A stretch of 64,000 nucleotides of DNA from an uncultured Nitrosomonadaceae bacterium (GTDB lineage: Bacteria; Pseudomonadota; Gammaproteobacteria; Burkholderiales; Nitrosomonadaceae), in assembly GCA_943787405.1 (NCBI GenBank), contig CALSMH010000003.1:62001-126000 (forward strand), in the 5' to 3' direction. The notes under the pieces are model-generated. The model saw only the letters and a list, made by a program, of their open reading frames with translations, was not told the origin of the DNA and ran no database searches. Below are positions 1 to 64,000 of this stretch, piece by piece. The translations under genes and the position numbers were made by a program. How positions within the stretch are numbered: position 1 is the stretch's first letter; the number at the start of each line of letters is the position of its first letter.

Positions 1-1
1 A

Positions 2-1018
2 AAAATTGCATTGTTTACTAACGTACGAGAAGAGGCTGTAATTTCAGCAGTTGACGTGGACAGTATCTATAAGATTCCAGTACTCCTACATGAACAAATG
101 CTAGATGAAATAGTCTGCCATAAACTAAATATACTCGCGAAGCCGGCAGACCTGAATATATGGAAGAAACTTACCAACGCATTAGAACATCCTAGGCACA
201 GAATTAACATTGCGCTTGTAGGAAAATATGTAGATTTAACAGAGTCTTATAAATCTCTGTCTGAGGCATTGATTCATGCAGGTATTCATACGCAATGCAA
301 AATTAATATTAATTATGTAGATTCAGAGAATATTGAGAAGAATGGGGCGGGTTGCCTAATAGAGGCCGATGCAATTCTAGTCCCAGGCGGTTTTGGCAAA
401 AGAGGTGTGAATGGAAAGATCATGGCCATTCAATATGCACGTGAGAACCTTATTCCATACCTTGGAATTTGCCTTGGCATGCAACTAGCAGTAGTAGAGT
501 TTGCTCGTAACAAATTGGCCATGAATGATGCACATAGCACTGAATTTAATCCTGATACATCCTATCCTGTCATTGGGTTAATTACCGAATGGAAGACTAA
601 AGAAGGTCAAATTAATACTCGTAATATTAAATCTGACCTTGGTGGTAGCATGCGTTTAGGGGGGCAGGAGTGTCTCCTGAAGGCAAATTCGTTATCACAG
701 GAAATTTATGGCACAGAAAAAATAACTGAACGACACCGCCATCGTTATGAGGTTAATAGTCAATATATTTCTCAATTAGAAAAAGGAGGGCTCCATGCCA
801 GCGGCCTATCGGCAGAAGACTCTCTTTGCGAAATAATTGAGTTACCTCGAACCGAACATCCTTGGTTTGTTGGGTGCCAGTTTCACCCTGAATTTACCTC
901 AACGCCCAGAGCAGGGCATCCTCTATTCAAATCCTTTGTAGAGGCTGCAATTAATGCCTCAAATACTCAAAGTAAATCTGAAACAATGAGCTATGACAAA
1001 CTAGAAATACAAGCTTAA
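2..1018 (+). CDS. pyrG: CTP synthase, C-terminal part (gene enters from left edge)
   Basis: PyrG makes CTP from UTP, ATP and glutamine in the cytoplasm. The reading frame is open to the window edge and its first residues ([13 protein letters not shown]) match the interior of CTP synthases, so about 200 N-terminal residues lie outside the window. The visible part holds the end of the synthetase domain ([14 protein letters not shown]) and the class I glutamine amidotransferase domain: GGFGKRG oxyanion strand, nucleophile Cys in GICLGMQLA, and catalytic His/Glu in [11 protein letters not shown] 62-base gap separates it from eno. In many betaproteobacteria kdsA lies between these two genes; here it does not. 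Confidence 0.97.
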
Positions 1019-1035
1019 TACCTAACATACAATGA

Positions 1036-2363
<1,328 letters not shown>

Positions 2364-2364
<1 letters not shown>

Positions 2365-2669
2365 TGAAAGTATTAGGGCTCATACTATTTGTCCTGATAG
2401 TTTTATTACAGTACTCGTTATGGCAGGGCAAAGGTAGCTGGAACAAAGTATGGGAAACCAGCCAAAAAGTAGCTTCACAGAAAGAAGCCAATCAAAGAAA
2501 TGAAATTCGTAATGGGGTGCTAGAAGCAGAAGTACAGGACCTTAAGAAAGGATTGATTGCAATTGAAGAACGTGCCCGTAATGAACTTGGAATGATTAAA
2601 CAAGATGAAATTTTCTTTCAGGTTGAAGTAAAAAAACAAGAAATAATACCAACTGATAAAACAGAATAA
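2364..2669 (+). CDS. ftsB: Cell division protein FtsB
   Basis: FtsB is a bitopic membrane protein of the divisome that pairs with FtsL and FtsQ. The 101-residue product has one N-terminal membrane segment (about residues 3-16, LGLILFVLIVLLQYSLW), then WQGKGSW and a periplasmic coiled coil (QKEANQRNEIRNGVLEAEV), ending in the typical EERARNELGMIKQDEIFFQ motif. The start overlaps the eno stop by one base. The eno-ftsB order is conserved in beta- and gammaproteobacteria and supports the call. Confidence 0.95.
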
Positions 2670-2731
2670 TATTCTTAACATTTTAGATTTAGATATTAGA
2701 GAAAAATAAAACTCATAGAACCAACTCTAAA

Positions 2732-2914
2732 ATGAGTAATCATAAATTTAGAATCGATCAGAATATATTTGTTCTCCCAATTAACATGCCTGGAGTAATT
2801 AAAAGTCAGACTAAGTCGTCTGCTGATGAAAATATATATGAGGTTGAGGTTAATTATCAGAACAGAATCTGGAAGGCAACATTCTATGAGTCCGAGTTAT
2901 CGGATATGAAATAA
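2732..2914 (+). CDS. Small basic protein, possibly SH3-like (YodC/DUF2158-like pattern)
   Basis: A 60-residue soluble protein with no signal or membrane segment. The pattern resembles small one-domain SH3-like beta barrels: a hydrophobic strand (FRIDQNIFVLPINMPGVI), then a VEVNYQNRIWKATFYESEL stretch ending in an acidic tail. That similarity is by eye only and no family can be named. Upstream bases (CCAACTCTAAA) do not give a convincing ribosome binding site, so expression is less certain. It lies 62 bases after ftsB on the same strand and may ride on that operon. Confidence 0.5.
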   Translation: MSNHKFRIDQNIFVLPINMPGVIKSQTKSSADENIYEVEVNYQNRIWKATFYESELSDMK

Positions 2915-2972
2915 TCTTTTTTCTAGCTAGATCTAAAATGTCTGGCTAATCCTAACTACAAAGGAACTACAA

Positions 2973-3266
2973 TTGAAAGAAGCAAAAGAAGAAGTGATTC
3001 AGAAAGAAGTAAAAGAAGAAATCCAAAAAAAAGAAAGTGGAGAAAATGAATCTAAATTAAAAGATGATATATGGAAAAAAATATCACAGGCACTTCTTAT
3101 TACAATTTTTTTCCCTTTTTCTTTTATTGTACTGGTTTTGTTATACGGTTTTGAGAGAACTCTTGAAATCTTTAAAAATGTACTATCAGGAAGATATGTT
3201 CTGATGGCGGTACTTATAGTTACAGTTGTAATTCTTCAATTACTAATTATGCCAGCAAAGGTTTAA
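2973..3266 (+). CDS. Small membrane protein with charged N-terminus
   Basis: A 97-residue protein of unknown function. The first 40 residues are almost entirely Glu and Lys and probably form a charged helix or coiled coil. Two hydrophobic segments follow (about residues 43-63, ALLITIFFPFSFIVLVLLYG, and 77-95, VLMAVLIVTVVILQLLIM), so it is predicted to be an inner-membrane hairpin with the charged arm in the cytoplasm. The start is TTG; AAGGA at 2961-2965 is a good ribosome binding site about 7 bases upstream, which supports this start. No homologue recognised. Confidence 0.6.
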   Translation: MKEAKEEVIQKEVKEEIQKKESGENESKLKDDIWKKISQALLITIFFPFSFIVLVLLYGFERTLEIFKNVLSGRYVLMAVLIVTVVILQLLIMPAKV

Positions 3267-3302
3267 AACGGAAGTAATATTTACTCTGTTAAATACAGGT
3301 TG

Positions 3303-3328
3303 AACGGCTCAATTTGTTTTGAGTCGTT
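3303..3328 (+). terminator. Hairpin after the small membrane protein
   Basis: Inverted repeat AACGGCTCAA / TTGAGTCGTT, ten pairs with one G-U, separated by six bases. There is no strong T run after it (AAGTATT follows), so it may be a weak terminator or a transcript-end structure. Confidence 0.4.
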
Positions 3329-3515
3329 AAGTATTGAAGTGATGAGTGTATAAGCCCTAAGTAAAGACAATTCTACTTCGCCAATATTATTGAACTTAAA
3401 AAAATACATACCTATTACGCTGATACATACGCTTATTCATAAGAGCTTTTTGTACTTTATAGGTATAATTATAAATATCTAACTTATAGACACCAACGAA
3501 ATCAAGAGGTAAGTC

Positions 3516-3941
3516 ATGTCAGTGCAATCCATATTTATAGTGATCATCTCAAGTTTCTTCTTAGTTTCAGGCTCTTCTTTTGCTCGCACTATTTCACCAG
3601 AAGGCGCACAGGCATATATCATATCGCCTATAGATGGAGAAATGATAACTGGTCCGGTAACAGTCGTTTTTGGTTTAAAGGGAATGGGAGTAGCGCCAGC
3701 CGGAATTGATAAGCCCAATACAGGACATCACCACTTACTCATTGATGTTGAGGATAGTCCTGCGCTAGATAAGCCTCTCCCTGCCAATGCTAATCATAAA
3801 CATTTTGGTGGCGGACAAACGGAAATTACAATCGAATTATCTCCCGGGAAACATACATTACAGTTAATCATGGGTGATAAAGGTCATATCCCGCACAGCC
3901 CTCCTGTCATGTCAGAAATAACTACTATCATAGTTAAATAG
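3516..3941 (+). CDS. Exported DUF4399 domain protein
   Basis: A 141-residue exported protein. Residues 1-24 form a signal peptide (hydrophobic IFIVIISSFFLVSG then SSFA). The mature part is one DUF4399 domain, recognised from ISPIDGEMITGPVTVVFGL, the His cluster TGHHHLLID, the NHKHFGGGQTE loop and the closing PGKHTLQLIMGDKGHIPH. The His-rich loops suggest metal binding, but the family has no established function that I know of. AGAGGTAAGTC before the ATG is an acceptable ribosome binding site. It appears to be a single-gene unit. Confidence 0.85.
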   Translation: MSVQSIFIVIISSFFLVSGSSFARTISPEGAQAYIISPIDGEMITGPVTVVFGLKGMGVAPAGIDKPNTGHHHLLIDVEDSPALDKPLPANANHKHFGGGQTEITIELSPGKHTLQLIMGDKGHIPHSPPVMSEITTIIVK

Positions 3942-4041
3942 CAATTATCTCGACCGCGTTAATAATGTTGAACTTAAAAAGATCAAATAAAGTCTAACCA
4001 GTAGTCTCTGTGTTATTAGAGACGAAAAAGGAGGGACCAAA

Positions 4042-4272
4042 ATGATCAGATTAGTATTTCTAATAACTACTGTGGCACTATTTATGACTAGCCCGTTAGC
4101 TATTTCCGGTAGTTCAGGTGAGTCTACAGCAGCTGAAGCAGCTGTAGCAGCGAAAACCGAACCAGCTCAAGGAATTCTGAATAAAATTGCCTGCAAAGAC
4201 AAAGAGCCTGGCGAACAAGTCAAAGATCAAACTACCGGCAAAATGGTAACTTGTGCTAAAACGAAAAAATAG
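4042..4272 (+). CDS. Small secreted protein with two cysteines
   Basis: A 76-residue product preceded by an excellent ribosome binding site (AAGGAGG about 6 bases before ATG), which makes it very likely translated. Residues 1-22 look like a signal peptide (LVFLITTVALFMTSPLAISG). The mature part is Ala/Thr/Glu-rich, then has two cysteines (NKIACKDKEPGEQ and KMVTCAKTKK) that could form one disulfide in the periplasm. No family recognised. Confidence 0.65.
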   Translation: MIRLVFLITTVALFMTSPLAISGSSGESTAAEAAVAAKTEPAQGILNKIACKDKEPGEQVKDQTTGKMVTCAKTKK

Positions 4273-4430
4273 TGGTGTTATTAAATAATCACGAATTACG
4301 GGCACCTATAATTTTTCAAATATAGTGTCACCTTAATTCTTTAGACAGCTCCCAAATAAGACTGAGAAGGGGGAGCATAGTTACTTATAGGCTCTAAATT
4401 ACTCCTAAAGAAACAATTTAAGTAGCCAAT

Positions 4431-4465
4431 AAAAAAGGACTCAGGCTATTAAACCTAAGTCCTTG
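4431..4465 (-). terminator. Rho-independent terminator of tRNA-Asn
   Basis: On the minus strand an 11-base stem, AAGGACTTAGG / CCTGAGTCCTT (one G-U pair, arms at 4435-4445 and 4454-4464), is followed by a run of six T. It lies 7 bases past the CCA end of the tRNA gene. Confidence 0.85.
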
Positions 4466-4471
4466 CTTTCT

Positions 4472-4547
4472 TGGCTCCCTGAGTAGGGCTCGAACCTACG
4501 ACCCACGGATTAACAGTCCGTTGCTCTACCAACTGAGCTATCAGGGA
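4472..4547 (-). tRNA. tRNA-Asn (anticodon GTT), CCA encoded
   Basis: Read on the minus strand it folds as a complete cloverleaf: acceptor TCCCTGA pairing with TCAGGGA, D arm TAGCTCAGTTGGTAGAGCA, anticodon stem CGGA/TCCG around loop CTGTTAA with anticodon GTT, and T arm GTAGGTTCGAGCCCTAC. Discriminator G and an encoded CCA follow, 76 bases in all. Confidence 0.97.
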
Positions 4548-4631
4548 TTGGAAGTTGCATATACTAATAGGTTGAATCACCACGGTCAACCAAATGCCTA
4601 ATACTTATCTAGAATCTATTTCCTATTTGCA

Positions 4632-5861
4632 TCAAGACAATAATTTTTCTATACGATCTAGTGCGTTTTTCAAGTTATCCATTGACGTAGCAAAAGACAA
4701 ACGAACATAACCCTCACTACCAAAAGCTGATCCCGGTACAACAGCAACACCGATTTTCTCAAGCAAATATTCACTAAAAGATATATCACTGCTATTTTTT
4801 ATTTCATTTCTACTGTGTAGTGTTTCAATCGCCTGACGGACATCAACAAAAGTATAAAATGCCCCCTCTGATAACAAACAATTTAGGCCAGGTATTGCAT
4901 TAATCTTATTTGTAACAAAATGATTTCGTTCCTTAAATGCAGTTACCATTGGCTCTATGCAGGCTTGATCGCCGTTTAGTGCAGCTTCTGCAGCCACCTG
5001 AGAAATGGATGTGGGATTTGATGTGCTTTGTGACTGAATGTTTTCCATAGCTTTAATAATATGCTCTGGTCCACCACAGTAACCAATACGCCATCCTGTC
5101 ATAGAATAAGCTTTAGACACGCCATTAAGCACCATAGTTCGTGGGTACAAATCCGGGCATGCATTGAGGATATTCACAAACTTACCACCTGATAATAAGA
5201 TGTTTTCATACATATCATCTGTAGTAATAATAATCTTTGGATGCTTACGTAATACTTCACCCAAAGCTTTTAATTCGTCTAATGTATACACACTACCAGA
5301 CGGGTTACTAGGACTGTTAATTACAAACATTCTAGTTCTTGAGGTGATTGCCTTCTCAAGCTGAACCGCAGTAATTTTGAAATTCTGCTCAATCCCTGCA
5401 CCGATAGTTACTGGCTTACCCTCAGCAATTAATACTATATCCGGGTAGGAAACCCAATAAGGAGCAGAAATAATAACCTCATCACCGGGATTAATTACAG
5501 CTAAAGCTAGGTTGAAGAAACTTTGCTTCCCCCCACATGAAACTAAAATTTGTTTTACGGTATAGTCAAAATCATTATCTCTTTTAAACTTAGCAATAAT
5601 TGCATTCTTTAGGCTGGGAGTACCTCCTACTGGGGTGTATTTAGTAAAACCGTTGTTAATAGCATTAATAGCAGCATCTTTAATATGTTGTGGAGTATCA
5701 AAATCAGGCTCGCCAGCACCAAGACCAATAATATCTTTACCCTCGGATCTAAGCTTAGCTGCACGTGCAGTAACAGCTAGAGTAGGGGATGGTTTGATCA
5801 TCTGAACACGTTTTGAAAGTTCCACTCTAATATCCTTATGCTGAGCAGGCGCTGCCTGCAT
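4632..5861 (-). CDS. aspC: PLP-dependent aspartate aminotransferase (class I, subgroup I-gamma)
   Basis: Transfers the amino group of aspartate to 2-oxoglutarate; members of this subgroup often also act on prephenate. The 409 residues contain the family landmarks: GLGAGEPDFDTP, SCGGKQSFFNLALA, PYWVSYPDIV, NSPSNPSG, DDMYENI, the PLP lysine in VLNGVSKAYSMTGWRIGY, and the C-terminal VAVVPGSAFGSEGYVRLSFA. It is divergent from uvrB with only 44 bases between start codons, an arrangement seen in other betaproteobacteria, so the two promoters must overlap. The first 9 residues are not conserved and the true start could be slightly downstream. Confidence 0.93.
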   Translation of the reverse strand: MQAAPAQHKDIRVELSKRVQMIKPSPTLAVTARAAKLRSEGKDIIGLGAGEPDFDTPQHIKDAAINAINNGFTKYTPVGGTPSLKNAIIAKFKRDNDFDYTVKQILVSCGGKQSFFNLALAVINPGDEVIISAPYWVSYPDIVLIAEGKPVTIGAGIEQNFKITAVQLEKAITSRTRMFVINSPSNPSGSVYTLDELKALGEVLRKHPKIIITTDDMYENILLSGGKFVNILNACPDLYPRTMVLNGVSKAYSMTGWRIGYCGGPEHIIKAMENIQSQSTSNPTSISQVAAEAALNGDQACIEPMVTAFKERNHFVTNKINAIPGLNCLLSEGAFYTFVDVRQAIETLHSRNEIKNSSDISFSEYLLEKIGVAVVPGSAFGSEGYVRLSFATSMDNLKNALDRIEKLLS

Positions 5862-5905
5862 GTTAAAATTAATAGTTAATAGCTAATAGCACTCAAATTA
5901 TACCT

Positions 5906-7939
5906 GTGATCTCAACCTTCCCCAATAGTTCTTACAAGCTTCATCAGCCATTTGAACCTGCCGGTGATCAGCCTGAAGCCATTAATAAATTAATGGAAGG
6001 AATAACTGACGGGCTTTCTTTTCAGACTCTTCTGGGTGTAACCGGTTCTGGCAAAACCTTTACAATGGCTAATGTAATTGCACGGCTAGGACGCTCTGCA
6101 CTTATTATTGCGCCTAATAAGACTCTTGCAGCTCAACTTTATTCTGAAATGCGTGATTTCTTCCCAGAAAATGCTGTCGAATACTTTGTTTCGTATTATG
6201 ACTACTATCAACCAGAAGCTTATATTCCATCACGTGATCTTTTTATTGATAAAGACTCAAGCATTAATGAACATATCGAACAAATGCGTTTATCAGCTAC
6301 AAAATCTTTACTCGAAAGAGATGACGCCATAATTATATCTTCCGTATCATGCATTTATGGTATTGGTAACCCAGCAGACTATCATGGAATGATCTTGCAT
6401 TTACGAGAAAAGGAGAAAATTTCTCAGCGTGAAGTCATAAAGAGACTAACTGAAATGCAATATGAACGAAATGATATCGAGTTTAGTCGTGGAGTCTTCC
6501 GAGTGCGTGGTGATATTGTTGATATTTTTCCAGCTGAAAACTCTGAAATCGCAGTAAGAATCTCACTGTTTGACGATGAAGTTGAAGGAATATCGCTATT
6601 TGATCCGCTTACAGGACGGCAGCAAAGTAAAGTTTCACGCTACACCGTATACCCTTCAAGCCACTATGTGACACCCAGAGATACCACGCTACGTGCAATT
6701 AATAGTATAAAAACGGAGTTGACTGAACGTATTGAATTTTATCAAAAAAATAATAAACTTGTAGAAGTTCAGCGTATTGAACAACGCACTCGTTTTGATT
6801 TGGAAATGCTAAATGAATTAGGCTTCTGTAAGGGTGTCGAGAACTATTCTAGGCACCTGTCAGGTAAAAATCCTGGTGACCCACCACCGACTCTAATTGA
6901 TTACTTACCACCCAGCTCACTGTTAATAATAGATGAAAGCCATGTGACCATTCCTCAAGTAGGAGGTATGTATAAGGGTGACCGGTCACGTAAGGAGAAC
7001 CTTGTAAATTATGGCTTTCGTTTGCCTTCAGCTTTAGACAATAGACCATTAAGATTTGATGAATTTAAACAAATGATTCCACAGACTGTCTTTGTGTCAG
7101 CTACACCTTCTGATTATGAGCGAGAGCATAGTGGCCAAATTGTAGAGCAGGTAGTACGCCCTACAGGACTAATAGATCCAGAAATAAAGGTCTGCCCAGC
7201 ATCTACTCAAGTTGACGATTTAATGTCAGAAGCAAATATTCGTATTAAAAAAGGAGAGCGTGTATTAGTGACAACACTAACTAAGCGCATGGCTGAAAGC
7301 CTAACAGAGTATTATTCTGACCATGGAATGAGAGTACGCTATCTTCACTCTGACATAGGAACTGTTGAAAGGGTAGAGATCATTCGCGACCTACGTTTAA
7401 GTAAATTTGATATATTAGTTGGCATTAATCTGTTAAGGGAAGGCCTTGATATTCCAGAGGTTTCATTGGTTGCAATACTAGACGCTGATAAAGAAGGTTT
7501 CCTACGCTCAGAACGCTCGCTCATCCAAACGATGGGTCGCGCAGCCCGCCATATTAACGGCACAGCCATACTCTACGCAGATAAAATTACCAATTCCATG
7601 CGACGCGCTATTGATGAGACTGAACGTAGAAGAGATATACAGCTTCAGTTTAACAAGGATAACAACATCACACCACGTACTGTGAATAAACGCGTTAAAG
7701 ACCTTATCGATGGTGTTTACGATATAGAGAGTGAGCAACAGAATCTAAAAGATGAAAAGATCCAGGCGCGCTATGACTCTATGAGTGAGAAGCAACTTAC
7801 TAAAGAAATTAAATCACAAGAAAAGAAGATGTTTAAAGCTGCTAAAAATATGGAGTTTGAAGAAGCAGCAAAATACCGAGATGAATTAAAAAAACTTAAA
7901 GATTTATTATTTATCGGCTTTAGTGGCAAGGGCTTATAA
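5906..7939 (+). CDS. uvrB: UvrABC excinuclease subunit B
   Basis: UvrB verifies damage and loads UvrC in nucleotide excision repair. The 677 residues match the family length. Walker A is [10 protein letters not shown] (about residue 45), the beta-hairpin region follows at [13 protein letters not shown], the helicase DEAD-like motif is [13 protein letters not shown], motif V/VI are [14 protein letters not shown] and [13 protein letters not shown], and the C-terminal UVR domain ([17 protein letters not shown]) binds UvrC. GTG is used as start. The partner uvrC is at 61.2-63.0 kb in the same window. Confidence 0.98.
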
Positions 7940-8251
7940 ATCCAAACATACTTATCAAATGCCGAGCTAAGTTATAAATCCTGCCTCTTAAAAGAAAAAA
8001 TAACTAAGGCGGGGCGATATGTTAATAATAGCTGTTATTAGGAATAGGTAAGTGCTTATAAGATAATGGCAGATAGCCTATTTAACATAATATACATTAT
8101 GAGCATTTTAGATATATTATCCAATACAAATACATTCAACATTGGGCAATTTATACTATTTAGGAAAAGTAGCTATTTTATGACCTTATTAAGATAAATT
8201 TCCTATTTTCTATGTGCTATTGCGTATCTACAGCATTAGATTTGATCATCC
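7940..8251. other. Gene-free AT-rich stretch after uvrB
   Basis: About 310 bases without a supported gene or clear terminator. A G-rich patch (AAGGCGGGGCGA near 8006) stands out in otherwise AT-rich sequence, but I see no RNA gene in it. Confidence 0.5.
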
Positions 8252-8279
8252 TTGACTAAAAACCACAAACAGATATAAT
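8252..8279 (+). promoter_or_regulatory. Strong sigma-70-type promoter
   Basis: TTGACT, a 16-base spacer, and a perfect TATAAT. It points toward the fragmentary peptide gene at 8351 and the membrane-anchored protein at 8571, leaving a transcribed leader of roughly 285 bases. Confidence 0.65.
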
Positions 8280-8350
8280 TTCACCCGATGACATTGCAGC
8301 TAATAACTTAGTTACCGAGAAAAGTCCAGAAAGAATAAAAAATTAAAGGA

Positions 8351-8466
8351 TGTTTAGCAACTTTGACAAGTATCGCATTCGCGATGCTTCTGGCAGCAAA
8401 CTCTAGCATCTCCGAAGCAAAGTCAATGTTACAGAGTAATTCAACAAATGCACCACTAATACAATA
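8351..8466 (+). pseudogene. Possible small secreted peptide, frameshifted
   Basis: From ATG at 8351 the frame reads MFSNF and then stops after 18 residues. In the +1 frame the sequence continues as a signal-peptide-like stretch, LTSIAFAMLLAANSSISEAK, and ends at TAA near 8464-8466. Removing one T from ACTTTGAC would join them into a peptide of about 38 residues with an N-terminal hydrophobic segment. AAAGGA lies immediately before the ATG. A TTG start at 8363 would avoid the frameshift. It sits behind the strong promoter at 8252. Function unknown. Confidence 0.25.
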
Positions 8467-8570
8467 AGAATCTAGCTATAAAAGCTAGGTTCAGTAATAC
8501 GAAATACTAAAAATTTTAAGCATTTAAGATATATTTATAGAAATTAAACATCACAGGAGGCAAGTTTATT

Positions 8571-9185
8571 ATGTTTGAAGTAATTTTGTTGATCGCTGGG
8601 GTAGTGGCAGGATTTTGCCTATATAAAAAGTTAATAATGAGTGATTCTAGGCAAAACACTATTAATAATAAAATTCTATCCGCTGTTACTTCAGAGCAGT
8701 TAAATAAAGACTCGTCAGCCTTAGCAGTAAGTATACGAGAAGAAATCAATAATAGTTATCGCCTTGAATGGCAGGACATAAAGTCATGTGTTACAGACTA
8801 TTTTTGCTCAACTGGAACATGCAATGAAGCCACTAGTGCAACAGCAGAATCAAAAGAAGAATATAAAGATGATGAAATTGAACTGCTATTAAAATCTAAA
8901 TTTGATTGTTTAAAAGATTGGGACATAAGATCATTATCCAAAAGGGAATCTGTAATAACGGAAGAACCGCTAGTTGAAAACGAGACGAATGAAGAAGCTT
9001 CTTCCTCCCCTGATGAGAATAAGCCCAAAGAAGTAGAAGCTGAGAAGGCGGCAGATGAAAAGGCCCCCTCCTCACCTAAGAAAACAGAGACTAAAGCTGA
9101 GAGCAAGCCTAAAAAGAGTGAGCCTGCTGCTGAGAACAAGCCCAAGAAAGAGAACACCCCTCACGGTGGTAATTCAAAAAAATAG
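8571..9185 (+). CDS. Membrane-anchored protein with Lys/Glu/Pro-rich tail
   Basis: A 204-residue protein of unknown function. Residues 3-19 (EVILLIAGVVAGFCLYK) form one membrane anchor. The middle part carries three cysteines close together (SCVTDYFCSTGTC, about residues 71-83). The last 80 residues are low complexity and built from loose repeats such as KPKKSEPAAENKPKKE, typical of disordered spacers. AGGAGG at 8555-8560 supports the ATG, and a strong terminator follows at 9258, so this is a self-contained unit. No homologue recognised. Confidence 0.7.
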   Translation: MFEVILLIAGVVAGFCLYKKLIMSDSRQNTINNKILSAVTSEQLNKDSSALAVSIREEINNSYRLEWQDIKSCVTDYFCSTGTCNEATSATAESKEEYKDDEIELLLKSKFDCLKDWDIRSLSKRESVITEEPLVENETNEEASSSPDENKPKEVEAEKAADEKAPSSPKKTETKAESKPKKSEPAAENKPKKENTPHGGNSKK

Positions 9186-9257
9186 AAATCTTTCTAAAGT
9201 ATAGCTAATGTTTAGCTTGGTACAGCCTTCTACCAAGGAATAGCAGAGGCAGATTCA

Positions 9258-9295
9258 AATAAAGGAGAAGCTAACTGGCTTCTCCTTTATTATTT
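9258..9295 (+). terminator. Rho-independent terminator
   Basis: Perfect 14-base stem AATAAAGGAGAAGC / GCTTCTCCTTTATT around loop TAACTG, followed by ATTTAT. It ends the transcript of the membrane-anchored protein and could act in both directions. Confidence 0.8.
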
Positions 9296-9320
9296 ATACA
9301 GCACTAAAATCGTTCCCCGC

Positions 9321-9344
9321 CTTCCTTCCTCCTTCCTCCTTCCT
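9321..9344. repeat. Short 7-base tandem repeat (TTCCTCC)
   Basis: TTCCTCC, TTCCTCC, TTCCT in tandem (9326-9344) within a pyrimidine-only tract, just upstream of the nucleotidyltransferase gene. A simple-sequence tract of this sort could vary in length by slippage. Confidence 0.6.
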
Positions 9345-9423
9345 ACAACACATAATTCCTTTATAATTCAGTAAGAATTAAAGACACAAAGATCTGGATA
9401 AATAATTTTTGACCTTAGGTGAA

Positions 9424-10245
9424 ATGAAAACAAATAATACAGAAATAATATCTATCGTAAATCACATGGTGGTATCTGTTAATAATATTTTTAATAAGTA
9501 TGATGTGTCTGTTTATATTATGGGAAGCTTGGCTAGAGGAGGGTTTAGCAAATTAGCAAGCGATATAGACCTAGGCATAATTCTTAAGGGCTCATTAGAT
9601 GGCGCCAAAGAAAAGATTGAAATCATAATTTCTGAAGCTCGTAAAAGCTTTCCTTCTGTAAAGAATAATATTTCAGTATTTTGGGGATCAATTGAATCAA
9701 TTAACGGAGTAATTGAAGGAGGCCGTTATCCACCCTTCGATCGATTAGACCTGATTGACCATGCCCTACTACTTTCTGGTCAGGATGGCAGGGAGAGGCT
9801 AGCTAGGCCTACCAAAAAGGAACTTGATATTGCAAGCTCCAGGTTCTCTCTTAGTTATCTTGCAACCCAGGAAAGGATTGAAGAATTTCATAATTGCTCC
9901 TGTATAGCAAGAAAAGGGGTTGTTTATACAACAAAAGTAATTCTATTTCCCGCAAGATTTATTTATGGAGAAAAGACTGGGAAAATCGCAGGCAATGAGG
10001 AATCTTCCCTCTATTATCAGAATAATTATAAGGGCCCTGATGCAGAGCTTATAAGAAATGGATATCACTGGAGACTTAATTCACTGCCAGAAGACTTGAA
10101 TATAGTTACCAATTCTCTCCAAAAAGGGCTGCCTTCACTCTATACAAATTACATTAATATTTACATACAACGCATGGAACAATATGAAGAAATATCACTT
10201 AAAAATAAATTGATCCAGTGGAGAAACGAAATATTAGCCAAATAA
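9424..10245 (+). CDS. Nucleotidyltransferase-fold protein (MNT/Pol-beta type)
   Basis: A cytoplasmic protein of about 273 residues. The N-terminal part carries the polymerase-beta-type nucleotidyltransferase signature IMGSLARGGFSKLASDIDLG (GS-x-AR-G, then D-x-D), which binds metal and NTP. A possible third acid is in FDRLDLID. The C-terminal half is mostly helical and unrecognised. Related domains are found in antibiotic adenylyltransferases and in antitoxins of HEPN/MNT pairs, but no HEPN partner lies next to it and the length is larger than a minimal antitoxin. ATG at 9424 is used; an in-frame TTG at 9409 is possible. Ribosome binding sites are poor for both. Confidence 0.65.
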   Translation: MKTNNTEIISIVNHMVVSVNNIFNKYDVSVYIMGSLARGGFSKLASDIDLGIILKGSLDGAKEKIEIIISEARKSFPSVKNNISVFWGSIESINGVIEGGRYPPFDRLDLIDHALLLSGQDGRERLARPTKKELDIASSRFSLSYLATQERIEEFHNCSCIARKGVVYTTKVILFPARFIYGEKTGKIAGNEESSLYYQNNYKGPDAELIRNGYHWRLNSLPEDLNIVTNSLQKGLPSLYTNYINIYIQRMEQYEEISLKNKLIQWRNEILAK

Positions 10246-10833
10246 TAAACCAATAATGAGCCCTACCTAAGCTTATAACTCTTATTACTATAATTATAGA
10301 GCGCCAACCTGGAGGCACACAAGATATAATTTATAATATAATCAATCATATACGGCATTTATATAGTCTTATCTGGCAAAATGCTTTTTCACCTCATTAA
10401 AACACCTATCGATAGTTATCCCCCTAAATAAATATTAGGTTAGTACCCACAAATTCATCCAAAGAAATAAATCATTCAGTCTGCATTGGGCCTCACCAAT
10501 ACAAATAGTTCATCTGGCATAGTAATTTAACAAATTCAGAATATTGCCATTGCTCAATATAATTTATAATTATAAATTATATTAATATCAATTATTTAAA
10601 TAATTATTATTATCTAATGCATTATATATATATAATATATTATGACTTAACATAACTCAAATATTCTGCGGCTTTACAATTCATATGGAATTTTCAAAAA
10701 TAAGAATGTTGAACTACGCACGCCCTATTCTTCTTACTGTAGATTTATTTTAAATATAGTAAAAACTAAGGCAATTTAAGTTTAATTAAATTCCCATGCT
10801 CGATAATATAAAAAATAAAGCCTTTAGCCTTAA
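10246..10833. other. Very AT-rich gene-poor stretch
   Basis: Nearly 600 bases after the nucleotidyltransferase gene with no supported gene. It includes long A/T runs with self-complementary segments (for example TATATATATATAAT near 10625). The only short open frame of note is a 22-codon frame at 10685, which has no clear ribosome binding site. Confidence 0.5.
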
Positions 10834-10992
10834 ATGAACCAAAGTATGAATTTTATGGAAAATAGTGGGTGTAGGAGAGGAAATTACGGATTAGGAGAGA
10901 AAGCATCTGCTATGAGGGGCAAAATAACACCTATGTCAGACAATAAAATAGTAAAAAAGGGGCCGCCCCCTTGCCCAATGTGCATTAAATAG
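10834..10992 (+). CDS. Candidate 52-residue peptide ending in a CPMC motif
   Basis: An open frame from ATG to TAG not explained by any neighbour. The product begins MNQSMNFMENSG, is Gly/Lys/Met-rich and ends MSDNKIVKKGPPPCPMCIK. The closing CxxC after three prolines looks like a metal-binding or modified-peptide motif, but no modifying enzyme is adjacent. No good ribosome binding site is visible before this ATG. The GGGGCCGCCCCC hairpin inside it could instead simply be the tatD terminator read from the other strand. I cannot assign a function. Confidence 0.22.
   Translation: MNQSMNFMENSGCRRGNYGLGEKASAMRGKITPMSDNKIVKKGPPPCPMCIK
10953..10972 (-). terminator. Probable terminator of the tmk-holB-tatD operon
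   Basis: On the minus strand AAGGGG, loop GCGG, CCCCTT, followed by six T. It lies about 145 bases past the tatD stop codon and is the only terminator-like structure there. Confidence 0.55.
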
Positions 10993-11117
10993 CTCACATT
11001 GATTGGTTCTATCCTTTACGTATAATTTCCTAAATTTAGAGGATAAAAGGCTTACTTGTAGAATAGGTGATCAATTTAAATCAACACTTTCTTTGTACAA
11101 GGTTAAATCTTCTAAGT

Positions 11118-11882
11118 TTAAGCATATTTAAATAGGCTGAAAAAATTCTTTGTTGTTGATTCAGCCACTTCATTTAAACTTATATTACGCAAAGATGCTA
11201 TTTCTTCAGCAACATGCCGTACATATGCAGGCTGATTTGTCTTGCCACGGAACGGTACAGGAGCAAGATAAGGTGAATCAGTTTCAATTAGCATTCTTTC
11301 AAGTGGAATTTTCTTAGCAGTTTCTTTTAGATTGGCCGCATTCTTAAATGTAACAATGCCTGAGAATGATATGTAGAAATTCATTTCCATTGCTTTCTGC
11401 GCTACTTCCCAGCTTTCAGTAAAGCAGTGCATCACACCTCCGATCTGATCTGCGCCCTCCTCTGCCATGATACTTAAGGTATCTGCAGCAGCTTCACGGG
11501 TATGAATGATAAGTGGTTTATTACATTCACGAGCTGCACGTATATGCTCTCGGAATCTATTTCTCTGCCACTCTAGATCACCTTTTATCCGAGAATAGTC
11601 TAGTCCTGTCTCCCCTATTGCTATAACTTTTGGATTCTTGGCTAGTGAAACAAGCTCCTCTGATTTTGGTTCAGTCAGGTCCTCATAATCAGGATGTACT
11701 CCTACTGAAGCATAGAGATTCTGATAACCCTCAGCTAGTAAAAGTAGCCTTGGAAAGTCTTCCAAATTAACACTTACACACAGGGCGTGTGTAACCTCAT
11801 TATTTTTCATGTTCTCAAGAATCTCATCAATATTACTTGCGAGATCAGGAAAATCAAGATGACAGTGCGAGTCAATTAACAT
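11118..11882 (-). CDS. tatD: TatD-family metal-dependent deoxyribonuclease
   Basis: A 254-residue TIM-barrel hydrolase of the TatD/YcfH family; members are metal-dependent DNases implicated in DNA repair and turnover. Visible ligands are DSHCHLD at the N-terminus, IGETGLDY, IHTREA, GGVMHCFTE and the C-terminal LIETDSPYLAPVPFRGK. It lies 48 bases downstream of holB on the same strand, completing a tmk-holB-tatD run that is common in proteobacteria. Confidence 0.92.
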   Translation of the reverse strand: MLIDSHCHLDFPDLASNIDEILENMKNNEVTHALCVSVNLEDFPRLLLLAEGYQNLYASVGVHPDYEDLTEPKSEELVSLAKNPKVIAIGETGLDYSRIKGDLEWQRNRFREHIRAARECNKPLIIHTREAAADTLSIMAEEGADQIGGVMHCFTESWEVAQKAMEMNFYISFSGIVTFKNAANLKETAKKIPLERMLIETDSPYLAPVPFRGKTNQPAYVRHVAEEIASLRNISLNEVAESTTKNFFSLFKYA

Positions 11883-11930
11883 AATTAGTTTAAAAATTAA
11901 TAAAAAATCTTATATTGATAGTTATAAACC

Positions 11931-12971
11931 TTATCCTCGCTGATTATTCCTAGCTGGAGCCATCAACATAGCATAAGAAATGAAAGCTTCCTCTAAAAAT
12001 AGTCTGGGATTAAGAGTGTGATGTGCTAACCGTTGCATATCAATTAAATTACGCAAATATCTAGCAAGTTTAAGCGGTTCAATCTTTGGAACCAACTCTT
12101 CTATTTCTGCCTGCATAGATAAATGATAACGAATCTTACCTGTTGTACGGCAACTCATTAAGTCATAACACCATTTTTGTAACCAGCTTATTGTAGTTGG
12201 GAGGTCAGATTTTTGTAATTCCTCAGCTAGTAATATTGGATTAAGTCCATTTAACACACTAATATTATTAATAAAATTTTCATGCTCTAAACGATAATCG
12301 CCATTATTATATTCTAGTGCCGCCAAAGGAGCATATCCAACAGCAGCAAGACTATCTTGTGCGCCTTCGACATCCTGCCTTTCAAGCCAATCTATAGCCA
12401 AATTAAAATCCGGAACAGGCATAGCTATTTGCCTACAACGGCTGTGGATAGTTGCCAGTATATGATGCGGTCTATTTGTTACAAGGATTAATAACGTTTG
12501 AGGTGGCGGTTCTTCTAAGTTCTTTAGTAGTGCATTAGCAGCTGCAGCATTCATTGCTTCTGCCGGACTTATTATAACTATCTTATAGCCATTACGATGA
12601 CTAGACATGTTTACTACTTCATTCAGGGTTCGTATTTGTGCAACACTAATTTGCTTACTTGGTTTTTTCTTCAGTTTCGCACTACTCGGCTTATCTTTAC
12701 TCTCACCTGATGATTCCGATAATGCTTCTGGCTCAACCAGGTAGAAATCCGGATGCCCCGCTTGTTCAAACCATCTGCAGCCGGAACAACTTCCACAAGC
12801 CTGGTTTTCTGATAACCGATCCTCGCATAATAAAAATTTTGCCAAAGATTTAGCAAACTCTAATTTTCCAATACCCTTCTTACCTTTTAATAGTATTGCA
12901 TGACCTATAGAAGACTTATTCTTAGTTAGAATTTTCCAGATTTCATTTTGCCATGGAAATATATTATTCAT
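11931..12971 (-). CDS. holB: DNA polymerase III subunit delta-prime
   Basis: HolB is a subunit of the clamp loader that opens the sliding clamp during replication. The 346 residues begin with an AAA+ fold: P-loop-like LLKGKKGIGKLEFAKSLAKF (degenerate, as in delta-prime), the four-Cys zinc module CEDRLSENQACGSCSGC (about residues 49-65), the helix region NALLKNLEEPPPQTLLILVT and the sensor SRCRQIAMP. A Ser/Lys-rich insert (ESSGESKDKPSSAKLKKKPS) sits after the zinc module. Its start touches the tmk stop by one base, so the two are translationally coupled. Confidence 0.93.
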   Translation of the reverse strand: MNNIFPWQNEIWKILTKNKSSIGHAILLKGKKGIGKLEFAKSLAKFLLCEDRLSENQACGSCSGCRWFEQAGHPDFYLVEPEALSESSGESKDKPSSAKLKKKPSKQISVAQIRTLNEVVNMSSHRNGYKIVIISPAEAMNAAAANALLKNLEEPPPQTLLILVTNRPHHILATIHSRCRQIAMPVPDFNLAIDWLERQDVEGAQDSLAAVGYAPLAALEYNNGDYRLEHENFINNISVLNGLNPILLAEELQKSDLPTTISWLQKWCYDLMSCRTTGKIRYHLSMQAEIEELVPKIEPLKLARYLRNLIDMQRLAHHTLNPRLFLEEAFISYAMLMAPARNNQRG

Positions 12972-13609
12972 TAACAGATGGTTAAGATAATATCTTTAAG
13001 CTTAAGTCTAATACTTTCTAAAGATTGACTTGAGTCAATTATATGAATCCGATGTGAAAATTTACGTGCCCTCTTAAGGTAAGACTTCCGCACTCTGTCA
13101 AAAAACTCACCCTCCTCCTTTTCAAATCTATCTACTGATTCAACACCATCCCCTCTATTATTTAGACGCTTCCTTCCCAATTCGCTTGTCACATCAAAAT
13201 AAAAGGTTAGGTCTGGCTGAAATTCTCCTTGCACCCAATGCTCTAGGCCATCAAGCTTATCTTCTGATAAACCTCTGCCACCACCCTGGTAAGCAAAACT
13301 AGCATCTGTAAAGCGGTCTGAAATTACCCACTCCCCCTTAGTTAGTGCTGGCAATATTAATTTATCTAAATGCTCCCGTCTAGCTGCAAACATAAGCAGG
13401 GCCTCCGTTTCAGGATGCATTGTTTGCCTAGAATCAAGTAGGATCGAACGCAATCTTTCACCTAGAAGAGTCCCGCCAGGTTCATGCGTTGCTACAATGC
13501 TCTTCCCCATACCCTCCAAAAGATTTTCTAACCATAAGAGGTGGGTACTCTTTCCTGCGCCATCAATTCCTTCGAGTGTTATAAATTTACCTGGGCTCAT
13601 TTTTGACAT
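12971..13609 (-). CDS. tmk: Thymidylate kinase
   Basis: Phosphorylates dTMP to dTDP. The 212 residues are standard for the family. The P-loop is [12 protein letters not shown], the DR(Y/F) motif is [20 protein letters not shown], and the LID region lies near [18 protein letters not shown]. It is the first gene of the tmk-holB-tatD run, consistent with a nucleotide and replication operon. Confidence 0.96.
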
Positions 13610-14006
13610 ATCTGAAATAAATTTATCTTAATAATTACCAGCCTTGTTACAGTATTACATACCATTTATTAAAACCAGAACATTATAAATATTTTATTGG
13701 TAATTTATATTTTTTAATGTAAATTGTCATATAGGACAATCCTATCTGATTATCTTATTAAGTGGGCTTAAGAAGAGTTTCTTGTCGAGTAAATAACCGC
13801 GTAACGCCCTCCCTAGCAACGCTCTTATTGGCCTAAGGAAAGAAATTTGTATTGATCGGGAAACCAAATTATGGCAAAATGCGCGTACTTGTATTCTGTA
13901 ATAACATTTCAAAAATATTTCAATCCAATTAGTACACGGAGTAAAGCTTATTAAGCTAGCCAATTCTAATGTACTTATTAAACATCGATATACAGGAATA
14001 ATCTTT
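13610..14006. other. Intergenic region between divergent tmk and porin genes
   Basis: About 400 bases that must hold the promoters of tmk (leftward) and the outer-membrane protein gene (rightward). A 73-codon leftward frame at 13742-13963 lacks a ribosome binding site and protein-like composition. I see no RNA gene. Confidence 0.5.
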
Positions 14007-15695
14007 ATGAATCAAAGGGATAGCTCAGTACGCAAAGAGTCATCAACAAAAATATCCAAGGGGTTACTAAAATTTCTTTTTGGCACTATTTTCGTTGGAA
14101 TGACATTTCCAGCTTTAGCTCACAAAACAAATACCTTATTAGATGACGTAGTGTCTGTAGTTAAGAATGGCTTTGTAAGTACTACGTCTGAGGAAGAATC
14201 TGCTGAAATATTAAAGGCTGTACCGGTAGTAACTAAGGGGCCTCGTCCAGGGGGATTCATAATTCCACCGAGTCCAAAAGCAAAAGAGTATCCAGGACAG
14301 TGGTCTTTCATGGATTTTGTAACAGGTAAGAACCGAACAACCAAGCCTGTTAGCCCTTATGCTCCGTTTGCTCTGCAAACTACCCCTGCATCAGATATAA
14401 ATTTCAGATATCTGGATAAGCCTAATCATGAAAAAGATATTTTTGATCCTCTGAAGCGTATTCAAATCGGTAATAACACCACATTATCTTTTGGTGGCCA
14501 ATTCTGGTATCGCCATATGCGTGCAACAGATGCCAGATTAGGCTCATCTGGGAAGAATAATACTTTCCATTTGACACGTCTGCGTACTCACGTTGATATA
14601 TGGTACCAAGATAAAATTAGGTTCTTTGGTGAATTCATAGATGCACGCTCCTGGGGTAACGAATTAAATCACCTTGGCATAGACCGAAATCACACAGATA
14701 TGCTAAGCATTTTTATGGATGTGAAATTAGGTGAAGCCAAAACATTCGGGCAACGTGGTAAGGCCTACGTCCGTATTGGTAGACAAGAACTTACCTTTGG
14801 CTCTCAAAGACTTATTTCATCATTAGATTGGGTAAATACAAGACGTACATTCCAAGGGGTAAAAGCTTTCTATCATTCGCCTAAGTTTAATTTAGATACC
14901 TTCTGGGTCCGTCCTATGACGACTCAGCCGAACGCATTTGATCAATGGAATAAGAAAAAAGATTTTGTTGGCTTGTGGGGAACCTATAAACCCAAGAAGG
15001 GCGATGCTTTTGATCTCTATTACTTAAGCCTAATGAATGGCGCAGGAAATATTGTTGGCCAAAACGGTGTGCAAGGTAACTCTGTCATACATACCATTGG
15101 TAGCAGATATGTTGGAACATATAAACGTTTATTATTTGAATTAGAAGGTATGTACCAGTTCGGTAGGCATTCCAATCAGGATATATCTGCCGGTGCAGTA
15201 GCTGTCGGTGCTGGTTATCGCGTTCCACTGCCATTTAACCCAACTGTTTGGGCCCGTTATGATTATGCTTCTGGTGATGACAACGCCGGCACTGGTGGAA
15301 CCCGTAATACATTTAATCATCTCTTCCCATTTGGAAACTATTACATGGGCTGGTTAGACCGCGTTGGTCGTCAGAATATACATGACATTAATGCTCAGTT
15401 TAGTATGCATCCACAACGCTGGCTTACATTCATTTCTCAATACCATAGATACTATTTGGCACAGAAAAAAGACTTTTTATATAATGCAGGTGGGGCAGCA
15501 ACCCTTCGCGATGCGACAGGCCAGTCTGGCAGTCATGTAGGTGATGAAATTGATGTTCGTTTCAACATACACGTTGATCGCCATCAAGATATTTTAGTTG
15601 GGTATTCTAAAATGTGGGCTGGGAAATTTACGAAAGCTCAAAGGCCAGGAATTAACCCAGATTTATTCTACGTGCAATATAACTTCCGTTTCTAA
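14007..15695 (+). CDS. Outer-membrane beta-barrel protein, alginate-export-like
   Basis: A 562-residue outer-membrane protein. Residues 15-38 form a signal peptide (LLKFLFGTIFVGMTFPALAH). A region of about 110 residues follows before the barrel. From about residue 150 onward alternating aromatic strands are seen (LSFGGQFWYRHM, RFFGEFIDAR, YVRIGRQELTFGSQRLISS, FNLDTFWVRP, DLYYLSLMNG), as in the alginate-export family of porins (AlgE-like, PF13372). It ends in YVQYNFRF with a C-terminal Phe, the usual barrel assembly signal. Alginate itself need not be the substrate; an anion or solute channel is equally possible. No neighbouring polysaccharide genes. Two hairpins follow. Confidence 0.82.
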   Translation: MNQRDSSVRKESSTKISKGLLKFLFGTIFVGMTFPALAHKTNTLLDDVVSVVKNGFVSTTSEEESAEILKAVPVVTKGPRPGGFIIPPSPKAKEYPGQWSFMDFVTGKNRTTKPVSPYAPFALQTTPASDINFRYLDKPNHEKDIFDPLKRIQIGNNTTLSFGGQFWYRHMRATDARLGSSGKNNTFHLTRLRTHVDIWYQDKIRFFGEFIDARSWGNELNHLGIDRNHTDMLSIFMDVKLGEAKTFGQRGKAYVRIGRQELTFGSQRLISSLDWVNTRRTFQGVKAFYHSPKFNLDTFWVRPMTTQPNAFDQWNKKKDFVGLWGTYKPKKGDAFDLYYLSLMNGAGNIVGQNGVQGNSVIHTIGSRYVGTYKRLLFELEGMYQFGRHSNQDISAGAVAVGAGYRVPLPFNPTVWARYDYASGDDNAGTGGTRNTFNHLFPFGNYYMGWLDRVGRQNIHDINAQFSMHPQRWLTFISQYHRYYLAQKKDFLYNAGGAATLRDATGQSGSHVGDEIDVRFNIHVDRHQDILVGYSKMWAGKFTKAQRPGINPDLFYVQYNFRF

Positions 15696-15721
15696 GTACC
15701 ATTATATAAATACCAACCCTA

Positions 15722-15752
15722 ACCAATGCTCTATACAGTAGAGCATTGGTTT
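15722..15752 (+). terminator. First hairpin after the porin gene
   Basis: Perfect 12-base stem ACCAATGCTCTA / TAGAGCATTGGT with loop TACAG, followed by only TT. Probably the first of two tandem terminators. Confidence 0.6.
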
Positions 15753-15786
15753 ACTTCCAAAGCAAGGGATGATGATAGGAACATTA

Positions 15787-15819
15787 AAAAGATTAGCTAT
15801 TCTGCTAATCTTTTTTTTT
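15787..15819 (+). terminator. Strong rho-independent terminator
   Basis: Stem AAAAGATTAGC / GCTAATCTTTT around TATTCT with nine consecutive T at 15811-15819. It isolates the porin gene from the accessory region to the right. Confidence 0.88.
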
Positions 15820-15926
15820 GATTACCGCAGGTACTAATCTTTGGTCCCTTTTGGTAATCTGTCCTGACACACGGAGAAGTAATTACTTTACGTGGCGACA
15901 AAAATAATTCTTAGGAGAGCAATAGT

Positions 15927-16133
15927 ATGGTTGATGTGGGATACGCGATAGTATTGCTTGGAATAATTATGGCAATGTATTACGGTAGTTATCGCATAAT
16001 AAAAAATTTTGTTAATGCTACTAAGAAGGATTCATCTAAGACAATAACCACTATTTTTGGTATAGCCATTGCAGGTGGAGTTATTTATTTAGCTGCATCA
16101 GAGCTACGCAAAAAAATAGAGTTATTTATTTAG
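15927..16133 (+). CDS. Small two-segment membrane protein
   Basis: A 68-residue protein with two hydrophobic helices (about residues 5-21, GYAIVLLGIIMAMYYGS, and 41-57, TTIFGIAIAGGVIYLAA) joined by a Lys-rich loop (NATKKDSSKT). TTAGGAGAGCAATAGT before ATG is a good ribosome binding site. Function unknown. Confidence 0.65.
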   Translation: MVDVGYAIVLLGIIMAMYYGSYRIIKNFVNATKKDSSKTITTIFGIAIAGGVIYLAASELRKKIELFI

Positions 16134-16166
16134 CTTCGGCAGCGAGAATTGAATGATCATTCAACT

Positions 16167-16532
16167 ATGACAAATGAAATAATGACTGATGCCGTTCAGC
16201 TAGCGAAGCACTACTTTGATCTTTCGAATAAGGGAAAACTAACGGAAATCAAGGAGCTGTTCACGTCTTCGAGCACCTACAGTTCTGCGAATATGGATGT
16301 TTACCTCGGCGCTGATCAAATTATGGACATGCAGACAAAATTCTTCGCTGATTTTGAAAAAATGGGCTGGCATGTGAACGGCGTCAAAGAAGTTAAGCCG
16401 GGAATAGTTCTTTTTGATTTCACCTTCACTGGAAAAACTCTCGATGGAGAAATAGTACAACGATCTGGCAGGGAGTATGTGGTCATCCACAATGGCAAAA
16501 TTCAACACATTGAGGTTCGCAATAAAAACTGA
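16167..16532 (+). CDS. NTF2-like (SnoaL-type) protein
   Basis: A protein of about 121 residues with the cone-shaped NTF2-like pattern: an N-terminal helix (DAVQLAKHYFDLSNKGKLTEIKE), LFTSSSTYSS, a helix with IMDMQTKFFADFE, and the strands VKEVKPGIVLFDFTFTGKT and REYVVIHNGKIQHIEVR. Such domains bind small ligands or act as isomerases; no substrate can be named. ATG 16167 is used; a TTG at 16149 would add six residues and neither has a clear ribosome binding site. Base composition looks less AT-rich than the surrounding small genes, hinting at separate origin. Confidence 0.7.
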   Translation: MTNEIMTDAVQLAKHYFDLSNKGKLTEIKELFTSSSTYSSANMDVYLGADQIMDMQTKFFADFEKMGWHVNGVKEVKPGIVLFDFTFTGKTLDGEIVQRSGREYVVIHNGKIQHIEVRNKN

Positions 16533-16617
16533 GGTGCTGGGTCAAGTATATTCAGTGCAGATCCCCACCGATACTCAAGGATCGCGCTATTAGATTAAGC
16601 AAAATGATCGGTGCACC

Positions 16618-16716
16618 CTACTTCACTATGTCTGCAGCAGGTGTAACAAAAAAGTCAAACACGCTGGCAACTATAAACATGAGCACAAGAAACACCAAGA
16701 TCTGTTTACGTGTCAT
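16618..16716 (-). CDS. Candidate 32-residue single-span membrane peptide
   Basis: Leftward ATG-to-TAG frame giving a peptide with a single hydrophobic helix (ILVFLVLMFIVASVFDFFV) after the positive start MTRKQ and a short tail. A G-rich element (CGGGGGTTGT) precedes the ATG and could act as ribosome binding site. It resembles the small membrane peptides common in bacteria, but no family is recognised. Confidence 0.4.
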   Translation of the reverse strand: MTRKQILVFLVLMFIVASVFDFFVTPAADIVK

Positions 16717-16898
16717 ACAACCCCCGAAACGAATTTATATGGTCTTATATCATCATATAATTTAATAAAATTAAAAACCAAATAGGTGTTATTTTTCATT
16801 CTCATGATACTCAATCTCTTCACCTTCATAGTTTCATTCAAATAAGGAGTAGAGATAAGAGACAGAAAAAATACCGGAAGTAAGAATGGTTTTTTCAT
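16713..16898 (-). CDS. Short signal-peptide-like ORF, copy A of a repeated 5' end
   Basis: A 61-residue frame starting MKKPFLLPVFFLSLIS, clearly related to the first residues of the lipoprotein at 22.4 kb (MKKLFLLPIIFLSLISC) but with the lipobox Cys missing. The part after NETMKVKRL shows no fold. It lies 15 bases after the Sel1 gene stop at 16914; copies B and D have the same 15-base spacing from a Sel1 3' end. It overlaps the start of the 32-residue peptide by four bases. Probably a decayed lipoprotein or a short membrane peptide. Confidence 0.4.
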   Translation of the reverse strand: MKKPFLLPVFFLSLISTPYLNETMKVKRLSIMRMKNNTYLVFNFIKLYDDIRPYKFVSGVV

Positions 16899-16913
16899 TT
16901 GATCTTTTGACTA

Positions 16914-17405
16914 TTATTCGCAATTCTTATAGTTCTTCTTTAAACACTCTTTTGCCATATCTTGCGCTTCTGAGATTTGGGATGCAGTCATTAAAGCGGA
17001 TACTTTATCTCGGTTCTTGCTTCCCTTTTCACTCCTATTACTAGCAGCAAGGTTGAACCAACTGTGCGCTAGCACATAATCTTGTATCACGCCTTCTCCA
17101 TTGGTATACATCAAACCTAAATTATTTTGAGCTTCTCCATCCCCTTGCTCTGCAGCTAAGCGATACCATTCCACCGCTTTTTTATAATCTTGTGTCACAC
17201 CTTCACCATTGGCATACATCACACCAAGGCTATGTTGCGCAGATGCATAACCTTGCTCTGCTAAAGGTCGGAATAATTTAAGGGCAGTAGCATAATCTCT
17301 TTTTAGATATGCCTCCATCCCATCATCTATATCATCAAAATGCTCTGCCCTAGTAACACTGTTGCACATAACAGCTAGTGCTAGAATTAGCAGTAGTTTC
17401 TTCAT
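16914..17405 (-). CDS. Exported Sel1-repeat protein, short paralogue
   Basis: A 163-residue periplasmic protein. Signal peptide residues 1-20 (MKKLLLILALAVMCNSVTRA), then about three Sel1-like (TPR-like) helical repeats with the classic AEQGYASAQHSLGVMYANGEGV and QGDGEAQNNLGLMYTNGEGV pattern. It ends in a C-terminal cap with two cysteines (KECLKKNYKNCE). Sel1 repeats mediate protein-protein contacts. Its ATG overlaps the stop of the 96-residue ORF upstream (ATGA). It is a paralogue of the gene at 17.8-18.4 kb. Confidence 0.88.
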   Translation of the reverse strand: MKKLLLILALAVMCNSVTRAEHFDDIDDGMEAYLKRDYATALKLFRPLAEQGYASAQHSLGVMYANGEGVTQDYKKAVEWYRLAAEQGDGEAQNNLGLMYTNGEGVIQDYVLAHSWFNLAASNRSEKGSKNRDKVSALMTASQISEAQDMAKECLKKNYKNCE

Positions 17406-17692
17406 TTTCTTTTTTTCTTTCTAAAGTTAGACACGTCATTACCAAATGTCTTATAAGTTTTTTTCTTTCTGAGATCCTTATTATCAAAATCATATTCCAC
17501 ATATGTTTTCTTTGGGTCGGCGTGGGATATTACTTTTGGATTCAGACCATACCGATCAAGTTCATTGAAAAACTCTCCCCATAACTCTCTCACTTTGCAG
17601 AGCTCATGTTTAGTTATTAGGCTTTTAATTATTCCGTTAATAGTTATATCGCCAATATTTTTATACTTCTTCATTAAGCAGCCTCGTGCCAT
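17402..17692 (-). CDS. Chimeric 96-residue ORF starting with a Sel1 tail
   Basis: The first 12 residues (MARGCLMKKYKN) are the translated end of a Sel1 gene (compare MARDCLKKNYKD at the end of the 196-residue paralogue). After that it continues into unrelated sequence (ELWGEFFNELDRYGLNPKVIS, then a Lys-rich tail). Its stop overlaps the next Sel1 start by four bases. Either a real protein lies inside with a later start, or this is a recombination product. No ribosome binding site is evident. Confidence 0.4.
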   Translation of the reverse strand: MARGCLMKKYKNIGDITINGIIKSLITKHELCKVRELWGEFFNELDRYGLNPKVISHADPKKTYVEYDFDNKDLRKKKTYKTFGNDVSNFRKKKRK

Positions 17693-17833
17693 ATCCTAAG
17701 TTTCTGAGATTTGAGCATGCGTAATTTTTTCATTCTTGTGATACTAAACCTCCTTACCTTCATAGTCTCATTCAAACAAGGAGCAGAGATAATGAGCAGG
17801 AAGAGTATCGGGAACAGGAACAGTTTTTTTCAT
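17674..17833 (-). pseudogene. Frameshifted copy B of the MKK short ORF fused to a Sel1 3' fragment
   Basis: From ATG at 17833 the sequence is clearly homologous to copies A and C, but a run of seven A after ATG instead of six shifts the frame, giving a 21-residue product that stops at TGA. Ignoring one A restores MKKLFLFPILFLLIISAPCLNE and then METMKV-like sequence. It runs on into a fragment of a Sel1 gene end (CTCAAATCTCAGAAACTTAG). It lies 15 bases after the Sel1 stop at 17849. Confidence 0.6.
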
Positions 17834-17848
17834 TTTGCTCTTTAAGTA

Positions 17849-18439
17849 TTAGTCGCAGTCTTTATAGTTCTTCTTTAAGCAGTCTCGTGCCATGTCTTCC
17901 GCTTCAGAGATTTGAGTAGGTGTCATTTCTTTAGCTAATGAATCTCGGTTATTACTTCCGTTGTCGTTTCCATTAATCGCAGCTAGGTTGTTCCACATGT
18001 GCGCACGCACATAATCTTGTTTGACACCGTGTCCTAAGTCATACATCAAACCTAGATTAGTTTGCGCTCCAGCTACACCTTTCCTCGCAGCCTTTCGGTA
18101 CCATTTAACCGCTTCCTCATAATCTTGTAAAACTCCTTGTCCCTTTTCATACATCACACCAAGGTTATATTGCGCCTTCCCATATCCTTGCCTCGCAGCC
18201 TTTCGATACCACTTAACCGCTTCTCTAGCATCCTGTTCTACTCCATAACCATTTTGATACATAAAACCCAGGTAATGTTTCGCCTTTGCAACTCCCTCCT
18301 CTGCTAGCGGCTGCCATAATTCAAGAGCAGTCGCATAATCTTTTTTTTCATATGCCTTATATCCATCTTCAAGATCACCCCCTCTAGCAACACTGCTGCA
18401 CAAAACAACCAGCACTAGAATTAATAGTAATTTTTTCAT
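17849..18439 (-). CDS. Exported Sel1-repeat protein, long paralogue
   Basis: A 196-residue periplasmic protein. Signal peptide MKKLLLILVLVVLCSSVARG, then about four Sel1 repeats (AEEGVAKAKHYLGFMYQNGYGV, RQGYGKAQYNLGVMYEKGQGV, RKGVAGAQTNLGLMYDLGHGV) and the same Cys-containing cap as its paralogue (ARDCLKKNYKDCD). It has one more repeat than the 163-residue copy. Its start overlaps by four bases with the stop of the 80-residue membrane protein upstream, so the two are translationally coupled. Confidence 0.9.
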   Translation of the reverse strand: MKKLLLILVLVVLCSSVARGGDLEDGYKAYEKKDYATALELWQPLAEEGVAKAKHYLGFMYQNGYGVEQDAREAVKWYRKAARQGYGKAQYNLGVMYEKGQGVLQDYEEAVKWYRKAARKGVAGAQTNLGLMYDLGHGVKQDYVRAHMWNNLAAINGNDNGSNNRDSLAKEMTPTQISEAEDMARDCLKKNYKDCD

Positions 18440-18678
18440 TTCTTATCCCGTCCTCTTGGGATGCTGAAGAAGCCACGCACAATATATCCTGTTGCACAAG
18501 TAAAGCCCCAGATAATTAATGGTGGTACAAAAATCATACCAAACATCAAATACCAGCTTGTAGTATTGGGAATGTTGTCAATATAAATAGAAAAAAAGAA
18601 CATGGTGGCTAGAATTAACCATAACCCAATTGAAATCTTAGAAGCTCTTCGCCCCCCTTCGAATAAATTCATTGCCAT
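18436..18678 (-). CDS. Small membrane protein, first gene of the Sel1 operon
   Basis: An 80-residue protein with two hydrophobic segments (about residues 16-32, IGLWLILATMFFFSIYI, and 42-66, WYLMFGMIFVPPLIIWGFTCATGYI) and a basic C-terminus. Function unknown. It overlaps the Sel1 gene by four bases, and the repeated promoter described at 18707 lies just upstream, so it begins this operon. Confidence 0.6.
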   Translation of the reverse strand: MAMNLFEGGRRASKISIGLWLILATMFFFSIYIDNIPNTTSWYLMFGMIFVPPLIIWGFTCATGYIVRGFFSIPRGRDKK

Positions 18679-18706
18679 TACATATTCCCTTCATAGTTTT
18701 ACTATG

Positions 18707-18734
18707 ATCATATACCTACAGTGATATTTGTCTA
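18707..18734 (-). promoter_or_regulatory. Repeated promoter, copy R1
   Basis: On the minus strand TAGACA, 16 bases, TATGAT. The spacer (AATATCACTGTAGGTA) is nearly identical to the copies at 20462 and 22523. It lies about 30 bases before the start of the 80-residue membrane protein. Confidence 0.55.
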
Positions 18735-18890
18735 TAAAGGAGGCTTATTAAGATTAGCCAATTAAATTAAGCGGAAAAGTGGTCTGGTAGGATTGCACCA
18801 GGTACAGAAAACTCTATGCGTTTGTCATATAAGGGCTTTATATATTTTATAGTATATGATAAGTCACTAAATTGATGGGAGCGATGGGAA

Positions 18891-19748
18891 TCAGATTTCT
18901 GCGCGCCATTTAAAAATATTAAGTTCGATAAAAGAAAATGCCAGGATCCATAAAGAGGCGTCCCAAAAATCTAGGAAAGTACCGTCAACACCCCAGTAAA
19001 TGGCGCATCCAAACAACAGAGAGTATAAAAATGCCTTTATAAAATGCATTGCCTTGACCATTGTATGGGTCAATTGATGGCGCAACTGCATCCATACATC
19101 TGCCTGCAAAATTAATACGATTAAGACCCAATTACTTGCGTTAGTAACATCTATCATGGCAAGATTTTGAGCCAATGCCAAATGCGAGCTGTCCGCTACA
19201 ACATTTGTTCCTGGCAAATGAAATAGCGCCTCGCCACGAGTTAGCTCAGTGCAATTTTGTATATTAATCACGGCGAAGTCATCGGGACTGATCATAAATA
19301 CCAGTTGTTGCCCAATCTGATCGCACAAATTTTGTATGGCAGATAATTCAAAAGAATACATCGCCGTATATTTGGCGATGTAACCATAGAGTGAATAGAC
19401 AATAAAACCGTAAGCGATAGCCTTGAGCGCATTGACTGACCATTTGACCCACAGGTTATGCCGTCGTTCATCGGATAACAGCGAGGTCTCAAGCTCAAAC
19501 ATCAGTAGTAATATAAGCCATGCCACGGTGTCGATCGTCGCAGCATATCCCTCGATAATCTGCGACCACTGCAAACCACCACTAAAAAGATGACGGGTTG
19601 CTCCATAATCCTGTAAAAAAAACTGTCCTGCATTCAACATTAACAATCCGAAGACCGTACACTTGAATATCTGAAACCACGGTAGGGGACGGCCCGACGG
19701 CGCTCCGACATCTAACATATATGTCCCATTTTTTCTATAATTGAGCAT
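18891..19748 (-). CDS. Multi-spanning membrane protein of unknown function
   Basis: A 285-residue integral membrane protein with about six hydrophobic segments (near residues 26-46, 65-87, 105-131, 207-221, 237-254 and 262-280). Between spans 3 and 4 is a 75-residue loop with two cysteines (NLCDQIGQQ and NIQNCTELTRGE), probably periplasmic. No family recognised. Base composition looks less AT-rich than the flanks, suggesting acquisition from elsewhere. It stands alone with long spacers on both sides. Confidence 0.65.
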   Translation of the reverse strand: MLNYRKNGTYMLDVGAPSGRPLPWFQIFKCTVFGLLMLNAGQFFLQDYGATRHLFSGGLQWSQIIEGYAATIDTVAWLILLLMFELETSLLSDERRHNLWVKWSVNALKAIAYGFIVYSLYGYIAKYTAMYSFELSAIQNLCDQIGQQLVFMISPDDFAVINIQNCTELTRGEALFHLPGTNVVADSSHLALAQNLAMIDVTNASNWVLIVLILQADVWMQLRHQLTHTMVKAMHFIKAFLYSLLFGCAIYWGVDGTFLDFWDASLWILAFSFIELNIFKWRAEI

Positions 19749-20048
19749 TAGTCTCGGTTCTTATGGTTCTTTGTCGGACTAATCCATTTTTTTAAAATAC
19801 GAATATCTTTTTTTATCTCCATCACTAATAAATAATGGATCTAACTTTACATTAATTAGAGTATTTTTGATCCCAATGACATTACTTACTTGCTCTTGAT
19901 TTAAAATTTATGTAGTCTGACTGTTACATACTATAGTGAACAAAGATTGGTTTATACGTTTATGACAACCCAACTCACTGTTCTTTGAGTATTAATAATA
20001 GTATGCATTGTATTTAGTACATTAGTACTTTTATATAAGGAGGCTATT
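19749..20048. other. 300-base spacer
   Basis: AT-rich spacer between the 285-residue membrane protein gene and the 26-residue peptide. The right end holds the peptide's ribosome binding site. No other feature seen. Confidence 0.5.
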
Positions 20049-20129
20049 ATGGATATGGACTTAACACCTGTATTAATAGCAGTATCAGTAATCGTAGTTG
20101 GCTTTGCTGTCTGGCTTTTTAGACACTAA
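20049..20129 (+). CDS. 26-residue single-span membrane peptide
   Basis: ATG preceded by a near-perfect ribosome binding site (AAGGAGG at 20037-20043). The product MDMDLTPVLIAVSVIVVGFA continues to VWLFRH and is one membrane helix with acidic N-terminus and basic C-terminus. It is followed closely by a hairpin. The strong translation signal makes it a likely real small membrane protein; no family recognised. Confidence 0.55.
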   Translation: MDMDLTPVLIAVSVIVVGFAVWLFRH

Positions 20130-20139
20130 AAACGACTGC

Positions 20140-20162
20140 CCTGACTACAATATGTAGTCAGG
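20140..20162 (+). terminator. Hairpin after the 26-residue peptide
   Basis: CCTGACTAC / GTAGTCAGG, nine perfect pairs around AATAT. No T run follows on this strand. The arms CTGACTAC/GTAGTCAG recur at 57946. Confidence 0.45.
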
Positions 20163-20230
20163 ATAATTACTGCGAATTGCCTGGTGTATCTATGCCAAGT
20201 ATCCCTTTTTTTGTCTGATATACCAGCATC

Positions 20231-20296
20231 ACCAAAATCGCCTACCCTAGCAACACTCCTGCACATCAAAGCCAGCACTAATTTTTAATCTCTTTT
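20231..20296 (-). pseudogene. Remnant of a Sel1-gene 5' end
   Basis: The plus-strand segment CCTAGCAACACTCCTGCACA, followed by GCCAGCACTA, matches the signal-peptide region of the long Sel1 gene (CTAGCAACACTGCTGCACAA and CCAGCACTAG at 18386-18418). No start codon or repeat domain remains in place, so it is a fragment. Confidence 0.5.
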
Positions 20297-20320
20297 GATG
20301 ATAATTAAGAATTAGGTTTT

Positions 20321-20434
20321 TTATTTATTTTTCATTCTTGCGATATTAAACCTCTTCACCTTCATAGTCTCATTCAAACAAGGAGTAGCAATAATGGACA
20401 GAAAGAGTAGTGGAAGTAGGAGTAATTTTTTCAT
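20321..20434 (-). CDS. Short ORF, copy C of the repeated MKK 5' end
   Basis: An intact 37-residue frame beginning MKKLLLLPLLFLSIIATPCL, then NETMKVKRFNIARMKNK. It is nearly colinear with copy A and with the corrected frame of copy B. The promoter R2 lies directly upstream (20462-20489). Cys19 is preceded by ATP, which is not a standard lipobox. It may be a real small membrane peptide or a truncated lipoprotein. Confidence 0.4.
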   Translation of the reverse strand: MKKLLLLPLLFLSIIATPCLNETMKVKRFNIARMKNK

Positions 20435-20456
20435 TTGATTTTTCCTAAATGACATT

Positions 20457-20550
20457 ACATAACTATATACCTACAATGAGATTTGTCTAGATAGGAAGCA
20501 CGGGAGGATAGAGTAACTGTTATAGAACTGGTGTCAGGTGTTAAAGACTA
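20457..20550. repeat. Dispersed repeat, copy R2 (contains promoter)
   Basis: The segment from ACATAACTATATACCTACAA to the end of GGTGTTAAAG is closely repeated at 22516-22636 and partly at 18707 and 21652. It contains TAGACA, 16 bases, TATAGT on the minus strand (20462-20489), reading toward the copy C ORF. Confidence 0.65.
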
Positions 20551-21417
20551 AAAACCATCGAAGTGGTAGTTGATACCAATCTTAGCAGTGTGTATGCCTT
20601 TGATGCGGTCGGAGGTGGGGTTGTAAAGCGTACCATTATACCCTGCAGTATTCTGCGTTCTTTCAATACCAAGGTAGAGGTATTCAGCCTTGATAGAAAT
20701 ATTCTTAGCCTGCTCAAACCAATCTTCTGGAAGGGCATGTTCGATACCAGCGCCAATGCCATAACTTAATGGTGTACTCCTACCAGAACCGTTCATCAAA
20801 CCAGTCCCACAAGCCCCCGTATTACAGCTGTCTGTATATTTACCTCTAGATTTAACAAATACTGCACCACCCTTAACAAAAAAGAGGCTACGCTTATAAG
20901 TATACCCTATACGACCACCAATCAGACCATAGCCATACGAACCACCAATCTTAGTTTTATGCGAAGAGTCATACGCCCAAAGTCCACCGTCAGGGTCGGG
21001 GGCTCGCCCTTGCGTACCCAAGTACCCTAACTCACCTTCTATACCGACTAAAAAAGGTGATCTTCCAAGTTGCCAATTATAGCCAACCGTGCCTCCTCCC
21101 ATAGCGCCTGAATTAGTTTTGTAGCTATGGGTTGAGGCGTTTGGTACATTATAACCAGCTGGTCCAGCTGTCGTAATTTTAGTACCAGCAGAACCCCCAG
21201 CAAATCCGCCCACATAGAAACCAGTCCAATCATGACGTTCTTCAGGTGCATCGAATGCAGTAGCAGACATCGCTACCAGTAATTTGTTGGAGGCGTTATG
21301 TACTACATTAGGCACAAACTTTTTTGTCAAATTTTTTATTACATGGTCAGCAAGTGCATTACCAGATAGGAGTGCTAGTGCTAATGAGATAAATAGAGGA
21401 GCGAGTTTAAGGTTCAT
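20548..21417 (-). CDS. Opa/OmpA-like outer-membrane beta-barrel protein
   Basis: A 289-residue outer-membrane protein. Signal peptide residues 1-23 (LAPLFISLALALLSGNALA), then about 40 residues of periplasmic-type sequence, then an eight-stranded barrel domain of the OMP_b-brl type: WTGFYVGGFAGGSAGTKI, GGGTVGYNWQLGRSPFLVGIE, GLIGGRIGYTYKRSLFFVKGG, IGAGIEHAL, ISIKAEYLYLGIE and the closing HTAKIGINYHFDGF with C-terminal Phe. Such proteins act as adhesins or stabilise the envelope. A fragment of a second copy lies just upstream (21525). Confidence 0.87.
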   Translation of the reverse strand: MNLKLAPLFISLALALLSGNALADHVIKNLTKKFVPNVVHNASNKLLVAMSATAFDAPEERHDWTGFYVGGFAGGSAGTKITTAGPAGYNVPNASTHSYKTNSGAMGGGTVGYNWQLGRSPFLVGIEGELGYLGTQGRAPDPDGGLWAYDSSHKTKIGGSYGYGLIGGRIGYTYKRSLFFVKGGAVFVKSRGKYTDSCNTGACGTGLMNGSGRSTPLSYGIGAGIEHALPEDWFEQAKNISIKAEYLYLGIERTQNTAGYNGTLYNPTSDRIKGIHTAKIGINYHFDGF

Positions 21418-21524
21418 GAGTTTCCAAAGTAAAGAGCAGTATTGCTCACCGCGTACGACAAAATTTTTTATGGCGCGTGAAAATGTACCGTGAAATACAC
21501 CTTATACAAAATAGGTGTTAAAGC

Positions 21525-21610
21525 CTAAATACCAGTGAAGTTGAAGTTGATACCAAACTTAGCAGTGTGTATGCCTGAGGTGGTGTCGCGTGCAGCGAAT
21601 ATACCTTATA
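21525..21610 (-). pseudogene. 3' fragment of a second Opa-like barrel gene
   Basis: On the minus strand this reads ...SGIHTAKFGINFNFTGI and a stop codon, closely matching the end of the neighbouring gene (KGIHTAKIGINYHFDGF). Upstream sequence no longer encodes a barrel. It is the tail of a duplicated, deleted copy. Confidence 0.75.
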
Positions 21611-21651
21611 AGAGCTATTCGTACAATATTTTAAATAGCACACACTACCAT

Positions 21652-21688
21652 GGCATTTGTATAGATAGGAAGCCTATTAAGAATAGCC
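21652..21688. repeat. Partial copy R4 of the dispersed repeat
   Basis: CATTTGTATAGATAGGAAGC and the following CTATTAAGAATAGCC resemble the downstream half of the repeat (ATTTGTCTAGATAGGAAGC) and the GCTTATTAAGATTAGCC segment of R1. The -10 part is not recognisable. Confidence 0.5.
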
Positions 21689-21874
21689 CCTTGGTATTAA
21701 GTATTAAGGTCTCCCATACTGGGAGCTATAGGGAAATAGACTTGTTTAAATTGATCTCCTCCCTCACACCTGGGATGAGTGTTATCACATTTACCCTATG
21801 TTCTTCACTCCGCGGCTTAGCCACAGGCGGTAGTTTGTTTAATCAGGTGTACTCCGCGCGCGTGAGAGAATAAG

Positions 21875-22444
21875 TTATTTGCTAAACGAACCATTAAATA
21901 AATATCTATAAACTAAAACTATTAATCCTACAATTCCAAATATTATAAATAGGAACCCATATTTAGAGCCTGCTGCTCCAGTATGAACATAGTCTCCTTT
22001 ACTACGCGTTTCTATCGGAATAGTAACAAGAGGTGTGCCAATATCTTTATCTGGATCACCTTCTAACAATAAAATAATATATTTACTGCGCGGTTCTAAT
22101 GAAATCATAATGGGGATGCTGCCATTATTATATGTAGTAGACGGTATAGATAATGCTTCTTGCTCTTCATTTTGTTCTATTTTTACTACTCTTATTTCAA
22201 TTGCCTGTTCGCGTAACTCAAATGAGAATAGGTCGATTACTATATTTAGTAAGCCTGCCGGTACAGGTGAACAAAAAGGTGGATAGGATGGATGATTTCC
22301 TTCTGGTACAACGTATGCGTTAAAACCAACAGGAAAAGAACCAGAGTCTATTACACATGCGCCACTAGTAACCGAATCTAATTGCTCACTCGAACAAGAT
22401 ATAAGAGACAGGAATATTATTGGAAGTAGGAATAGTTTTTTCAT
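21875..22444 (-). CDS. Lipoprotein with C-terminal membrane segment
   Basis: A 189-residue protein. It starts MKKLFLLPIIFLSLISCSSE, a textbook lipoprotein signal with lipobox LISC. The mature part is a beta-rich domain with PFCSPVPAGLLNIVIDLFSF and an IEIRVVKIEQ strand. Near the C-terminus is a hydrophobic helix (GFLFIIFGIVGLIVLVYRYL, about residues 163-182). A lipid anchor at one end and a membrane helix at the other is unusual; a GlyGly-CTERM-like sorting tail is one possibility. It is the apparent full-length relative of the short MKK ORFs. Confidence 0.65.
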   Translation of the reverse strand: MKKLFLLPIIFLSLISCSSEQLDSVTSGACVIDSGSFPVGFNAYVVPEGNHPSYPPFCSPVPAGLLNIVIDLFSFELREQAIEIRVVKIEQNEEQEALSIPSTTYNNGSIPIMISLEPRSKYIILLLEGDPDKDIGTPLVTIPIETRSKGDYVHTGAAGSKYGFLFIIFGIVGLIVLVYRYLFNGSFSK

Positions 22445-22515
22445 TACTTATTTTGATTTCTGTATTTTATAATCATGTCATTTGTTACACCAGAAGCCCC
22501 CTCTGAATAGAAGTG

Positions 22516-22636
22516 CAACATAACTATATACCTACAATGAAATTTGTCTAGATAGGAAGCACAGTGGTTTGTTAAGGGTTAACCAATCAGTGTACCGGAG
22601 ATAAGTGTGATAAAACTGGTGGCAGGTGTTAAGAAG
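22516..22636. repeat. Dispersed repeat, copy R3 (contains promoter)
   Basis: Begins CATAACTATATACCTACAAT and ends GGCAGGTGTTAAG, matching R2 over most of its length, with an internal segment (TTGTTAAGGGTTAACC) absent from R2. It carries TAGACA, 16 bases, TATAGT on the minus strand (22523-22550), reading toward the lipoprotein at 22444. Confidence 0.65.
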
Positions 22637-22781
22637 AATTATTACTTATATAGTGAGAAAGGAAATTCAGCATTATTGGAAAAAGAAAAATAATACAAAA
22701 TATGGCAACAACTGGATTCCTCTTAAATGTTTTAACGATACCTTTAAAGGCTAGCACTAGAATTAGTAGGAGTTTTTTCAT
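22629..22781 (-). CDS. Chimeric 50-residue membrane peptide (copy D)
   Basis: Starts MKKLLLILVLA, identical to the start of the Sel1 signal peptides, then switches to unrelated sequence FKGIVKTFKRNPVVAIFCII and FLFPIMLNFLSHYI with a second hydrophobic helix. It begins 15 bases after a leftover Sel1 3' end, the same spacing as in copies A and B. It looks like a junction created by recombination between repeated gene ends, which may nevertheless be expressed. Confidence 0.4.
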   Translation of the reverse strand: MKKLLLILVLAFKGIVKTFKRNPVVAIFCIIFLFPIMLNFLSHYISNNSS

Positions 22782-22796
22782 TTGATCTCTTAATGA

Positions 22797-22825
22797 TTAG
22801 TCGCAGTTCTTATAGTTCTTTCATA
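22797..22825 (-). pseudogene. Sel1-gene 3' end remnant
   Basis: On the minus strand it encodes KNYKNCD and a stop codon, the exact C-terminal signature of the Sel1 paralogues. The rest of the gene has been replaced by the tspO end. Confidence 0.6.
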
Positions 22826-22857
22826 TGAATAATACGGAATCTCACTGCCTAAATCAA

Positions 22858-23358
22858 TTACAGAAACATTGGATTACTTTGCCAGGTAGTCCACGTCAAT
22901 ACGGCAGCGAATCCGACCCACAGCAAGTACGGGATCATCAATACAACAGCCATTCGCCTGATCTTCCAAAAAGAAAAAAGAGATGCAACAATAAGCAAAA
23001 GAAGCAATAGCACACCAACAAACGACCAAGCACCCAGGTGCCAAACGAAATAAAGCCACGACCAAAGCGCATTAATACTGAGCTGAATAACGAACAATCC
23101 TAGCGCTTGCTTTGTGGCTTGAGGCTCTCGCCAAACAAGCCATACCGCAACTCCCATGAGCAAATAAAGAATCGACCATACCGGACCAAAGACCGATGCT
23201 GGCGGCGCCCACGAGGGCTTGATTAGCTCGGCATAGAAGACTGCAGCATCAACTGATGCAATCGCCCCGAGAGCCGCTGCTGTAAACGTGAGGAGCAACC
23301 ACCCGACCAAGCCAAGCGCCTGTGTACGAATTGAGCGCGTAAAATTACTTGATTGCAT
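22858..23358 (-). CDS. tspO: TspO/MBR family membrane protein
   Basis: A 166-residue five-helix membrane protein of the TspO (peripheral benzodiazepine receptor) family; members bind porphyrins and act in tetrapyrrole-linked stress regulation. Family signatures are KPSWAPPASVFGPVWSILYL, a Trp-rich second helix (GVAVWLVWREP), LSINALWSWLYFVWHLGAWS and the IPYLLWVGFAAVLTWTTW last helix. Base composition is visibly less AT-rich than the flanking genes, so horizontal acquisition is likely. No carotenoid or photoreceptor genes lie nearby. Confidence 0.93.
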   Translation of the reverse strand: MQSSNFTRSIRTQALGLVGWLLLTFTAAALGAIASVDAAVFYAELIKPSWAPPASVFGPVWSILYLLMGVAVWLVWREPQATKQALGLFVIQLSINALWSWLYFVWHLGAWSFVGVLLLLLLIVASLFSFWKIRRMAVVLMIPYLLWVGFAAVLTWTTWQSNPMFL

Positions 23359-23407
23359 ACCTCATCCCTAAAAAATTGAGTATCCAAAGATTTATATTTT
23401 TCAACAC

Positions 23408-23791
23408 CTACACTTGAAACAAAACTGAAAAAATGGTCCATCGTGCAATATAATAAACTATCATGGCTTCAGCTATTATTAAGAAAAAATCAACTCCAAC
23501 TACTAGAACTTTTGACGCCTTCGGAAATATAGAAATATATTCTTTCGTAAAACTCCTTTGTATAAAATAAAAAATACCACCTATCAGTAATGGAGCAATA
23601 AATAGACCAATCGCAAAATAAGCTAGTCCTTGCCATGTAAAAAAATTAAGTATCTCGCTATTTGCTATAAAAATACATGAGCCAATACTGAACCATAAGA
23701 AAAGTGCAACCTTACCGCATTTTTTTTGCAGATCTATTAATCCTTCCTCAGGTTCCTTATCTATCTGGTCAGCATCTTCTTCCTTCTTCAT
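23408..23791 (-). CDS. Small multi-spanning membrane protein
   Basis: A 127-residue protein with a highly acidic N-terminus (EEDADQIDKEPEEGLIDL) and three or four hydrophobic segments (VALFLWFSIGSCIFIA, LAYFAIGLFIAPLLIGGIFYF, VLVVGVDFFLIIAEAMIVYYIA). Function unknown. It ends the accessory region; a terminator and pntB follow to the right. Confidence 0.6.
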   Translation of the reverse strand: MKKEEDADQIDKEPEEGLIDLQKKCGKVALFLWFSIGSCIFIANSEILNFFTWQGLAYFAIGLFIAPLLIGGIFYFIQRSFTKEYISIFPKASKVLVVGVDFFLIIAEAMIVYYIARWTIFSVLFQV

Positions 23792-23896
23792 AGTCTATTT
23801 TCCTTGGTTTACACTTTACCGAGATTGCCAGTAATCACTTTATACCTTTAAATAATCACTCGCTAGTATGATTGAAATCATATTTAGCCAGGAAAC

Positions 23897-23932
23897 AAAA
23901 AACCCGCCAATCACAAGGATTAAAGCGGGTTT
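23897..23932 (-). terminator. Terminator of the pnt operon
   Basis: On the minus strand AAACCCGC ... GCGGGTTT (arms 23900-23907 and 23925-23932) followed by a T run, about 100 bases past the pntB stop. Confidence 0.8.
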
Positions 23933-24034
23933 AATGTACGTCTTTGGACTGCATAAAACAAGTAACTGGTGGGGCGGCGGGAATTAAATTATAGTTAAAG
24001 ACCCTTATGGTAAGCCATTAAATAACAGACAGCA

Positions 24035-25414
24035 TTACAAAGATTTAACCATATTCTCGACTACTTTCTTAGCATCACCAAATACCATCATGGTTTTATC
24101 CATGTAGAACAGATCGTTGTCTAAACCTGCATAACCAACACCCATACTCCGTTTTACTACCATAATGGTTCGTGCTTTATGAGTATCTAAAATTGGCATT
24201 CCATAAATAAGACTACCTTTATCATATGCCGCAGGATTCACAACATCATTTGCACCTAAAACCAATACAACATCAGTATTAGAGAAATCACTATTAATCT
24301 CATCCATTTCTAATACTTGCTCATAGGGTATCTCTGCCTCGGCTAATAGTACATTCATATGTCCTGGCATACGCCCAGCAACCGGATGGATTGCAAACCG
24401 TACATTGATACCTTTTTCGATCAATACTTCTGCAAGCTCTTTCACTGAGTGTTGCGCTCGTGCTACAGCCAGACCATAACCGGGAACAATAATTACACTA
24501 TCTGCGTTACCTAATAAGAAAGCAGCATCATCTGCGCTACCGCTACGATGAGTTTTTTGTTCTCCGTCACCCACTGCCACTGTTCCACCGTCGCTACCAA
24601 ACCCACCCAATATGACGGAAAGGAATGGTCGATTCATGGCTTTGCACATAATATAAGACAATATTGCACCAGAACTACCCACAAGAGAACCTGCAATAAT
24701 TAGCATTGGATTACCAAGTGAGAAACCGATACCAGCTGCTGCCCAACCTGAATAGGAGTTAAGCATAGAAATTACTACTGGCATGTCTGCTCCGCCAATA
24801 GGAATAATAATCAAGAAGCCCAGAGCAAAGGCAATTACAGTCATACAAATAAACGCTGTCCAATTAGTAGTATCACTAAAAAAGAACCATAAACCAAACC
24901 CAATCATCGCCAAAGCTATGATTAGATTAACCATATGCTGCCCGTTAAATGTAATAGGTGAGCCGCCCATACGACCTGATAATTTTAGAAATGCAATCAC
25001 TGACCCTGACCAGGTCATAGCACCAATAAATGTACCCAGGAATAGCTCTAATTTACTGCCCATCGGTAGAATTGCAGGTAAGCCAAATGAAACTGGGTTA
25101 TTAACAGCTGCGATAGCGATAAATACAGCCGCTAAGCCCACCAGTGAGTGCATAAATGCAACAAGTTCTGGCATAGCCGTCATTTGCACTCGTTTTGCCA
25201 CAACTGTACCAATTGCACCACCTAAAGCGATACAAGCAACTATCAGCGCCCAATTCTCGGTGATTGTAAGCGTAGTAAGAACAGCAATAGACATTCCTAC
25301 CATTCCAAATAAATTACCTTTACGGGCAGTAACTGGCGAACTTAAACCTTTTAGTGCCAGAATAAAAAAAACTGACGCGATAAGATAAGCTAAAGCAACT
25401 AAATTCGGTGACAT
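24035..25414 (-). CDS. pntB: NAD(P) transhydrogenase subunit beta
   Basis: PntB supplies the membrane domain dII and the NADP(H)-binding domain dIII of proton-translocating transhydrogenase, which uses the proton gradient to reduce NADP+ with NADH. The 459 residues start with about nine membrane helices and end in the dIII domain: VIIVPGYGLAVARAQHSV, HPVAGRMPGHMNVLLAEA, LGANDVVNPAA and VKRSMGVGYAGLDNDLFY. The start directly abuts the pntAB stop, so the pnt genes are co-translated. Confidence 0.97.
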   Translation of the reverse strand: MSPNLVALAYLIASVFFILALKGLSSPVTARKGNLFGMVGMSIAVLTTLTITENWALIVACIALGGAIGTVVAKRVQMTAMPELVAFMHSLVGLAAVFIAIAAVNNPVSFGLPAILPMGSKLELFLGTFIGAMTWSGSVIAFLKLSGRMGGSPITFNGQHMVNLIIALAMIGFGLWFFFSDTTNWTAFICMTVIAFALGFLIIIPIGGADMPVVISMLNSYSGWAAAGIGFSLGNPMLIIAGSLVGSSGAILSYIMCKAMNRPFLSVILGGFGSDGGTVAVGDGEQKTHRSGSADDAAFLLGNADSVIIVPGYGLAVARAQHSVKELAEVLIEKGINVRFAIHPVAGRMPGHMNVLLAEAEIPYEQVLEMDEINSDFSNTDVVLVLGANDVVNPAAYDKGSLIYGMPILDTHKARTIMVVKRSMGVGYAGLDNDLFYMDKTMMVFGDAKKVVENMVKSL

Positions 25415-25723
25415 TTACACGTTTCCTTTTTTATCTTTTTTTCTAAACATATCTAACATACGTTGACTAACAAGAAATCCACCAAATACGTTGATTGAGG
25501 CTAGCGTCACAGCAATTGCACCTAACCAAACACCCCAATCCGTTTCTACAGACCCGGCAGCCAACATGGCACCAACTAGAATAATGCCTGAAATGGCATT
25601 AGTCACCGACATCAATGGTGTGTGCAAGGCAGGAGTAACGTTCCACACAACGTGATAACCAACAAATATTGCTAATACAAATATCGTGATATTAATAATG
25701 GTTGGATCAATTTCTCCAATCAT
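25415..25723 (-). CDS. pntAB: NAD(P) transhydrogenase subunit alpha, membrane part
   Basis: A 102-residue protein with three hydrophobic helices: [19 protein letters not shown], then [20 protein letters not shown] (the conserved family motif) and [19 protein letters not shown]. This is the split-alpha arrangement of Rhodospirillum-type enzymes, in which PntAA and PntAB are separate. It sits between pntAA and pntB. Confidence 0.95.
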
Positions 25724-25766
25724 GAGAGCTCCTCCTAAATACCTAAAAAATTTAACTTAAAAATAC

Positions 25767-26897
25767 TTACTTTACGTTAGATACCACTTCCCCATCTACA
25801 CAAGCTAGGGTTCCTGCAATAATTTCATCTTCACGATCAAGCTTAAATTCGCCACTCTCTGCATCTAGCATTAAGTTAAGGAAATTCAATAAATTACGAG
25901 CATAAAGTGAACTAGAATCTGCTGCCACTAATCCCGGAATATTGGCTATTCCTATAAGATTTACACCATGCTTAACTACAGTTTTATTTAGCTCTGATAA
26001 CGGACAATTCCCACCAGCCTCTACTGCCATATCTACAATCACTGAGCCTGGTTTCATTTCTTTTACAGTCTCTTCATTAATTAAAACTGGTGCCGGGCGC
26101 CCTGGGATTAATGCCGTAGTGATAATGATATCTGCCACTAAGGCTCGTTGATGCACTAATTCTCCCTGACGACGTTTATAGTCATCAGACATCTCCCGTG
26201 CATAACCGCCGGCTGTTTCTGCCTGTTCCTTTTCCTCATCACTTAGGGGTACTTCAACAAATTTCGCACCCAGACTTTCTACTTGCTCCTTCGCTACTGG
26301 GCGCACATCAAATGCTTCAATTACTGCCCCTAGACGTTTTGCTGTAGCAATGGCCTGTAAACCAGCAACCCCTGCTCCTAGTACTAGTATACGTGCAGCC
26401 TTCACGGTACCTGCAGCTGTCATTAACATAGGGAGGAATTTCTGATAAACATTTGCTGCTATCAGCACTGCCTTATATCCAGCAATATTGGCTTGTGAAG
26501 AAAGTACGTCCATATTTTGAGCGCGAGAAATACGAGGTATCTTCTCCATAGAAAATGCAGTTAATCCATGGGCTGCTAGAGAAGCAATACCTTCAGTATT
26601 ATGTGGAGATAATAGACCCAATAAAACTGCATCCTTACGTATCATTTTTAGCTCAGAAGAATCCGGAGCTTGTACTTTAAGTACAATCTGCGACAACCTG
26701 TAAAGTTCTTCCGTACCATTTATTATAGTTGCACCGGCTTCCTTAAAACTCTCATCAGTAATACTTGCTCCAGCACCGGCTCCTGACTGTATCAGAACGA
26801 CATGAGTCCCATTAGCAGAGAACTTCTTAACAGTCTCTGGAGTAGCTGCAACGCGGGTTTCTCCATCCAATATCTCCGCGGGTATTCCTATAAACAT
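25767..26897 (-). CDS. pntAA: NAD(P) transhydrogenase subunit alpha, NAD-binding part
   Basis: The soluble dI domain that binds NAD(H). It carries GETRVAATPETVKKF, SSQANIAGYKAVL, the Rossmann motif VLGAGVAGLQAIATAKRLGA, DVRPVAKEQVESLGAKF and the catalytic-loop sequence PGRPAPVLI. I use the ATG at 26897 (MFIGIPAEILDGE), which has AGGGAGA 6 bases upstream and matches the family start; an upstream in-frame start would add 14 unconserved residues. It is the first gene of pntAA-pntAB-pntB. Confidence 0.95.
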   Translation of the reverse strand: MFIGIPAEILDGETRVAATPETVKKFSANGTHVVLIQSGAGAGASITDESFKEAGATIINGTEELYRLSQIVLKVQAPDSSELKMIRKDAVLLGLLSPHNTEGIASLAAHGLTAFSMEKIPRISRAQNMDVLSSQANIAGYKAVLIAANVYQKFLPMLMTAAGTVKAARILVLGAGVAGLQAIATAKRLGAVIEAFDVRPVAKEQVESLGAKFVEVPLSDEEKEQAETAGGYAREMSDDYKRRQGELVHQRALVADIIITTALIPGRPAPVLINEETVKEMKPGSVIVDMAVEAGGNCPLSELNKTVVKHGVNLIGIANIPGLVAADSSSLYARNLLNFLNLMLDAESGEFKLDREDEIIAGTLACVDGEVVSNVK

Positions 26898-27053
26898 TGA
26901 CAATCTCCCTTGTAGATATTTTATATCTCTATAAAACATCCATATAAAATCTCCACTAACAAATAACTCTCATTTTTCTAAGAGTCCTCGATTATAAATA
27001 ATTCTGGGTATGATGTGTTGCGCAGAATACAAGATAAGTTAAATTTTATACTC

Positions 27054-30000
27054 CTAGTTTCTAATCTCGCCTGATTCCTTTAAACAATGGCTAATCCACT
27101 TTGTGGTCAATTTCTCCTGAGCACTATTTTGGCGTAATCGTGATGCAAGACCGCCAAAATCAACCTGGTCAAGCGGTTGATCCTGATTGAAGCATGAAAA
27201 TACATAAGTAATTGCACCCGTTTCCGGGTTTTTATGAGGCTGCAAGCACTGTGCACAAATTTCTTTCATCATGCACTGCATTGGTGAGTTTATAGAGCCG
27301 ATTGCAAAATGATCTGACTTTAAATAGGGTCGTAGTTCATTTCGTCGAGCAATACCTACCGCTGCCATCATCCGGTCTGAACCAATAGTAAGTATTCTGT
27401 CAGCATCAGACAACTGAATTGGCTGAGGCCCTAAAGCCCCACTTCCATAGGCAACCATTGCCTCTACCATATTTCCAATATAGCTAAAATCTCCAGGCCG
27501 TGAAGGTTTAAATCCTGGCGACTCATCACAACACCATACAACTGTATCTGCAGCTGCTTCAATTTCTGCTACTTTATAACGATCAATCAATTTTTTATAT
27601 CCAGCAAAATACAAGACCTTTGATCCGGCTGCTCTTGCTGCAGCACCAATAGAAAATAAAACTGCATTTCCTAGCCCGCCTCCAACTAGCACCTTGGTCT
27701 CACCTGGGACAATTTCTGTTGGAGTCCCTGTTGGGCCCATTAATATAACCGGATCACCGGGGCTAAGCGTGGCACATAAATCAGCTGACCCACCCATTTC
27801 TAATGCTATTAATGATACTAATCCTCTTTCTATATCTACTGATGCGCCTGTCAGGGCAATTCCCTCCATAGCAAGCTTCGTATTCCCAGCATTAATTGCA
27901 AGCGTTTCAAAGTTCTGAAAACGATAGAACTGACCTGGCTGGAAACGTTCTGCCGCCATAGGTGCATGTACTACAACTTCAATAATAGTTGGGGTGAGTC
28001 TTTCTATACTATGTACTGTAGGTCGTAACCGTGCATTAATTCCAGAAAAGAATTGTGAATTTTCTTCTATTGATATTGGAGACTGTCGACTCAGCGCCCG
28101 ACTTACCACAGGATAACCCTGCTTTGCACTAGACATTGCCTTTACCACATTCCCAGAATAAGACGGGTGGAGATCTCCAAAAAAGCTAATGAAACGTCCG
28201 TCATTACAACGACTTAAGAGGACCATTGGAGATTCTGGTTTAGGATTTCCATGGGCCGGCTCTACCGGGTCCCCATTCTCATTACAAGAAGCAAAATAAC
28301 GCCCGTGTAGTTTGAAATTTTTCGTATCTTCTCTAGCAAGCACTGTGTTCGGCTGTGTACCTGCTGCAACCAGTACAGCACGTGCCGGCAATTCAGTTTC
28401 TCCGGTTTTCTGCCATGAACCTTCTTCGTCTAGTTCTTTAATTGAAAATTTTATGGATTTAGCATGTTCCCATTGATCGAGCTCTATACTTTCAGGTGTA
28501 AGACCCTCAGAGAATGTTATCCCCTCCTCTAACGCCTTTTCCACTTCTTCATGATTCAGGGTATAAGATGGGCTATCTATCATCCGTTTCCTATACGCAA
28601 GAGTGGCCCCTCCCCAAGATTGGAGTAATTCTAGAATTTTTGGTGCGCGCCCTTCATTTTTTGCTAATTTACGCTCGTCTCGAATGGCACGTGCATGGGT
28701 AAGGAACTCATCTGCAATTTCACGCTCCTCCTCATCCCATAAATTACGAGTTTCTTTTTCACCCTTTATAGATGAAAGAGTCTCATAGCGGCGAAGAAAT
28801 TTATCTACCTGCACCGGGTAATAGGCAAGAGCCTCAGTTGCCGTATCAATCGCTGTTAATCCGCCTCCAATCACTACAACAGGTAAACGTAACTGCATAT
28901 TTGCGACAGAACTATCTTGAGCCGCACCAGATAGTTGTAATGCCATCAGGAAGTCAGATGCGGCGCGAACTCCACGGGCAAGACCATTGGGCAGATCTAG
29001 TACGGTTGGGCGACCCGCTCCAGCGGCAAGTGCTATATGATCAAACCCCATATTAAGTGCATCATCCGCTGTAATTGTTCCTCCAAAACGAATCCCCCCA
29101 AACAAGGAGAATTCCTTCCTCCGTTCTAGCAGCAACCGAATTAATTTTAGAAAGTTTTTGTTCCAGCGTACGGTAATTCCATATTCCGCCACACCGCCAA
29201 AGCCTGCAGGCATACGTTCATTTAAATCCTCATCAAGTTCTTTTGCATCTCTGATGGCCCTAAATGCTACATGACCACCCTCTTTGGTTCCTGAGATATC
29301 TGATGGCAGAGATTCTATTTTAAGCCCGTCTATACCCACTACAGCATGACCATCATTCATCAAATGATGCGCTAAAGTATATCCTGCAGGTCCCATACCA
29401 ACCACTAGCACTTTATGACCAGATGGGGCTTTTGGAACAGGACGATTCAAATCTAACGGGTTCCAGCGTGTAAGAAGACTATAAATCTCAAATCCCCATG
29501 GTAATTCAAGAATATCCTTAAGAGACCGTGTTTCTGCTTCAGGAATATTTACTGGTTCTTGCTTTTGATAAATACAGGACTTCATACAATCATTACAAAT
29601 CCGATGGCCAGTTCCAGCACACATAGGATTATCTAATACAATCATAGCTAGACTACCGATAGCAATTCCCTCGGTCTTAAGCTTATGGAATTCAGAAATA
29701 CGCTCCTCTAAAGGGCAGCCGGCAAGTAAAACGCCAAACTGACTTTTTTTGAAGGATTTAGGCTCATCAGGTGACTTCGGCTTGACCTTCAATCCTTTTG
29801 AGCAAGAATCCTTTCCCTGTTCATGACACCAAATGCAGTAATTTGCCTCATCTAAAGCGCCAACAAGATCAGTACCTTGGTCAGTCAGTGAAAATCCTTC
29901 TCTCCGACGCAAATGATCTAATCGATGAGAAACATAACCTTCAGTAGTATCGATAACTGACGGTACTAAACGCAAATAATCCAGCTTAGGGTGACCTTTA

Positions 30001-30602
30001 AAAAGCACACCTTCTTGGCTACGTATTTTTCCTTCTGCTGTTTTCAATGCCCAAGCAGCATAAAACAATGCTGCCTTAAGGAGCTCTTCATTTTTTTCTT
30101 CATCCTTTAGCCACTCTATTATTTTTGTTGCAAAAACAAGCTCAGAAAATGGCTCTTTAAATTCAATCTCCAACTGTTTCTCTAATTTGTAGCCATCAAT
30201 CTTTGATATATCTTCATCGCTAACTTTATTCATCGCTTTCCGCAACACAAACTGCCTTTTACAAAAATATAGCGGTGCTAGCTCATGATGATGTGCAGAA
30301 AGTGCCTGAACCTCGGTCTCTATACAGAATAATTTTGAAATAAAATCGTCAAGTAATGGAGCAACTTCAATTAATAAATTAGACTCATCTTTCGCATTAA
30401 GGCTATCGCTATGAGAGCGAGCATGATCAAGCCGAGTATATAAATCAGGATCACTATCCTTTAAAAAATCAAGAAAAGCGTGATCCAGTTTTAAAAGTCC
30501 CGTACGTTGATATAAATCAGCAAAATTCATATCAAATCCCAGAACAAGGGATTCTCCAGATTCTCCTAACTTAGTGCCTGAGTCTGATCCTATATTTTCC
30601 AT
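27054..30602 (-). CDS. 1182-residue multidomain FAD/NAD(P)/Fe-S oxidoreductase
   Basis: A very large cytoplasmic flavoprotein. An N-terminal helical region of about 250 residues has no recognised fold. Two Cys clusters follow (CIWCHEQGKDSC near residue 252; CAGTGHRICNDCMKSC near 322-338), as in Fe-S domains preceding glutamate-synthase-small-subunit-like oxidoreductases. Next is a two-dinucleotide-binding-domain oxidoreductase with FAD motif VLVVGMGPAGYTLA (about 394) and NAD(P) motif VVVIGGGLTAIDTA (about 574). The last 320 residues resemble the FNR/dihydroorotate-dehydrogenase electron-transfer subunit, with QPGQFYRFQNF, VGGGLGNAVL (about 970) and a closing Cys set (CMMKEICAQC ... CFNQ near 1109). 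It follows cysN by 96 bases and precedes pntAA. Electron transfer between NAD(P)H and an Fe-S partner is likely; the substrate is unknown. Confidence 0.8.
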   Translation of the reverse strand: MENIGSDSGTKLGESGESLVLGFDMNFADLYQRTGLLKLDHAFLDFLKDSDPDLYTRLDHARSHSDSLNAKDESNLLIEVAPLLDDFISKLFCIETEVQALSAHHHELAPLYFCKRQFVLRKAMNKVSDEDISKIDGYKLEKQLEIEFKEPFSELVFATKIIEWLKDEEKNEELLKAALFYAAWALKTAEGKIRSQEGVLFKGHPKLDYLRLVPSVIDTTEGYVSHRLDHLRRREGFSLTDQGTDLVGALDEANYCIWCHEQGKDSCSKGLKVKPKSPDEPKSFKKSQFGVLLAGCPLEERISEFHKLKTEGIAIGSLAMIVLDNPMCAGTGHRICNDCMKSCIYQKQEPVNIPEAETRSLKDILELPWGFEIYSLLTRWNPLDLNRPVPKAPSGHKVLVVGMGPAGYTLAHHLMNDGHAVVGIDGLKIESLPSDISGTKEGGHVAFRAIRDAKELDEDLNERMPAGFGGVAEYGITVRWNKNFLKLIRLLLERRKEFSLFGGIRFGGTITADDALNMGFDHIALAAGAGRPTVLDLPNGLARGVRAASDFLMALQLSGAAQDSSVANMQLRLPVVVIGGGLTAIDTATEALAYYPVQVDKFLRRYETLSSIKGEKETRNLWDEEEREIADEFLTHARAIRDERKLAKNEGRAPKILELLQSWGGATLAYRKRMIDSPSYTLNHEEVEKALEEGITFSEGLTPESIELDQWEHAKSIKFSIKELDEEGSWQKTGETELPARAVLVAAGTQPNTVLAREDTKNFKLHGRYFASCNENGDPVEPAHGNPKPESPMVLLSRCNDGRFISFFGDLHPSYSGNVVKAMSSAKQGYPVVSRALSRQSPISIEENSQFFSGINARLRPTVHSIERLTPTIIEVVVHAPMAAERFQPGQFYRFQNFETLAINAGNTKLAMEGIALTGASVDIERGLVSLIALEMGGSADLCATLSPGDPVILMGPTGTPTEIVPGETKVLVGGGLGNAVLFSIGAAARAAGSKVLYFAGYKKLIDRYKVAEIEAAADTVVWCCDESPGFKPSRPGDFSYIGNMVEAMVAYGSGALGPQPIQLSDADRILTIGSDRMMAAVGIARRNELRPYLKSDHFAIGSINSPMQCMMKEICAQCLQPHKNPETGAITYVFSCFNQDQPLDQVDFGGLASRLRQNSAQEKLTTKWISHCLKESGEIRN

Positions 30603-30697
30603 ATTCAGTAAATTATTAATAATGTTAAATAAATAGTAATAAAATTTTTATTAGCGCTTTAATTTATAATCTTGGGTCTTATCATTGATGTACTAAA

Positions 30698-31981
30698 TTA
30701 CTTATTAGCCGGACAAATCATTCCTGCTGCAACAGTATTATTGCTAGCTTCATCAACTACAATAAAGCTGCCTGTAGCATGATTCTTTTGATAGTCATCA
30801 CAAGCTAGGGGCTGCTGTACATTAAGCTCCACACATCCTATATCGTTCATTTTTAAAGTATCTACTGCCTCATGACTTAGCGTGTTGATATCTACCCTGT
30901 AATCTATCTTACTCACTCCTGCTTTAACTATGCGGGCAGAGTGCTTGAGAAGATATTTACGCTTAGGGTCAAGGGCCACCTCAGATAGCCAACATAATAT
31001 TGTATTAATCTTTTTGCTAACATGCGGGGCATTCTCAGTTTTTACCAACATATCACCACGGGAAATATCGAGATGATCTTCTATAGTTAATGTTACTGAT
31101 TGTGGCGCAAAAGCATGATCAAGAAGCCCATCGTAAGTAACAATTTCTTTAATGCGAGAACTCAACCCAGAGGGAAAGACTGTTACTTCATCTCCAACAG
31201 AAATTTGGCCTGATTCAATTCTTCCCATATAGCCACGAAAATCATGGAACTCTTTCGTTTTTGGACGACATACCAACTGTACTGGAAAGCGAAAATCTTC
31301 AAGATTAATATCGTTGTCTATAGGAGTATTCTCCAGCACCTCCATTAAAGTCGAGCCTTTATACCAAGAAAGATTATCTCCACGTTCTACTACCATATCT
31401 CCATTTAAAGCAGACATTGGGATATACACAATATTCTCTAAGCCAAGCTTGGCTGCAAATTCGGCAAATTCCTGACTAATTTTCTTAACTACATCACTAG
31501 AGTAGCCAACAAGATCCATTTTATTGATAGCTACAACCAAATGAGGAATGCCCATCAAACTAGCTAAATAGGCATGGCGGCGAGATTGTGTAAGTACCCC
31601 TTTCCGCGCATCAATTAAAATAATTGCAAGATTCGCAGTAGATGCGCCGGTCACCATGTTACGAGTATATTGCTCATGTCCAGGAGTATCAGCGATAATA
31701 AATTTTCGTTTCGGAGTAGCAAAATAACGATAGGCAACATCAATAGTAATACCTTGCTCACGTTCTGCCTGTAAACCGTCAGTTAATAATGACAAGTCTA
31801 CATCCGTCATTCCGCGTTTATGCGAAGTGTTTGTAATCGAACTTAATTGATCTTCAAATATCGATTTAGAATCATATAATAAGCGCCCAATTAAGGTACT
31901 CTTACCATCATCTACACTACCGGCTGTGATAAAACGTAATAACTCAGTATCACTAAATGAAATTTTATTGTTTCCTGCCAT
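30698..31981 (-). CDS. cysN: Sulfate adenylyltransferase subunit 1 (GTPase)
   Basis: CysN couples GTP hydrolysis to APS formation by CysD. The 427 residues carry the elongation-factor-like GTPase motifs GSVDDGKSTLIGRLLYDS, DTPGHEQYTRNM and NKMDLVGY, followed by two beta-barrel domains (RFPVQLVCRP and the GDMLVKTENAPHVS region). It has no C-terminal APS kinase (CysC) fusion. It is 70 bases after cysD on the same strand. Confidence 0.97.
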   Translation of the reverse strand: MAGNNKISFSDTELLRFITAGSVDDGKSTLIGRLLYDSKSIFEDQLSSITNTSHKRGMTDVDLSLLTDGLQAEREQGITIDVAYRYFATPKRKFIIADTPGHEQYTRNMVTGASTANLAIILIDARKGVLTQSRRHAYLASLMGIPHLVVAINKMDLVGYSSDVVKKISQEFAEFAAKLGLENIVYIPMSALNGDMVVERGDNLSWYKGSTLMEVLENTPIDNDINLEDFRFPVQLVCRPKTKEFHDFRGYMGRIESGQISVGDEVTVFPSGLSSRIKEIVTYDGLLDHAFAPQSVTLTIEDHLDISRGDMLVKTENAPHVSKKINTILCWLSEVALDPKRKYLLKHSARIVKAGVSKIDYRVDINTLSHEAVDTLKMNDIGCVELNVQQPLACDDYQKNHATGSFIVVDEASNNTVAAGMICPANK

Positions 31982-32051
31982 TTATCATCCTTCTGGGAGT
32001 TCGGATTACTGTAAATCTCTCTGATCACCTGCTTTAGATGAACCACTTGCT

Positions 32052-33044
32052 CTAAAAATATCCCTCTTTCTTACGGAGTTCCATGGATGCATCTGATGTT
32101 TGGTCATCCATACGGGTAGCACCCCGCTCAGTAATATGTGTAATCGCTGTTTCAGTAATAATTTCCTCTACATTCGCCGCATCAGATTCTACTGGGCAGG
32201 TACAACTCATATCCCCTACTGTACGGAAACGAACCATAATGTTTTCTGATTGCTCACCATCCTTAGGTTGAACAAGATGAGATACTGGCAACAGGCCATT
32301 TTCACGTCGATACACATCTCGATTATGTGCAAAATAAATATGTGGCACCTCCAATTTCTCACGCGCGATATATTCCCAGACATCCAGCTCGGTCCAGTTG
32401 CTTATTGGGAATACACGAATATTCTCTCCTTTATGCACTCGTGTATTATAAATATCCCATAATTCGGGCCGCTGATTCTTTGGATCCCATTGTCCGAATT
32501 CATCTCGGAAAGAAAATATACGTTCCTTTGCCCTAGCTTTTTCTTCGTCGCGCCGTGCACCACCAATACAAGCATCAAGCTCAAGCTCTGCGATTGAATC
32601 TAGTAGTGTCACTGATTGAAATGAATTTCGACTCTGATTCTCTGAGCGCAGAACTACCCTACCTTGTTTAATAGAGTCTTCCATGCTGCGCACAATTAAA
32701 CGTTCACCTAATTCTTTAGCTCTCCTATCACGAAATTCAATTACTTCTGGAAAATTATGGCCAGTATCTATATGCAACAATGGAAATGGGAAAGGACCTG
32801 GACGAAATGCTTTTTCTGCGAGCCTTAGCAATACAATGGAATCCTTTCCACCTGAAAAAAGTAATGCAGGGTTCACACATTCTGCTGCAACTTCACGCAG
32901 AATATGAATTGATTCACTTTCCAGAACGTCTAAATGACTTAACTGGTCTTCGGTCCGTCGTTTAATAATTACTGACTCATTTTTCATCATAATACCTGGA
33001 ACAGGGGTAATAAAATCTTGCTTATCGTTTATTAATATATCCAT
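32052..33044 (-). CDS. cysD: Sulfate adenylyltransferase subunit 2
   Basis: The catalytic ATP-sulfurylase subunit, which forms APS from sulfate and ATP. PP-loop motif LLFSGGKDSIVLLRLA, then FPLLHIDTGHNFPEV, ACIGGARRDEEKARAKER and FPISNWTELDVWEYI identify it, and the RRENGLLPVS and MSCTCPVESDA segments are typical of the C-terminal region. At 330 residues it is longer than the usual 300, mainly from 20-odd unconserved N-terminal residues; an in-frame ATG at residue 20 (MKNESVIIKRR) may be the true start. Confidence 0.96.
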   Translation of the reverse strand: MDILINDKQDFITPVPGIMMKNESVIIKRRTEDQLSHLDVLESESIHILREVAAECVNPALLFSGGKDSIVLLRLAEKAFRPGPFPFPLLHIDTGHNFPEVIEFRDRRAKELGERLIVRSMEDSIKQGRVVLRSENQSRNSFQSVTLLDSIAELELDACIGGARRDEEKARAKERIFSFRDEFGQWDPKNQRPELWDIYNTRVHKGENIRVFPISNWTELDVWEYIAREKLEVPHIYFAHNRDVYRRENGLLPVSHLVQPKDGEQSENIMVRFRTVGDMSCTCPVESDAANVEEIITETAITHITERGATRMDDQTSDASMELRKKEGYF

Positions 33045-33079
33045 CTGCTAATTCTCTAAAATTATCAAATAAATTTATA

Positions 33080-33766
33080 TTATTTCTTATCTTTAAGATG
33101 CAAACCACACTCTTTAGTTTCAGGGTCTTCCCACCACCAACGCCCGGCACGAACATCTTCACCAGGCGTTATTGCGCGGGTACATGGCGCACAACCAATA
33201 CTGCTATAACCTTGATCATGCAAAACATTATATGGAGCATTAAAATCTTTAATGTATGCCCACACGTCAGACAAACTCCAATTTAACAACGGACTAATTT
33301 TCTGAAGACCGTTATCTACATCAAACTCTGACTCCTCTAAATCGCTTCTAGTTAAAGCCTGATCACGCCGTAGTCCTGTTATCCATGCGCGGTTATCCTT
33401 TAATGCTCGTTTTAATGGCTCAACTTTCCTCATAAAACAACAGGCTTTACGCAGGGCTATACTGTCATAAAACCCGTTTAGACCATTTTCAATAATATAT
33501 TTCTCCACGGCAGCAGGTTCAGGAAAATATATTTTAGTTTCTATATTATAGCGGTCCTCAACTTCCTTCATCAGGCTATGAGTCTCTTCAGGGAGGCGAC
33601 CCGTATCAAGAGTAAACATTGAAATATTTGGAAAGTTTTTCCCAATTAAATCAGTTAACACCATATCTTCTGCACCAAAGCTATTGGCAAAAACAACCGG
33701 AGTATAATTTTTATTAACTGATTCAAGCAGCGCCTTAACTTCTTCAACCTTCTGACTTAAGCTCAT
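33080..33766 (-). CDS. cysH: Assimilatory APS reductase (4Fe-4S type CysH)
   Basis: Reduces adenylyl-sulfate to sulfite using thioredoxin. The 228 residues show the PP-loop-like start (VVFANSFGAEDMVL), FTLDTGRLPEETH, and both cysteine pairs that bind a 4Fe-4S cluster (KACCFMRKVEPL and GCAPCTRAI), which mark the APS-using rather than PAPS-using enzyme. The catalytic Cys is in the C-terminal ECGLH. No APS kinase gene is present in the cluster, which agrees with direct APS reduction. Confidence 0.95.
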   Translation of the reverse strand: MSLSQKVEEVKALLESVNKNYTPVVFANSFGAEDMVLTDLIGKNFPNISMFTLDTGRLPEETHSLMKEVEDRYNIETKIYFPEPAAVEKYIIENGLNGFYDSIALRKACCFMRKVEPLKRALKDNRAWITGLRRDQALTRSDLEESEFDVDNGLQKISPLLNWSLSDVWAYIKDFNAPYNVLHDQGYSSIGCAPCTRAITPGEDVRAGRWWWEDPETKECGLHLKDKK

Positions 33767-33797
33767 ATTCTCCCCAGACCTATAGGTTTATAGAAAT

Positions 33798-35900
33798 TTA
33801 TTGCCTCATGTCAGTTGGTTGCTGAGTCTTCTGATCCTGTAACTGATCAGGCATAGCTATCTGCGGTAATGCTCCTGTCAAATCAAGCTGATGATCAAAG
33901 CTTAAGCAGAGCTCTGCAGCTTCAACTGTCCACTCATCCAACTCTAAAAACCATTTATTTAACTTAATAACATCTAACTCTTCAGCCGAGCCCATAAAAT
34001 ACTCTGAAAATCTAGTTAGCTGTTCAGATAATTTTGGTTTAGTAGGCAATATATGCCCTAACGCTTCTGCTTGTTCCTTCAAATTATCTTTCTTAGGTCC
34101 GCCAAATAATTCTGTTACTCCCTGGCTAATTAAAAGAGCAATTTCCTCGGCACATTTAACAGAATCTCCAAATTTACGCTGAAATTTTAATGCATCCCGA
34201 TAGTTTCTCTCATGTGCTGCCTCAAAAAAACTTGAGCCGATCTTTACTTGACTAACTCCTGCACACTCTCCTCCACCTAATTGCAGAACCTTAAAATCAC
34301 TTTCTTTTCCATGGTCACGTAAAACTAGTTCTAGATCTTCAGCTTTAACATCAGTGACACACTTCAACAACTCAGTTATGTATTCTTTACCAACTCGTCT
34401 TACCCAGAGAAAAAATGTTTCGCCTGATTCACACTCTGAGCTATATGCTGCTTTTATAAGGTTCACAGCCTCTTCAATACGTGCAGCAGGAACTGCCGGG
34501 GACTTAATTGCCAATTCCCCATTTGCCATCCCATTTCCTCCTAAATACATTTGATAGTGCGGTACTAATTTACCGTGCATACGTTTACCTACTCCGTACA
34601 TACCAATATCACCAGTTTCAGGCTGTGCGCAGCCATTATGGCAACCGGAAACACGAATTTTTAAATCATGTTCTCCCCCACTTAATTTCGGCCCAAGAAC
34701 CGTACTAGAAGTTATTCCTAAACGACAAGTCGAAGTACCTGGACAGGCAACAACATCATCACCCATTTGCGGCTTACCCAAGTTTAGTTTAGATAAGGCA
34801 GAAAGAAGAGTATCAGTTCTACCCTTTTCTACATTGATCAGAACCATATTCTGATCTTGAGTTGCGCGAATCTCATTCAATTCGAAATTATCTAGAATTT
34901 CAGCAAGTCCTCGCAATTGTTCTACCTTTAGATTACCCATTGGGGTGCTAATTGGGAAAACACAAAGCCCAGGTTGCTTCTGATCAAATAATTTACGTGG
35001 TGCACCAATCCCAGGAGTCTCACCATCAGTCCCCACATCCCACTCTCCTTTGGGATATTCCTGTGTTGCCAATGCTGCCTTGGTGCGCTCTAATTCCTCA
35101 TGATACTTATCAATGAATCCTTCCCGCCCAAATTTATCAACTAAAAATTTAATTCTTGCTTTAGCACGCTTAACACGATCTGAATATCGGTTATGCAATG
35201 AGACAATTGCCTCCATCACCAATAACAAGTCTTTCTCTTCAATAAATTCTTCAACTACTATGGCCTCATGTGGTTTATGCCCAAGGCCTCCACCAGCTAC
35301 AACCTTAAAACCAAATTTAGCTCCCTTTCGTACTGCAATAACCCCCATATCATGCATCATTCCCTGTGCACAATCAGATTCACAAGCCGAAAAACTAATT
35401 TTAAATTTACGTGGCATTTGTTGTGTTAATGGATTACGCAAAAAATGCTGAACAGCCCCATCAAGGTGCTTATTAACATCAACGTGTTGGCGAGGACATA
35501 CCCCAGACAAAGAACACGCGGTAACGTTACGTATAGTATTACCACATGCTTCACGTGTTGTTAGCCCTGCTGTGGCAAGATGCCGAAGTACTTCAGGAGT
35601 ATCCCCAAGCGGGACATAATGAATCTGTATGTCCTGGCGTGTAGTAATATGAACAACGTCGTGTTGTACATATTTTTCTAAAATATCTGCTATTACTGCC
35701 AATTGCTTCGAATTTAAACGGCCACCCGGAAGCTTGATGCGAATCATATTGACCCCTTCCTGGCGCTGACCATAAATACCCATTTGCAAACGGGCAGCTG
35801 TAAATCTATCAGCGTCCATGCTCTGGTTTTGAAAGTCCTGCAGCGCTTTATCAAATAAGGTTATTTCATCTTCATTAGCAAGATTTACTAGCTCATCCAT
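33798..35900 (-). CDS. cysI: Sulfite reductase hemoprotein with C-terminal extension
   Basis: Six-electron reduction of sulfite to sulfide by siroheme and a 4Fe-4S cluster. Two ferredoxin-like half domains and two siroheme domains are present: MIRIKLPGGRLNSKQLAVIA, RNVTACSLSGVCPRQHVD, and the cluster ligands CPGTSTCRLGI (about 385-391) and SGCHNGCAQPE (about 419-423). At 700 residues it is some 130 longer than CysI; the tail after about residue 560 (FFEAAHERNYRDALKFQRKF, then LSEQLTRFSEYFMGSAEELD) looks helical and HEPN-like. No cysJ flavoprotein gene is nearby. A nitrite substrate is conceivable but the cys context favours sulfite. Confidence 0.92.
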   Translation of the reverse strand: MDELVNLANEDEITLFDKALQDFQNQSMDADRFTAARLQMGIYGQRQEGVNMIRIKLPGGRLNSKQLAVIADILEKYVQHDVVHITTRQDIQIHYVPLGDTPEVLRHLATAGLTTREACGNTIRNVTACSLSGVCPRQHVDVNKHLDGAVQHFLRNPLTQQMPRKFKISFSACESDCAQGMMHDMGVIAVRKGAKFGFKVVAGGGLGHKPHEAIVVEEFIEEKDLLLVMEAIVSLHNRYSDRVKRAKARIKFLVDKFGREGFIDKYHEELERTKAALATQEYPKGEWDVGTDGETPGIGAPRKLFDQKQPGLCVFPISTPMGNLKVEQLRGLAEILDNFELNEIRATQDQNMVLINVEKGRTDTLLSALSKLNLGKPQMGDDVVACPGTSTCRLGITSSTVLGPKLSGGEHDLKIRVSGCHNGCAQPETGDIGMYGVGKRMHGKLVPHYQMYLGGNGMANGELAIKSPAVPAARIEEAVNLIKAAYSSECESGETFFLWVRRVGKEYITELLKCVTDVKAEDLELVLRDHGKESDFKVLQLGGGECAGVSQVKIGSSFFEAAHERNYRDALKFQRKFGDSVKCAEEIALLISQGVTELFGGPKKDNLKEQAEALGHILPTKPKLSEQLTRFSEYFMGSAEELDVIKLNKWFLELDEWTVEAAELCLSFDHQLDLTGALPQIAMPDQLQDQKTQQPTDMRQ

Positions 35901-35919
35901 CTAATTTCTCCACAATTTA

Positions 35920-36699
35920 CTACCATATTAATCTTCCCCCAATTATGACCAAAATTGCCGCTAATGTTGGCCGCAATATTCGTTCTGGTATCCGCCCACC
36001 TATATGGCTCCCAATATAAATTCCTGGCAGGGAGCCCAATAATAAACTACCAAGCAACCCAAAATCTACTGTTCCAAGATAAACATGCCCTATTCCTGCT
36101 ATTAAGGTAAGTGGAACTGCATGGGCTATGTCACTACCAATTAGATTTATAGTAGGAGTGCGCGGATATAAAGTAATAAGCGCTACCATACCTAATGCTC
36201 CGGCACCCACCGATGTCATAGTTACTAGAATTCCTAAAACAACACCTGTCGTAATCGTTGCTGTAACTATATTCTGATCACGCCACGCTACTAGAGCGCT
36301 AAAACGGGATTTTCCTAAATATGCCAGTTGATTACGAAAAAATAATGCTAACGCAGTCAGAATTAAAGCTATTCCAAGTGTACTGGTAATTAAATCTGAG
36401 AAAATTTTATTTTCAACCCCTAGCGCATTTAACCCCAGCACAGTCAATAATGCAGCAGGTAAACTGCCTATTGATAGTCTTTTAACAAGTTTCCAGTCTA
36501 CGGTACCACGACGACCATGAACCCATACGCCACCTGCTTTTGTCAACGAAGCATACAATAAATCTGTACCTACAGCAGTAGCTGGGGAAATACTAAACCC
36601 CAGTATTAACAGAGGCGTCATAAGCGATCCTCCGCCTACTCCGGTGAGCCCTACAATAAATCCCACCAGCAAGCCTGATAGAGTGTAGCCCCATTCCAT
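35920..36699 (-). CDS. TauE/SafE-family sulfur-compound permease
   Basis: A 259-residue inner-membrane protein with about seven or eight helices of the TauE/SafE (DUF81) family. Characteristic are GLLVGFIVGLTGVGGGSLMTPLLIL at the N-terminus, AVGTDLLYASLTKAGGVWVH, and the matching second-half motif VTMTSVGAGALGMVALITLYP. It is first in the leftward cys run, 19 bases before cysI, so it probably exports sulfite or imports sulfate or another sulfur anion. Direction of transport cannot be told from sequence. Confidence 0.88.
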   Translation of the reverse strand: MEWGYTLSGLLVGFIVGLTGVGGGSLMTPLLILGFSISPATAVGTDLLYASLTKAGGVWVHGRRGTVDWKLVKRLSIGSLPAALLTVLGLNALGVENKIFSDLITSTLGIALILTALALFFRNQLAYLGKSRFSALVAWRDQNIVTATITTGVVLGILVTMTSVGAGALGMVALITLYPRTPTINLIGSDIAHAVPLTLIAGIGHVYLGTVDFGLLGSLLLGSLPGIYIGSHIGGRIPERILRPTLAAILVIIGGRLIW

Positions 36700-36783
36700 A
36701 CCGTTTATCCTAATTACCCAAAATTTTGAAGGCTGGATATTAACAATAAATTGATATATTATCTAATACTATTAAATTAGATT

Positions 36784-36804
36784 GTTATAATCAATAGTTA
36801 TAAC
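36784..36804. promoter_or_regulatory. Palindrome in the divergent cys/cysB promoter region
   Basis: GTTATAA, seven bases, TTATAAC: perfect 7-base arms, 20 bases before the cysB ATG and about 85 bases before the permease start. Position fits an operator for autoregulation by the LysR-type protein. A similar palindrome with the same arms lies at 40493. Confidence 0.4.
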
Positions 36805-36823
36805 ATCAACGAAAGCGAGAATT

Positions 36824-37750
36824 ATGAAACTACAGCAATTAAGATATTTATGTGAGGTTGTAAATCAAGACCTTAATTTATCCAGAGCTGCTAAGAAACT
36901 ACATACATCGCAACCTGGAATAAGCAAACAAATTCGGCTTCTAGAAGACGAGCTTGGTGTAGAAGTTTTCATTCGTAATGGCAAACGAATGGCTAGCATT
37001 ACCTCCCCAGGACAAACTATAGTTGAAATAGCCGAAAAAATTCTCAGAGAAGAAAATAATCTGAGATGTGTAAGTCAGGAATTTACAAATAAGGGTGTTG
37101 GATCTTTAACTGTCGCCACCACTCACACTCAGGCACGGTATGCTCTGCCCCCTACAATCAGAAAATTTACTACCCATTACCCAAAAATAAAATTAACAAT
37201 ACGTCAGGGAAATCCAACTCAAATATCCAAATTAGTGACTTCTGGAGAAGCAGATGTTGCAATTGCAACAGAAGCCATCGAATTTTTTCATGAACTTGTG
37301 ATGCTTCCGTGCTATCAATGGAATCGATGTATCATCACACCACCTGAGCACCCGCTACTTTCACTCCAAGAGGTTTCACTTGAAGCCATTGTGAAATATC
37401 CTATTATTACCTACGATTTTGCATTTACAGGACGCTCAAAGATCAATCAGGCTTTTGAAGCCAGAGGCTTAGCGCCCAATGTTGTATTAACTGCTTTAGA
37501 TGCCGATGTCATTAAGACATATGTGGAACTAGGGTTAGGTATTGGAATAGTTGCGCAAATGGCGTTTGATCCTAACCGAGACAAACATCTTCGCTCCATA
37601 GATGCAGGGCACCTTTTTGAGTCAAGCACTACACGCATTGGTATCAGAAAGAATAGCTATCTTCGCGAATATATATTTGATTTTATTCAAATGTTCTCAC
37701 CTCAGCTCAATAGAGCTACTGTCAAAAGAGCCATGGACAAACAGCTATAA
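36824..37750 (+). CDS. cysB: CysB-type LysR regulator of sulfur assimilation
   Basis: A 308-residue LysR-family transcription factor. The N-terminal helix-turn-helix is MKLQQLRYLCEVVNQDLNLS with AAKKLHTSQPGISKQIRLLE, the CysB/Cbl type. The effector domain carries THTQARYALPPTIRKF (the conserved CysB ligand segment), ITYDFAFTGRSKINQAF and GLGIGIVAQMAFD. CysB senses O-acetylserine or N-acetylserine and activates cys operons. It is divergent from the cys run with 124 bases between, as expected for its regulator. Confidence 0.94.
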   Translation: MKLQQLRYLCEVVNQDLNLSRAAKKLHTSQPGISKQIRLLEDELGVEVFIRNGKRMASITSPGQTIVEIAEKILREENNLRCVSQEFTNKGVGSLTVATTHTQARYALPPTIRKFTTHYPKIKLTIRQGNPTQISKLVTSGEADVAIATEAIEFFHELVMLPCYQWNRCIITPPEHPLLSLQEVSLEAIVKYPIITYDFAFTGRSKINQAFEARGLAPNVVLTALDADVIKTYVELGLGIGIVAQMAFDPNRDKHLRSIDAGHLFESSTTRIGIRKNSYLREYIFDFIQMFSPQLNRATVKRAMDKQL

Positions 37751-37874
37751 CTCTACGCGGGGGTAGATTGCATTTATTTTATTTACAAGATATAACAATG
37801 CAATGCTTTGTACAGCACATAGCAACTTGGAATTGTATAATTGTAATGACCCCGTTTAACTACTCTTTAAATCT

Positions 37875-39644
37875 GTGATTAAGCTCCTGCCCGACCTTAT
37901 TATTAATCAAATTTCTGCCGGCGAGGTAATTGAGCGGCCTGCTTCAGCACTTAAAGAAATACTTGAAAATAGTGTGGATGCTGGTGCCCTAGAAGTAAAG
38001 GTACAGCTTGAGGAAGGTGGGGTTAAATTAATCCGTGTAGTCGATAATGGCAACGGAATTACAAAGAATGATTTGCCTCTTGCCCTTACGCCTCATGCCA
38101 CAAGCAAAATTAAAACCTTGGAAGATTTGCAAAAAATAGGAAGCCTTGGATTCCGAGGTGAAGCACTTGCAAGTATCGCGTCAGTATCTAATTTAATTCT
38201 AGCAAGCCGGAAACCAAAAGAAAAACATGCCTGGCAAATACAAGCTAAAGCAGGGAGACTTTCACGACCCGAACCCTCATCACTTGTTAATGGAGTCACG
38301 GTTGAAGTACAAGACCTCTATTTTAATACTCCCGCACGGAGAAAATTTCTAAAAACAGAAGCCACTGAGTTTAGCCATTGTGAGGAGACCTTTAAGCGCA
38401 TTGCATTATCATCCCCTAATATTAGCTTTACACTACAACATAACGGAAAAATACGCCGTCACCTACGATCATCTGATGTAACACAACGAATTACACAATT
38501 ACTTGGAAGCGACTTTGAGCAGGCTGCCCTACTTATAAGCGAACAAGCAGCAGACTTGCATCTGTATGGATCTGTTGCATTACCAACCTATTCAAAATCT
38601 TCCCGTAATACACAGTATTTCTTTATTAATGGTCGCTTTGTGCGAGACAAATTAATCGCACATGCGATTAGAGAGGCCTATCGTGATGTTCTGCATCTGG
38701 ACCGGCACCCAACATATGTTCTATTTCTAAACATGAATCCAGAAGGCTTAGATGTTAATGTCCACCCAGCTAAAACTGAAGTTAGATTTCGCGATCCACG
38801 CGCATTACATCAATTCATTTTTCACACAATTAGCAGGTCATTAGCGTCTCCACACCAGAAACTAGAAACAAATAATTCCATGGGGGCTATAAATGAAGAG
38901 TCCACCCCTTCCACATCAGCCTTTGTAAGACAAGATCCCATGCAGCTCGGTAGGGAAACTTCACCTCCCTTTCATTATCAAAATCTATTTGGTGCAGGTA
39001 TCAAAACACAAATCTCCTCCTCCACTACTATCTCTGAGCAGGAGCAAAAACAGGAAGAAATTCCACCCTTAGGTTTTGCACTGGGACAGCTTATGGGCAT
39101 ATATATACTAGCCCAAAATAGTAAGGGTCTAGTCATTGTTGACATGCATGCAGCACATGAACGCGTAACTTATGAAAAACTAAAGTCATCGCTTGATAAC
39201 CACACAATCTCAATGCAACCACTGTTAATTCCTGTGACATTCCAGGGAGACGGATTAGATGTCGTCACTGCAGAAGAGAATAAAGAAGTTTTAAGTAATT
39301 TAGGCTTTGAAATTGCCATCCTCTCTCCTACCACACTAGCAGTGCGCGCAGTGCCGACTATACTAAAAGATGCCGACACTGTTAAATTGGCCAGGGACAT
39401 TCTAAATGAGCTTCGTGAGTTTGACACAAATCAGCTACTGACAAACAAACGCAATGAGCTCCTCTCAAGCATGGCCTGCCATAATGCAATTCGTGCTAAT
39501 CGAATATTAAGTCTGCCCGAGATGAATGCGTTGCTACGTGAGATGGAAGAAACTGAACGATCAGATCAATGTAATCATGGAAGGCCAACATGGTTTGAAA
39601 TTAGCCTAGCCAATCTTGATAAAATGTTTATGCGAGGGAAATAA
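37875..39644 (+). CDS. mutL: DNA mismatch repair protein MutL
   Basis: MutL couples MutS to downstream repair factors. The 589 residues open with the GHKL ATPase domain: IKLLPDLIINQISAGEVIERP, SVDAGA, RVVDNGNGI and HATSKIKTLEDL followed by GSLGFRGEALASI. The C-terminal dimerisation domain begins near residue 400 (GFALGQLMGIYILAQNSKGL) and includes DMHAAHERVTYEKLK. It ends near CNHGRPTWFEIS. GTG start without a clear ribosome binding site. Alone on this strand between cysB and bcp. Confidence 0.97.
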   Translation: MIKLLPDLIINQISAGEVIERPASALKEILENSVDAGALEVKVQLEEGGVKLIRVVDNGNGITKNDLPLALTPHATSKIKTLEDLQKIGSLGFRGEALASIASVSNLILASRKPKEKHAWQIQAKAGRLSRPEPSSLVNGVTVEVQDLYFNTPARRKFLKTEATEFSHCEETFKRIALSSPNISFTLQHNGKIRRHLRSSDVTQRITQLLGSDFEQAALLISEQAADLHLYGSVALPTYSKSSRNTQYFFINGRFVRDKLIAHAIREAYRDVLHLDRHPTYVLFLNMNPEGLDVNVHPAKTEVRFRDPRALHQFIFHTISRSLASPHQKLETNNSMGAINEESTPSTSAFVRQDPMQLGRETSPPFHYQNLFGAGIKTQISSSTTISEQEQKQEEIPPLGFALGQLMGIYILAQNSKGLVIVDMHAAHERVTYEKLKSSLDNHTISMQPLLIPVTFQGDGLDVVTAEENKEVLSNLGFEIAILSPTTLAVRAVPTILKDADTVKLARDILNELREFDTNQLLTNKRNELLSSMACHNAIRANRILSLPEMNALLREMEETERSDQCNHGRPTWFEISLANLDKMFMRGK

Positions 39645-39655
39645 GGCCACAAAAC

Positions 39656-40123
39656 TCAGGTCAATTCTTTAATCAACTGTAAAATTTCTACCGCATGATT
39701 TCGTGCCTTTACACTATATAAGGCATGCTTCAATACCCCATGCATGTCAACGATGAAAGTAGAGCGTAAAATACCAGACCTCATTTCACCATTTATCTCT
39801 GTGTCCCGCAAAACATCATATTTTGTACATACTTCATTTTTACTATCAGATAATAAACATATAGTAATATCATATTTATCTCGAAATGATCCGTGACTTA
39901 AGCAATCATCGCGACTAATACCAAAAATTACGGTGTCACAACCTGCAAATTTATCCTTCAATGCACTAAATTCTAAAGCCTGAACCGTACACCCAGGAGT
40001 ATCATCTTTAGGGTAAAAATAAAGCACCACATTCTTCTTATTCCTATAGTTAGACAGGCTAACCATCTCCATTTCAGCATCAGGTAAAGTAATATCTGGC
40101 GCCATCTCTCCTGCTAATAACAT
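39656..40123 (-). CDS. bcp: Peroxiredoxin, BCP/PrxQ type
   Basis: A 155-residue thiol peroxidase. The peroxidatic Cys is in FYPKDDTPGCTVQALEFS. The resolving Cys usually five residues later is absent (CTVQALEF has Leu there), but another Cys follows at KDKFAGCDTV, so it may resolve elsewhere or work as a 1-Cys enzyme. FGISRDD and the STFIVDMHGVLKHAL strand complete the fold. It reduces hydrogen peroxide and lipid peroxides, likely with thioredoxin. Convergent with mutL, 11 bases apart. Confidence 0.93.
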   Translation of the reverse strand: MLLAGEMAPDITLPDAEMEMVSLSNYRNKKNVVLYFYPKDDTPGCTVQALEFSALKDKFAGCDTVIFGISRDDCLSHGSFRDKYDITICLLSDSKNEVCTKYDVLRDTEINGEMRSGILRSTFIVDMHGVLKHALYSVKARNHAVEILQLIKELT

Positions 40124-40555
40124 TTATATCCTTTATGTTGATTTTTGTAGTTAAAATACGATGTTATCAAATACTTTTAAGCTAATTCTAGTTTACTTTA
40201 AATAAAAGAATATAACCTCTATATTTAAATTATTTACAAGGAGTTATTCTATCAATATTTATAACAAATGAAATCAAAGCAACCGTTTCATAAACTTACT
40301 ATACTTCTGCAAATTCAGCACCCTCACTGTCTTATATAAGAGTTTAATTTAGAGAGGGTTCCTTCTGTATGCTTTTTACAACCTTCTGCAGACAAATACC
40401 ATACTTAACTAGACAATATTTATTAATTCTGATATTAATATGACGGTCCTTTCGGTTTTAGGAATTAGTTTCTGAATGGCCGAAACGCTTTAGTTATAAT
40501 TTTATTATAACTTTATAGAATTACTACTCGTCATAAACAAATTGGGAGATTAAAA
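40124..40555. other. 430-base spacer upstream of the lipoprotein cluster
   Basis: AT-rich spacer between divergent bcp and the first lipoprotein gene. It contains the GTTATAAT palindrome at 40493. No gene or RNA recognised. Confidence 0.5.
40493..40511. promoter_or_regulatory. Palindrome upstream of the first small lipoprotein
   Basis: GTTATAAT, TTT, ATTATAAC: eight-base perfect arms, overlapping a TATAAT that could be the -10 element of the lipoprotein promoter. The arms match the cysB-upstream palindrome at 36784 (GTTATAA/TTATAAC) with a shorter centre. Confidence 0.35.
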
Positions 40556-40750
40556 ATGAAATACCTGCTCCTCGCTGCCGTAGTTACATTATCACTATCT
40601 GCCTGCGATTTATTTAGAGAAAAGGAAGTCGGTCAAGGAAAACCTGGGCAATATCCACCTAGCCTTTGGGATAAACGTGATAGTGCTCCTCCAGGACCTG
40701 ATGATGGTGCTGGTGATGCTGCAGATCGTCACGAAGCTCCTGCCGAATAA
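40556..40750 (+). CDS. Tiny lipoprotein 1
   Basis: A 64-residue protein with signal peptide MKYLLLAAVVTLSLSACDLF and lipobox LSAC, leaving a mature peptide of about 47 residues that is Pro/Asp/Gly-rich and probably disordered (SAPPGPDDGAGDAADRHEA). GGGAG lies 8-9 bases before the ATG. It is closed by a strong terminator. First of three similar genes in a row. Function unknown. Confidence 0.75.
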   Translation: MKYLLLAAVVTLSLSACDLFREKEVGQGKPGQYPPSLWDKRDSAPPGPDDGAGDAADRHEAPAE

Positions 40751-40768
40751 ATATTTGGCAAAACAAGA

Positions 40769-40796
40769 AAGCCGTCCTTCTGGGCGGCTTTTTTAA
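40769..40796 (+). terminator. Terminator of tiny lipoprotein 1
   Basis: AAGCCGTCC / GGGCGGCTT around TTCT followed by six T. Confidence 0.9.
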
Positions 40797-40848
40797 TTGT
40801 TACTTGGAATCAAACAAATCAACAATACAGCTAAATAGCCCTAAATAT

Positions 40849-40877
40849 TTGAGTAGTTTTAGTGCTTCTGCTATATT
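40849..40877 (+). promoter_or_regulatory. Promoter of tiny lipoprotein 2
   Basis: TTGAGT, 17 bases, TATATT, ending 35 bases before the ATG. The -35 and the first spacer bases (TTGAG[C/T]AGTT) are shared with the promoter at 41336. Confidence 0.55.
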
Positions 40878-40911
40878 GCATAAAATCTAAATATCTAACG
40901 GAATCTAAATA

Positions 40912-41103
40912 ATGAAATTTTATTCATTCTTGATTGTTACCCTATTTGCACTTTCACTTAGTGCATGTGGCGAAGGTAAAAAGAGCCTTGATGGCCATGA
41001 TATGGAAAAACCACCACCCTCAGCAGATGCGGCCCGTGATTCTGAGCCTAATTTTGATGACCTTGATAACCCTGATAAACAAGACAAGCCCAATAAATGG
41101 TAG
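40912..41103 (+). CDS. Tiny lipoprotein 2
   Basis: A 63-residue protein with signal peptide MKFYSFLIVTLFALSLSACG and lipobox LSAC. The mature peptide is about 44 residues, rich in Asp, Pro and Lys (PPPSADAARDSEPNFDD), and likely disordered. AACGGA is a weak ribosome binding site. Related in design but not obviously in mature sequence to its neighbours. Confidence 0.72.
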   Translation: MKFYSFLIVTLFALSLSACGEGKKSLDGHDMEKPPPSADAARDSEPNFDDLDNPDKQDKPNKW

Positions 41104-41411
41104 CTCTAATTAAGAAAAATTTAGACTTCCATTCGGCTAGATAAAAAGAGCCTATTACAAATAGAACTGTAACGGTTGAATTTAAAAATAAAAATTTCGA
41201 TTTAATCGACAGTCCACTAAGGATAAGGGTGAATTTATAATCACTTATAGGCAGAGGAAGGTGTATTTAAAAGTGATATTTTTATCTATATTCTTTTCAT
41301 TAAATGCCCTTTAAATCAAGCATAAAGTTTTATACTTGAGCAGTTAGCAACTTTAGAGTAAACTGCCCGACTCTACAACTTATTTATCATTACTACTAAG
41401 GAAACTAAACA
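41104..41411. other. Spacer between tiny lipoproteins 2 and 3
   Basis: About 308 bases with no gene. Its right end carries a promoter for the third lipoprotein. Confidence 0.5.
41336..41364 (+). promoter_or_regulatory. Promoter of tiny lipoprotein 3
   Basis: TTGAGC, 17 bases, TAAACT, ending 48 bases before the ATG. Confidence 0.5.
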
Positions 41412-41765
41412 ATGAAATTTTCACTAATCACAGCTGCTTTAGTCGCGCTAGCTCTTACTGCTTGCGGCAAACCACATCAAGCCAATCCAGAAAGTATTGA
41501 AGGGTACGGCACCAGAACTGAAGAAGGTACTACTGTAGCTGAAGAACGCGCTCAAGAAGGAGCGAATTCAGGTGTAGCTGACCCTTCAAAATTTGAAGTA
41601 AAAAGCTCTGGCCAAGACCATCAAACTGATGCAGAGCTTGCAGGTGAAGCAGCAGAAGATCCAGAGGATGAATACAGTGGTAAAGCAGTACTTCCAGGGC
41701 ATAACCTAGATGGCAATGGAAATCCTATCACTGATGGGAAAGATCCTACCAAGCTAATGCACTAA
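41412..41765 (+). CDS. Tiny lipoprotein 3
   Basis: A 117-residue protein with signal peptide MKFSLITAALVALALTACGK and lipobox LTAC. The mature part (about 99 residues) is acidic and low in hydrophobic residues (AGEAAEDPEDEYSGKAVLPG, then HNLDGNGNPITDGKDP), likely a disordered envelope lipoprotein; the Asp/Asn-Gly run could bind a cation. AAGGAAAC precedes the ATG. Ends at a long bidirectional terminator. Confidence 0.75.
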   Translation: MKFSLITAALVALALTACGKPHQANPESIEGYGTRTEEGTTVAEERAQEGANSGVADPSKFEVKSSGQDHQTDAELAGEAAEDPEDEYSGKAVLPGHNLDGNGNPITDGKDPTKLMH

Positions 41766-41789
41766 AAGATTTGCTTCTTGCGGTCTTGT

Positions 41790-41829
41790 AAATAGAAAAA
41801 GCCATCATTTATGATGGCTTTTTCTATTT
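41790..41829. terminator. Bidirectional terminator
   Basis: Perfect 18-base arms (AAATAGAAAAAGCCATCA and its complement) around TTTA, with T-rich ends on both strands. It serves tiny lipoprotein 3 and the convergent hydrolase gene ending at 41864. Confidence 0.92.
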
Positions 41830-41863
41830 CAAACTTAAACTATGGATTTAAAGAATTCCTAAT

Positions 41864-42631
41864 TTACACTAACTGACGCCAATCAAAACCATTACTCTGA
41901 TCTGCTACTCCGATCCAGTCTGGACTGCAGTTAATGGCCTCACTAAGTGCTGATTGAGCTAACTGCGGCGTATTATTTACCTCGCTCAAATGTGCCGCAA
42001 TAAGATGCTGAAGCAAGCTACAGTCTAGTTTTGACAAAAGCATTGCTGAAGAAGTATTCTCAAGGTGCCCTAAACGCCCTCCTACCCTCTGCTTCAAACT
42101 TTTAGGGTACTTACTGTTTGCAAGAAGCGTAGCGTCGTGATTACATTCCAATACAAGACCATGACAACGATTTAAAATTGTTTCGATGTGTGTTGTTGAA
42201 CAACCCGTATCAGTCAGCACCCCCAACTTAACAGAACCATTACTAAAAATAAATTGTGTCGGTTCCTGAGCATCATGCGGAACAGGATAGGGTTGAATAT
42301 CAATATCGCTAACAGAAAAGGCTTGGTGACTATCTATTATATTAATCTTAGATAAAGTAGAAAAAGTTTTTTTTGCCGCACGTTGCGTGCCATGAGTTAG
42401 CCAAACAGGAAGATCAAATTTACGAGCAAACCGCTCTACCCCACTAATATGATCAGCATGTTCATGGGTAATAATAATACCGTCTAACATATTTGGCTGA
42501 ATACCAAGTCTGAATAGACGGGCAATAATTTCTTTTGTTGAGAATCCACAATCTAATAGTAGCCTAGTATTCTTTTCTTCTACAATTAAACAGTTTCCTT
42601 TCGAACCGCTTCCTAGAGAGGCAAATCTCAT
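41864..42631 (-). CDS. Metallo-beta-lactamase-fold hydrolase, YycJ/WalJ type
   Basis: A 255-residue MBL-fold protein. It starts MRFASLGSGSKGNCLIVEEK, the YycJ-family signature, then LLLDCGFSTKE, the zinc motif ITHEHADHISGVERFA, the VPHDAQEPTQF segment and ECNHDATLL, and AAHLSEVNNTPQ near the end. Family members are putative 5' exonucleases linked to mismatch repair or cell-wall regulation; the substrate here is not established. Likely downstream of bamC on the same strand, with a 126-base gap. Confidence 0.9.
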   Translation of the reverse strand: MRFASLGSGSKGNCLIVEEKNTRLLLDCGFSTKEIIARLFRLGIQPNMLDGIIITHEHADHISGVERFARKFDLPVWLTHGTQRAAKKTFSTLSKINIIDSHQAFSVSDIDIQPYPVPHDAQEPTQFIFSNGSVKLGVLTDTGCSTTHIETILNRCHGLVLECNHDATLLANSKYPKSLKQRVGGRLGHLENTSSAMLLSKLDCSLLQHLIAAHLSEVNNTPQLAQSALSEAINCSPDWIGVADQSNGFDWRQLV

Positions 42632-42757
42632 ATTTGCTGCAAACGAATATAAAACTTGCCTGCAAAGAGGACATCTATATTAAATGGCATATTCAAAACA
42701 GAATAATTCTTTAATAAAATAATCCTCTCTTTCATCTTATATTCTTCTATAAACATG

Positions 42758-43864
42758 TTATTTAAGTTGCTCATATAACAAGTTCAAAATTCGATATGCA
42801 ATATCAGATTGCTGCAGTGAACCATCCACATTTACTATCTTTACTTCGCATCCAGATTCTGTGCCAGTAATTAGGACCCTATACTCCATCGGCCTATTCT
42901 CATCTTCATTATCATCACCTCCGAAGGGGTTAAATTTATCCCAAGCACCAGGCTCTACATTTATTTTATTCTCTGGGTCAACATACCGTACAAAATAAAT
43001 TCCTGCTGATCTATCTCGATCTTCAACAGTAAAACCAATGCGATCAAGTGCTAATCCAACACGGCGCCATGAACGGGCAAATGCTTCTTCCATCGTTAAA
43101 ATACCTTTATTTTCAGGGTTAAGGTAAGCGCGTTCTTTAACTTTTGAACTACTTACTACGGATCTAGCCCGCTCTTTAGCAACCCCGAAATACATAACTA
43201 ATTGTGCAAGCATTTCAGCTTCTAGATCCGGATCAGCTGGATGTTCCATACGACGATGGCTAATAAAAATTTCAGTTGTCCCCCCATCTCCTCGTTCCAA
43301 ACGAGTTCGAAATTTATCAAGCTCGATATTTGAAATTTTCCTAAGAAGAATGTTTTGTGGGGTAATGGCACGGTTTTCAGCCCAGTCTGTTTCTATTACC
43401 CCGGCCTCTGGTATTTCTACCGTAATACCAAAACCCATCTCCTTCCAAAAATCTTTAATAATAGGCCAGACTATTTCTGGTTCACTTTTTACTACTAACC
43501 ATCTTTGAGTACCAGAACGTTCGATTCTTATCATAGACTCATCAGAGTTTTCTGGCAAAAGGCGTATATTGGCTTCATTCTTTCCATCCGCGCGTTCTTT
43601 ACTATAAGCAGAATATGTTTTACTTTCTATTGGTTTTAAGTCCGGAACAACATAGCGACCTTCTGTCTCAGGTCCGGTCAAATCTGGTGGAACCTCAAGT
43701 GAAGGAGTCTTATCTACAACTGTTTGATATTCCATCTCTTTGTTCTCAGAACCAGTACGAGCATCATACAGATTGTATATAGCACAACCAGAAACTGACA
43801 TTGTCATGCCTAGCAATATAAATCTCCAACACCTAGTTTTTATTATCAAGTTTTCCGATAGCAT
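42758..43864 (-). CDS. bamC: Outer-membrane assembly lipoprotein BamC
   Basis: BamC is a lipoprotein of the BAM complex that inserts barrel proteins. The 368 residues begin with a signal and lipobox (LLGMTMSVSGCAI), then the unstructured BamD-binding N-terminal stretch (TPSLEVPPDLTGPETEGRYV) and two helix-grip domains (RWLVVKSEPEIVWPIIKDFW and RSWRRVGLALDRIGFTVEDR). It is 16 bases after dapA, the conserved order dapA-bamC of beta- and gammaproteobacteria. Confidence 0.92.
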   Translation of the reverse strand: MLSENLIIKTRCWRFILLGMTMSVSGCAIYNLYDARTGSENKEMEYQTVVDKTPSLEVPPDLTGPETEGRYVVPDLKPIESKTYSAYSKERADGKNEANIRLLPENSDESMIRIERSGTQRWLVVKSEPEIVWPIIKDFWKEMGFGITVEIPEAGVIETDWAENRAITPQNILLRKISNIELDKFRTRLERGDGGTTEIFISHRRMEHPADPDLEAEMLAQLVMYFGVAKERARSVVSSSKVKERAYLNPENKGILTMEEAFARSWRRVGLALDRIGFTVEDRDRSAGIYFVRYVDPENKINVEPGAWDKFNPFGGDDNEDENRPMEYRVLITGTESGCEVKIVNVDGSLQQSDIAYRILNLLYEQLK

Positions 43865-43880
43865 AATGCTGCAATAAAAA

Positions 43881-44759
43881 TTATAGCTGTATCCCTGACT
43901 GAATCATGGCATCTCTGACAAGCCCATGATGTTCCTTAGATAAATTTGTTAATGGCAGGCGCAACCCTATCTCCATCAATCCCATTTGTGCTACTGCCCA
44001 TTTTACTGGAATTGGATTAGCCTCAACAAATAAATCGCAGTGTAACCTCAATAATTTAGCATTAATAGAGCAGGCAGTAGTTACCTCCCCTGCAGATACT
44101 GCAACACACATCTCGTGAACTAATTTCGGCGCAACATTTGCTGTAACCGAAATTGTGCCATGCCCACCTTGTAATAATAAGGCCAGGCTACTTGCATCGT
44201 CACCACTATAGACTGCAAAATCTTCCGGGGCCCTACATAACAAATCAAACCCACGCCCCATATTTCCAGTAGCATCTTTAATTCCAATAATATTAGAGAT
44301 CTTAGAAAGACGTAATACCGTGTCATTATTAATATCTGCGACTGTTCTACCAGGAACATTATATATAATTTGAGGAATATCTACTGCTTCTGCAATACTC
44401 TTATAATGCTGATATAAACCTTCCTGGGTTGGCTTATTATAGTAGGGAACTACTGAAAGGCTTGCATCTGCACCGGCATCCTTCGCATAAGTAGAAAGAT
44501 CAACAGCTTCAGTTGTAGAATTTGCACCAGTTCCTGCAATTATTGGTATGCGTCCTGCCGCATGCTCTACAGCAGTACTAATTAATAGATTATGCTCTTT
44601 AAAATTTACTGTGGGAGACTCGCCGGTTGTACCAACCACTACAATACCGTCGGTTCCCTGCTCCACATGAAAATCAATCAGGGTGCGGAAACTCTCCAAG
44701 TCCAAGCTACCATCCCCGTGCATAGGCGTGACAATAGCGACTAAACTACCTTTAAGCAT
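43881..44759 (-). CDS. dapA: 4-hydroxy-tetrahydrodipicolinate synthase
   Basis: Condenses pyruvate and aspartate semialdehyde in lysine and diaminopimelate synthesis. The 292 residues show the family start ([17 protein letters not shown]), [10 protein letters not shown], the Tyr in IIYNVPGRT, the Schiff-base Lys in [13 protein letters not shown], and [20 protein letters not shown]. First gene of the dapA-bamC pair. Confidence 0.97.
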
Positions 44760-45038
44760 GACGATTCATCCAGAAAAATAAACATTTTACATGAATCTTG
44801 CGTTTCCTATGAATATTCACATTATCTAGCCTAAATATTTTCTTCTACAAAGGCCAATTTACCCAATCATAGATGATTCTACAGTAAAATTTATCCCATA
44901 CTATATAAGCACTATATATCTGTAGCCAATAAGCCCAAGAGAGCATCATGCCCTCATGCATATACTACTATTATTTATTAACAGTTAGAATAACCAGCCT
45001 AATTAAAGTAATGATAAACATTAGCTAAAATAACAACT

Positions 45039-45884
45039 ATGAATTTAAATTCTGAAATTTCAAATAACGTTGCCAAGTCCTTATCTGAAGATATTGGTAC
45101 TGGTGACCTGACTACACTTCTAATTAAGAGTGAAATAAGCGCTGTAGCAACCGTTACTTGCCGTGAGAAATCAATTTTATGTGGAACACAATGGTTTGAT
45201 ACATGCTTTAAGCAACTCTCCCAACAGACCGAAATACATTGGTTTGCGGAAGAGGGTGATGTAATCTCTGACGGGCAAGAACTGTGTAAAATTGAAGGAA
45301 ATGCACGCTCGCTGCTTACGGCTGAGCGGTCAGCACTAAATTTCTTACAAACTCTATCAGCTATAGCTACCCAAACCAGATCCTACGTTGATGAAGTACT
45401 AGGTACTGGTGCTTCAATAGTGGACACCAGAAAAACACTTCCAGGGTTAAGGCTTGCACAAAAATATGCCGTCAGATGTGGAGGTGGCTTAAATCATCGG
45501 TTAGGCTTATATGACGGAATTCTTATAAAAGAAAATCATATCAAGTCTGCTGGTGGAATTGAATCCGCCTTAAAGATAGCAGAATTAATTGCCCCAAAAG
45601 ATCTAATAATACAGATTGAAGTTGAAACAAAGGATGAATTATTTAAGGCGCTCAATGCTGGGGCCAGAATGATTCTATTAGATAATTTTAGTCTTGAAGA
45701 CTTGAGCTATGCCGTTACCCTAACTGCCAATCTAACGAATAAAGAGACATTACTTGAGGCCTCAGGAGGCATTACCTTAAAAAATGTTAGGAAGATAGCA
45801 GAAACTGGTGTTAATCGAATCTCGATTGGAAGTATAACCAAGCATGTAGGAGCAATAGATTTTTCAATGAATTTTATTAATTAA
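45039..45884 (+). CDS. nadC: Nicotinate-nucleotide (quinolinate) pyrophosphorylase
   Basis: Makes nicotinate mononucleotide from quinolinate and PRPP. The 281 residues carry EDIGTGDLTT, NFLQTLSAIATQTRSYV, DTRKTLPGLRLAQKYAVRCG, NHRLGLYDGILIKENHI, IEVETKDEL, LLDNFSLE and EASGGITLKNVRKIAETGV, all catalytic or PRPP-binding segments. It stands alone between divergent dapA and convergent thrC. Confidence 0.97.
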   Translation: MNLNSEISNNVAKSLSEDIGTGDLTTLLIKSEISAVATVTCREKSILCGTQWFDTCFKQLSQQTEIHWFAEEGDVISDGQELCKIEGNARSLLTAERSALNFLQTLSAIATQTRSYVDEVLGTGASIVDTRKTLPGLRLAQKYAVRCGGGLNHRLGLYDGILIKENHIKSAGGIESALKIAELIAPKDLIIQIEVETKDELFKALNAGARMILLDNFSLEDLSYAVTLTANLTNKETLLEASGGITLKNVRKIAETGVNRISIGSITKHVGAIDFSMNFIN

Positions 45885-45919
45885 CAACTACAATACTGTT
45901 ATAAAAGCTAAATCTATTC

Positions 45920-47326
45920 CTAGATATTCGAGGAAATAAAGACCTTAATTTCTGCGGCATCAGCGTCCATTTCAACATAGTGCTGCGATAAATCTTCCAA
46001 ATTATCATAGCCATCAGGGCGGCTTGGCTCAGCCCCGATAGCTTCTACAATGCTCTCAGAGAATTTTGCTGGTAGCGCAGTTTCTAAGCAAATCAAAGGA
46101 ATATTCTTCTCGCGATAATTAAGCCCAACCTTCAGCCCATCAGCAGTATGTGGATCTACAAGCACCCCATATTTACTATGCATTTCTCGTATAGTCTCAA
46201 TACGCTCTTTATGGTTACTGGTTCCTGATACGATATGTGATTTTCTTATTTTCTCCCATAATAGCGTGCCAGAAATATCAAAAGGTCTATTGTTATCAAC
46301 TTCTTTCCACAATTTACTAACTTCTTCAGCATCTCTGCTTGTCATATCAAAAATAAAACGCTCAAAATTAGATGCTTTAGAAATATCCATTGACGGACTA
46401 CTTGTGTGGCTTGTCTCTTCAGCAGTGCGAGGACGGTAGCATCCCGTTGAAAAAAATTCGTGCAATACATCATTTTCATTGGTCGCAAGAATTAATCTCT
46501 TGATAGGCAGTCCCATCATAAACGCCACATGGCCCGCACAAATATTACCAAAATTTCCTGAAGGAACAGCAAATGATACTTGTTGATTATTTGAATCTGT
46601 AGCTGCAAAATAACCTTTAAAATAGTAAACAATTTGCGCCACAATACGCGCCCAATTTATTGAATTAACTGTCCCAATATGATTATTTTCCTTAAATTCG
46701 GAATCATTACTAACAACTTTAACTATATCCTGACAATCATCAAATACTCCTCGAATAGAGATATTAAAAATATTTGGATCCCGTAAGGAAAACATTTGTG
46801 CTGTTTGGAACGCGGTCATCTTTCCATGAGGTGACAGCATAAATATACGAATCCCATTCTTTCCTTTCATTGCATATTCAGCACTAGAACCGGTATCACC
46901 AGAGGTAGCACCTAAAATATTTAATTCTTTACCCGATTTTTCCAAAACATACTCGAATAAATTTCCAAGAAACTGCATTGCAATATCTTTGAATGCTAAA
47001 GTTGGCCCGTTTGACAAACTAAGTATATGAACTCCGGGCTCTAAGGTCTTTAATGGTGTAATTTCATCATTATGAAAGGCCTCAGGGGTATATGTTCGAT
47101 CAATGATGCTGCGTAAATCTGTTTCAGGGATATCATCAACAAATTTTGAAATAATCTTGAATGCAAGATCAGGGTAATTAAGATTACGCCACTGTTCCAG
47201 CTCAGATTCACTTATTCTTGGATAAGACTCTGGTATTGCAAGGCCACCATCAGAAGCCAATCCACTTAGAACCACTTCAGTGAATGCTTTTGATGACATG
47301 TTTCCACGAGTAGATATATAGCGCAT
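45920..47326 (-). CDS. thrC: Threonine synthase
   Basis: PLP enzyme converting O-phosphohomoserine to threonine. The 468 residues begin MRYISTRG and include ASDGGLAIPESYPRI, the PLP lysine in LAFKDIAMQFLGNL, LGATSGDTGSSAEYAM, SINWARIVAQIVYYF and VPSGNFGNICAGHVAFMMG. It follows hom by 126 bases on the same strand, the usual hom-thrC pair. Confidence 0.96.
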   Translation of the reverse strand: MRYISTRGNMSSKAFTEVVLSGLASDGGLAIPESYPRISESELEQWRNLNYPDLAFKIISKFVDDIPETDLRSIIDRTYTPEAFHNDEITPLKTLEPGVHILSLSNGPTLAFKDIAMQFLGNLFEYVLEKSGKELNILGATSGDTGSSAEYAMKGKNGIRIFMLSPHGKMTAFQTAQMFSLRDPNIFNISIRGVFDDCQDIVKVVSNDSEFKENNHIGTVNSINWARIVAQIVYYFKGYFAATDSNNQQVSFAVPSGNFGNICAGHVAFMMGLPIKRLILATNENDVLHEFFSTGCYRPRTAEETSHTSSPSMDISKASNFERFIFDMTSRDAEEVSKLWKEVDNNRPFDISGTLLWEKIRKSHIVSGTSNHKERIETIREMHSKYGVLVDPHTADGLKVGLNYREKNIPLICLETALPAKFSESIVEAIGAEPSRPDGYDNLEDLSQHYVEMDADAAEIKVFISSNI

Positions 47327-47452
47327 GTTTTACAGAAGATACAAAATATTCGGTTTAATTACTAAAAATTGAATAATCAACAACTAGGTTAGTGTGCCTT
47401 GTTGTCATAACAGATAAATCTTTTTGATATAACTCAGCAATTCTTTGCTAAA

Positions 47453-48772
47453 TTATTTGCTACTTAATTCCTCTAATCGAATACGAGTTATTTCTCCCAT
47501 TACTGAAGGGAGTTCCTCTATTTTGGCAATAGCTGCATTGATATTTTTTTCAACAGAAAGATGGGTAAGCACAATTATATCTACCTGCTCTTCATTTTTT
47601 TTAGGTTCCTTCTGAACCATCGCATCGATCGAAATTTCAAGTTCAGCTAGTATGCATGTAATATCAGCTAGCACACCTGGCCTATCCAATGCTTGCAACC
47701 GGAGATAATATGATGTTTCCACTTCTTCCATTGCCAGGATTGGTATATCTAATAATAAATTAGGCTGAACACCTAGATGAGGAACACGCTGTTTGGGATC
47801 GGCAGTATGCATACGAGTAACGTCTACCAAATCAGCAACAACAGCGCTTGCAGTAGGCTCTGCTCCGGCCCCAGGGCCATAATAAAGGGTTGGCCCTACT
47901 GCATCCCCTTTAACCACAACAGCGTTCATTACACCTTCTACATTAGCAATCAGCCTTCGTGAAGGAATAAGGGTGGGATGAACACGCAGCTCAATTCCTT
48001 TAGGAGTCTTCTTGGTAATTCCTAATAATTTAATACGATATCCCAACTCCTCTGCATAACTAATGTCTTCACCGGTTAATTTTGTAATTCCTTCCGTATA
48101 AACTTTATCAAATTGGATTGAAATTCCAAAGGCAATAGAGGCCATAATAGAAATCTTATGAGCTGCATCAATTCCTTCAATATCAAAAGTTGGATCCGCT
48201 TCTGCATACCCTAATTTCTGTGCTTGCTCCAATACAGTATCAAAGCTAAGTCCCTTACTACGCATCTCTGATAAAATAAAATTTCCTGTACCGTTAATAA
48301 TCCCAGCGATCCACTCGATGCAATTTGCTGTCAAACCTTCACGTAGAGCTTTAATAATAGGGATCCCACCAGCTACCGCTGCTTCAAATGCCACCATCAC
48401 CCCTTGCTTTTCCGCAGCAGCAAATATTTCAGTGCCATGTGAGGCAAGCATAGCCTTATTAGCAGTAACCACATGTTTGCCATTTTCAATTGCTTTAAGT
48501 GTTAGTTCTTTTGCAGCGCTATAACCACCAATTAACTCAACAACAATATCAACATCAGGGTGAATAACCACCTCATTTGCATCAGAGGTGATCAATGTAG
48601 AATCATCACCTACAATACTCCGTGCTTTATCAATATCACGGTCAGCAATAATCTTAATAACGATTTCTCGGCCAGCACGTCTAGCAATTTCTTGTTGGTT
48701 ACGCTTAAGAACAGCAAAAGTTCCACTTCCAACTGTTCCAATACCTAATAGGCCTATATTAATTGGTTTCAT
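47453..48772 (-). CDS. hom: Homoserine dehydrogenase
   Basis: NAD(P)-dependent reduction of aspartate semialdehyde to homoserine. The 439 residues have the Rossmann motif LLGIGTVGSGTFAVLKRN, ENGKHVVTANKAMLA, AAVAGGIPIIKALREGL, IAGIINGTGNFIL and a C-terminal ACT domain (YYLRLQALDRPGVLADI) that mediates threonine feedback. It sits between alaA and thrC; the order alaA-hom-thrC is common in betaproteobacteria. Confidence 0.97.
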   Translation of the reverse strand: MKPINIGLLGIGTVGSGTFAVLKRNQQEIARRAGREIVIKIIADRDIDKARSIVGDDSTLITSDANEVVIHPDVDIVVELIGGYSAAKELTLKAIENGKHVVTANKAMLASHGTEIFAAAEKQGVMVAFEAAVAGGIPIIKALREGLTANCIEWIAGIINGTGNFILSEMRSKGLSFDTVLEQAQKLGYAEADPTFDIEGIDAAHKISIMASIAFGISIQFDKVYTEGITKLTGEDISYAEELGYRIKLLGITKKTPKGIELRVHPTLIPSRRLIANVEGVMNAVVVKGDAVGPTLYYGPGAGAEPTASAVVADLVDVTRMHTADPKQRVPHLGVQPNLLLDIPILAMEEVETSYYLRLQALDRPGVLADITCILAELEISIDAMVQKEPKKNEEQVDIIVLTHLSVEKNINAAIAKIEELPSVMGEITRIRLEELSSK

Positions 48773-48883
48773 AATTTTTAATTTGAGGGATAATAGTATT
48801 TAATATTTTTTTGTAATTTCAAGATATTTTTCAAATACATGCTCATAATGTAAATTTGAACGCATTGCCATAAACTACGATCA

Positions 48884-50113
48884 TTAGTTAGTTCCATGGC
48901 TCTTTCGATATCGCTCAAGATAACATGCAATCCGGCGAATTGCTTCAGTAATATCGTCACTATTTGGAAGAAATACTAGCCGGAAATGATCTGGGGACGG
49001 CCAATTAAAGCCGCTGCCCTGAACCAATAGAACCTTCTCCTCCTTCAATAAATCTAATACAAATTTCTCATCATCTTTGATAGGATATATTTTTGGGTCT
49101 AAACGAGGAAATAAATACATTGCTGCTTGTGGCTTAAAGCAAGTAACACCTGGGATTCCAGTTAGAAGATTCCATGCAAGATCCCGCTGCTTTACAAGTC
49201 GCCCGGTTGGCATAACCAAATCGTCAATACTCTGGTAACCTCCAAGCGCGGTTTGAATGCCATATTGAGCAGGAACATTAGCGCATAAGCGCATTGATGC
49301 TAGCATCGTTAAGCCTGTAATATAATCTTGAGCGTGATTTTTTTTACCGGAAACAATAGCCCAACCTGTTCGAAATCCCGCAACACGGTAATTTTTAGAT
49401 AACCCACTAAATGTTACAAAAAAAACATCATTAGCCAAGGAAGCAACAGAGGTATGCTTAGCATTCCCATACAATACCTTATCGTAAATCTCATCGGAAT
49501 AAATGATAAGATTATTTATTCTTGCAATATCAATAATTTCACACAATAACTCGTCAGAGTAAATTGACCCTGTTGGATTATTAGGATTAATAATAACTAT
49601 GGCCTTAGTCCTAGATGTTATTTTAGAACGAATATCGTCTATATCAGGAAACCAATCCGCGCGCTCGTCACACTTATAGTGCTGTGCAACCCCCCCAGCC
49701 AAAACAACTGCCGCAGTCCATAATGGATAGTCAGGTGAAGGAATTAGCACTTCATCTCCATCATCAAGAAGTGCTTGCATAGACATAACTATTAATTCAG
49801 ATACGCCATTACCAATAAAAATATCATCCATCTGTACATCTTGTATATTCTTCTCTTGGGCATAATGCATAATTGACTTACGTGCAGCAAATAGACCCTT
49901 AGAGTCACAGTAAGCAGATGCGTCAGATAAATTATGAATCACATCTCTTAGTATTTCTTCTGGCGCATCAAAGCCAAAGGAACCTGGGTTACCTATATTG
50001 AGCTTGATTATATGCTGCCCTTCCTCTTCCATCAGTTTAGCCTGATCGTGAACTGGCCCACGGATGTCGTAGCAAACCTTAGCAAGCTTGCTAGATTTTA
50101 ATATTGATTTCAT
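48884..50113 (-). CDS. alaA: Alanine-type aminotransferase (AlaA family)
   Basis: PLP-dependent aminotransferase of about 409 residues that makes alanine from pyruvate and glutamate. The start at 50113 (MKSILKSSKLAKVCYDIRG) is chosen because the conserved family N-terminus begins there; an upstream frame adds 24 unconserved residues. Visible motifs are LNIGNPGSFGFDAPEEI, FIGNGVSELIVMSMQALLD, PSPDYPLWTAAV, INPNNPTGSIYSDE, YSDEIYDKVLY and the PLP lysine in FSGLSKNYRVAGFRTGW. Confidence 0.94.
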   Translation of the reverse strand: MKSILKSSKLAKVCYDIRGPVHDQAKLMEEEGQHIIKLNIGNPGSFGFDAPEEILRDVIHNLSDASAYCDSKGLFAARKSIMHYAQEKNIQDVQMDDIFIGNGVSELIVMSMQALLDDGDEVLIPSPDYPLWTAAVVLAGGVAQHYKCDERADWFPDIDDIRSKITSRTKAIVIINPNNPTGSIYSDELLCEIIDIARINNLIIYSDEIYDKVLYGNAKHTSVASLANDVFFVTFSGLSKNYRVAGFRTGWAIVSGKKNHAQDYITGLTMLASMRLCANVPAQYGIQTALGGYQSIDDLVMPTGRLVKQRDLAWNLLTGIPGVTCFKPQAAMYLFPRLDPKIYPIKDDEKFVLDLLKEEKVLLVQGSGFNWPSPDHFRLVFLPNSDDITEAIRRIACYLERYRKSHGTN

Positions 50114-50302
50114 AAATAAATTACCAAGTCGTAATCTGGAAGAAATTACAGTAAAAAAACTTATACTACAATTCAATGATTTCATCGATAAACCAGAGAA
50201 TTTTAAAACTATATTACTTCTATCACCATTTCTACTTTATTACTACGCAAAAAAGATGTAATGTTACCTGACCAGCTAATCAGCTGCAAATGGAGGCTAA
50301 TA

Positions 50303-50671
50303 TTGAAGTTACATCTGTCTAAACCAGTTGAAAAAAATATTTTTAGCGGCTATGGATCAGGCTATGTTGTTGTTAATAAAAAAAAATATGAAAACAGCAT
50401 GATCACAATGCCAGATAAAATTATTGAGGACTGGCAGGCATCAACAGTTGAAAAACTCACCGAAGAACATTTTAAACTGCTAATTCCATATGAGCCAGAA
50501 ATTATCTTATTAGGTACGGGTGCTACCTTACGCTTCCCTTCCCTATTAGTAACAAAAAATTTATTAGAATCAAAAATAGGTATTGAAGTGATGGATACAA
50601 ATGCTGCATGTCGAACTTATAATATCCTCATGGCAGAAGGAAGAAATGTTGCAGCAGCGTTACTTATTTAA
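50303..50671 (+). CDS. Mth938-like domain protein (DUF498)
   Basis: A protein of about 122 residues with the Mth938/NDUFAF3-like fold: FSGYGSGYVVVNKKKYENSM, PDKIIEDWQ, PEIILLGTGATLRFPS and EVMDTNAACRTYNILMAEGR. I use the TTG at 50303 because GGAGG lies about 6 bases upstream and LKLHLSKP matches the family start; the longer frame lacks such a site. It is divergent from alaA and ends at a bidirectional terminator. The bacterial function is unknown. Confidence 0.87.
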   Translation: MKLHLSKPVEKNIFSGYGSGYVVVNKKKYENSMITMPDKIIEDWQASTVEKLTEEHFKLLIPYEPEIILLGTGATLRFPSLLVTKNLLESKIGIEVMDTNAACRTYNILMAEGRNVAAALLI

Positions 50672-50726
50672 GTGAAACTAAATAAGTAAAATACATTAAT
50701 AACCTAATCTTAAGCTTATCATTAAC

Positions 50727-50774
50727 AATAATAAAAAAGCCTCCATTTTTACTGGAGGCTTTTTTATTATTACT
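50727..50774. terminator. Bidirectional terminator
   Basis: Perfect 19-base arms (AATAATAAAAAAGCCTCCA and complement) around TTTTTAC. It ends the Mth938-like gene and the convergent urt transcript. Confidence 0.93.
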
Positions 50775-50820
50775 ATGTAACAGGGTTAATTTTATTTAAA
50801 TAAAATAATAATCAGAAAAA

Positions 50821-51513
50821 CTAAACAGCAAGTGCTTCTCGGATTCCATCTTTTTCCATGTCTTCACCAGAGCCACGTTTAATAAATTCACCACGTTCCA
50901 TTAATAAATATTGATCAGCAAGAGAATGTGCGAAATCGTAATATTGTTCAACCAATAATATTGCCATATTTCCTTCCTCGGCTAAACTCCGGATAGCACG
51001 TTCAATATCCTTAATAATAGATGGTTGAATGCCTTCAGTAGGTTCATCTAAAATTAAAAGCTGTGGAGAAATTGCTAAAGCACGACCAATAGCAAGCTGC
51101 TGCTGTTGACCACCAGACAGATCACCACCACGACGTTTTAGGAATTCTTTTAATATTGGAAACATTTCATATATACGTGGCGGCAAGGGTGTGCCAGATG
51201 ACTTAGATGCCAATCCCATCTCAAGGTTTTCTAAAACCGTAAGACGAGGGAAAATTTCACGCCCTTGAGGAACATAACCAATCCCATGCCGTACTCTTTG
51301 GTAGGATGGTTCATGTGTCATATCATCACCGTCAAAAATAATCTTACCTGAAGCAGATTTTTCTACACCCATGAGGGTTTTAAGCAAGGTAGTTTTTCCA
51401 GCACCATTTCGGCCGAGTAAACAAGTTACTTCACCTATCTTTAAATCAAAAGATAAGTCACGAAGAATATGACTACCACCATATTTCTGATTAAGGTTTT
51501 CTACCTTTAGCAT
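50821..51513 (-). CDS. urtE: Urea ABC transporter ATP-binding protein UrtE
   Basis: One of two ATPases of the urea importer. The 230 residues carry Walker A GRNGAGKTTLLKTLMG, the Q-loop YVPQGREIFPRLTV, the signature LSGGQQQQLAIGRALA and Walker B LLILDEPTEGIQPSI. The IFPRLTVLENLEMGL segment is typical of LivF-like subunits. It follows urtD by two bases. Confidence 0.95.
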   Translation of the reverse strand: MLKVENLNQKYGGSHILRDLSFDLKIGEVTCLLGRNGAGKTTLLKTLMGVEKSASGKIIFDGDDMTHEPSYQRVRHGIGYVPQGREIFPRLTVLENLEMGLASKSSGTPLPPRIYEMFPILKEFLKRRGGDLSGGQQQQLAIGRALAISPQLLILDEPTEGIQPSIIKDIERAIRSLAEEGNMAILLVEQYYDFAHSLADQYLLMERGEFIKRGSGEDMEKDGIREALAV

Positions 51514-51515
51514 AA

Positions 51516-52322
51516 TTAACGTCCTAAATAAACCTCAATGACTCTTGGATCTGACTGCACCGCAGCCATCTCACCTTCACACAACATAGAACCCTGATCA
51601 AGTACAGTAACCATACTCTTAAGTTGCGCAACAAAATCCATATCATGCTCAACCACAACTAGAGAATGCTTACCTTTTAATGAATTAAATAGCTCACCCG
51701 TGCGTTCAGTTTCATCATCAGTCATACCAGCTACAGGCTCATCTAATAATAATAATTGGGGATCCTGCATTAGCAGCATGCCAATTTCAAGCCACTGTTT
51801 TTGGCCATGAGACAAACGTCCAGCGAGTTGGTCAGCATGAGCGCTAAGATTAACCGTTTTTAATGTTTCAGATATGCGGTCTCGCATAACATCATCAACA
51901 ACAGCAAATAAACTAAAGAAAACCGTTTTATCAGTTTTCATTGCTAATTCTAGATTTTCAAATACGGTGTGGCTTTCAAATATAGTTGGTTTTTGAAATT
52001 TCCGACCGATTCCAACCAGAGCAATTTCTGCTTCAGATAGTTTTGAAAGATCTACAGTATTATTGAAAGTACAGGTACCCTCATCAGGAGTTGTCTTACC
52101 AGTAATACAATCCATCATTGTAGTCTTACCCGCACCATTAGGGCCAATAATACACCGCAATTCATTACGCATAAATTTCATACTAAGGTCATTAAGCGCC
52201 TTGAACCCATCGAATGATACAGAAATATTTGCAATTTCTAAAATTACATCATTTTTATTTGATGCAGGTGCAGAAGCAGAAGCCTCCGCCTTTATCTTGC
52301 TTGTGTCTGTTACATCATTCAT
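51516..52322 (-). CDS. urtD: Urea ABC transporter ATP-binding protein UrtD
   Basis: Second ATPase of the urea importer (LivG-like). The 268 residues have an Ala/Ser-rich N-terminal extension, Walker A GPNGAGKTTMMDCITG, IGRKFQKPTIFESHTVFENL, signature LSHGQKQWLEIGMLL and Walker B LLLLDEPVAGMTDDE; the MTDDE and QKQWLEIG variants are characteristic of UrtD. Its start overlaps the urtC stop by four bases. Confidence 0.95.
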   Translation of the reverse strand: MNDVTDTSKIKAEASASAPASNKNDVILEIANISVSFDGFKALNDLSMKFMRNELRCIIGPNGAGKTTMMDCITGKTTPDEGTCTFNNTVDLSKLSEAEIALVGIGRKFQKPTIFESHTVFENLELAMKTDKTVFFSLFAVVDDVMRDRISETLKTVNLSAHADQLAGRLSHGQKQWLEIGMLLMQDPQLLLLDEPVAGMTDDETERTGELFNSLKGKHSLVVVEHDMDFVAQLKSMVTVLDQGSMLCEGEMAAVQSDPRVIEVYLGR

Positions 52323-53434
52323 CGTGTACTCCGTGCTCGCAGTTGCTGGTATAGACCTACTAATCCTTGTGGCAACAATAGAGTAACCAATACAAACAAT
52401 AATCCGAGGAAGTATAGCCAGTATTCAGGGAATGCTACTGTAAACCAACTCTTAGATAAATTAACTACGAAAGCCCCTATCGCAGGTCCAACAAGAGTAC
52501 CCCGACCACCAATAGCAGCCCATATAGCAATCTCAATTGAATTAGCTGTCGCCATTTCACTAGGATTTATTATACCAACCTGCGGTACATAAAGTGCCCC
52601 AGCAATTCCACATATTATCGCTGCAACCGTCCAAATGAAAAGTTTATACCATAATGGGTTGTAACCAAGAAACATTACTCTCATTTCAGCATCACGAATC
52701 GCAGTTAGTATGCGGCCATATTTGGAGGTTACTACGTAGCGTCCAAATAATAGAGCAAACAATAGTGTCGCTGAGCTTAATGCAAATAATGTAGCCCTCA
52801 TTTCTGGAGAAGTAATATCATATCCAAGGATACGCTTGAAATCTGTAAAACCATTGTTTCCGCCAAAACCAGTATTGTTCATAAAGAACAACAGTAGGAA
52901 AGCATATAACATTGCCTGAGAAATAATAGCAAAGTAAACACCCTTAACACGTGACCGAAAAACAAAGAACCCAAATACAAAAGCTAGTAACCCAGGCGCC
53001 GCTATAGCCAAGAATATTGAATATACGAAACTATCTGTAAATGCCCAGAACCATGGGTACGCTTTCCAATCAAGAAATACCATAAAGTCAGGCAGATGTG
53101 ATTTATACACCCCATCCAGACCAATACTTCTCATTAGGTACATACCGAATGCATATCCGCCAAGTGCAAAAAATAGTCCTTGGGCTAAGGATAGAACACC
53201 CGCATAGCCCCAGATCAAATCCATTGCAACCGCTACAATTGCATAACACATGATCTTGCCAATAAGTGTTACATAAAAAGTAGAGATAAATAAGGCATCA
53301 CCTTCTTGAAACATAAGGTGGCATACTGGTACCGCCACTATGGTCAAAAGAGCAAAAAGAGCTATTGCTATCCAGCCAGTACGGCCGGTAGCAGAGAAAA
53401 ATCTTACAATAAATGGGGTGCGTGCGTTAGACAT
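52319..53434 (-). CDS. urtC: Urea ABC transporter permease UrtC
   Basis: LivM-like inner-membrane permease of 371 residues with about ten hydrophobic helices. Family segments are WGYAGVLSLAQGLFFALGGYAFG, RILTAIRDAEMRVMFLGYNP and GAIGGRGTLVGPAIGAF (here AAIGGRGTLVGPAIGA). It lies between urtB and urtD with short or overlapping junctions. Confidence 0.95.
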   Translation of the reverse strand: MSNARTPFIVRFFSATGRTGWIAIALFALLTIVAVPVCHLMFQEGDALFISTFYVTLIGKIMCYAIVAVAMDLIWGYAGVLSLAQGLFFALGGYAFGMYLMRSIGLDGVYKSHLPDFMVFLDWKAYPWFWAFTDSFVYSIFLAIAAPGLLAFVFGFFVFRSRVKGVYFAIISQAMLYAFLLLFFMNNTGFGGNNGFTDFKRILGYDITSPEMRATLFALSSATLLFALLFGRYVVTSKYGRILTAIRDAEMRVMFLGYNPLWYKLFIWTVAAIICGIAGALYVPQVGIINPSEMATANSIEIAIWAAIGGRGTLVGPAIGAFVVNLSKSWFTVAFPEYWLYFLGLLFVLVTLLLPQGLVGLYQQLRARSTR

Positions 53435-53439
53435 AGTTT

Positions 53440-55101
53440 TTAATCAGCAGTCCTGCCTTTTAAGGCAAATAATCCTTGTGGTCGTTTCTGAATAACGAGG
53501 ATGATGATGGCTAGCACTATCACTTTCGCAAATACCGCGCCTAACCCACCCTCAACTAGTTTTGTAACAATTCCAATACCCATTGATGCCCATACGGTAC
53601 CTGCAAGCTGACCTACGCCACCTAACACTACTGTCATAAAGCAATCAACGATATAACCCTGACCCATTTCCGGACCGACATTAGAAACTTGTGATAGTGC
53701 AACACCACCCAATCCTGCGATAGCTGCACCTAATGCAAATGCTACTGTATCTATTCGGGCGGTAGGAACCCCTACACAACCAGCCATAGTACGATTCTGT
53801 GTTACCGCACGGACAAATAAGCCAAGCCGTGTACGATTGAGCAACAACCAAACCAATACAAGTACTGCTACAGCAAACCCGATAATAATTAATCTATTCC
53901 AAGGAAGATTTACATTACTCATTACTTCCACGCTACCTGATAGCCATGCTGGATTAGCTATTTCTTGATTAAATGTACCAAACATTACTCGAACTGTTTG
54001 AATCAGAATTAACGAAATACCCCATGTAGTTAACAGTGTTTCAAGAGCACGGCCATAAAGCCATCGAATAACTGTGCGTTCCATTATTACACCTACCACA
54101 GCTGCACTAATAAATGCCATCGGTACGGCCGCAACTATATACCAGTCAAAATATTCAGCAAAATTATCACGGAAAAAATCATGCACAACAAAAGTTGCAA
54201 AGGCACCAATCATTAATAGCTCGCCATGAGCCATATTAATAATACCCATAACACCATATGTGATAGCTAGGCCAAGCGCAGCTAATAAAAGAATACTTCC
54301 AAGGCTTAATCCAGTAAAAACACGGGTGACTGTCTCACCTATTAATATTTTTTGCTCCAGTGATGCTAATGATTCTTCTGCAGCTGCACGTACTGAGCTA
54401 TCTGCTTCATTAGCAGGATCAGTCATTTCGGTAAGCTTTAATTTGATATCTGGATTATCACTCTCACCCAGATCTTTTACTGCACTCAGCCTTACTGCTG
54501 GATCAGTGCTCTTGACACCAATCATGGCCTTTACTAATGTTATTATTTCTTTGATCTCAGAGTCACTTTCTTTTGCCAAGACCCGATCCATGATGGGCAA
54601 GAACATTTCATCTGCCCCACCCGTATCTTCAATTTGCTTAGCTGCTTCAAGCCTAATTTCTTGATTCGGATCGAATAATTTCAATATAGACATGCTGGTA
54701 TTTAATACAACACGTACTCGATTATTTGGGTAGACCTGATCCATATCTTCAGGTACAGGAGAAACCTCTTTACCTGAAGTGGCATCAAACGCCTTTTCTC
54801 CTTCCATGCGGATAAGAATCTCTCCGCTGTCACCCGCAATCATCAATCTATCTTCAGCTAGTGCTGTTAGTACTTGTACTGCTTCGGGGGTTGCCAGGAG
54901 AGTTAACTGTTTAATGGCATTTGTTTTTGCCTTGTTGCCATCCCCATTTAATTGATGGACTAACTCCGGATCTAGTGGGAAACCTTCAATAAGCTCTGCA
55001 TTAACTGGCATAGAAAATATTGCCGCCAACCAAGGCAAAAGAATGGCTGTTCTTAAAATTTTTGTAGGTGAAAAAAACCTGAACTGTAATTTACAAAGCA
55101 T
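53440..55101 (-). CDS. urtB: Urea ABC transporter permease UrtB
   Basis: LivH-like permease with the long N-terminal periplasmic domain typical of UrtB. A signal sequence (ILLPWLAAIFSMPVNA) precedes about 230 residues of helical HEAT-like repeats (QLTLLATPEAVQVLTALA; KLFDPNQEIRLEAAKQIED), followed by about nine membrane helices with INMAHGELLMIGAFATF, LLLNRTRLGLFVRAVTQNRTMA and VVLGGVGQLAGTVWASMGIG. I use ATG 55101; TTG 55119 would add six residues. A TATAAT lies only 8 bases before this ATG. Confidence 0.94.
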   Translation of the reverse strand: MLCKLQFRFFSPTKILRTAILLPWLAAIFSMPVNAELIEGFPLDPELVHQLNGDGNKAKTNAIKQLTLLATPEAVQVLTALAEDRLMIAGDSGEILIRMEGEKAFDATSGKEVSPVPEDMDQVYPNNRVRVVLNTSMSILKLFDPNQEIRLEAAKQIEDTGGADEMFLPIMDRVLAKESDSEIKEIITLVKAMIGVKSTDPAVRLSAVKDLGESDNPDIKLKLTEMTDPANEADSSVRAAAEESLASLEQKILIGETVTRVFTGLSLGSILLLAALGLAITYGVMGIINMAHGELLMIGAFATFVVHDFFRDNFAEYFDWYIVAAVPMAFISAAVVGVIMERTVIRWLYGRALETLLTTWGISLILIQTVRVMFGTFNQEIANPAWLSGSVEVMSNVNLPWNRLIIIGFAVAVLVLVWLLLNRTRLGLFVRAVTQNRTMAGCVGVPTARIDTVAFALGAAIAGLGGVALSQVSNVGPEMGQGYIVDCFMTVVLGGVGQLAGTVWASMGIGIVTKLVEGGLGAVFAKVIVLAIIILVIQKRPQGLFALKGRTAD

Positions 55102-55119
55102 GGAATTTATTATACCCAA

Positions 55120-56186
55120 TGACTTTTTGGAAAGCCAATTATAAATAATTAAAATATCGAGTTATTTAAAATAAAATGATATGTTTTTTCTAAATGTTTT
55201 TTGGTCTTTTTTCAAGACCCTCGTTTTCTTCCTGATCATTTACTTAACAAGCATTTTCAGGGGATTCAGTAGAACACTTAATGCCAAATCCGAGACGGAT
55301 AATATCAAGTACATTTTGATCGGTCAAGCCTAAAAATTACGGTAATTATAAAAATATTTGAACTATTAATTATTCTTTAGATCATAAGCAATATAAGACT
55401 TTGTTTTTCTTTGCGACATCTGATTTTTTTGGCAAAGCCTATTTACTAAAAAAATTAAAAATTATATTACACTGACTATAATTCAGCACGGTTATTTGTA
55501 ATTTATGCTGCAGTTATTTTTGCTTATTTATAAATAACCCTACCTTATAATTTATAAGCCTACGCTGCATCATTATTGATATCCGCTTTTAATAATTAAT
55601 AATTACACGAATAATTAAACCTTATATTTATATATGCTTAATTCGATAATTCTGCCGCTACGAAATATATCTTGGTAACAAAATGACCACCTGTGCAAAT
55701 AAAGATTTTCTTTATCTTGCAAGAAAAATTCTTGCCTTATATCTTAACCAAGTTATTACATATATTCTTTTATTGTATGTCGCTAACTATTAAATTCAGC
55801 AAGAAATTTCTTTTCTTTATTTTCTAACGGCAAATTTACTTACCATAAAGAATAACTCCATAAGAATTTGCACAACAAAATACTTCTCTCCCAAACCCCC
55901 TATCGCTACTTACCTTAAAGCATTAGAATTAATACATATAACCTCTGTTCGCGCAGGAATTATCAGGGATAGTTTAGTTTCATTGATGAATCTGTTTGTT
56001 ATGGAAGCAAGGCAGAATTCCAATATCGGCAATATTTTATTTATTCCTTTCTAATAAGAGCAAACTATTTAACTATCTGTTAATTTTGCTCCACAACCGC
56101 TTTAAATAAATTTTTAATACCTAGGCTAGCATTCTACTTGCAATCGCGCCAGGGACATTAGTTATCAAATAACCTTCTATTTTAAA
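55120..56186. other. 1.1-kb gene-free gap between urtA and urtB
   Basis: Very AT-rich sequence with stop codons in all frames; no open frame of useful length. It contains a small hairpin GGTCTT / AAGACC at 55202-55218. In most urt clusters urtA and urtB are close together, so either this is decayed or regulatory sequence, or an insertion has been lost. Confidence 0.55.
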
Positions 56187-56224
56187 CAAAAAAAAACGCC
56201 CCAAGCTCTCACCGGAGGCGTTTT
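56187..56224 (-). terminator. Terminator of urtA
   Basis: On the minus strand AAAACGCC ... GGCGTTTT with a 16-base loop, followed by a long T run, 20 bases past the urtA stop. urtA is therefore a separate transcript from urtBCDE. Confidence 0.88.
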
Positions 56225-56243
56225 AATTTACTTCTTTACTTGC

Positions 56244-57500
56244 TTAAGGCTTTGTTGCGAAATTATCTCGCTTGTCATTGCCTGCAATATGTGGACTCCA
56301 TGGAGCTGCCTTAACAGGACCCTTGGTCTTCCACACTACATTAAACTGGCCGTCAGCACGTACTTCCGCGACAAATACCGGTTTATGCAAGTGATGGTTT
56401 TTTTCATCCATCTTAATTTCAAAACCATTTGGCGCCTTGAAGGTTTGACCGCCTACTGCTGCAATCACCTTATCAACGTCAGTAGTTCCAGCTGCTTCTA
56501 CAGCCTGCTTCCACATATGTATACCAATGTATGTAGCTTCCATAGGATCATTGGTTACAACGCTAGAAGGGTTTGGTAGTTTAGCTTTCTTAGCCCAATC
56601 CTTATACATCTTGATGAAGGCTTTGTTTTCTTTATTTTTGAGCGACTGGAAATAGTTCCATGAAGCTAGATGACCTACGAGAGGTTTGGTATCAACACCA
56701 CGTAGTTCTTCTTCACCAACTGAGAAAGCAACTACTGGTACATCGGTAGCTTTCAGGCCAGCATTACCAAGCTCTTTATAGAAAGGAACGTTTGAATCAC
56801 CATTGATGGTAGAAACTACCGCAGTCTTGCCACCCTGAGAGAATTTCTTAATGTTGGCAACAATAGTTTGATAATCACTATGACCGAATGGAGTGTAAGC
56901 TTCATCGATATCTTTTTCTGCAACACCCTTAGACTTCAAGAAAGCACGAAGGATCTTATTGGTGGTACGAGGATAAACATAATCGGTTCCAAGCAAGACC
57001 CAGCGTTTAGCAGCGCCACCATCTTCACTCATCAGGTACTCTACTGCCGGAATTGCTTGTTGGTTAGGTGCAGCACCGGTATAGAACACGTTATATTCTA
57101 GTTCTTCACCCTCATATTGCACTGGGTAAAATAAAAGGCCATTTAGCTCTTTAAATACTGGTAGAACTGATTTACGTGAAACTGATGTCCAGCAACCAAA
57201 TACCACATCAACCTTATCCTGTCCCAATAGCTGACGGGCTTTTTCCGCAAATAGTGGCCAGTTTGAAGCAGGATCAACTACTACAGCTTCCAACTGTTTC
57301 CCTAATAGGCCGCCGTTAGCATTGATATCGGCGATGGTCATGAGTGCTGTTTCTTTTAATGCAGTTTCAGAAATAGCCATCGTACCTGATAGAGAGTGAA
57401 GAATCCCTACCTTAATGGTATCAGCAGCGTAAGCATTTGCACCCATCACGCTAAGTGATGCTGCAATTGCAAGTGATTTAATAAGATGACGTTGTTTCAT
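56244..57500 (-). CDS. urtA: Urea ABC transporter substrate-binding protein UrtA
   Basis: Periplasmic urea-binding protein of 418 residues. Signal peptide MKQRHLIKSLAIAASLSVMG to AYA, then KVGILHSLSGTMAISE, VFGCWTSVSRKSVLPVF, LLFYPVQYEGEE, PRTTNKILRAFLKSKGV, TINGDSNVPFYKELGNAG and DPMEATYIGIHMWKQAVEAAG, all UrtA signatures. GGGAGGAG about 9 bases upstream supports the ATG. Three tandem repeats lie upstream. No urease genes are in the window. Confidence 0.97.
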   Translation of the reverse strand: MKQRHLIKSLAIAASLSVMGANAYAADTIKVGILHSLSGTMAISETALKETALMTIADINANGGLLGKQLEAVVVDPASNWPLFAEKARQLLGQDKVDVVFGCWTSVSRKSVLPVFKELNGLLFYPVQYEGEELEYNVFYTGAAPNQQAIPAVEYLMSEDGGAAKRWVLLGTDYVYPRTTNKILRAFLKSKGVAEKDIDEAYTPFGHSDYQTIVANIKKFSQGGKTAVVSTINGDSNVPFYKELGNAGLKATDVPVVAFSVGEEELRGVDTKPLVGHLASWNYFQSLKNKENKAFIKMYKDWAKKAKLPNPSSVVTNDPMEATYIGIHMWKQAVEAAGTTDVDKVIAAVGGQTFKAPNGFEIKMDEKNHHLHKPVFVAEVRADGQFNVVWKTKGPVKAAPWSPHIAGNDKRDNFATKP

Positions 57501-57541
57501 AATAATTTACTCCTCCCTAAGAGTTTAAGTAGAACAAAAAT

Positions 57542-57677
57542 ACATGAATCTGTAACAAATTTCTACAACTGTAACTGCAAAAATTAATACATAAACCTGT
57601 AACAAAATTTACAACTGTAACTGCGAAAATTAATACATGAACCTGTAACAAAATTCTACAACTTATTTAGCAATGAA
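57542..57677. repeat. Three tandem 46-47 bp repeats upstream of urtA
   Basis: Copies at 57542-57588, 57589-57634 and 57635-57677. Each begins ACAT(G/A)AA(T/C)CTGTAACAAA; the first two continue through CAACTGTAACTGC to AATTAAT and the third diverges in its last 15 bases. Together they carry five TGTAAC hexamers (57551, 57570, 57598, 57616 and 57643). They lie 42-177 bases before the urtA start codon, where activator sites or promoters would be expected. Confidence 0.85.
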
Positions 57678-57945
57678 TTGGTAAAGGGTTTTTTTTGCTA
57701 TAAAACTTATAATTCAGATACCGCTTCATGGCACCCCTTAAAAACATCACAACCAAAACATACAACAAACAAATCACTCTGTCTATATTTTATTGAACTC
57801 TTACTTCTTTTTAATGTCTATTATTATATTTTTCAATGTAATCTATTGTTTTTTAGGATGTTTATCCTAAATTTAAGTGTGACTTCCTTCCTAACTTTGC
57901 ATTATAGATTCAAATACACACCATAGACTATCTGAAGTATTTATT

Positions 57946-57966
57946 CTGACTACATGTTGTAGTCAG
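57946..57966. other. Hairpin with arms shared with 20140
   Basis: CTGACTAC / GTAGTCAG around ATGTT. The same arms occur in the hairpin at 20140-20162. No T run follows. Confidence 0.45.
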
Positions 57967-58095
57967 AGCGATATTCTTATGGCATTTATAAAGTTATTCT
58001 CCATGTCCTTCGTAAGAAAATATTGTATAACACGAGTTAATTGTTTAATTTAAATGCCTATTAATTTTATATGTTGCAACAACTTGGGAGGCTAC

Positions 58096-58476
58096 TTGAA
58101 ATATGATCTTAGTTTCTTTTTAGGATTGGAAATACAGGTTTGGGAGGCCTTAAAAACCGGTGACAAAAACACCAATTCCAATCTTCTTTCAGACGACTTC
58201 TTAGGGGTCTACGAAACTGGTTTAAGCTCTAAGAACGACCATTTAGAATTGCTCAAGAATGGTCCTATTATTTTGTGCTACAAAATAGGCCCATCACAGT
58301 TAATGCAACTTGGCCCAGAAACTGTAAGTTTGACTTACTCAGCAACCGCTACATTTTTAAAAAATGATAAGCAAAACACTGAGACCTTACTTTTTATTAC
58401 TTCTATCTGGGCTCGCCGTTTAAATAAATGGGTAAATATTTTTAGCCAGGACACAAAAGGAAGTGCTCATTACTAA
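58096..58476 (+). CDS. DUF4440/NTF2-like protein
   Basis: A protein of about 126 residues with the DUF4440 pattern: an N-terminal helix FFLGLEIQVWEALKTGDKNT, SDDFLGVYETGLSSKNDHLELL, and strands SQLMQLGPETVSLTYSATAT and TSIWARRLNKWVNIFSQDT. Such domains are small ligand-binding or SnoaL-like enzymes; no substrate can be named. I use TTG at 58096, which has GGGAGG 4 bases upstream; the ATG 42 bases earlier has no such site. Confidence 0.75.
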   Translation: MKYDLSFFLGLEIQVWEALKTGDKNTNSNLLSDDFLGVYETGLSSKNDHLELLKNGPIILCYKIGPSQLMQLGPETVSLTYSATATFLKNDKQNTETLLFITSIWARRLNKWVNIFSQDTKGSAHY

Positions 58477-58654
58477 TTTAAAATTTTTTTCTAGGTTGCA
58501 CCACTTCTTATTTTAATTACGTCATTAATACTTTATGCCTCTAAATAAATATTGCCTCGTACCACTAGAATGATATTTTTTAATTTAGCACTCCATAGGC
58601 GAGCAATTAGAGCAAATCCTTTTAACTAAAACAATAATAACTACTTGATTTAAT

Positions 58655-58742
58655 GGTGCCCGGAGCCGGAATCGAACCGGCATGGACGATTAAGTCCGAG
58701 GGATTTTAAGTCCCTTGTGTCTACCAATTTCACCATCCGGGC
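58655..58742 (-). tRNA. leuZ: tRNA-Leu (anticodon TAA), CCA encoded
   Basis: On the minus strand acceptor GCCCGGA/TCCGGGC, anticodon stem AGGGA/TCCCT around CTTAAAA with anticodon TAA, a long class II variable arm (CGGACTTAATCGTCC), and T arm GCCGGTTCGATTCCGGC. 88 bases with CCA. In E. coli glyW-cysT-leuZ form one cluster after pgsA; here leuZ is 1.5 kb from cysT. Confidence 0.97.
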
Positions 58743-58871
58743 TATTGATTTGTTCGATTATTTGAGACTTTGTCCTTTTGCGCTACGATTAGAGTTTACA
58801 ATAGGACAAAGTTATCACACAACCACATAAAAAATTCGACTACAATTCTAACATGTTAACAATTTACTGGT

Positions 58872-59216
58872 ATGAATAAGCAAGTATTTTTAATCTTGAT
58901 TGCACTAACATTGAATGGGTGCGCTGTCATTAAATGGAAGCATCCTACAAAAGGATATGGAAATATTTCAGCAATGTCTAACCCGAAGGGAAGCAATGAA
59001 TTTATCCGTGAGTACAAAGATTGTGGGAAAATTGCAGACCGGCAAGTAAAAACGGAAAAAGAAAATAAGAAAAAGGCTAGATTAGCCAAAGGAAAAAAAA
59101 CCGGGGCATATAATTATGGCAAACCTATTGACCCATGCCTTTCAGACAGAATCCGCATAAAATGTATGAAAAACAAGTATGGCTGGATAATAGAAAATAC
59201 ACATGTGGGTCACTAA
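58872..59216 (+). CDS. Lipoprotein inserted in the tRNA cluster
   Basis: A 114-residue lipoprotein with signal MNKQVFLILIALTLNGCAV and lipobox LNGC. The mature part is Lys-rich (KTEKENKKKARLAKGKKTG) and contains three further cysteines (DCGKIAD, DPCLSDR, IKCMKNKYGWI). No family recognised. It reads opposite to the tRNA genes. No clear ribosome binding site, though ACTGGT precedes the ATG. Confidence 0.7.
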   Translation: MNKQVFLILIALTLNGCAVIKWKHPTKGYGNISAMSNPKGSNEFIREYKDCGKIADRQVKTEKENKKKARLAKGKKTGAYNYGKPIDPCLSDRIRIKCMKNKYGWIIENTHVGH

Positions 59217-59288
59217 TTTTATGTCTCTGTATATATTAAAAAATAACAATACGTTATACCTGTGACAAAATACGGAGAAAATAACTCT

Positions 59289-59948
59289 ATGCACAATACT
59301 CTCAGAATCACCTTAATTTGCTCTGCTTCTATCATGTTCCTTATAGGCTGCTCTACAACTCAAAGAACCACACAATCTAAAAGAACAGCAGTCGAGCAAT
59401 TACTCATTTCAGAATCAATTATCCGCAGTTTGCCAAAAAAACCTAATGAGCCACTACCAATTCCTTCTGGCTCCACGGTTACCCTAAATACTTCTGGGCA
59501 TAAAGACAGACCTGATTTAACTCCAGATCATGACCTTCTACAAGAAATAGTAGGCGGCTGGCTAGGACAGCAAGGATACCTGATACAAAAAAATAAAGAG
59601 GGTGTAAAATATCGAGTCGATATAATCGTAGGTGCAATAGGTACTGAGGAAAATTCGACCTTTGTGGGCCTACCCCCAGTTAACAGCCAAATCATCCCCT
59701 TTTCCCTACCTGAGCTAGCTATTTATAAATCGAAGAATCAGACCGGGTATGTGAAATTTAATATGAATTTTTTTGAAGTGTCGACTGGTAAATTTGTAGG
59801 GTCTAGCTCTCATTTTATAGCCGACTCGTATCATAACTATCATACGCTTATTCTTTTACTATCTTTTTCCTCAACAAACCTTATGTCGCCTCCACAGCTC
59901 GGTTTTTTTCACAGACTTTTCAATACTGGCAGCACAAAACCTGAATAA
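59289..59948 (+). CDS. Lipoprotein inserted in the tRNA cluster
   Basis: A protein of about 219 residues with signal MHNTLRITLICSASIMFLIG and Cys in LIGCSTTQ. The mature part contains an alpha/beta domain (QEIVGGWLGQQGYLIQK, YRVDIIVGAIGTEENSTFVG, GYVKFNMNFFEVSTGKFVGS) reminiscent of DUF6655-type outer-membrane lipoproteins. I use ATG 59289, which has GGAGAA 9 bases upstream; the GTG at 59262 does not. It is 72 bases after the other lipoprotein gene and probably co-transcribed. Confidence 0.72.
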   Translation: MHNTLRITLICSASIMFLIGCSTTQRTTQSKRTAVEQLLISESIIRSLPKKPNEPLPIPSGSTVTLNTSGHKDRPDLTPDHDLLQEIVGGWLGQQGYLIQKNKEGVKYRVDIIVGAIGTEENSTFVGLPPVNSQIIPFSLPELAIYKSKNQTGYVKFNMNFFEVSTGKFVGSSSHFIADSYHNYHTLILLLSFSSTNLMSPPQLGFFHRLFNTGSTKPE

Positions 59949-60210
59949 AACTCATTTTTAATTGGGGAAAATTAGAATGACTTTGCCATCCAATTTGATA
60001 AACACAAACTACCCATTCAGTATCTAGGCAGTGTTAGATTTAGTAGGGTTCTGTTACGGCATAAATCTTTGTCATCTACAAAACGGTATGCTCATTTTGC
60101 AAACAAACAAAAACAAGACGCTGTGGGCAAATTTTTTGGATAATAGGCTACTTAGCTGCTACACGATATAACAACTCCCCCGTAGAACCTTCTTAAACTA
60201 TTATAAATAG

Positions 60211-60284
60211 TGGAGGCGAGGAGCGGAATCGAACCGCTGTACACGGCTTTGCAGGCCGCTGCATAACCACTCTGCCACCCCGCC
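60211..60284 (-). tRNA. cysT: tRNA-Cys (anticodon GCA), CCA encoded
   Basis: On the minus strand acceptor GGCGGGG/CCTCGCC, D arm GGCAGAGTGGTTATGC, anticodon stem CGGC/GCCG around CTGCAAA with anticodon GCA, and T arm AGCGGTTCGATTCCGCT. Discriminator T as expected for Cys, then CCA. Confidence 0.97.
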
Positions 60285-60347
60285 GCTTTTATACAATCGG
60301 GAAATTAAAAATACTACTCTCATATCTCAACAACCCAGGAGGGAAAT

Positions 60348-60423
60348 TGGAGCGGGAAACGAGGCTCGAACTCGCGACCCCAACCTTGGCAAGGTTGTGC
60401 TCTACCAACTGAGCTATTCCCGC
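60348..60423 (-). tRNA. glyW: tRNA-Gly (anticodon GCC), CCA encoded
   Basis: On the minus strand acceptor GCGGGAA/TTCCCGC, D arm TAGCTCAGTTGGTAGAGCA, anticodon stem AACC/GGTT around TTGCCAA with anticodon GCC, and T arm GCGAGTTCGAGCCTCGT. 63 bases before tRNA-Cys, 112 bases after pgsA. Confidence 0.97.
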
Positions 60424-60534
60424 AAATAAGATATTTTCAAGCTAAAAAAATAGCCTGGAAACGAATCAAGCATTATAAAGAGACACCTACTTTTGTCAAG
60501 AAAAGACAAGTAAAATCGAGATGTTAAAAAAATT

Positions 60535-61101
60535 TCAAGTCTGCTTTAATACTACTGGAATTGCAGCTCTTAGATAGCATACCATTGACCACAGTGTTAA
60601 AAAAGCAGCCAAATAAATCAACCATGTACCGATTACCTGAGAATCAAGACTTGCCCCTATTTTTCCATGATATAAAAGCAATGGTATTGCCGCCATTTGC
60701 GATACAGTTTTTATTTTTCCTAGAAAAGAAACTCTTATACTTTTACCTATTTGGGCCATCCACTCGCGTAAAGCTGAAATAGTAATCTCACGGCCAATTA
60801 TAATCAGGGCAATAACTGCATCAATTCTTCCTAGATCCACCAGAACAATTAGTGCTGCTGCAACCATCAACTTATCTGCAACGGGATCAAGGAATGCTCC
60901 AAATGCTGATGTCTGATTCAGCACTCTTGCAAGGTAACCATCTAGCCAATCAGTAATGGCAGCGCCAGTAAAAACAATAGCAGCAAACAAATTCTGATCA
61001 GAATAAGACAACCATTCTGGAGGAGAATAGAGAATCCCTACAAACAAAGGAATAGCAAGTATCCGCATCAAAGTAAGCAGGTTGGGTAAATTAAGTACCA
61101 T
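60535..61101 (-). CDS. pgsA: CDP-diacylglycerol-glycerol-3-phosphate 3-phosphatidyltransferase
   Basis: First committed step of phosphatidylglycerol synthesis at the inner membrane. The 188 residues contain NLPNLLTLMRILAIPLFVG, the CDP-alcohol phosphotransferase motif (TDWLDGYLARVLNQTSAFG, then AFLDPVADKLM) and IIIGREITISALREWMA, with several membrane helices. It is 51 bases after uvrC and before the tRNA-Gly gene, the conserved uvrC-pgsA-tRNA order. Confidence 0.96.
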   Translation of the reverse strand: MVLNLPNLLTLMRILAIPLFVGILYSPPEWLSYSDQNLFAAIVFTGAAITDWLDGYLARVLNQTSAFGAFLDPVADKLMVAAALIVLVDLGRIDAVIALIIIGREITISALREWMAQIGKSIRVSFLGKIKTVSQMAAIPLLLYHGKIGASLDSQVIGTWLIYLAAFLTLWSMVCYLRAAIPVVLKQT

Positions 61102-61152
61102 AAATTAAATCTTCAATTAAACTAGATATAAATAAAAAACAACTGATAAAAG

Positions 61153-62970
61153 TCAATGCAATTCTTTATAGATTTTTTCAGCTAACGTATGACTAATTCC
61201 CTCTACTTGTTCCAATTCTGCAATACTTGCGGCCAAGACGCCTTTTAATCCCCCAAACTGTATCAACAGATTTTGACGACGCTTGTTACCAACCCCATCA
61301 ATCTCAGTTAAATATGATTGTATTCTGGATTTATTACGTCTAGCACGGTGGCCCTGAATCGCAAAACGGTGAGCCTCATCACGAATTTGTTGAACTAGAT
61401 GCAAGCCCAAATTATCTTTAGGCAATTGTAGCGGTTTTTTGGTCCCGAAAAAAATCAATTTCTCCAAACCAGACTTGCGCTCTTTACCTTTTGATACTCC
61501 AACCAATGTTACAAAATCTAATCCGAGCTCCACCAGTGCATCCCTTGCAACTTTAACCTGCCCCTTGCCACCGTCAATGAGAATTAAATCAGGGATTTTA
61601 CCATCTCCCTCAGTAGCCTTATGATAACGCCTTGAAAGAACATCACGCATAGCAGCATAATCATCCCCTGGTGTAATGCCATCAATATTATATCGACGGT
61701 ACTCATCATTTCGCATTGAAAAATTATCATAGACCACGCAGGATGCAACTGTAGCTTCCCCTTGAGTGTGACTTATATCAAAGCATTCAATACGAGTAAG
61801 ATTCTCAATTCCCAGGATATGCTGTAGTAATTGCAGCCGCTCTTCCTGGTTAATTAGCATACTTAACTGTCGATCCAACCCTTGATATGCATTTTTTATT
61901 GCCATATCAAGCCATACTCGTCGCTCACTCTTTGGATTAACATTGATGCTAACTTTATGCCCAGACTGCTCAGCGAGTGAAATTTGTAAGGCCTCTCTAT
62001 TAATCTTCTCGCTTACAATAATAAAGGGTGGGATAGCATGATTTAGATAATGTTGAGATAAAAATGCTTCTAACGCTTCTGATAATTCATAGCCATCTGC
62101 ATTTTTAGGAAAAAAGTTTTTGTCTCCTAAGTGGCGCCCTCCTCTTACCATAGCTAAATTAACGCAAATTTTTCCACCATTAGGTTCCGTAACACATGCC
62201 ACGACATCCGCATCTAAAGCTTTCCCATTATCTACAAACTGCTTCTCTCGAACTCTTCGTAAAGTTTGAATTTGATCTCGAAATAAGGCCGCTGATTCAT
62301 AATTTAATGCATTAGCGGCGATCTGCATTTTCTGAGCAAGACTTTCAAGCACCTTAGTTTGGTTCCCTTTTAGGAATAATTCGGCATTTTTTATATCCCC
62401 AAGATAGGCTTGATCTGTAATCAAATTAACACATGGTCCACTACAACGCCTGATCTGATACAACAGGCATGGACGTGTGCGGTTATTAAACACGCTATCT
62501 TCACAAGTTCGAATACGAAATACTTTTTGTAATAGCTGGATGCTCTCTCTTACTACTCCTGCATTTGGAAAAGGCCCAAAATATATACTTTGCTTATCAA
62601 GTACTCCTCGATGGAAAACAAGCCGAGGAAAAGAATGCTTTGTGAAAACAAGATATGGATATGATTTATCATCCCTAAATAGTATGTTATACCTAGGAGT
62701 TAGAGCCTTTATTAAATTATTCTCTAATAGAAGCGCTTCAGATTCAGAGCGTGTAATAGTAGTTTCTATTCCCGTTACTTGGGATACCATTAAATGTGTT
62801 CTGGGAGCTAGATTTGTTTTTTGAAAGTAGGAGGAAACACGCTTCTTCAAGTTAATTGCCTTACCAACATAAATTACCTGATCAGCCGAATTTAACATAC
62901 GATAAACACCTGGCTGCGAAGGTAAATTTGAGCAAATAGCTTTGGCATTAAAAACAGAACACGCCGACAA
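61153..62970 (-). CDS. uvrC: UvrABC excinuclease subunit C
   Basis: Makes both incisions in nucleotide excision repair. The 605 residues have the GIY-YIG domain (QPGVYRMLNSADQVIYVGKA, then KKRVSSYFQK), RDDKSYPYLVFT, the RCSGPCVN Cys region, the UVR domain (ALNYESAALFRDQIQTLRRV), the RNase H-like catalytic part with CFDISHTQGE, DLILIDGGKGQ and a C-terminal helix-hairpin-helix (IDGVGNKRRQNLLIQFGG). Confidence 0.97.
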   Translation of the reverse strand: MSACSVFNAKAICSNLPSQPGVYRMLNSADQVIYVGKAINLKKRVSSYFQKTNLAPRTHLMVSQVTGIETTITRSESEALLLENNLIKALTPRYNILFRDDKSYPYLVFTKHSFPRLVFHRGVLDKQSIYFGPFPNAGVVRESIQLLQKVFRIRTCEDSVFNNRTRPCLLYQIRRCSGPCVNLITDQAYLGDIKNAELFLKGNQTKVLESLAQKMQIAANALNYESAALFRDQIQTLRRVREKQFVDNGKALDADVVACVTEPNGGKICVNLAMVRGGRHLGDKNFFPKNADGYELSEALEAFLSQHYLNHAIPPFIIVSEKINREALQISLAEQSGHKVSINVNPKSERRVWLDMAIKNAYQGLDRQLSMLINQEERLQLLQHILGIENLTRIECFDISHTQGEATVASCVVYDNFSMRNDEYRRYNIDGITPGDDYAAMRDVLSRRYHKATEGDGKIPDLILIDGGKGQVKVARDALVELGLDFVTLVGVSKGKERKSGLEKLIFFGTKKPLQLPKDNLGLHLVQQIRDEAHRFAIQGHRARRNKSRIQSYLTEIDGVGNKRRQNLLIQFGGLKGVLAASIAELEQVEGISHTLAEKIYKELH

Positions 62971-62989
62971 AACAGATACTCCCCTTTAA

Positions 62990-63178
62990 TTACTCTTTCT
63001 TTCCCAACAGCTCCCCTCCGACAGCCCAATTCTCGCGAGGTAGTTCATCAAAAGAAATATAAATAGATGATTTTGGTTTAAGTACAACACGCTCGAGTGT
63101 GTCAGTGACCTCTGCGGCTATTTGTTTCCTCTGCTCATCGCTAAGAGTTCCTGCAATGCGAATATTTACATATGGCAT
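62990..63178 (-). CDS. 4-oxalocrotonate tautomerase family protein
   Basis: A 62-residue tautomerase with the catalytic Pro right after Met (MPYVNIRIAGTLSDEQRKQI). The length and the PKSSIYISFDELPRENWAVG segment match small hexameric members such as DmpI. The physiological substrate cannot be told. It follows the uracil-DNA glycosylase gene by 6 bases. Confidence 0.88.
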   Translation of the reverse strand: MPYVNIRIAGTLSDEQRKQIAAEVTDTLERVVLKPKSSIYISFDELPRENWAVGGELLGKKE

Positions 63179-63184
63179 AATTTT

Positions 63185-63862
63185 TTATCCTTTAGTTTTT
63201 ACCCGAAGCGATAAGTTAGTTCTTATTATTTTAAATACCTGCTCAAACATATCTGTAGTCAGGCGTTTAGTCTGCGTATTGTAACGACTACAATGGTAGC
63301 TGTCATATAGAGTAAGATTATTTGGCAATTGATGAATAGATCCATGCCCAAAAGGATAGTCTTTAAACCTCAGTCCTAGCGCCATAATAACGGCCCGATG
63401 CGCTACAGTTCCTAAAGCAAGCAGCGCCACTCCCCTGCCTGCCAGAAAACTTGCAATCTCTCCAGAAAGATACCCATTGCAATTTTTAATTTCATTGGAA
63501 TCTGGCTTATTTTCTGGAGGCAAACATTTGACTGCGTTGGTAATACGGCACCCGATAAGCTCCAACCCATCATTCATTGATATGGATTTCTCATGATTAG
63601 AGAATCCATATTTGTATAAAGTTTGATACAACAAAACTCCTGCAAAATCTCCAGTAAACGGCCTGCCAGTCCGGTTCGCCCCATGCATCCCAGGAGCTAA
63701 TCCAATTATAAGAAGCTTAGCAGAAATATCACCGAAATCTGGGACCGGCCTTGCATGATAATTTGGGTAATTAGTTTTTACTTCATTGAGATAATTTACT
63801 AACCGCTGACATTTATGACAGTTTATTGAGAATTTATCATGCATAGGACTATTGCTTACCAA
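63185..63862 (-). CDS. Family 5 uracil-DNA glycosylase (UDGb)
   Basis: Removes uracil and other deaminated bases from DNA. The 225 residues carry the 4Fe-4S ligands (NCHKCQRLVNYL, and later GCRITNAVKCLPPENKP), the active-site motif GLAPGMHGANRTGRPFTGD and the second motif DSYHCSRYNTQT. The GLAPxxHGxNRTGR form distinguishes family 5 from family 4. It lies just after an unidentified gene entering from the right edge. Confidence 0.93.
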   Translation of the reverse strand: MVSNSPMHDKFSINCHKCQRLVNYLNEVKTNYPNYHARPVPDFGDISAKLLIIGLAPGMHGANRTGRPFTGDFAGVLLYQTLYKYGFSNHEKSISMNDGLELIGCRITNAVKCLPPENKPDSNEIKNCNGYLSGEIASFLAGRGVALLALGTVAHRAVIMALGLRFKDYPFGHGSIHQLPNNLTLYDSYHCSRYNTQTKRLTTDMFEQVFKIIRTNLSLRVKTKG

Positions 63863-63878
63863 AGACTATAACGGCCAA

Positions 63879-63998
63879 TTAAATAGATAATGGAACTAAT
63901 AACGAAGACTCTAGTAGAACATCAATTCCCGCTGTCGGCATAATAGCTTTAGCAGGAATATTGCTACCTCTACGCCACTTAGCTACTACCCTATGCTT
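63879..63998 (-). CDS. C-terminal end of an unidentified protein (gene runs off right edge)
   Basis: The minus-strand frame is open from the edge to TAA, encoding KHRVVAKWRRGSNIPAKAIM, then PTAGIDVLLESSLLVPLSI. It ends 16 bases before the glycosylase start on the same strand and is probably co-transcribed. Only 39 residues are visible and no family can be named. Confidence 0.45.
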   Translation of the reverse strand, partial: KHRVVAKWRRGSNIPAKAIMPTAGIDVLLESSLLVPLSI

Positions 63999-64000
63999 TG

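Follow-up and report, generated by a model that had tools for sequence, protein, structure and literature searches.

The NtcA consensus is GTA-N8-TAC, with activator sites positioned near −41.5, and in Beta- and Gammaproteobacteria, urtA promoters of the sigma54 type are under NtrC control; NtcA is not known to be used by Proteobacteria. Cyanobacterial urtABCDE is described as NtcA-controlled (PMC6603209), the pil1 locus of Streptococcus gallolyticus as carrying variable GCAGA repeats in its leader region (PMC3894217), and the tlpB gene of Helicobacter pylori as having a G-repeat in its mRNA leader that is the target of the RepG sRNA (PMC8295292).

We analyzed a tandem array upstream of urtA in a 64,000-nucleotide stretch of DNA (hereafter the window; G+C 38.6%) from a 1.45 Mb genome assembled in eight contigs and 97.65% complete (the source genome). 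The locus shares with cyanobacterial urtA a GTA-N8-TAC motif, in one copy, before the same gene, but no NtcA or Crp protein was found, the array lies downstream of the promoter block, and the N8 spacing is not retained in the other copies or in relatives. As in pil1 and tlpB, a repeat in a putative leader differs in copy number between genomes and could grade expression; unlike those repeats, the urtA unit is 46 bp long and not simple sequence, its variation is seen here between species, and no leader peptide, terminator or sRNA is known for the putative urtA leader. Judging from sequence comparison, we lean, with somewhat better than even confidence, towards a triplication, specific to this lineage, of an urtA leader element that is partly conserved; its effect on expression would be mild or nil.

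All five proteins of the urtABCDE operon exceed the cut-offs of the NCBIfam urea-transporter models:

50821..51513, minus strand: urtE, ATPase (TIGR03410, above cut-off)
51516..52322, minus strand: urtD, ATPase (TIGR03411, above cut-off)
52319..53434, minus strand: urtC, permease (TIGR03408, above cut-off)
53440..55119, minus strand: urtB, permease (TIGR03409, above cut-off)
56244..57500, minus strand: urtA, urea-binding protein, 418 aa (PF13433; TIGR03407, 578 bits, above cut-off)

The source genome also has a urease alpha gene and two AMO-family (amoA/pmoA) matches (C1:146317-147027 and C3:372461-373171). Relatives were drawn from a sample of eight genomes of the genus, one per species, of which four have urtA (the source, G002 in two copies, G003 and G007). 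No Amt ammonium transporter was found in any of the eight, while all 14 control genomes were positive. AMO was detected in three of the eight (the source, G001 and G005) and not in G002, G003 or G007, the three relatives with urtA, where its lack may be an assembly gap; amo operons are described as frequently left unbinned in the Great Lakes genome set (PMC9239080). In the same paper the NspGL1 clade, described from Great Lakes genomes, has a median size of 1.42 Mb and a G+C content of 40.7%; urease and urtABCDE are present, an ammonium transporter is apparently lacking, and sigma factors and two-component systems are few. Like NspGL1, a lake ammonia oxidiser, the source genome carries AMO and urease genes while no ammonium transporter was detected in it, and it appears to fall in or near that clade. 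Urea is possibly a main nitrogen and energy source of such lake nitrifiers. Among the best 80 of at least 591 loci, the closest UrtA proteins outside the genus (75–86%) belong to Rhodocyclaceae and other Proteobacteria, while in the remaining genera of the source genome's own family UrtA relatives are at 24–44% or lacking.

Three head-to-tail units of 46–47 bp (copy-to-copy spacing 47 and 46) precede urtA, as the initial annotation of this DNA had reported. The array was placed by TRF at 57539-57663 (period 46, 2.7 copies, 91% matches, score 215), so that it ends 14 bases earlier than the 57677 first given. Near-identical head-to-tail units beyond chance, as in a minisatellite, are thus present, the best TRF score among 20 dinucleotide-shuffled windows being 78. 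In gene orientation, every unit of the source genome begins with AGTTGTAGAnnTTTGTTACAG, with unit 2 one base short:

57617..57663, minus strand: leader unit 1 (promoter-proximal, 47 bp)
57571..57616, minus strand: leader unit 2 (46 bp; contains GTA-N8-TAC)
57525..57570, minus strand: leader unit 3 (urtA-proximal, 46 bp as delimited; final part diverges from units 1 and 2), the best of the three source units against the G002 and G003 leaders

The motifs were also read correctly at the outset: TGTAAC occurs five times (57551, 57570, 57598, 57616 and 57644; intervals 19, 28, 18 and 28), copy 2 has GTA-N8-TAC, and copies 1 and 3 have GTA-N9-TAC. A further GTA-N9-TAC lies on the side of the array nearest urtA. 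Also present throughout the array are a TGTA-N8/9-TACA dyad and direct repeats of GTTACAG at 18–19 bp intervals. Because the copies were made by duplication, however, the hexamers cannot be taken as five independent matches, and hexamers and dyads are to be counted per unit, with at most two hexamers in each. The window contains no excess of GTA-N8-TAC (15 sites versus 11.2 ± 3.6 in 20 shuffles), and a dyad search of the window allowing two mismatches returned two array copies and three other sites, five in all against 8.9 expected. Within 57663-57525 on the minus strand, units 1 and 2 each contain the two-codon reading frame ATG TAT TAA, and unit 3 has an ATG plus five codons and then a stop; by reading, these small frames are not retained in G002 or G003. 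A minus-strand scan reports no promoters within the units, and by eye no box pair in them is retained in the relatives.

The region on either side of the array carries the following elements:

57780..57785, minus strand: −35 box TAGACA of a conserved sigma70-like promoter block, common to the four urtA-bearing genus genomes
57757..57762, minus strand: −10 box TATGTT, spacer 17 bp
57510..57518, minus strand: Shine-Dalgarno AGGGAGGAG, invariant across the four species

In all four urtA-bearing genus genomes, GACAGArTr-N2-TTGTTT-N2-TGTATGTT stands upstream of urtA, a search pattern derived from the same four genomes' sequences in which it was matched; in the window the block is TAGACA-17-TATGTT (57785-57757). 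The promoter consensus by itself is not beyond chance (three sites versus 4.0 expected in shuffles), and the weight given to the promoter therefore comes from conservation. In the first alignment window, 18/20, 14/20 and 14/20 columns are identical to G002, G007 and G003, respectively, and the 14–15 of 20 columns against G007 and G003 are an apparent, modest excess over four-fold sites. The block was found in no viral contig.

If this block is a working promoter, as its conservation suggests, the units would be transcribed: the array lies 94–218 nt downstream of the conserved −10 and hence probably within the transcribed leader. The distance from −10 to the ATG is 256 nt in the source genome, 163 in G002, 188 in G007 and 171 in G003, and the excess over G002 (256 − 163 = 93 = 47 + 46) is exactly two units. 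Under the triplication reading, an ancestral single copy, as in the related species, would have become three tandem copies through slippage or unequal exchange, and the units would belong to the 5′ leader of the urtABCDE mRNA. Since the array follows the −10 and ends near the Shine-Dalgarno, any effect is expected on the message or on early elongation. The unit would thus act at leader level, through transcript stability or through the RNA sequence close to where ribosomes bind, and we infer that having three copies would shift urtA output slightly at most.

The initial annotation had named conservation of the repeats in relatives as a check. One recognisable unit was found in each of G002, G003 and G007 (weakest in G007), aligning at the corresponding place as a single counterpart, versus three in the source genome; TRF detected no array in these three urtA leaders. 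G002 is the closest relative by urtA. Each unit, and the 93-base spacer between promoter and repeats, was scored against the relatives' leaders and against 1000 shuffles of each leader (12 tests, uncorrected). Shuffles scoring at least as high as the real leader numbered, for G002, G003 and G007, respectively, 0, 0 and 152 with unit 3, 1, 1 and 25 with unit 1, 0, 84 and 16 with unit 2, and 0, 676 and 904 with the spacer. These counts indicate that the unit core is shared beyond its neighbouring sequence with G003 and, with less certainty, with G007; in G002 the entire region is similar, spacer included. Identity to the source at urtA four-fold sites is 0.71 for G002, 0.59 for G007 and 0.55 for G003. 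Measured over windows of 20 columns, identity mostly exceeds this level in the promoter block, in the unit core and around the Shine-Dalgarno, whereas in the spacer it falls below it for G007 and G003.

These comparisons bear on the possibility that the array is a neutral minisatellite without effect on expression, its core common by descent only and not through selection. Source and G002 are 72% identical across promoter and leader, about the four-fold-site level, and constraint is not evident from this pair alone; the relatives lack the array, and neither a dyad nor a fold is conserved. Against neutrality, the unit 3 core beats all 1000 shuffles in G003 while the adjoining spacer does not. 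Short intergenic spacers are also reported for the streamlined genomes of such nitrifiers (PMC9239080), which makes an enlarged leader slightly unexpected. We regard neutrality as possible and well worth keeping in view, though not as the favoured account.

In G002, the gene occupying the urtE place is directly followed by another urtA, which has a promoter and leader copy to itself. The two urtA copies (L119:3203-4459 and L119:9812-11068) are identical at 209/209 four-fold sites, and the pair is a recent duplication or an assembly effect.

The initial annotation had pictured the repeats as iterated regulator sites, offering coincidence, a Crp-family protein or an unknown regulator as readings. 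That picture found no support. The array follows the conserved promoter block instead of occupying an activator position. Coincidence does fit the GTA-N8-TAC dyad, and some other regulator acting on the partly conserved core keeps a small probability. Neither GTA-N8-TAC nor GTA-N9-TAC occurs upstream of urtA in any of the three relatives (by reading, G007 has TGTA-N6-TACA), and the dyad is not the conserved feature of the leader. The cNMP-binding domain PF00027 has no match in the source genome at its 97.65% completeness, and the single HTH_Crp_2 (PF13545) match there is sub-cut-off (21.9 bits) and inside a BirA-type biotin protein ligase; G002 has a single HTH_Crp_2 match right at cut-off (27 bits) and no PF00027 match. 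Crp-family proteins are present in G003 and G007, both of which have urtA and lack the dyad. Among 80 other urtA upstream regions, GTA-N8-TAC occurs in four, versus six of the 80 reversed controls. A Crp-family regulator of the array is therefore unlikely, given the missing PF00027 match, the dyad's absence in relatives and the lack of enrichment across the 80 loci.

A site governing urtA in the cyanobacterial manner, under NtcA or a Crp-family protein, would account for the GTA-N8-TAC in copy 2, cyanobacterial urtABCDE being under NtcA (PMC6603209). The palindrome expected of an NtcA promoter is, however, found in only one of three source copies and in none of the three relatives, and the repeats are 94–218 nt downstream of the −10, if the block is the promoter, and not upstream of it. 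With the regulator missing, the dyad lost even where Crp-family proteins occur, and the position wrong, we rejected this reading as extremely improbable.

An NtrC/sigma54 promoter was likewise rejected. The sigma54 DNA-binding domain PF04552 has no match in the source genome, though it is found in G003 and G004, and the −24/−12 element TGGCAC-N5-TTGC, strict or relaxed, is absent on both strands from five genus urtA upstream regions (341–463 bp). The operon is the same as in the loci with sigma54-type urtA promoters (28 of the 80), from which the source genome differs in having no detected sigma54. The triplication reading does not call for a nitrogen regulator, whether NtcA/Crp or NtrC/sigma54, and neither kind was found.

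A DNA-binding regulator outside the Crp family, bound to the repeated units past the promoter so as to repress transcription or block its passage, would fit the GTTACAG repeats and TGTA-N8/9-TACA dyad found throughout the array and the partial conservation of the core. TGTAAC-like half-site pairs at the array spacing are also somewhat more numerous in the source genome than matches to the reversed control pattern (41 versus 26, up to two mismatches). The N8/N9 dyad is nonetheless absent in G002, G003 and G007, and in a search of the eight genomes, a 19-bp core pattern matched nowhere else in the source genome at 0–2 mismatches. Its two exact places are both in this leader, unit 2 being unmatched because of its missing base; with up to three mismatches it has seven places, five of them at three mismatches, no more than the eight of the reversed control. 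Such a regulator is, in our judgement, unlikely. A regulon sharing the core was rejected on the same counts, and when the 320 bp upstream were used as a DNA query, no second leader-like place came up in the source genome (best other E 0.4). In G002 the core pattern has one further site with one mismatch (C34:52972).

Certain amide and nitrate operons are under the control of ANTAR proteins, which act through leader hairpins, and repeats in a putative leader RNA could each be the target of an ANTAR-type or other RNA-binding protein in antitermination. No terminator-like site lies on the minus strand within 57400-58060, though, and no fold is conserved: fold z-scores are −2.06 for the source leader (−1.72 for a longer stretch), −0.68 and −0.74 for the two G002 copies, −0.27 for G007 and +0.71 for G003. 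Neither a fold conserved among the leaders of these four species nor an Rfam family at gathering score upstream of the source urtA points to a structured cis-regulatory RNA, and the lack of a conserved fold leaves a riboswitch-like element without support. At gathering score, Rfam matches in the window are limited to four tRNAs, and the three matches in 57450-58060 are all far below it. The ANTAR profile was found in none of the eight genus genomes, but also in none of 14 control genomes, so that this search carries no weight here. We hold antitermination to be very improbable. On the plus strand, a terminator-like hairpin of 11 pairs (57944-57968) lies between urtA and a DUF4440 ORF, and no ORF of at least 90 aa was seen that it would clearly terminate.

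We also considered whether the copy number of this unclassified leader element could serve as a dial, grading urea uptake in place of a nitrogen regulator, which we think rather doubtful. If true, it would operate in a streamlined ammonia oxidiser seemingly without sigma54, Crp-family regulators or an ammonium transporter, and it is worth asking how such nitrifiers adjust the uptake of urea when the customary nitrogen regulators are missing. We rank mild tuning or no effect highest, an important dial much lower and a Crp-type switch at the bottom. The array marks a short, partly conserved leader element and is, as a repeat, ordinary.

The 80 related loci, the most similar of at least 591, were each represented by 400 bp upstream and the urtA start (less than 400 bp upstream in L038 and L083). 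A sigma54 −24/−12 match occurs in 28/80 and a TACG-N8-CGTA dyad in 22/80, with no overlap, leaving 30/80 with neither; the same 80 sequences reversed gave no match to either. The dyad, often TACGCC-N4-GGCGTA, lies ∼90–200 bp before urtA (L012, L013, L014, L017, L027, L033 and 16 others), and a crude LuxR-type helix signature was seen at four of the 22 dyad loci versus none of the 58 others. The five genus upstream regions have neither the sigma54 site nor this dyad. This suggests at least two mutually exclusive types of control among proteobacterial urt operons, plus another in this genus.

Elsewhere in the window, a 108-bp repeat is present twice at 18078-18286 (TRF score 262), within a minus-strand ORF with Sel1 repeats (17849-18439).
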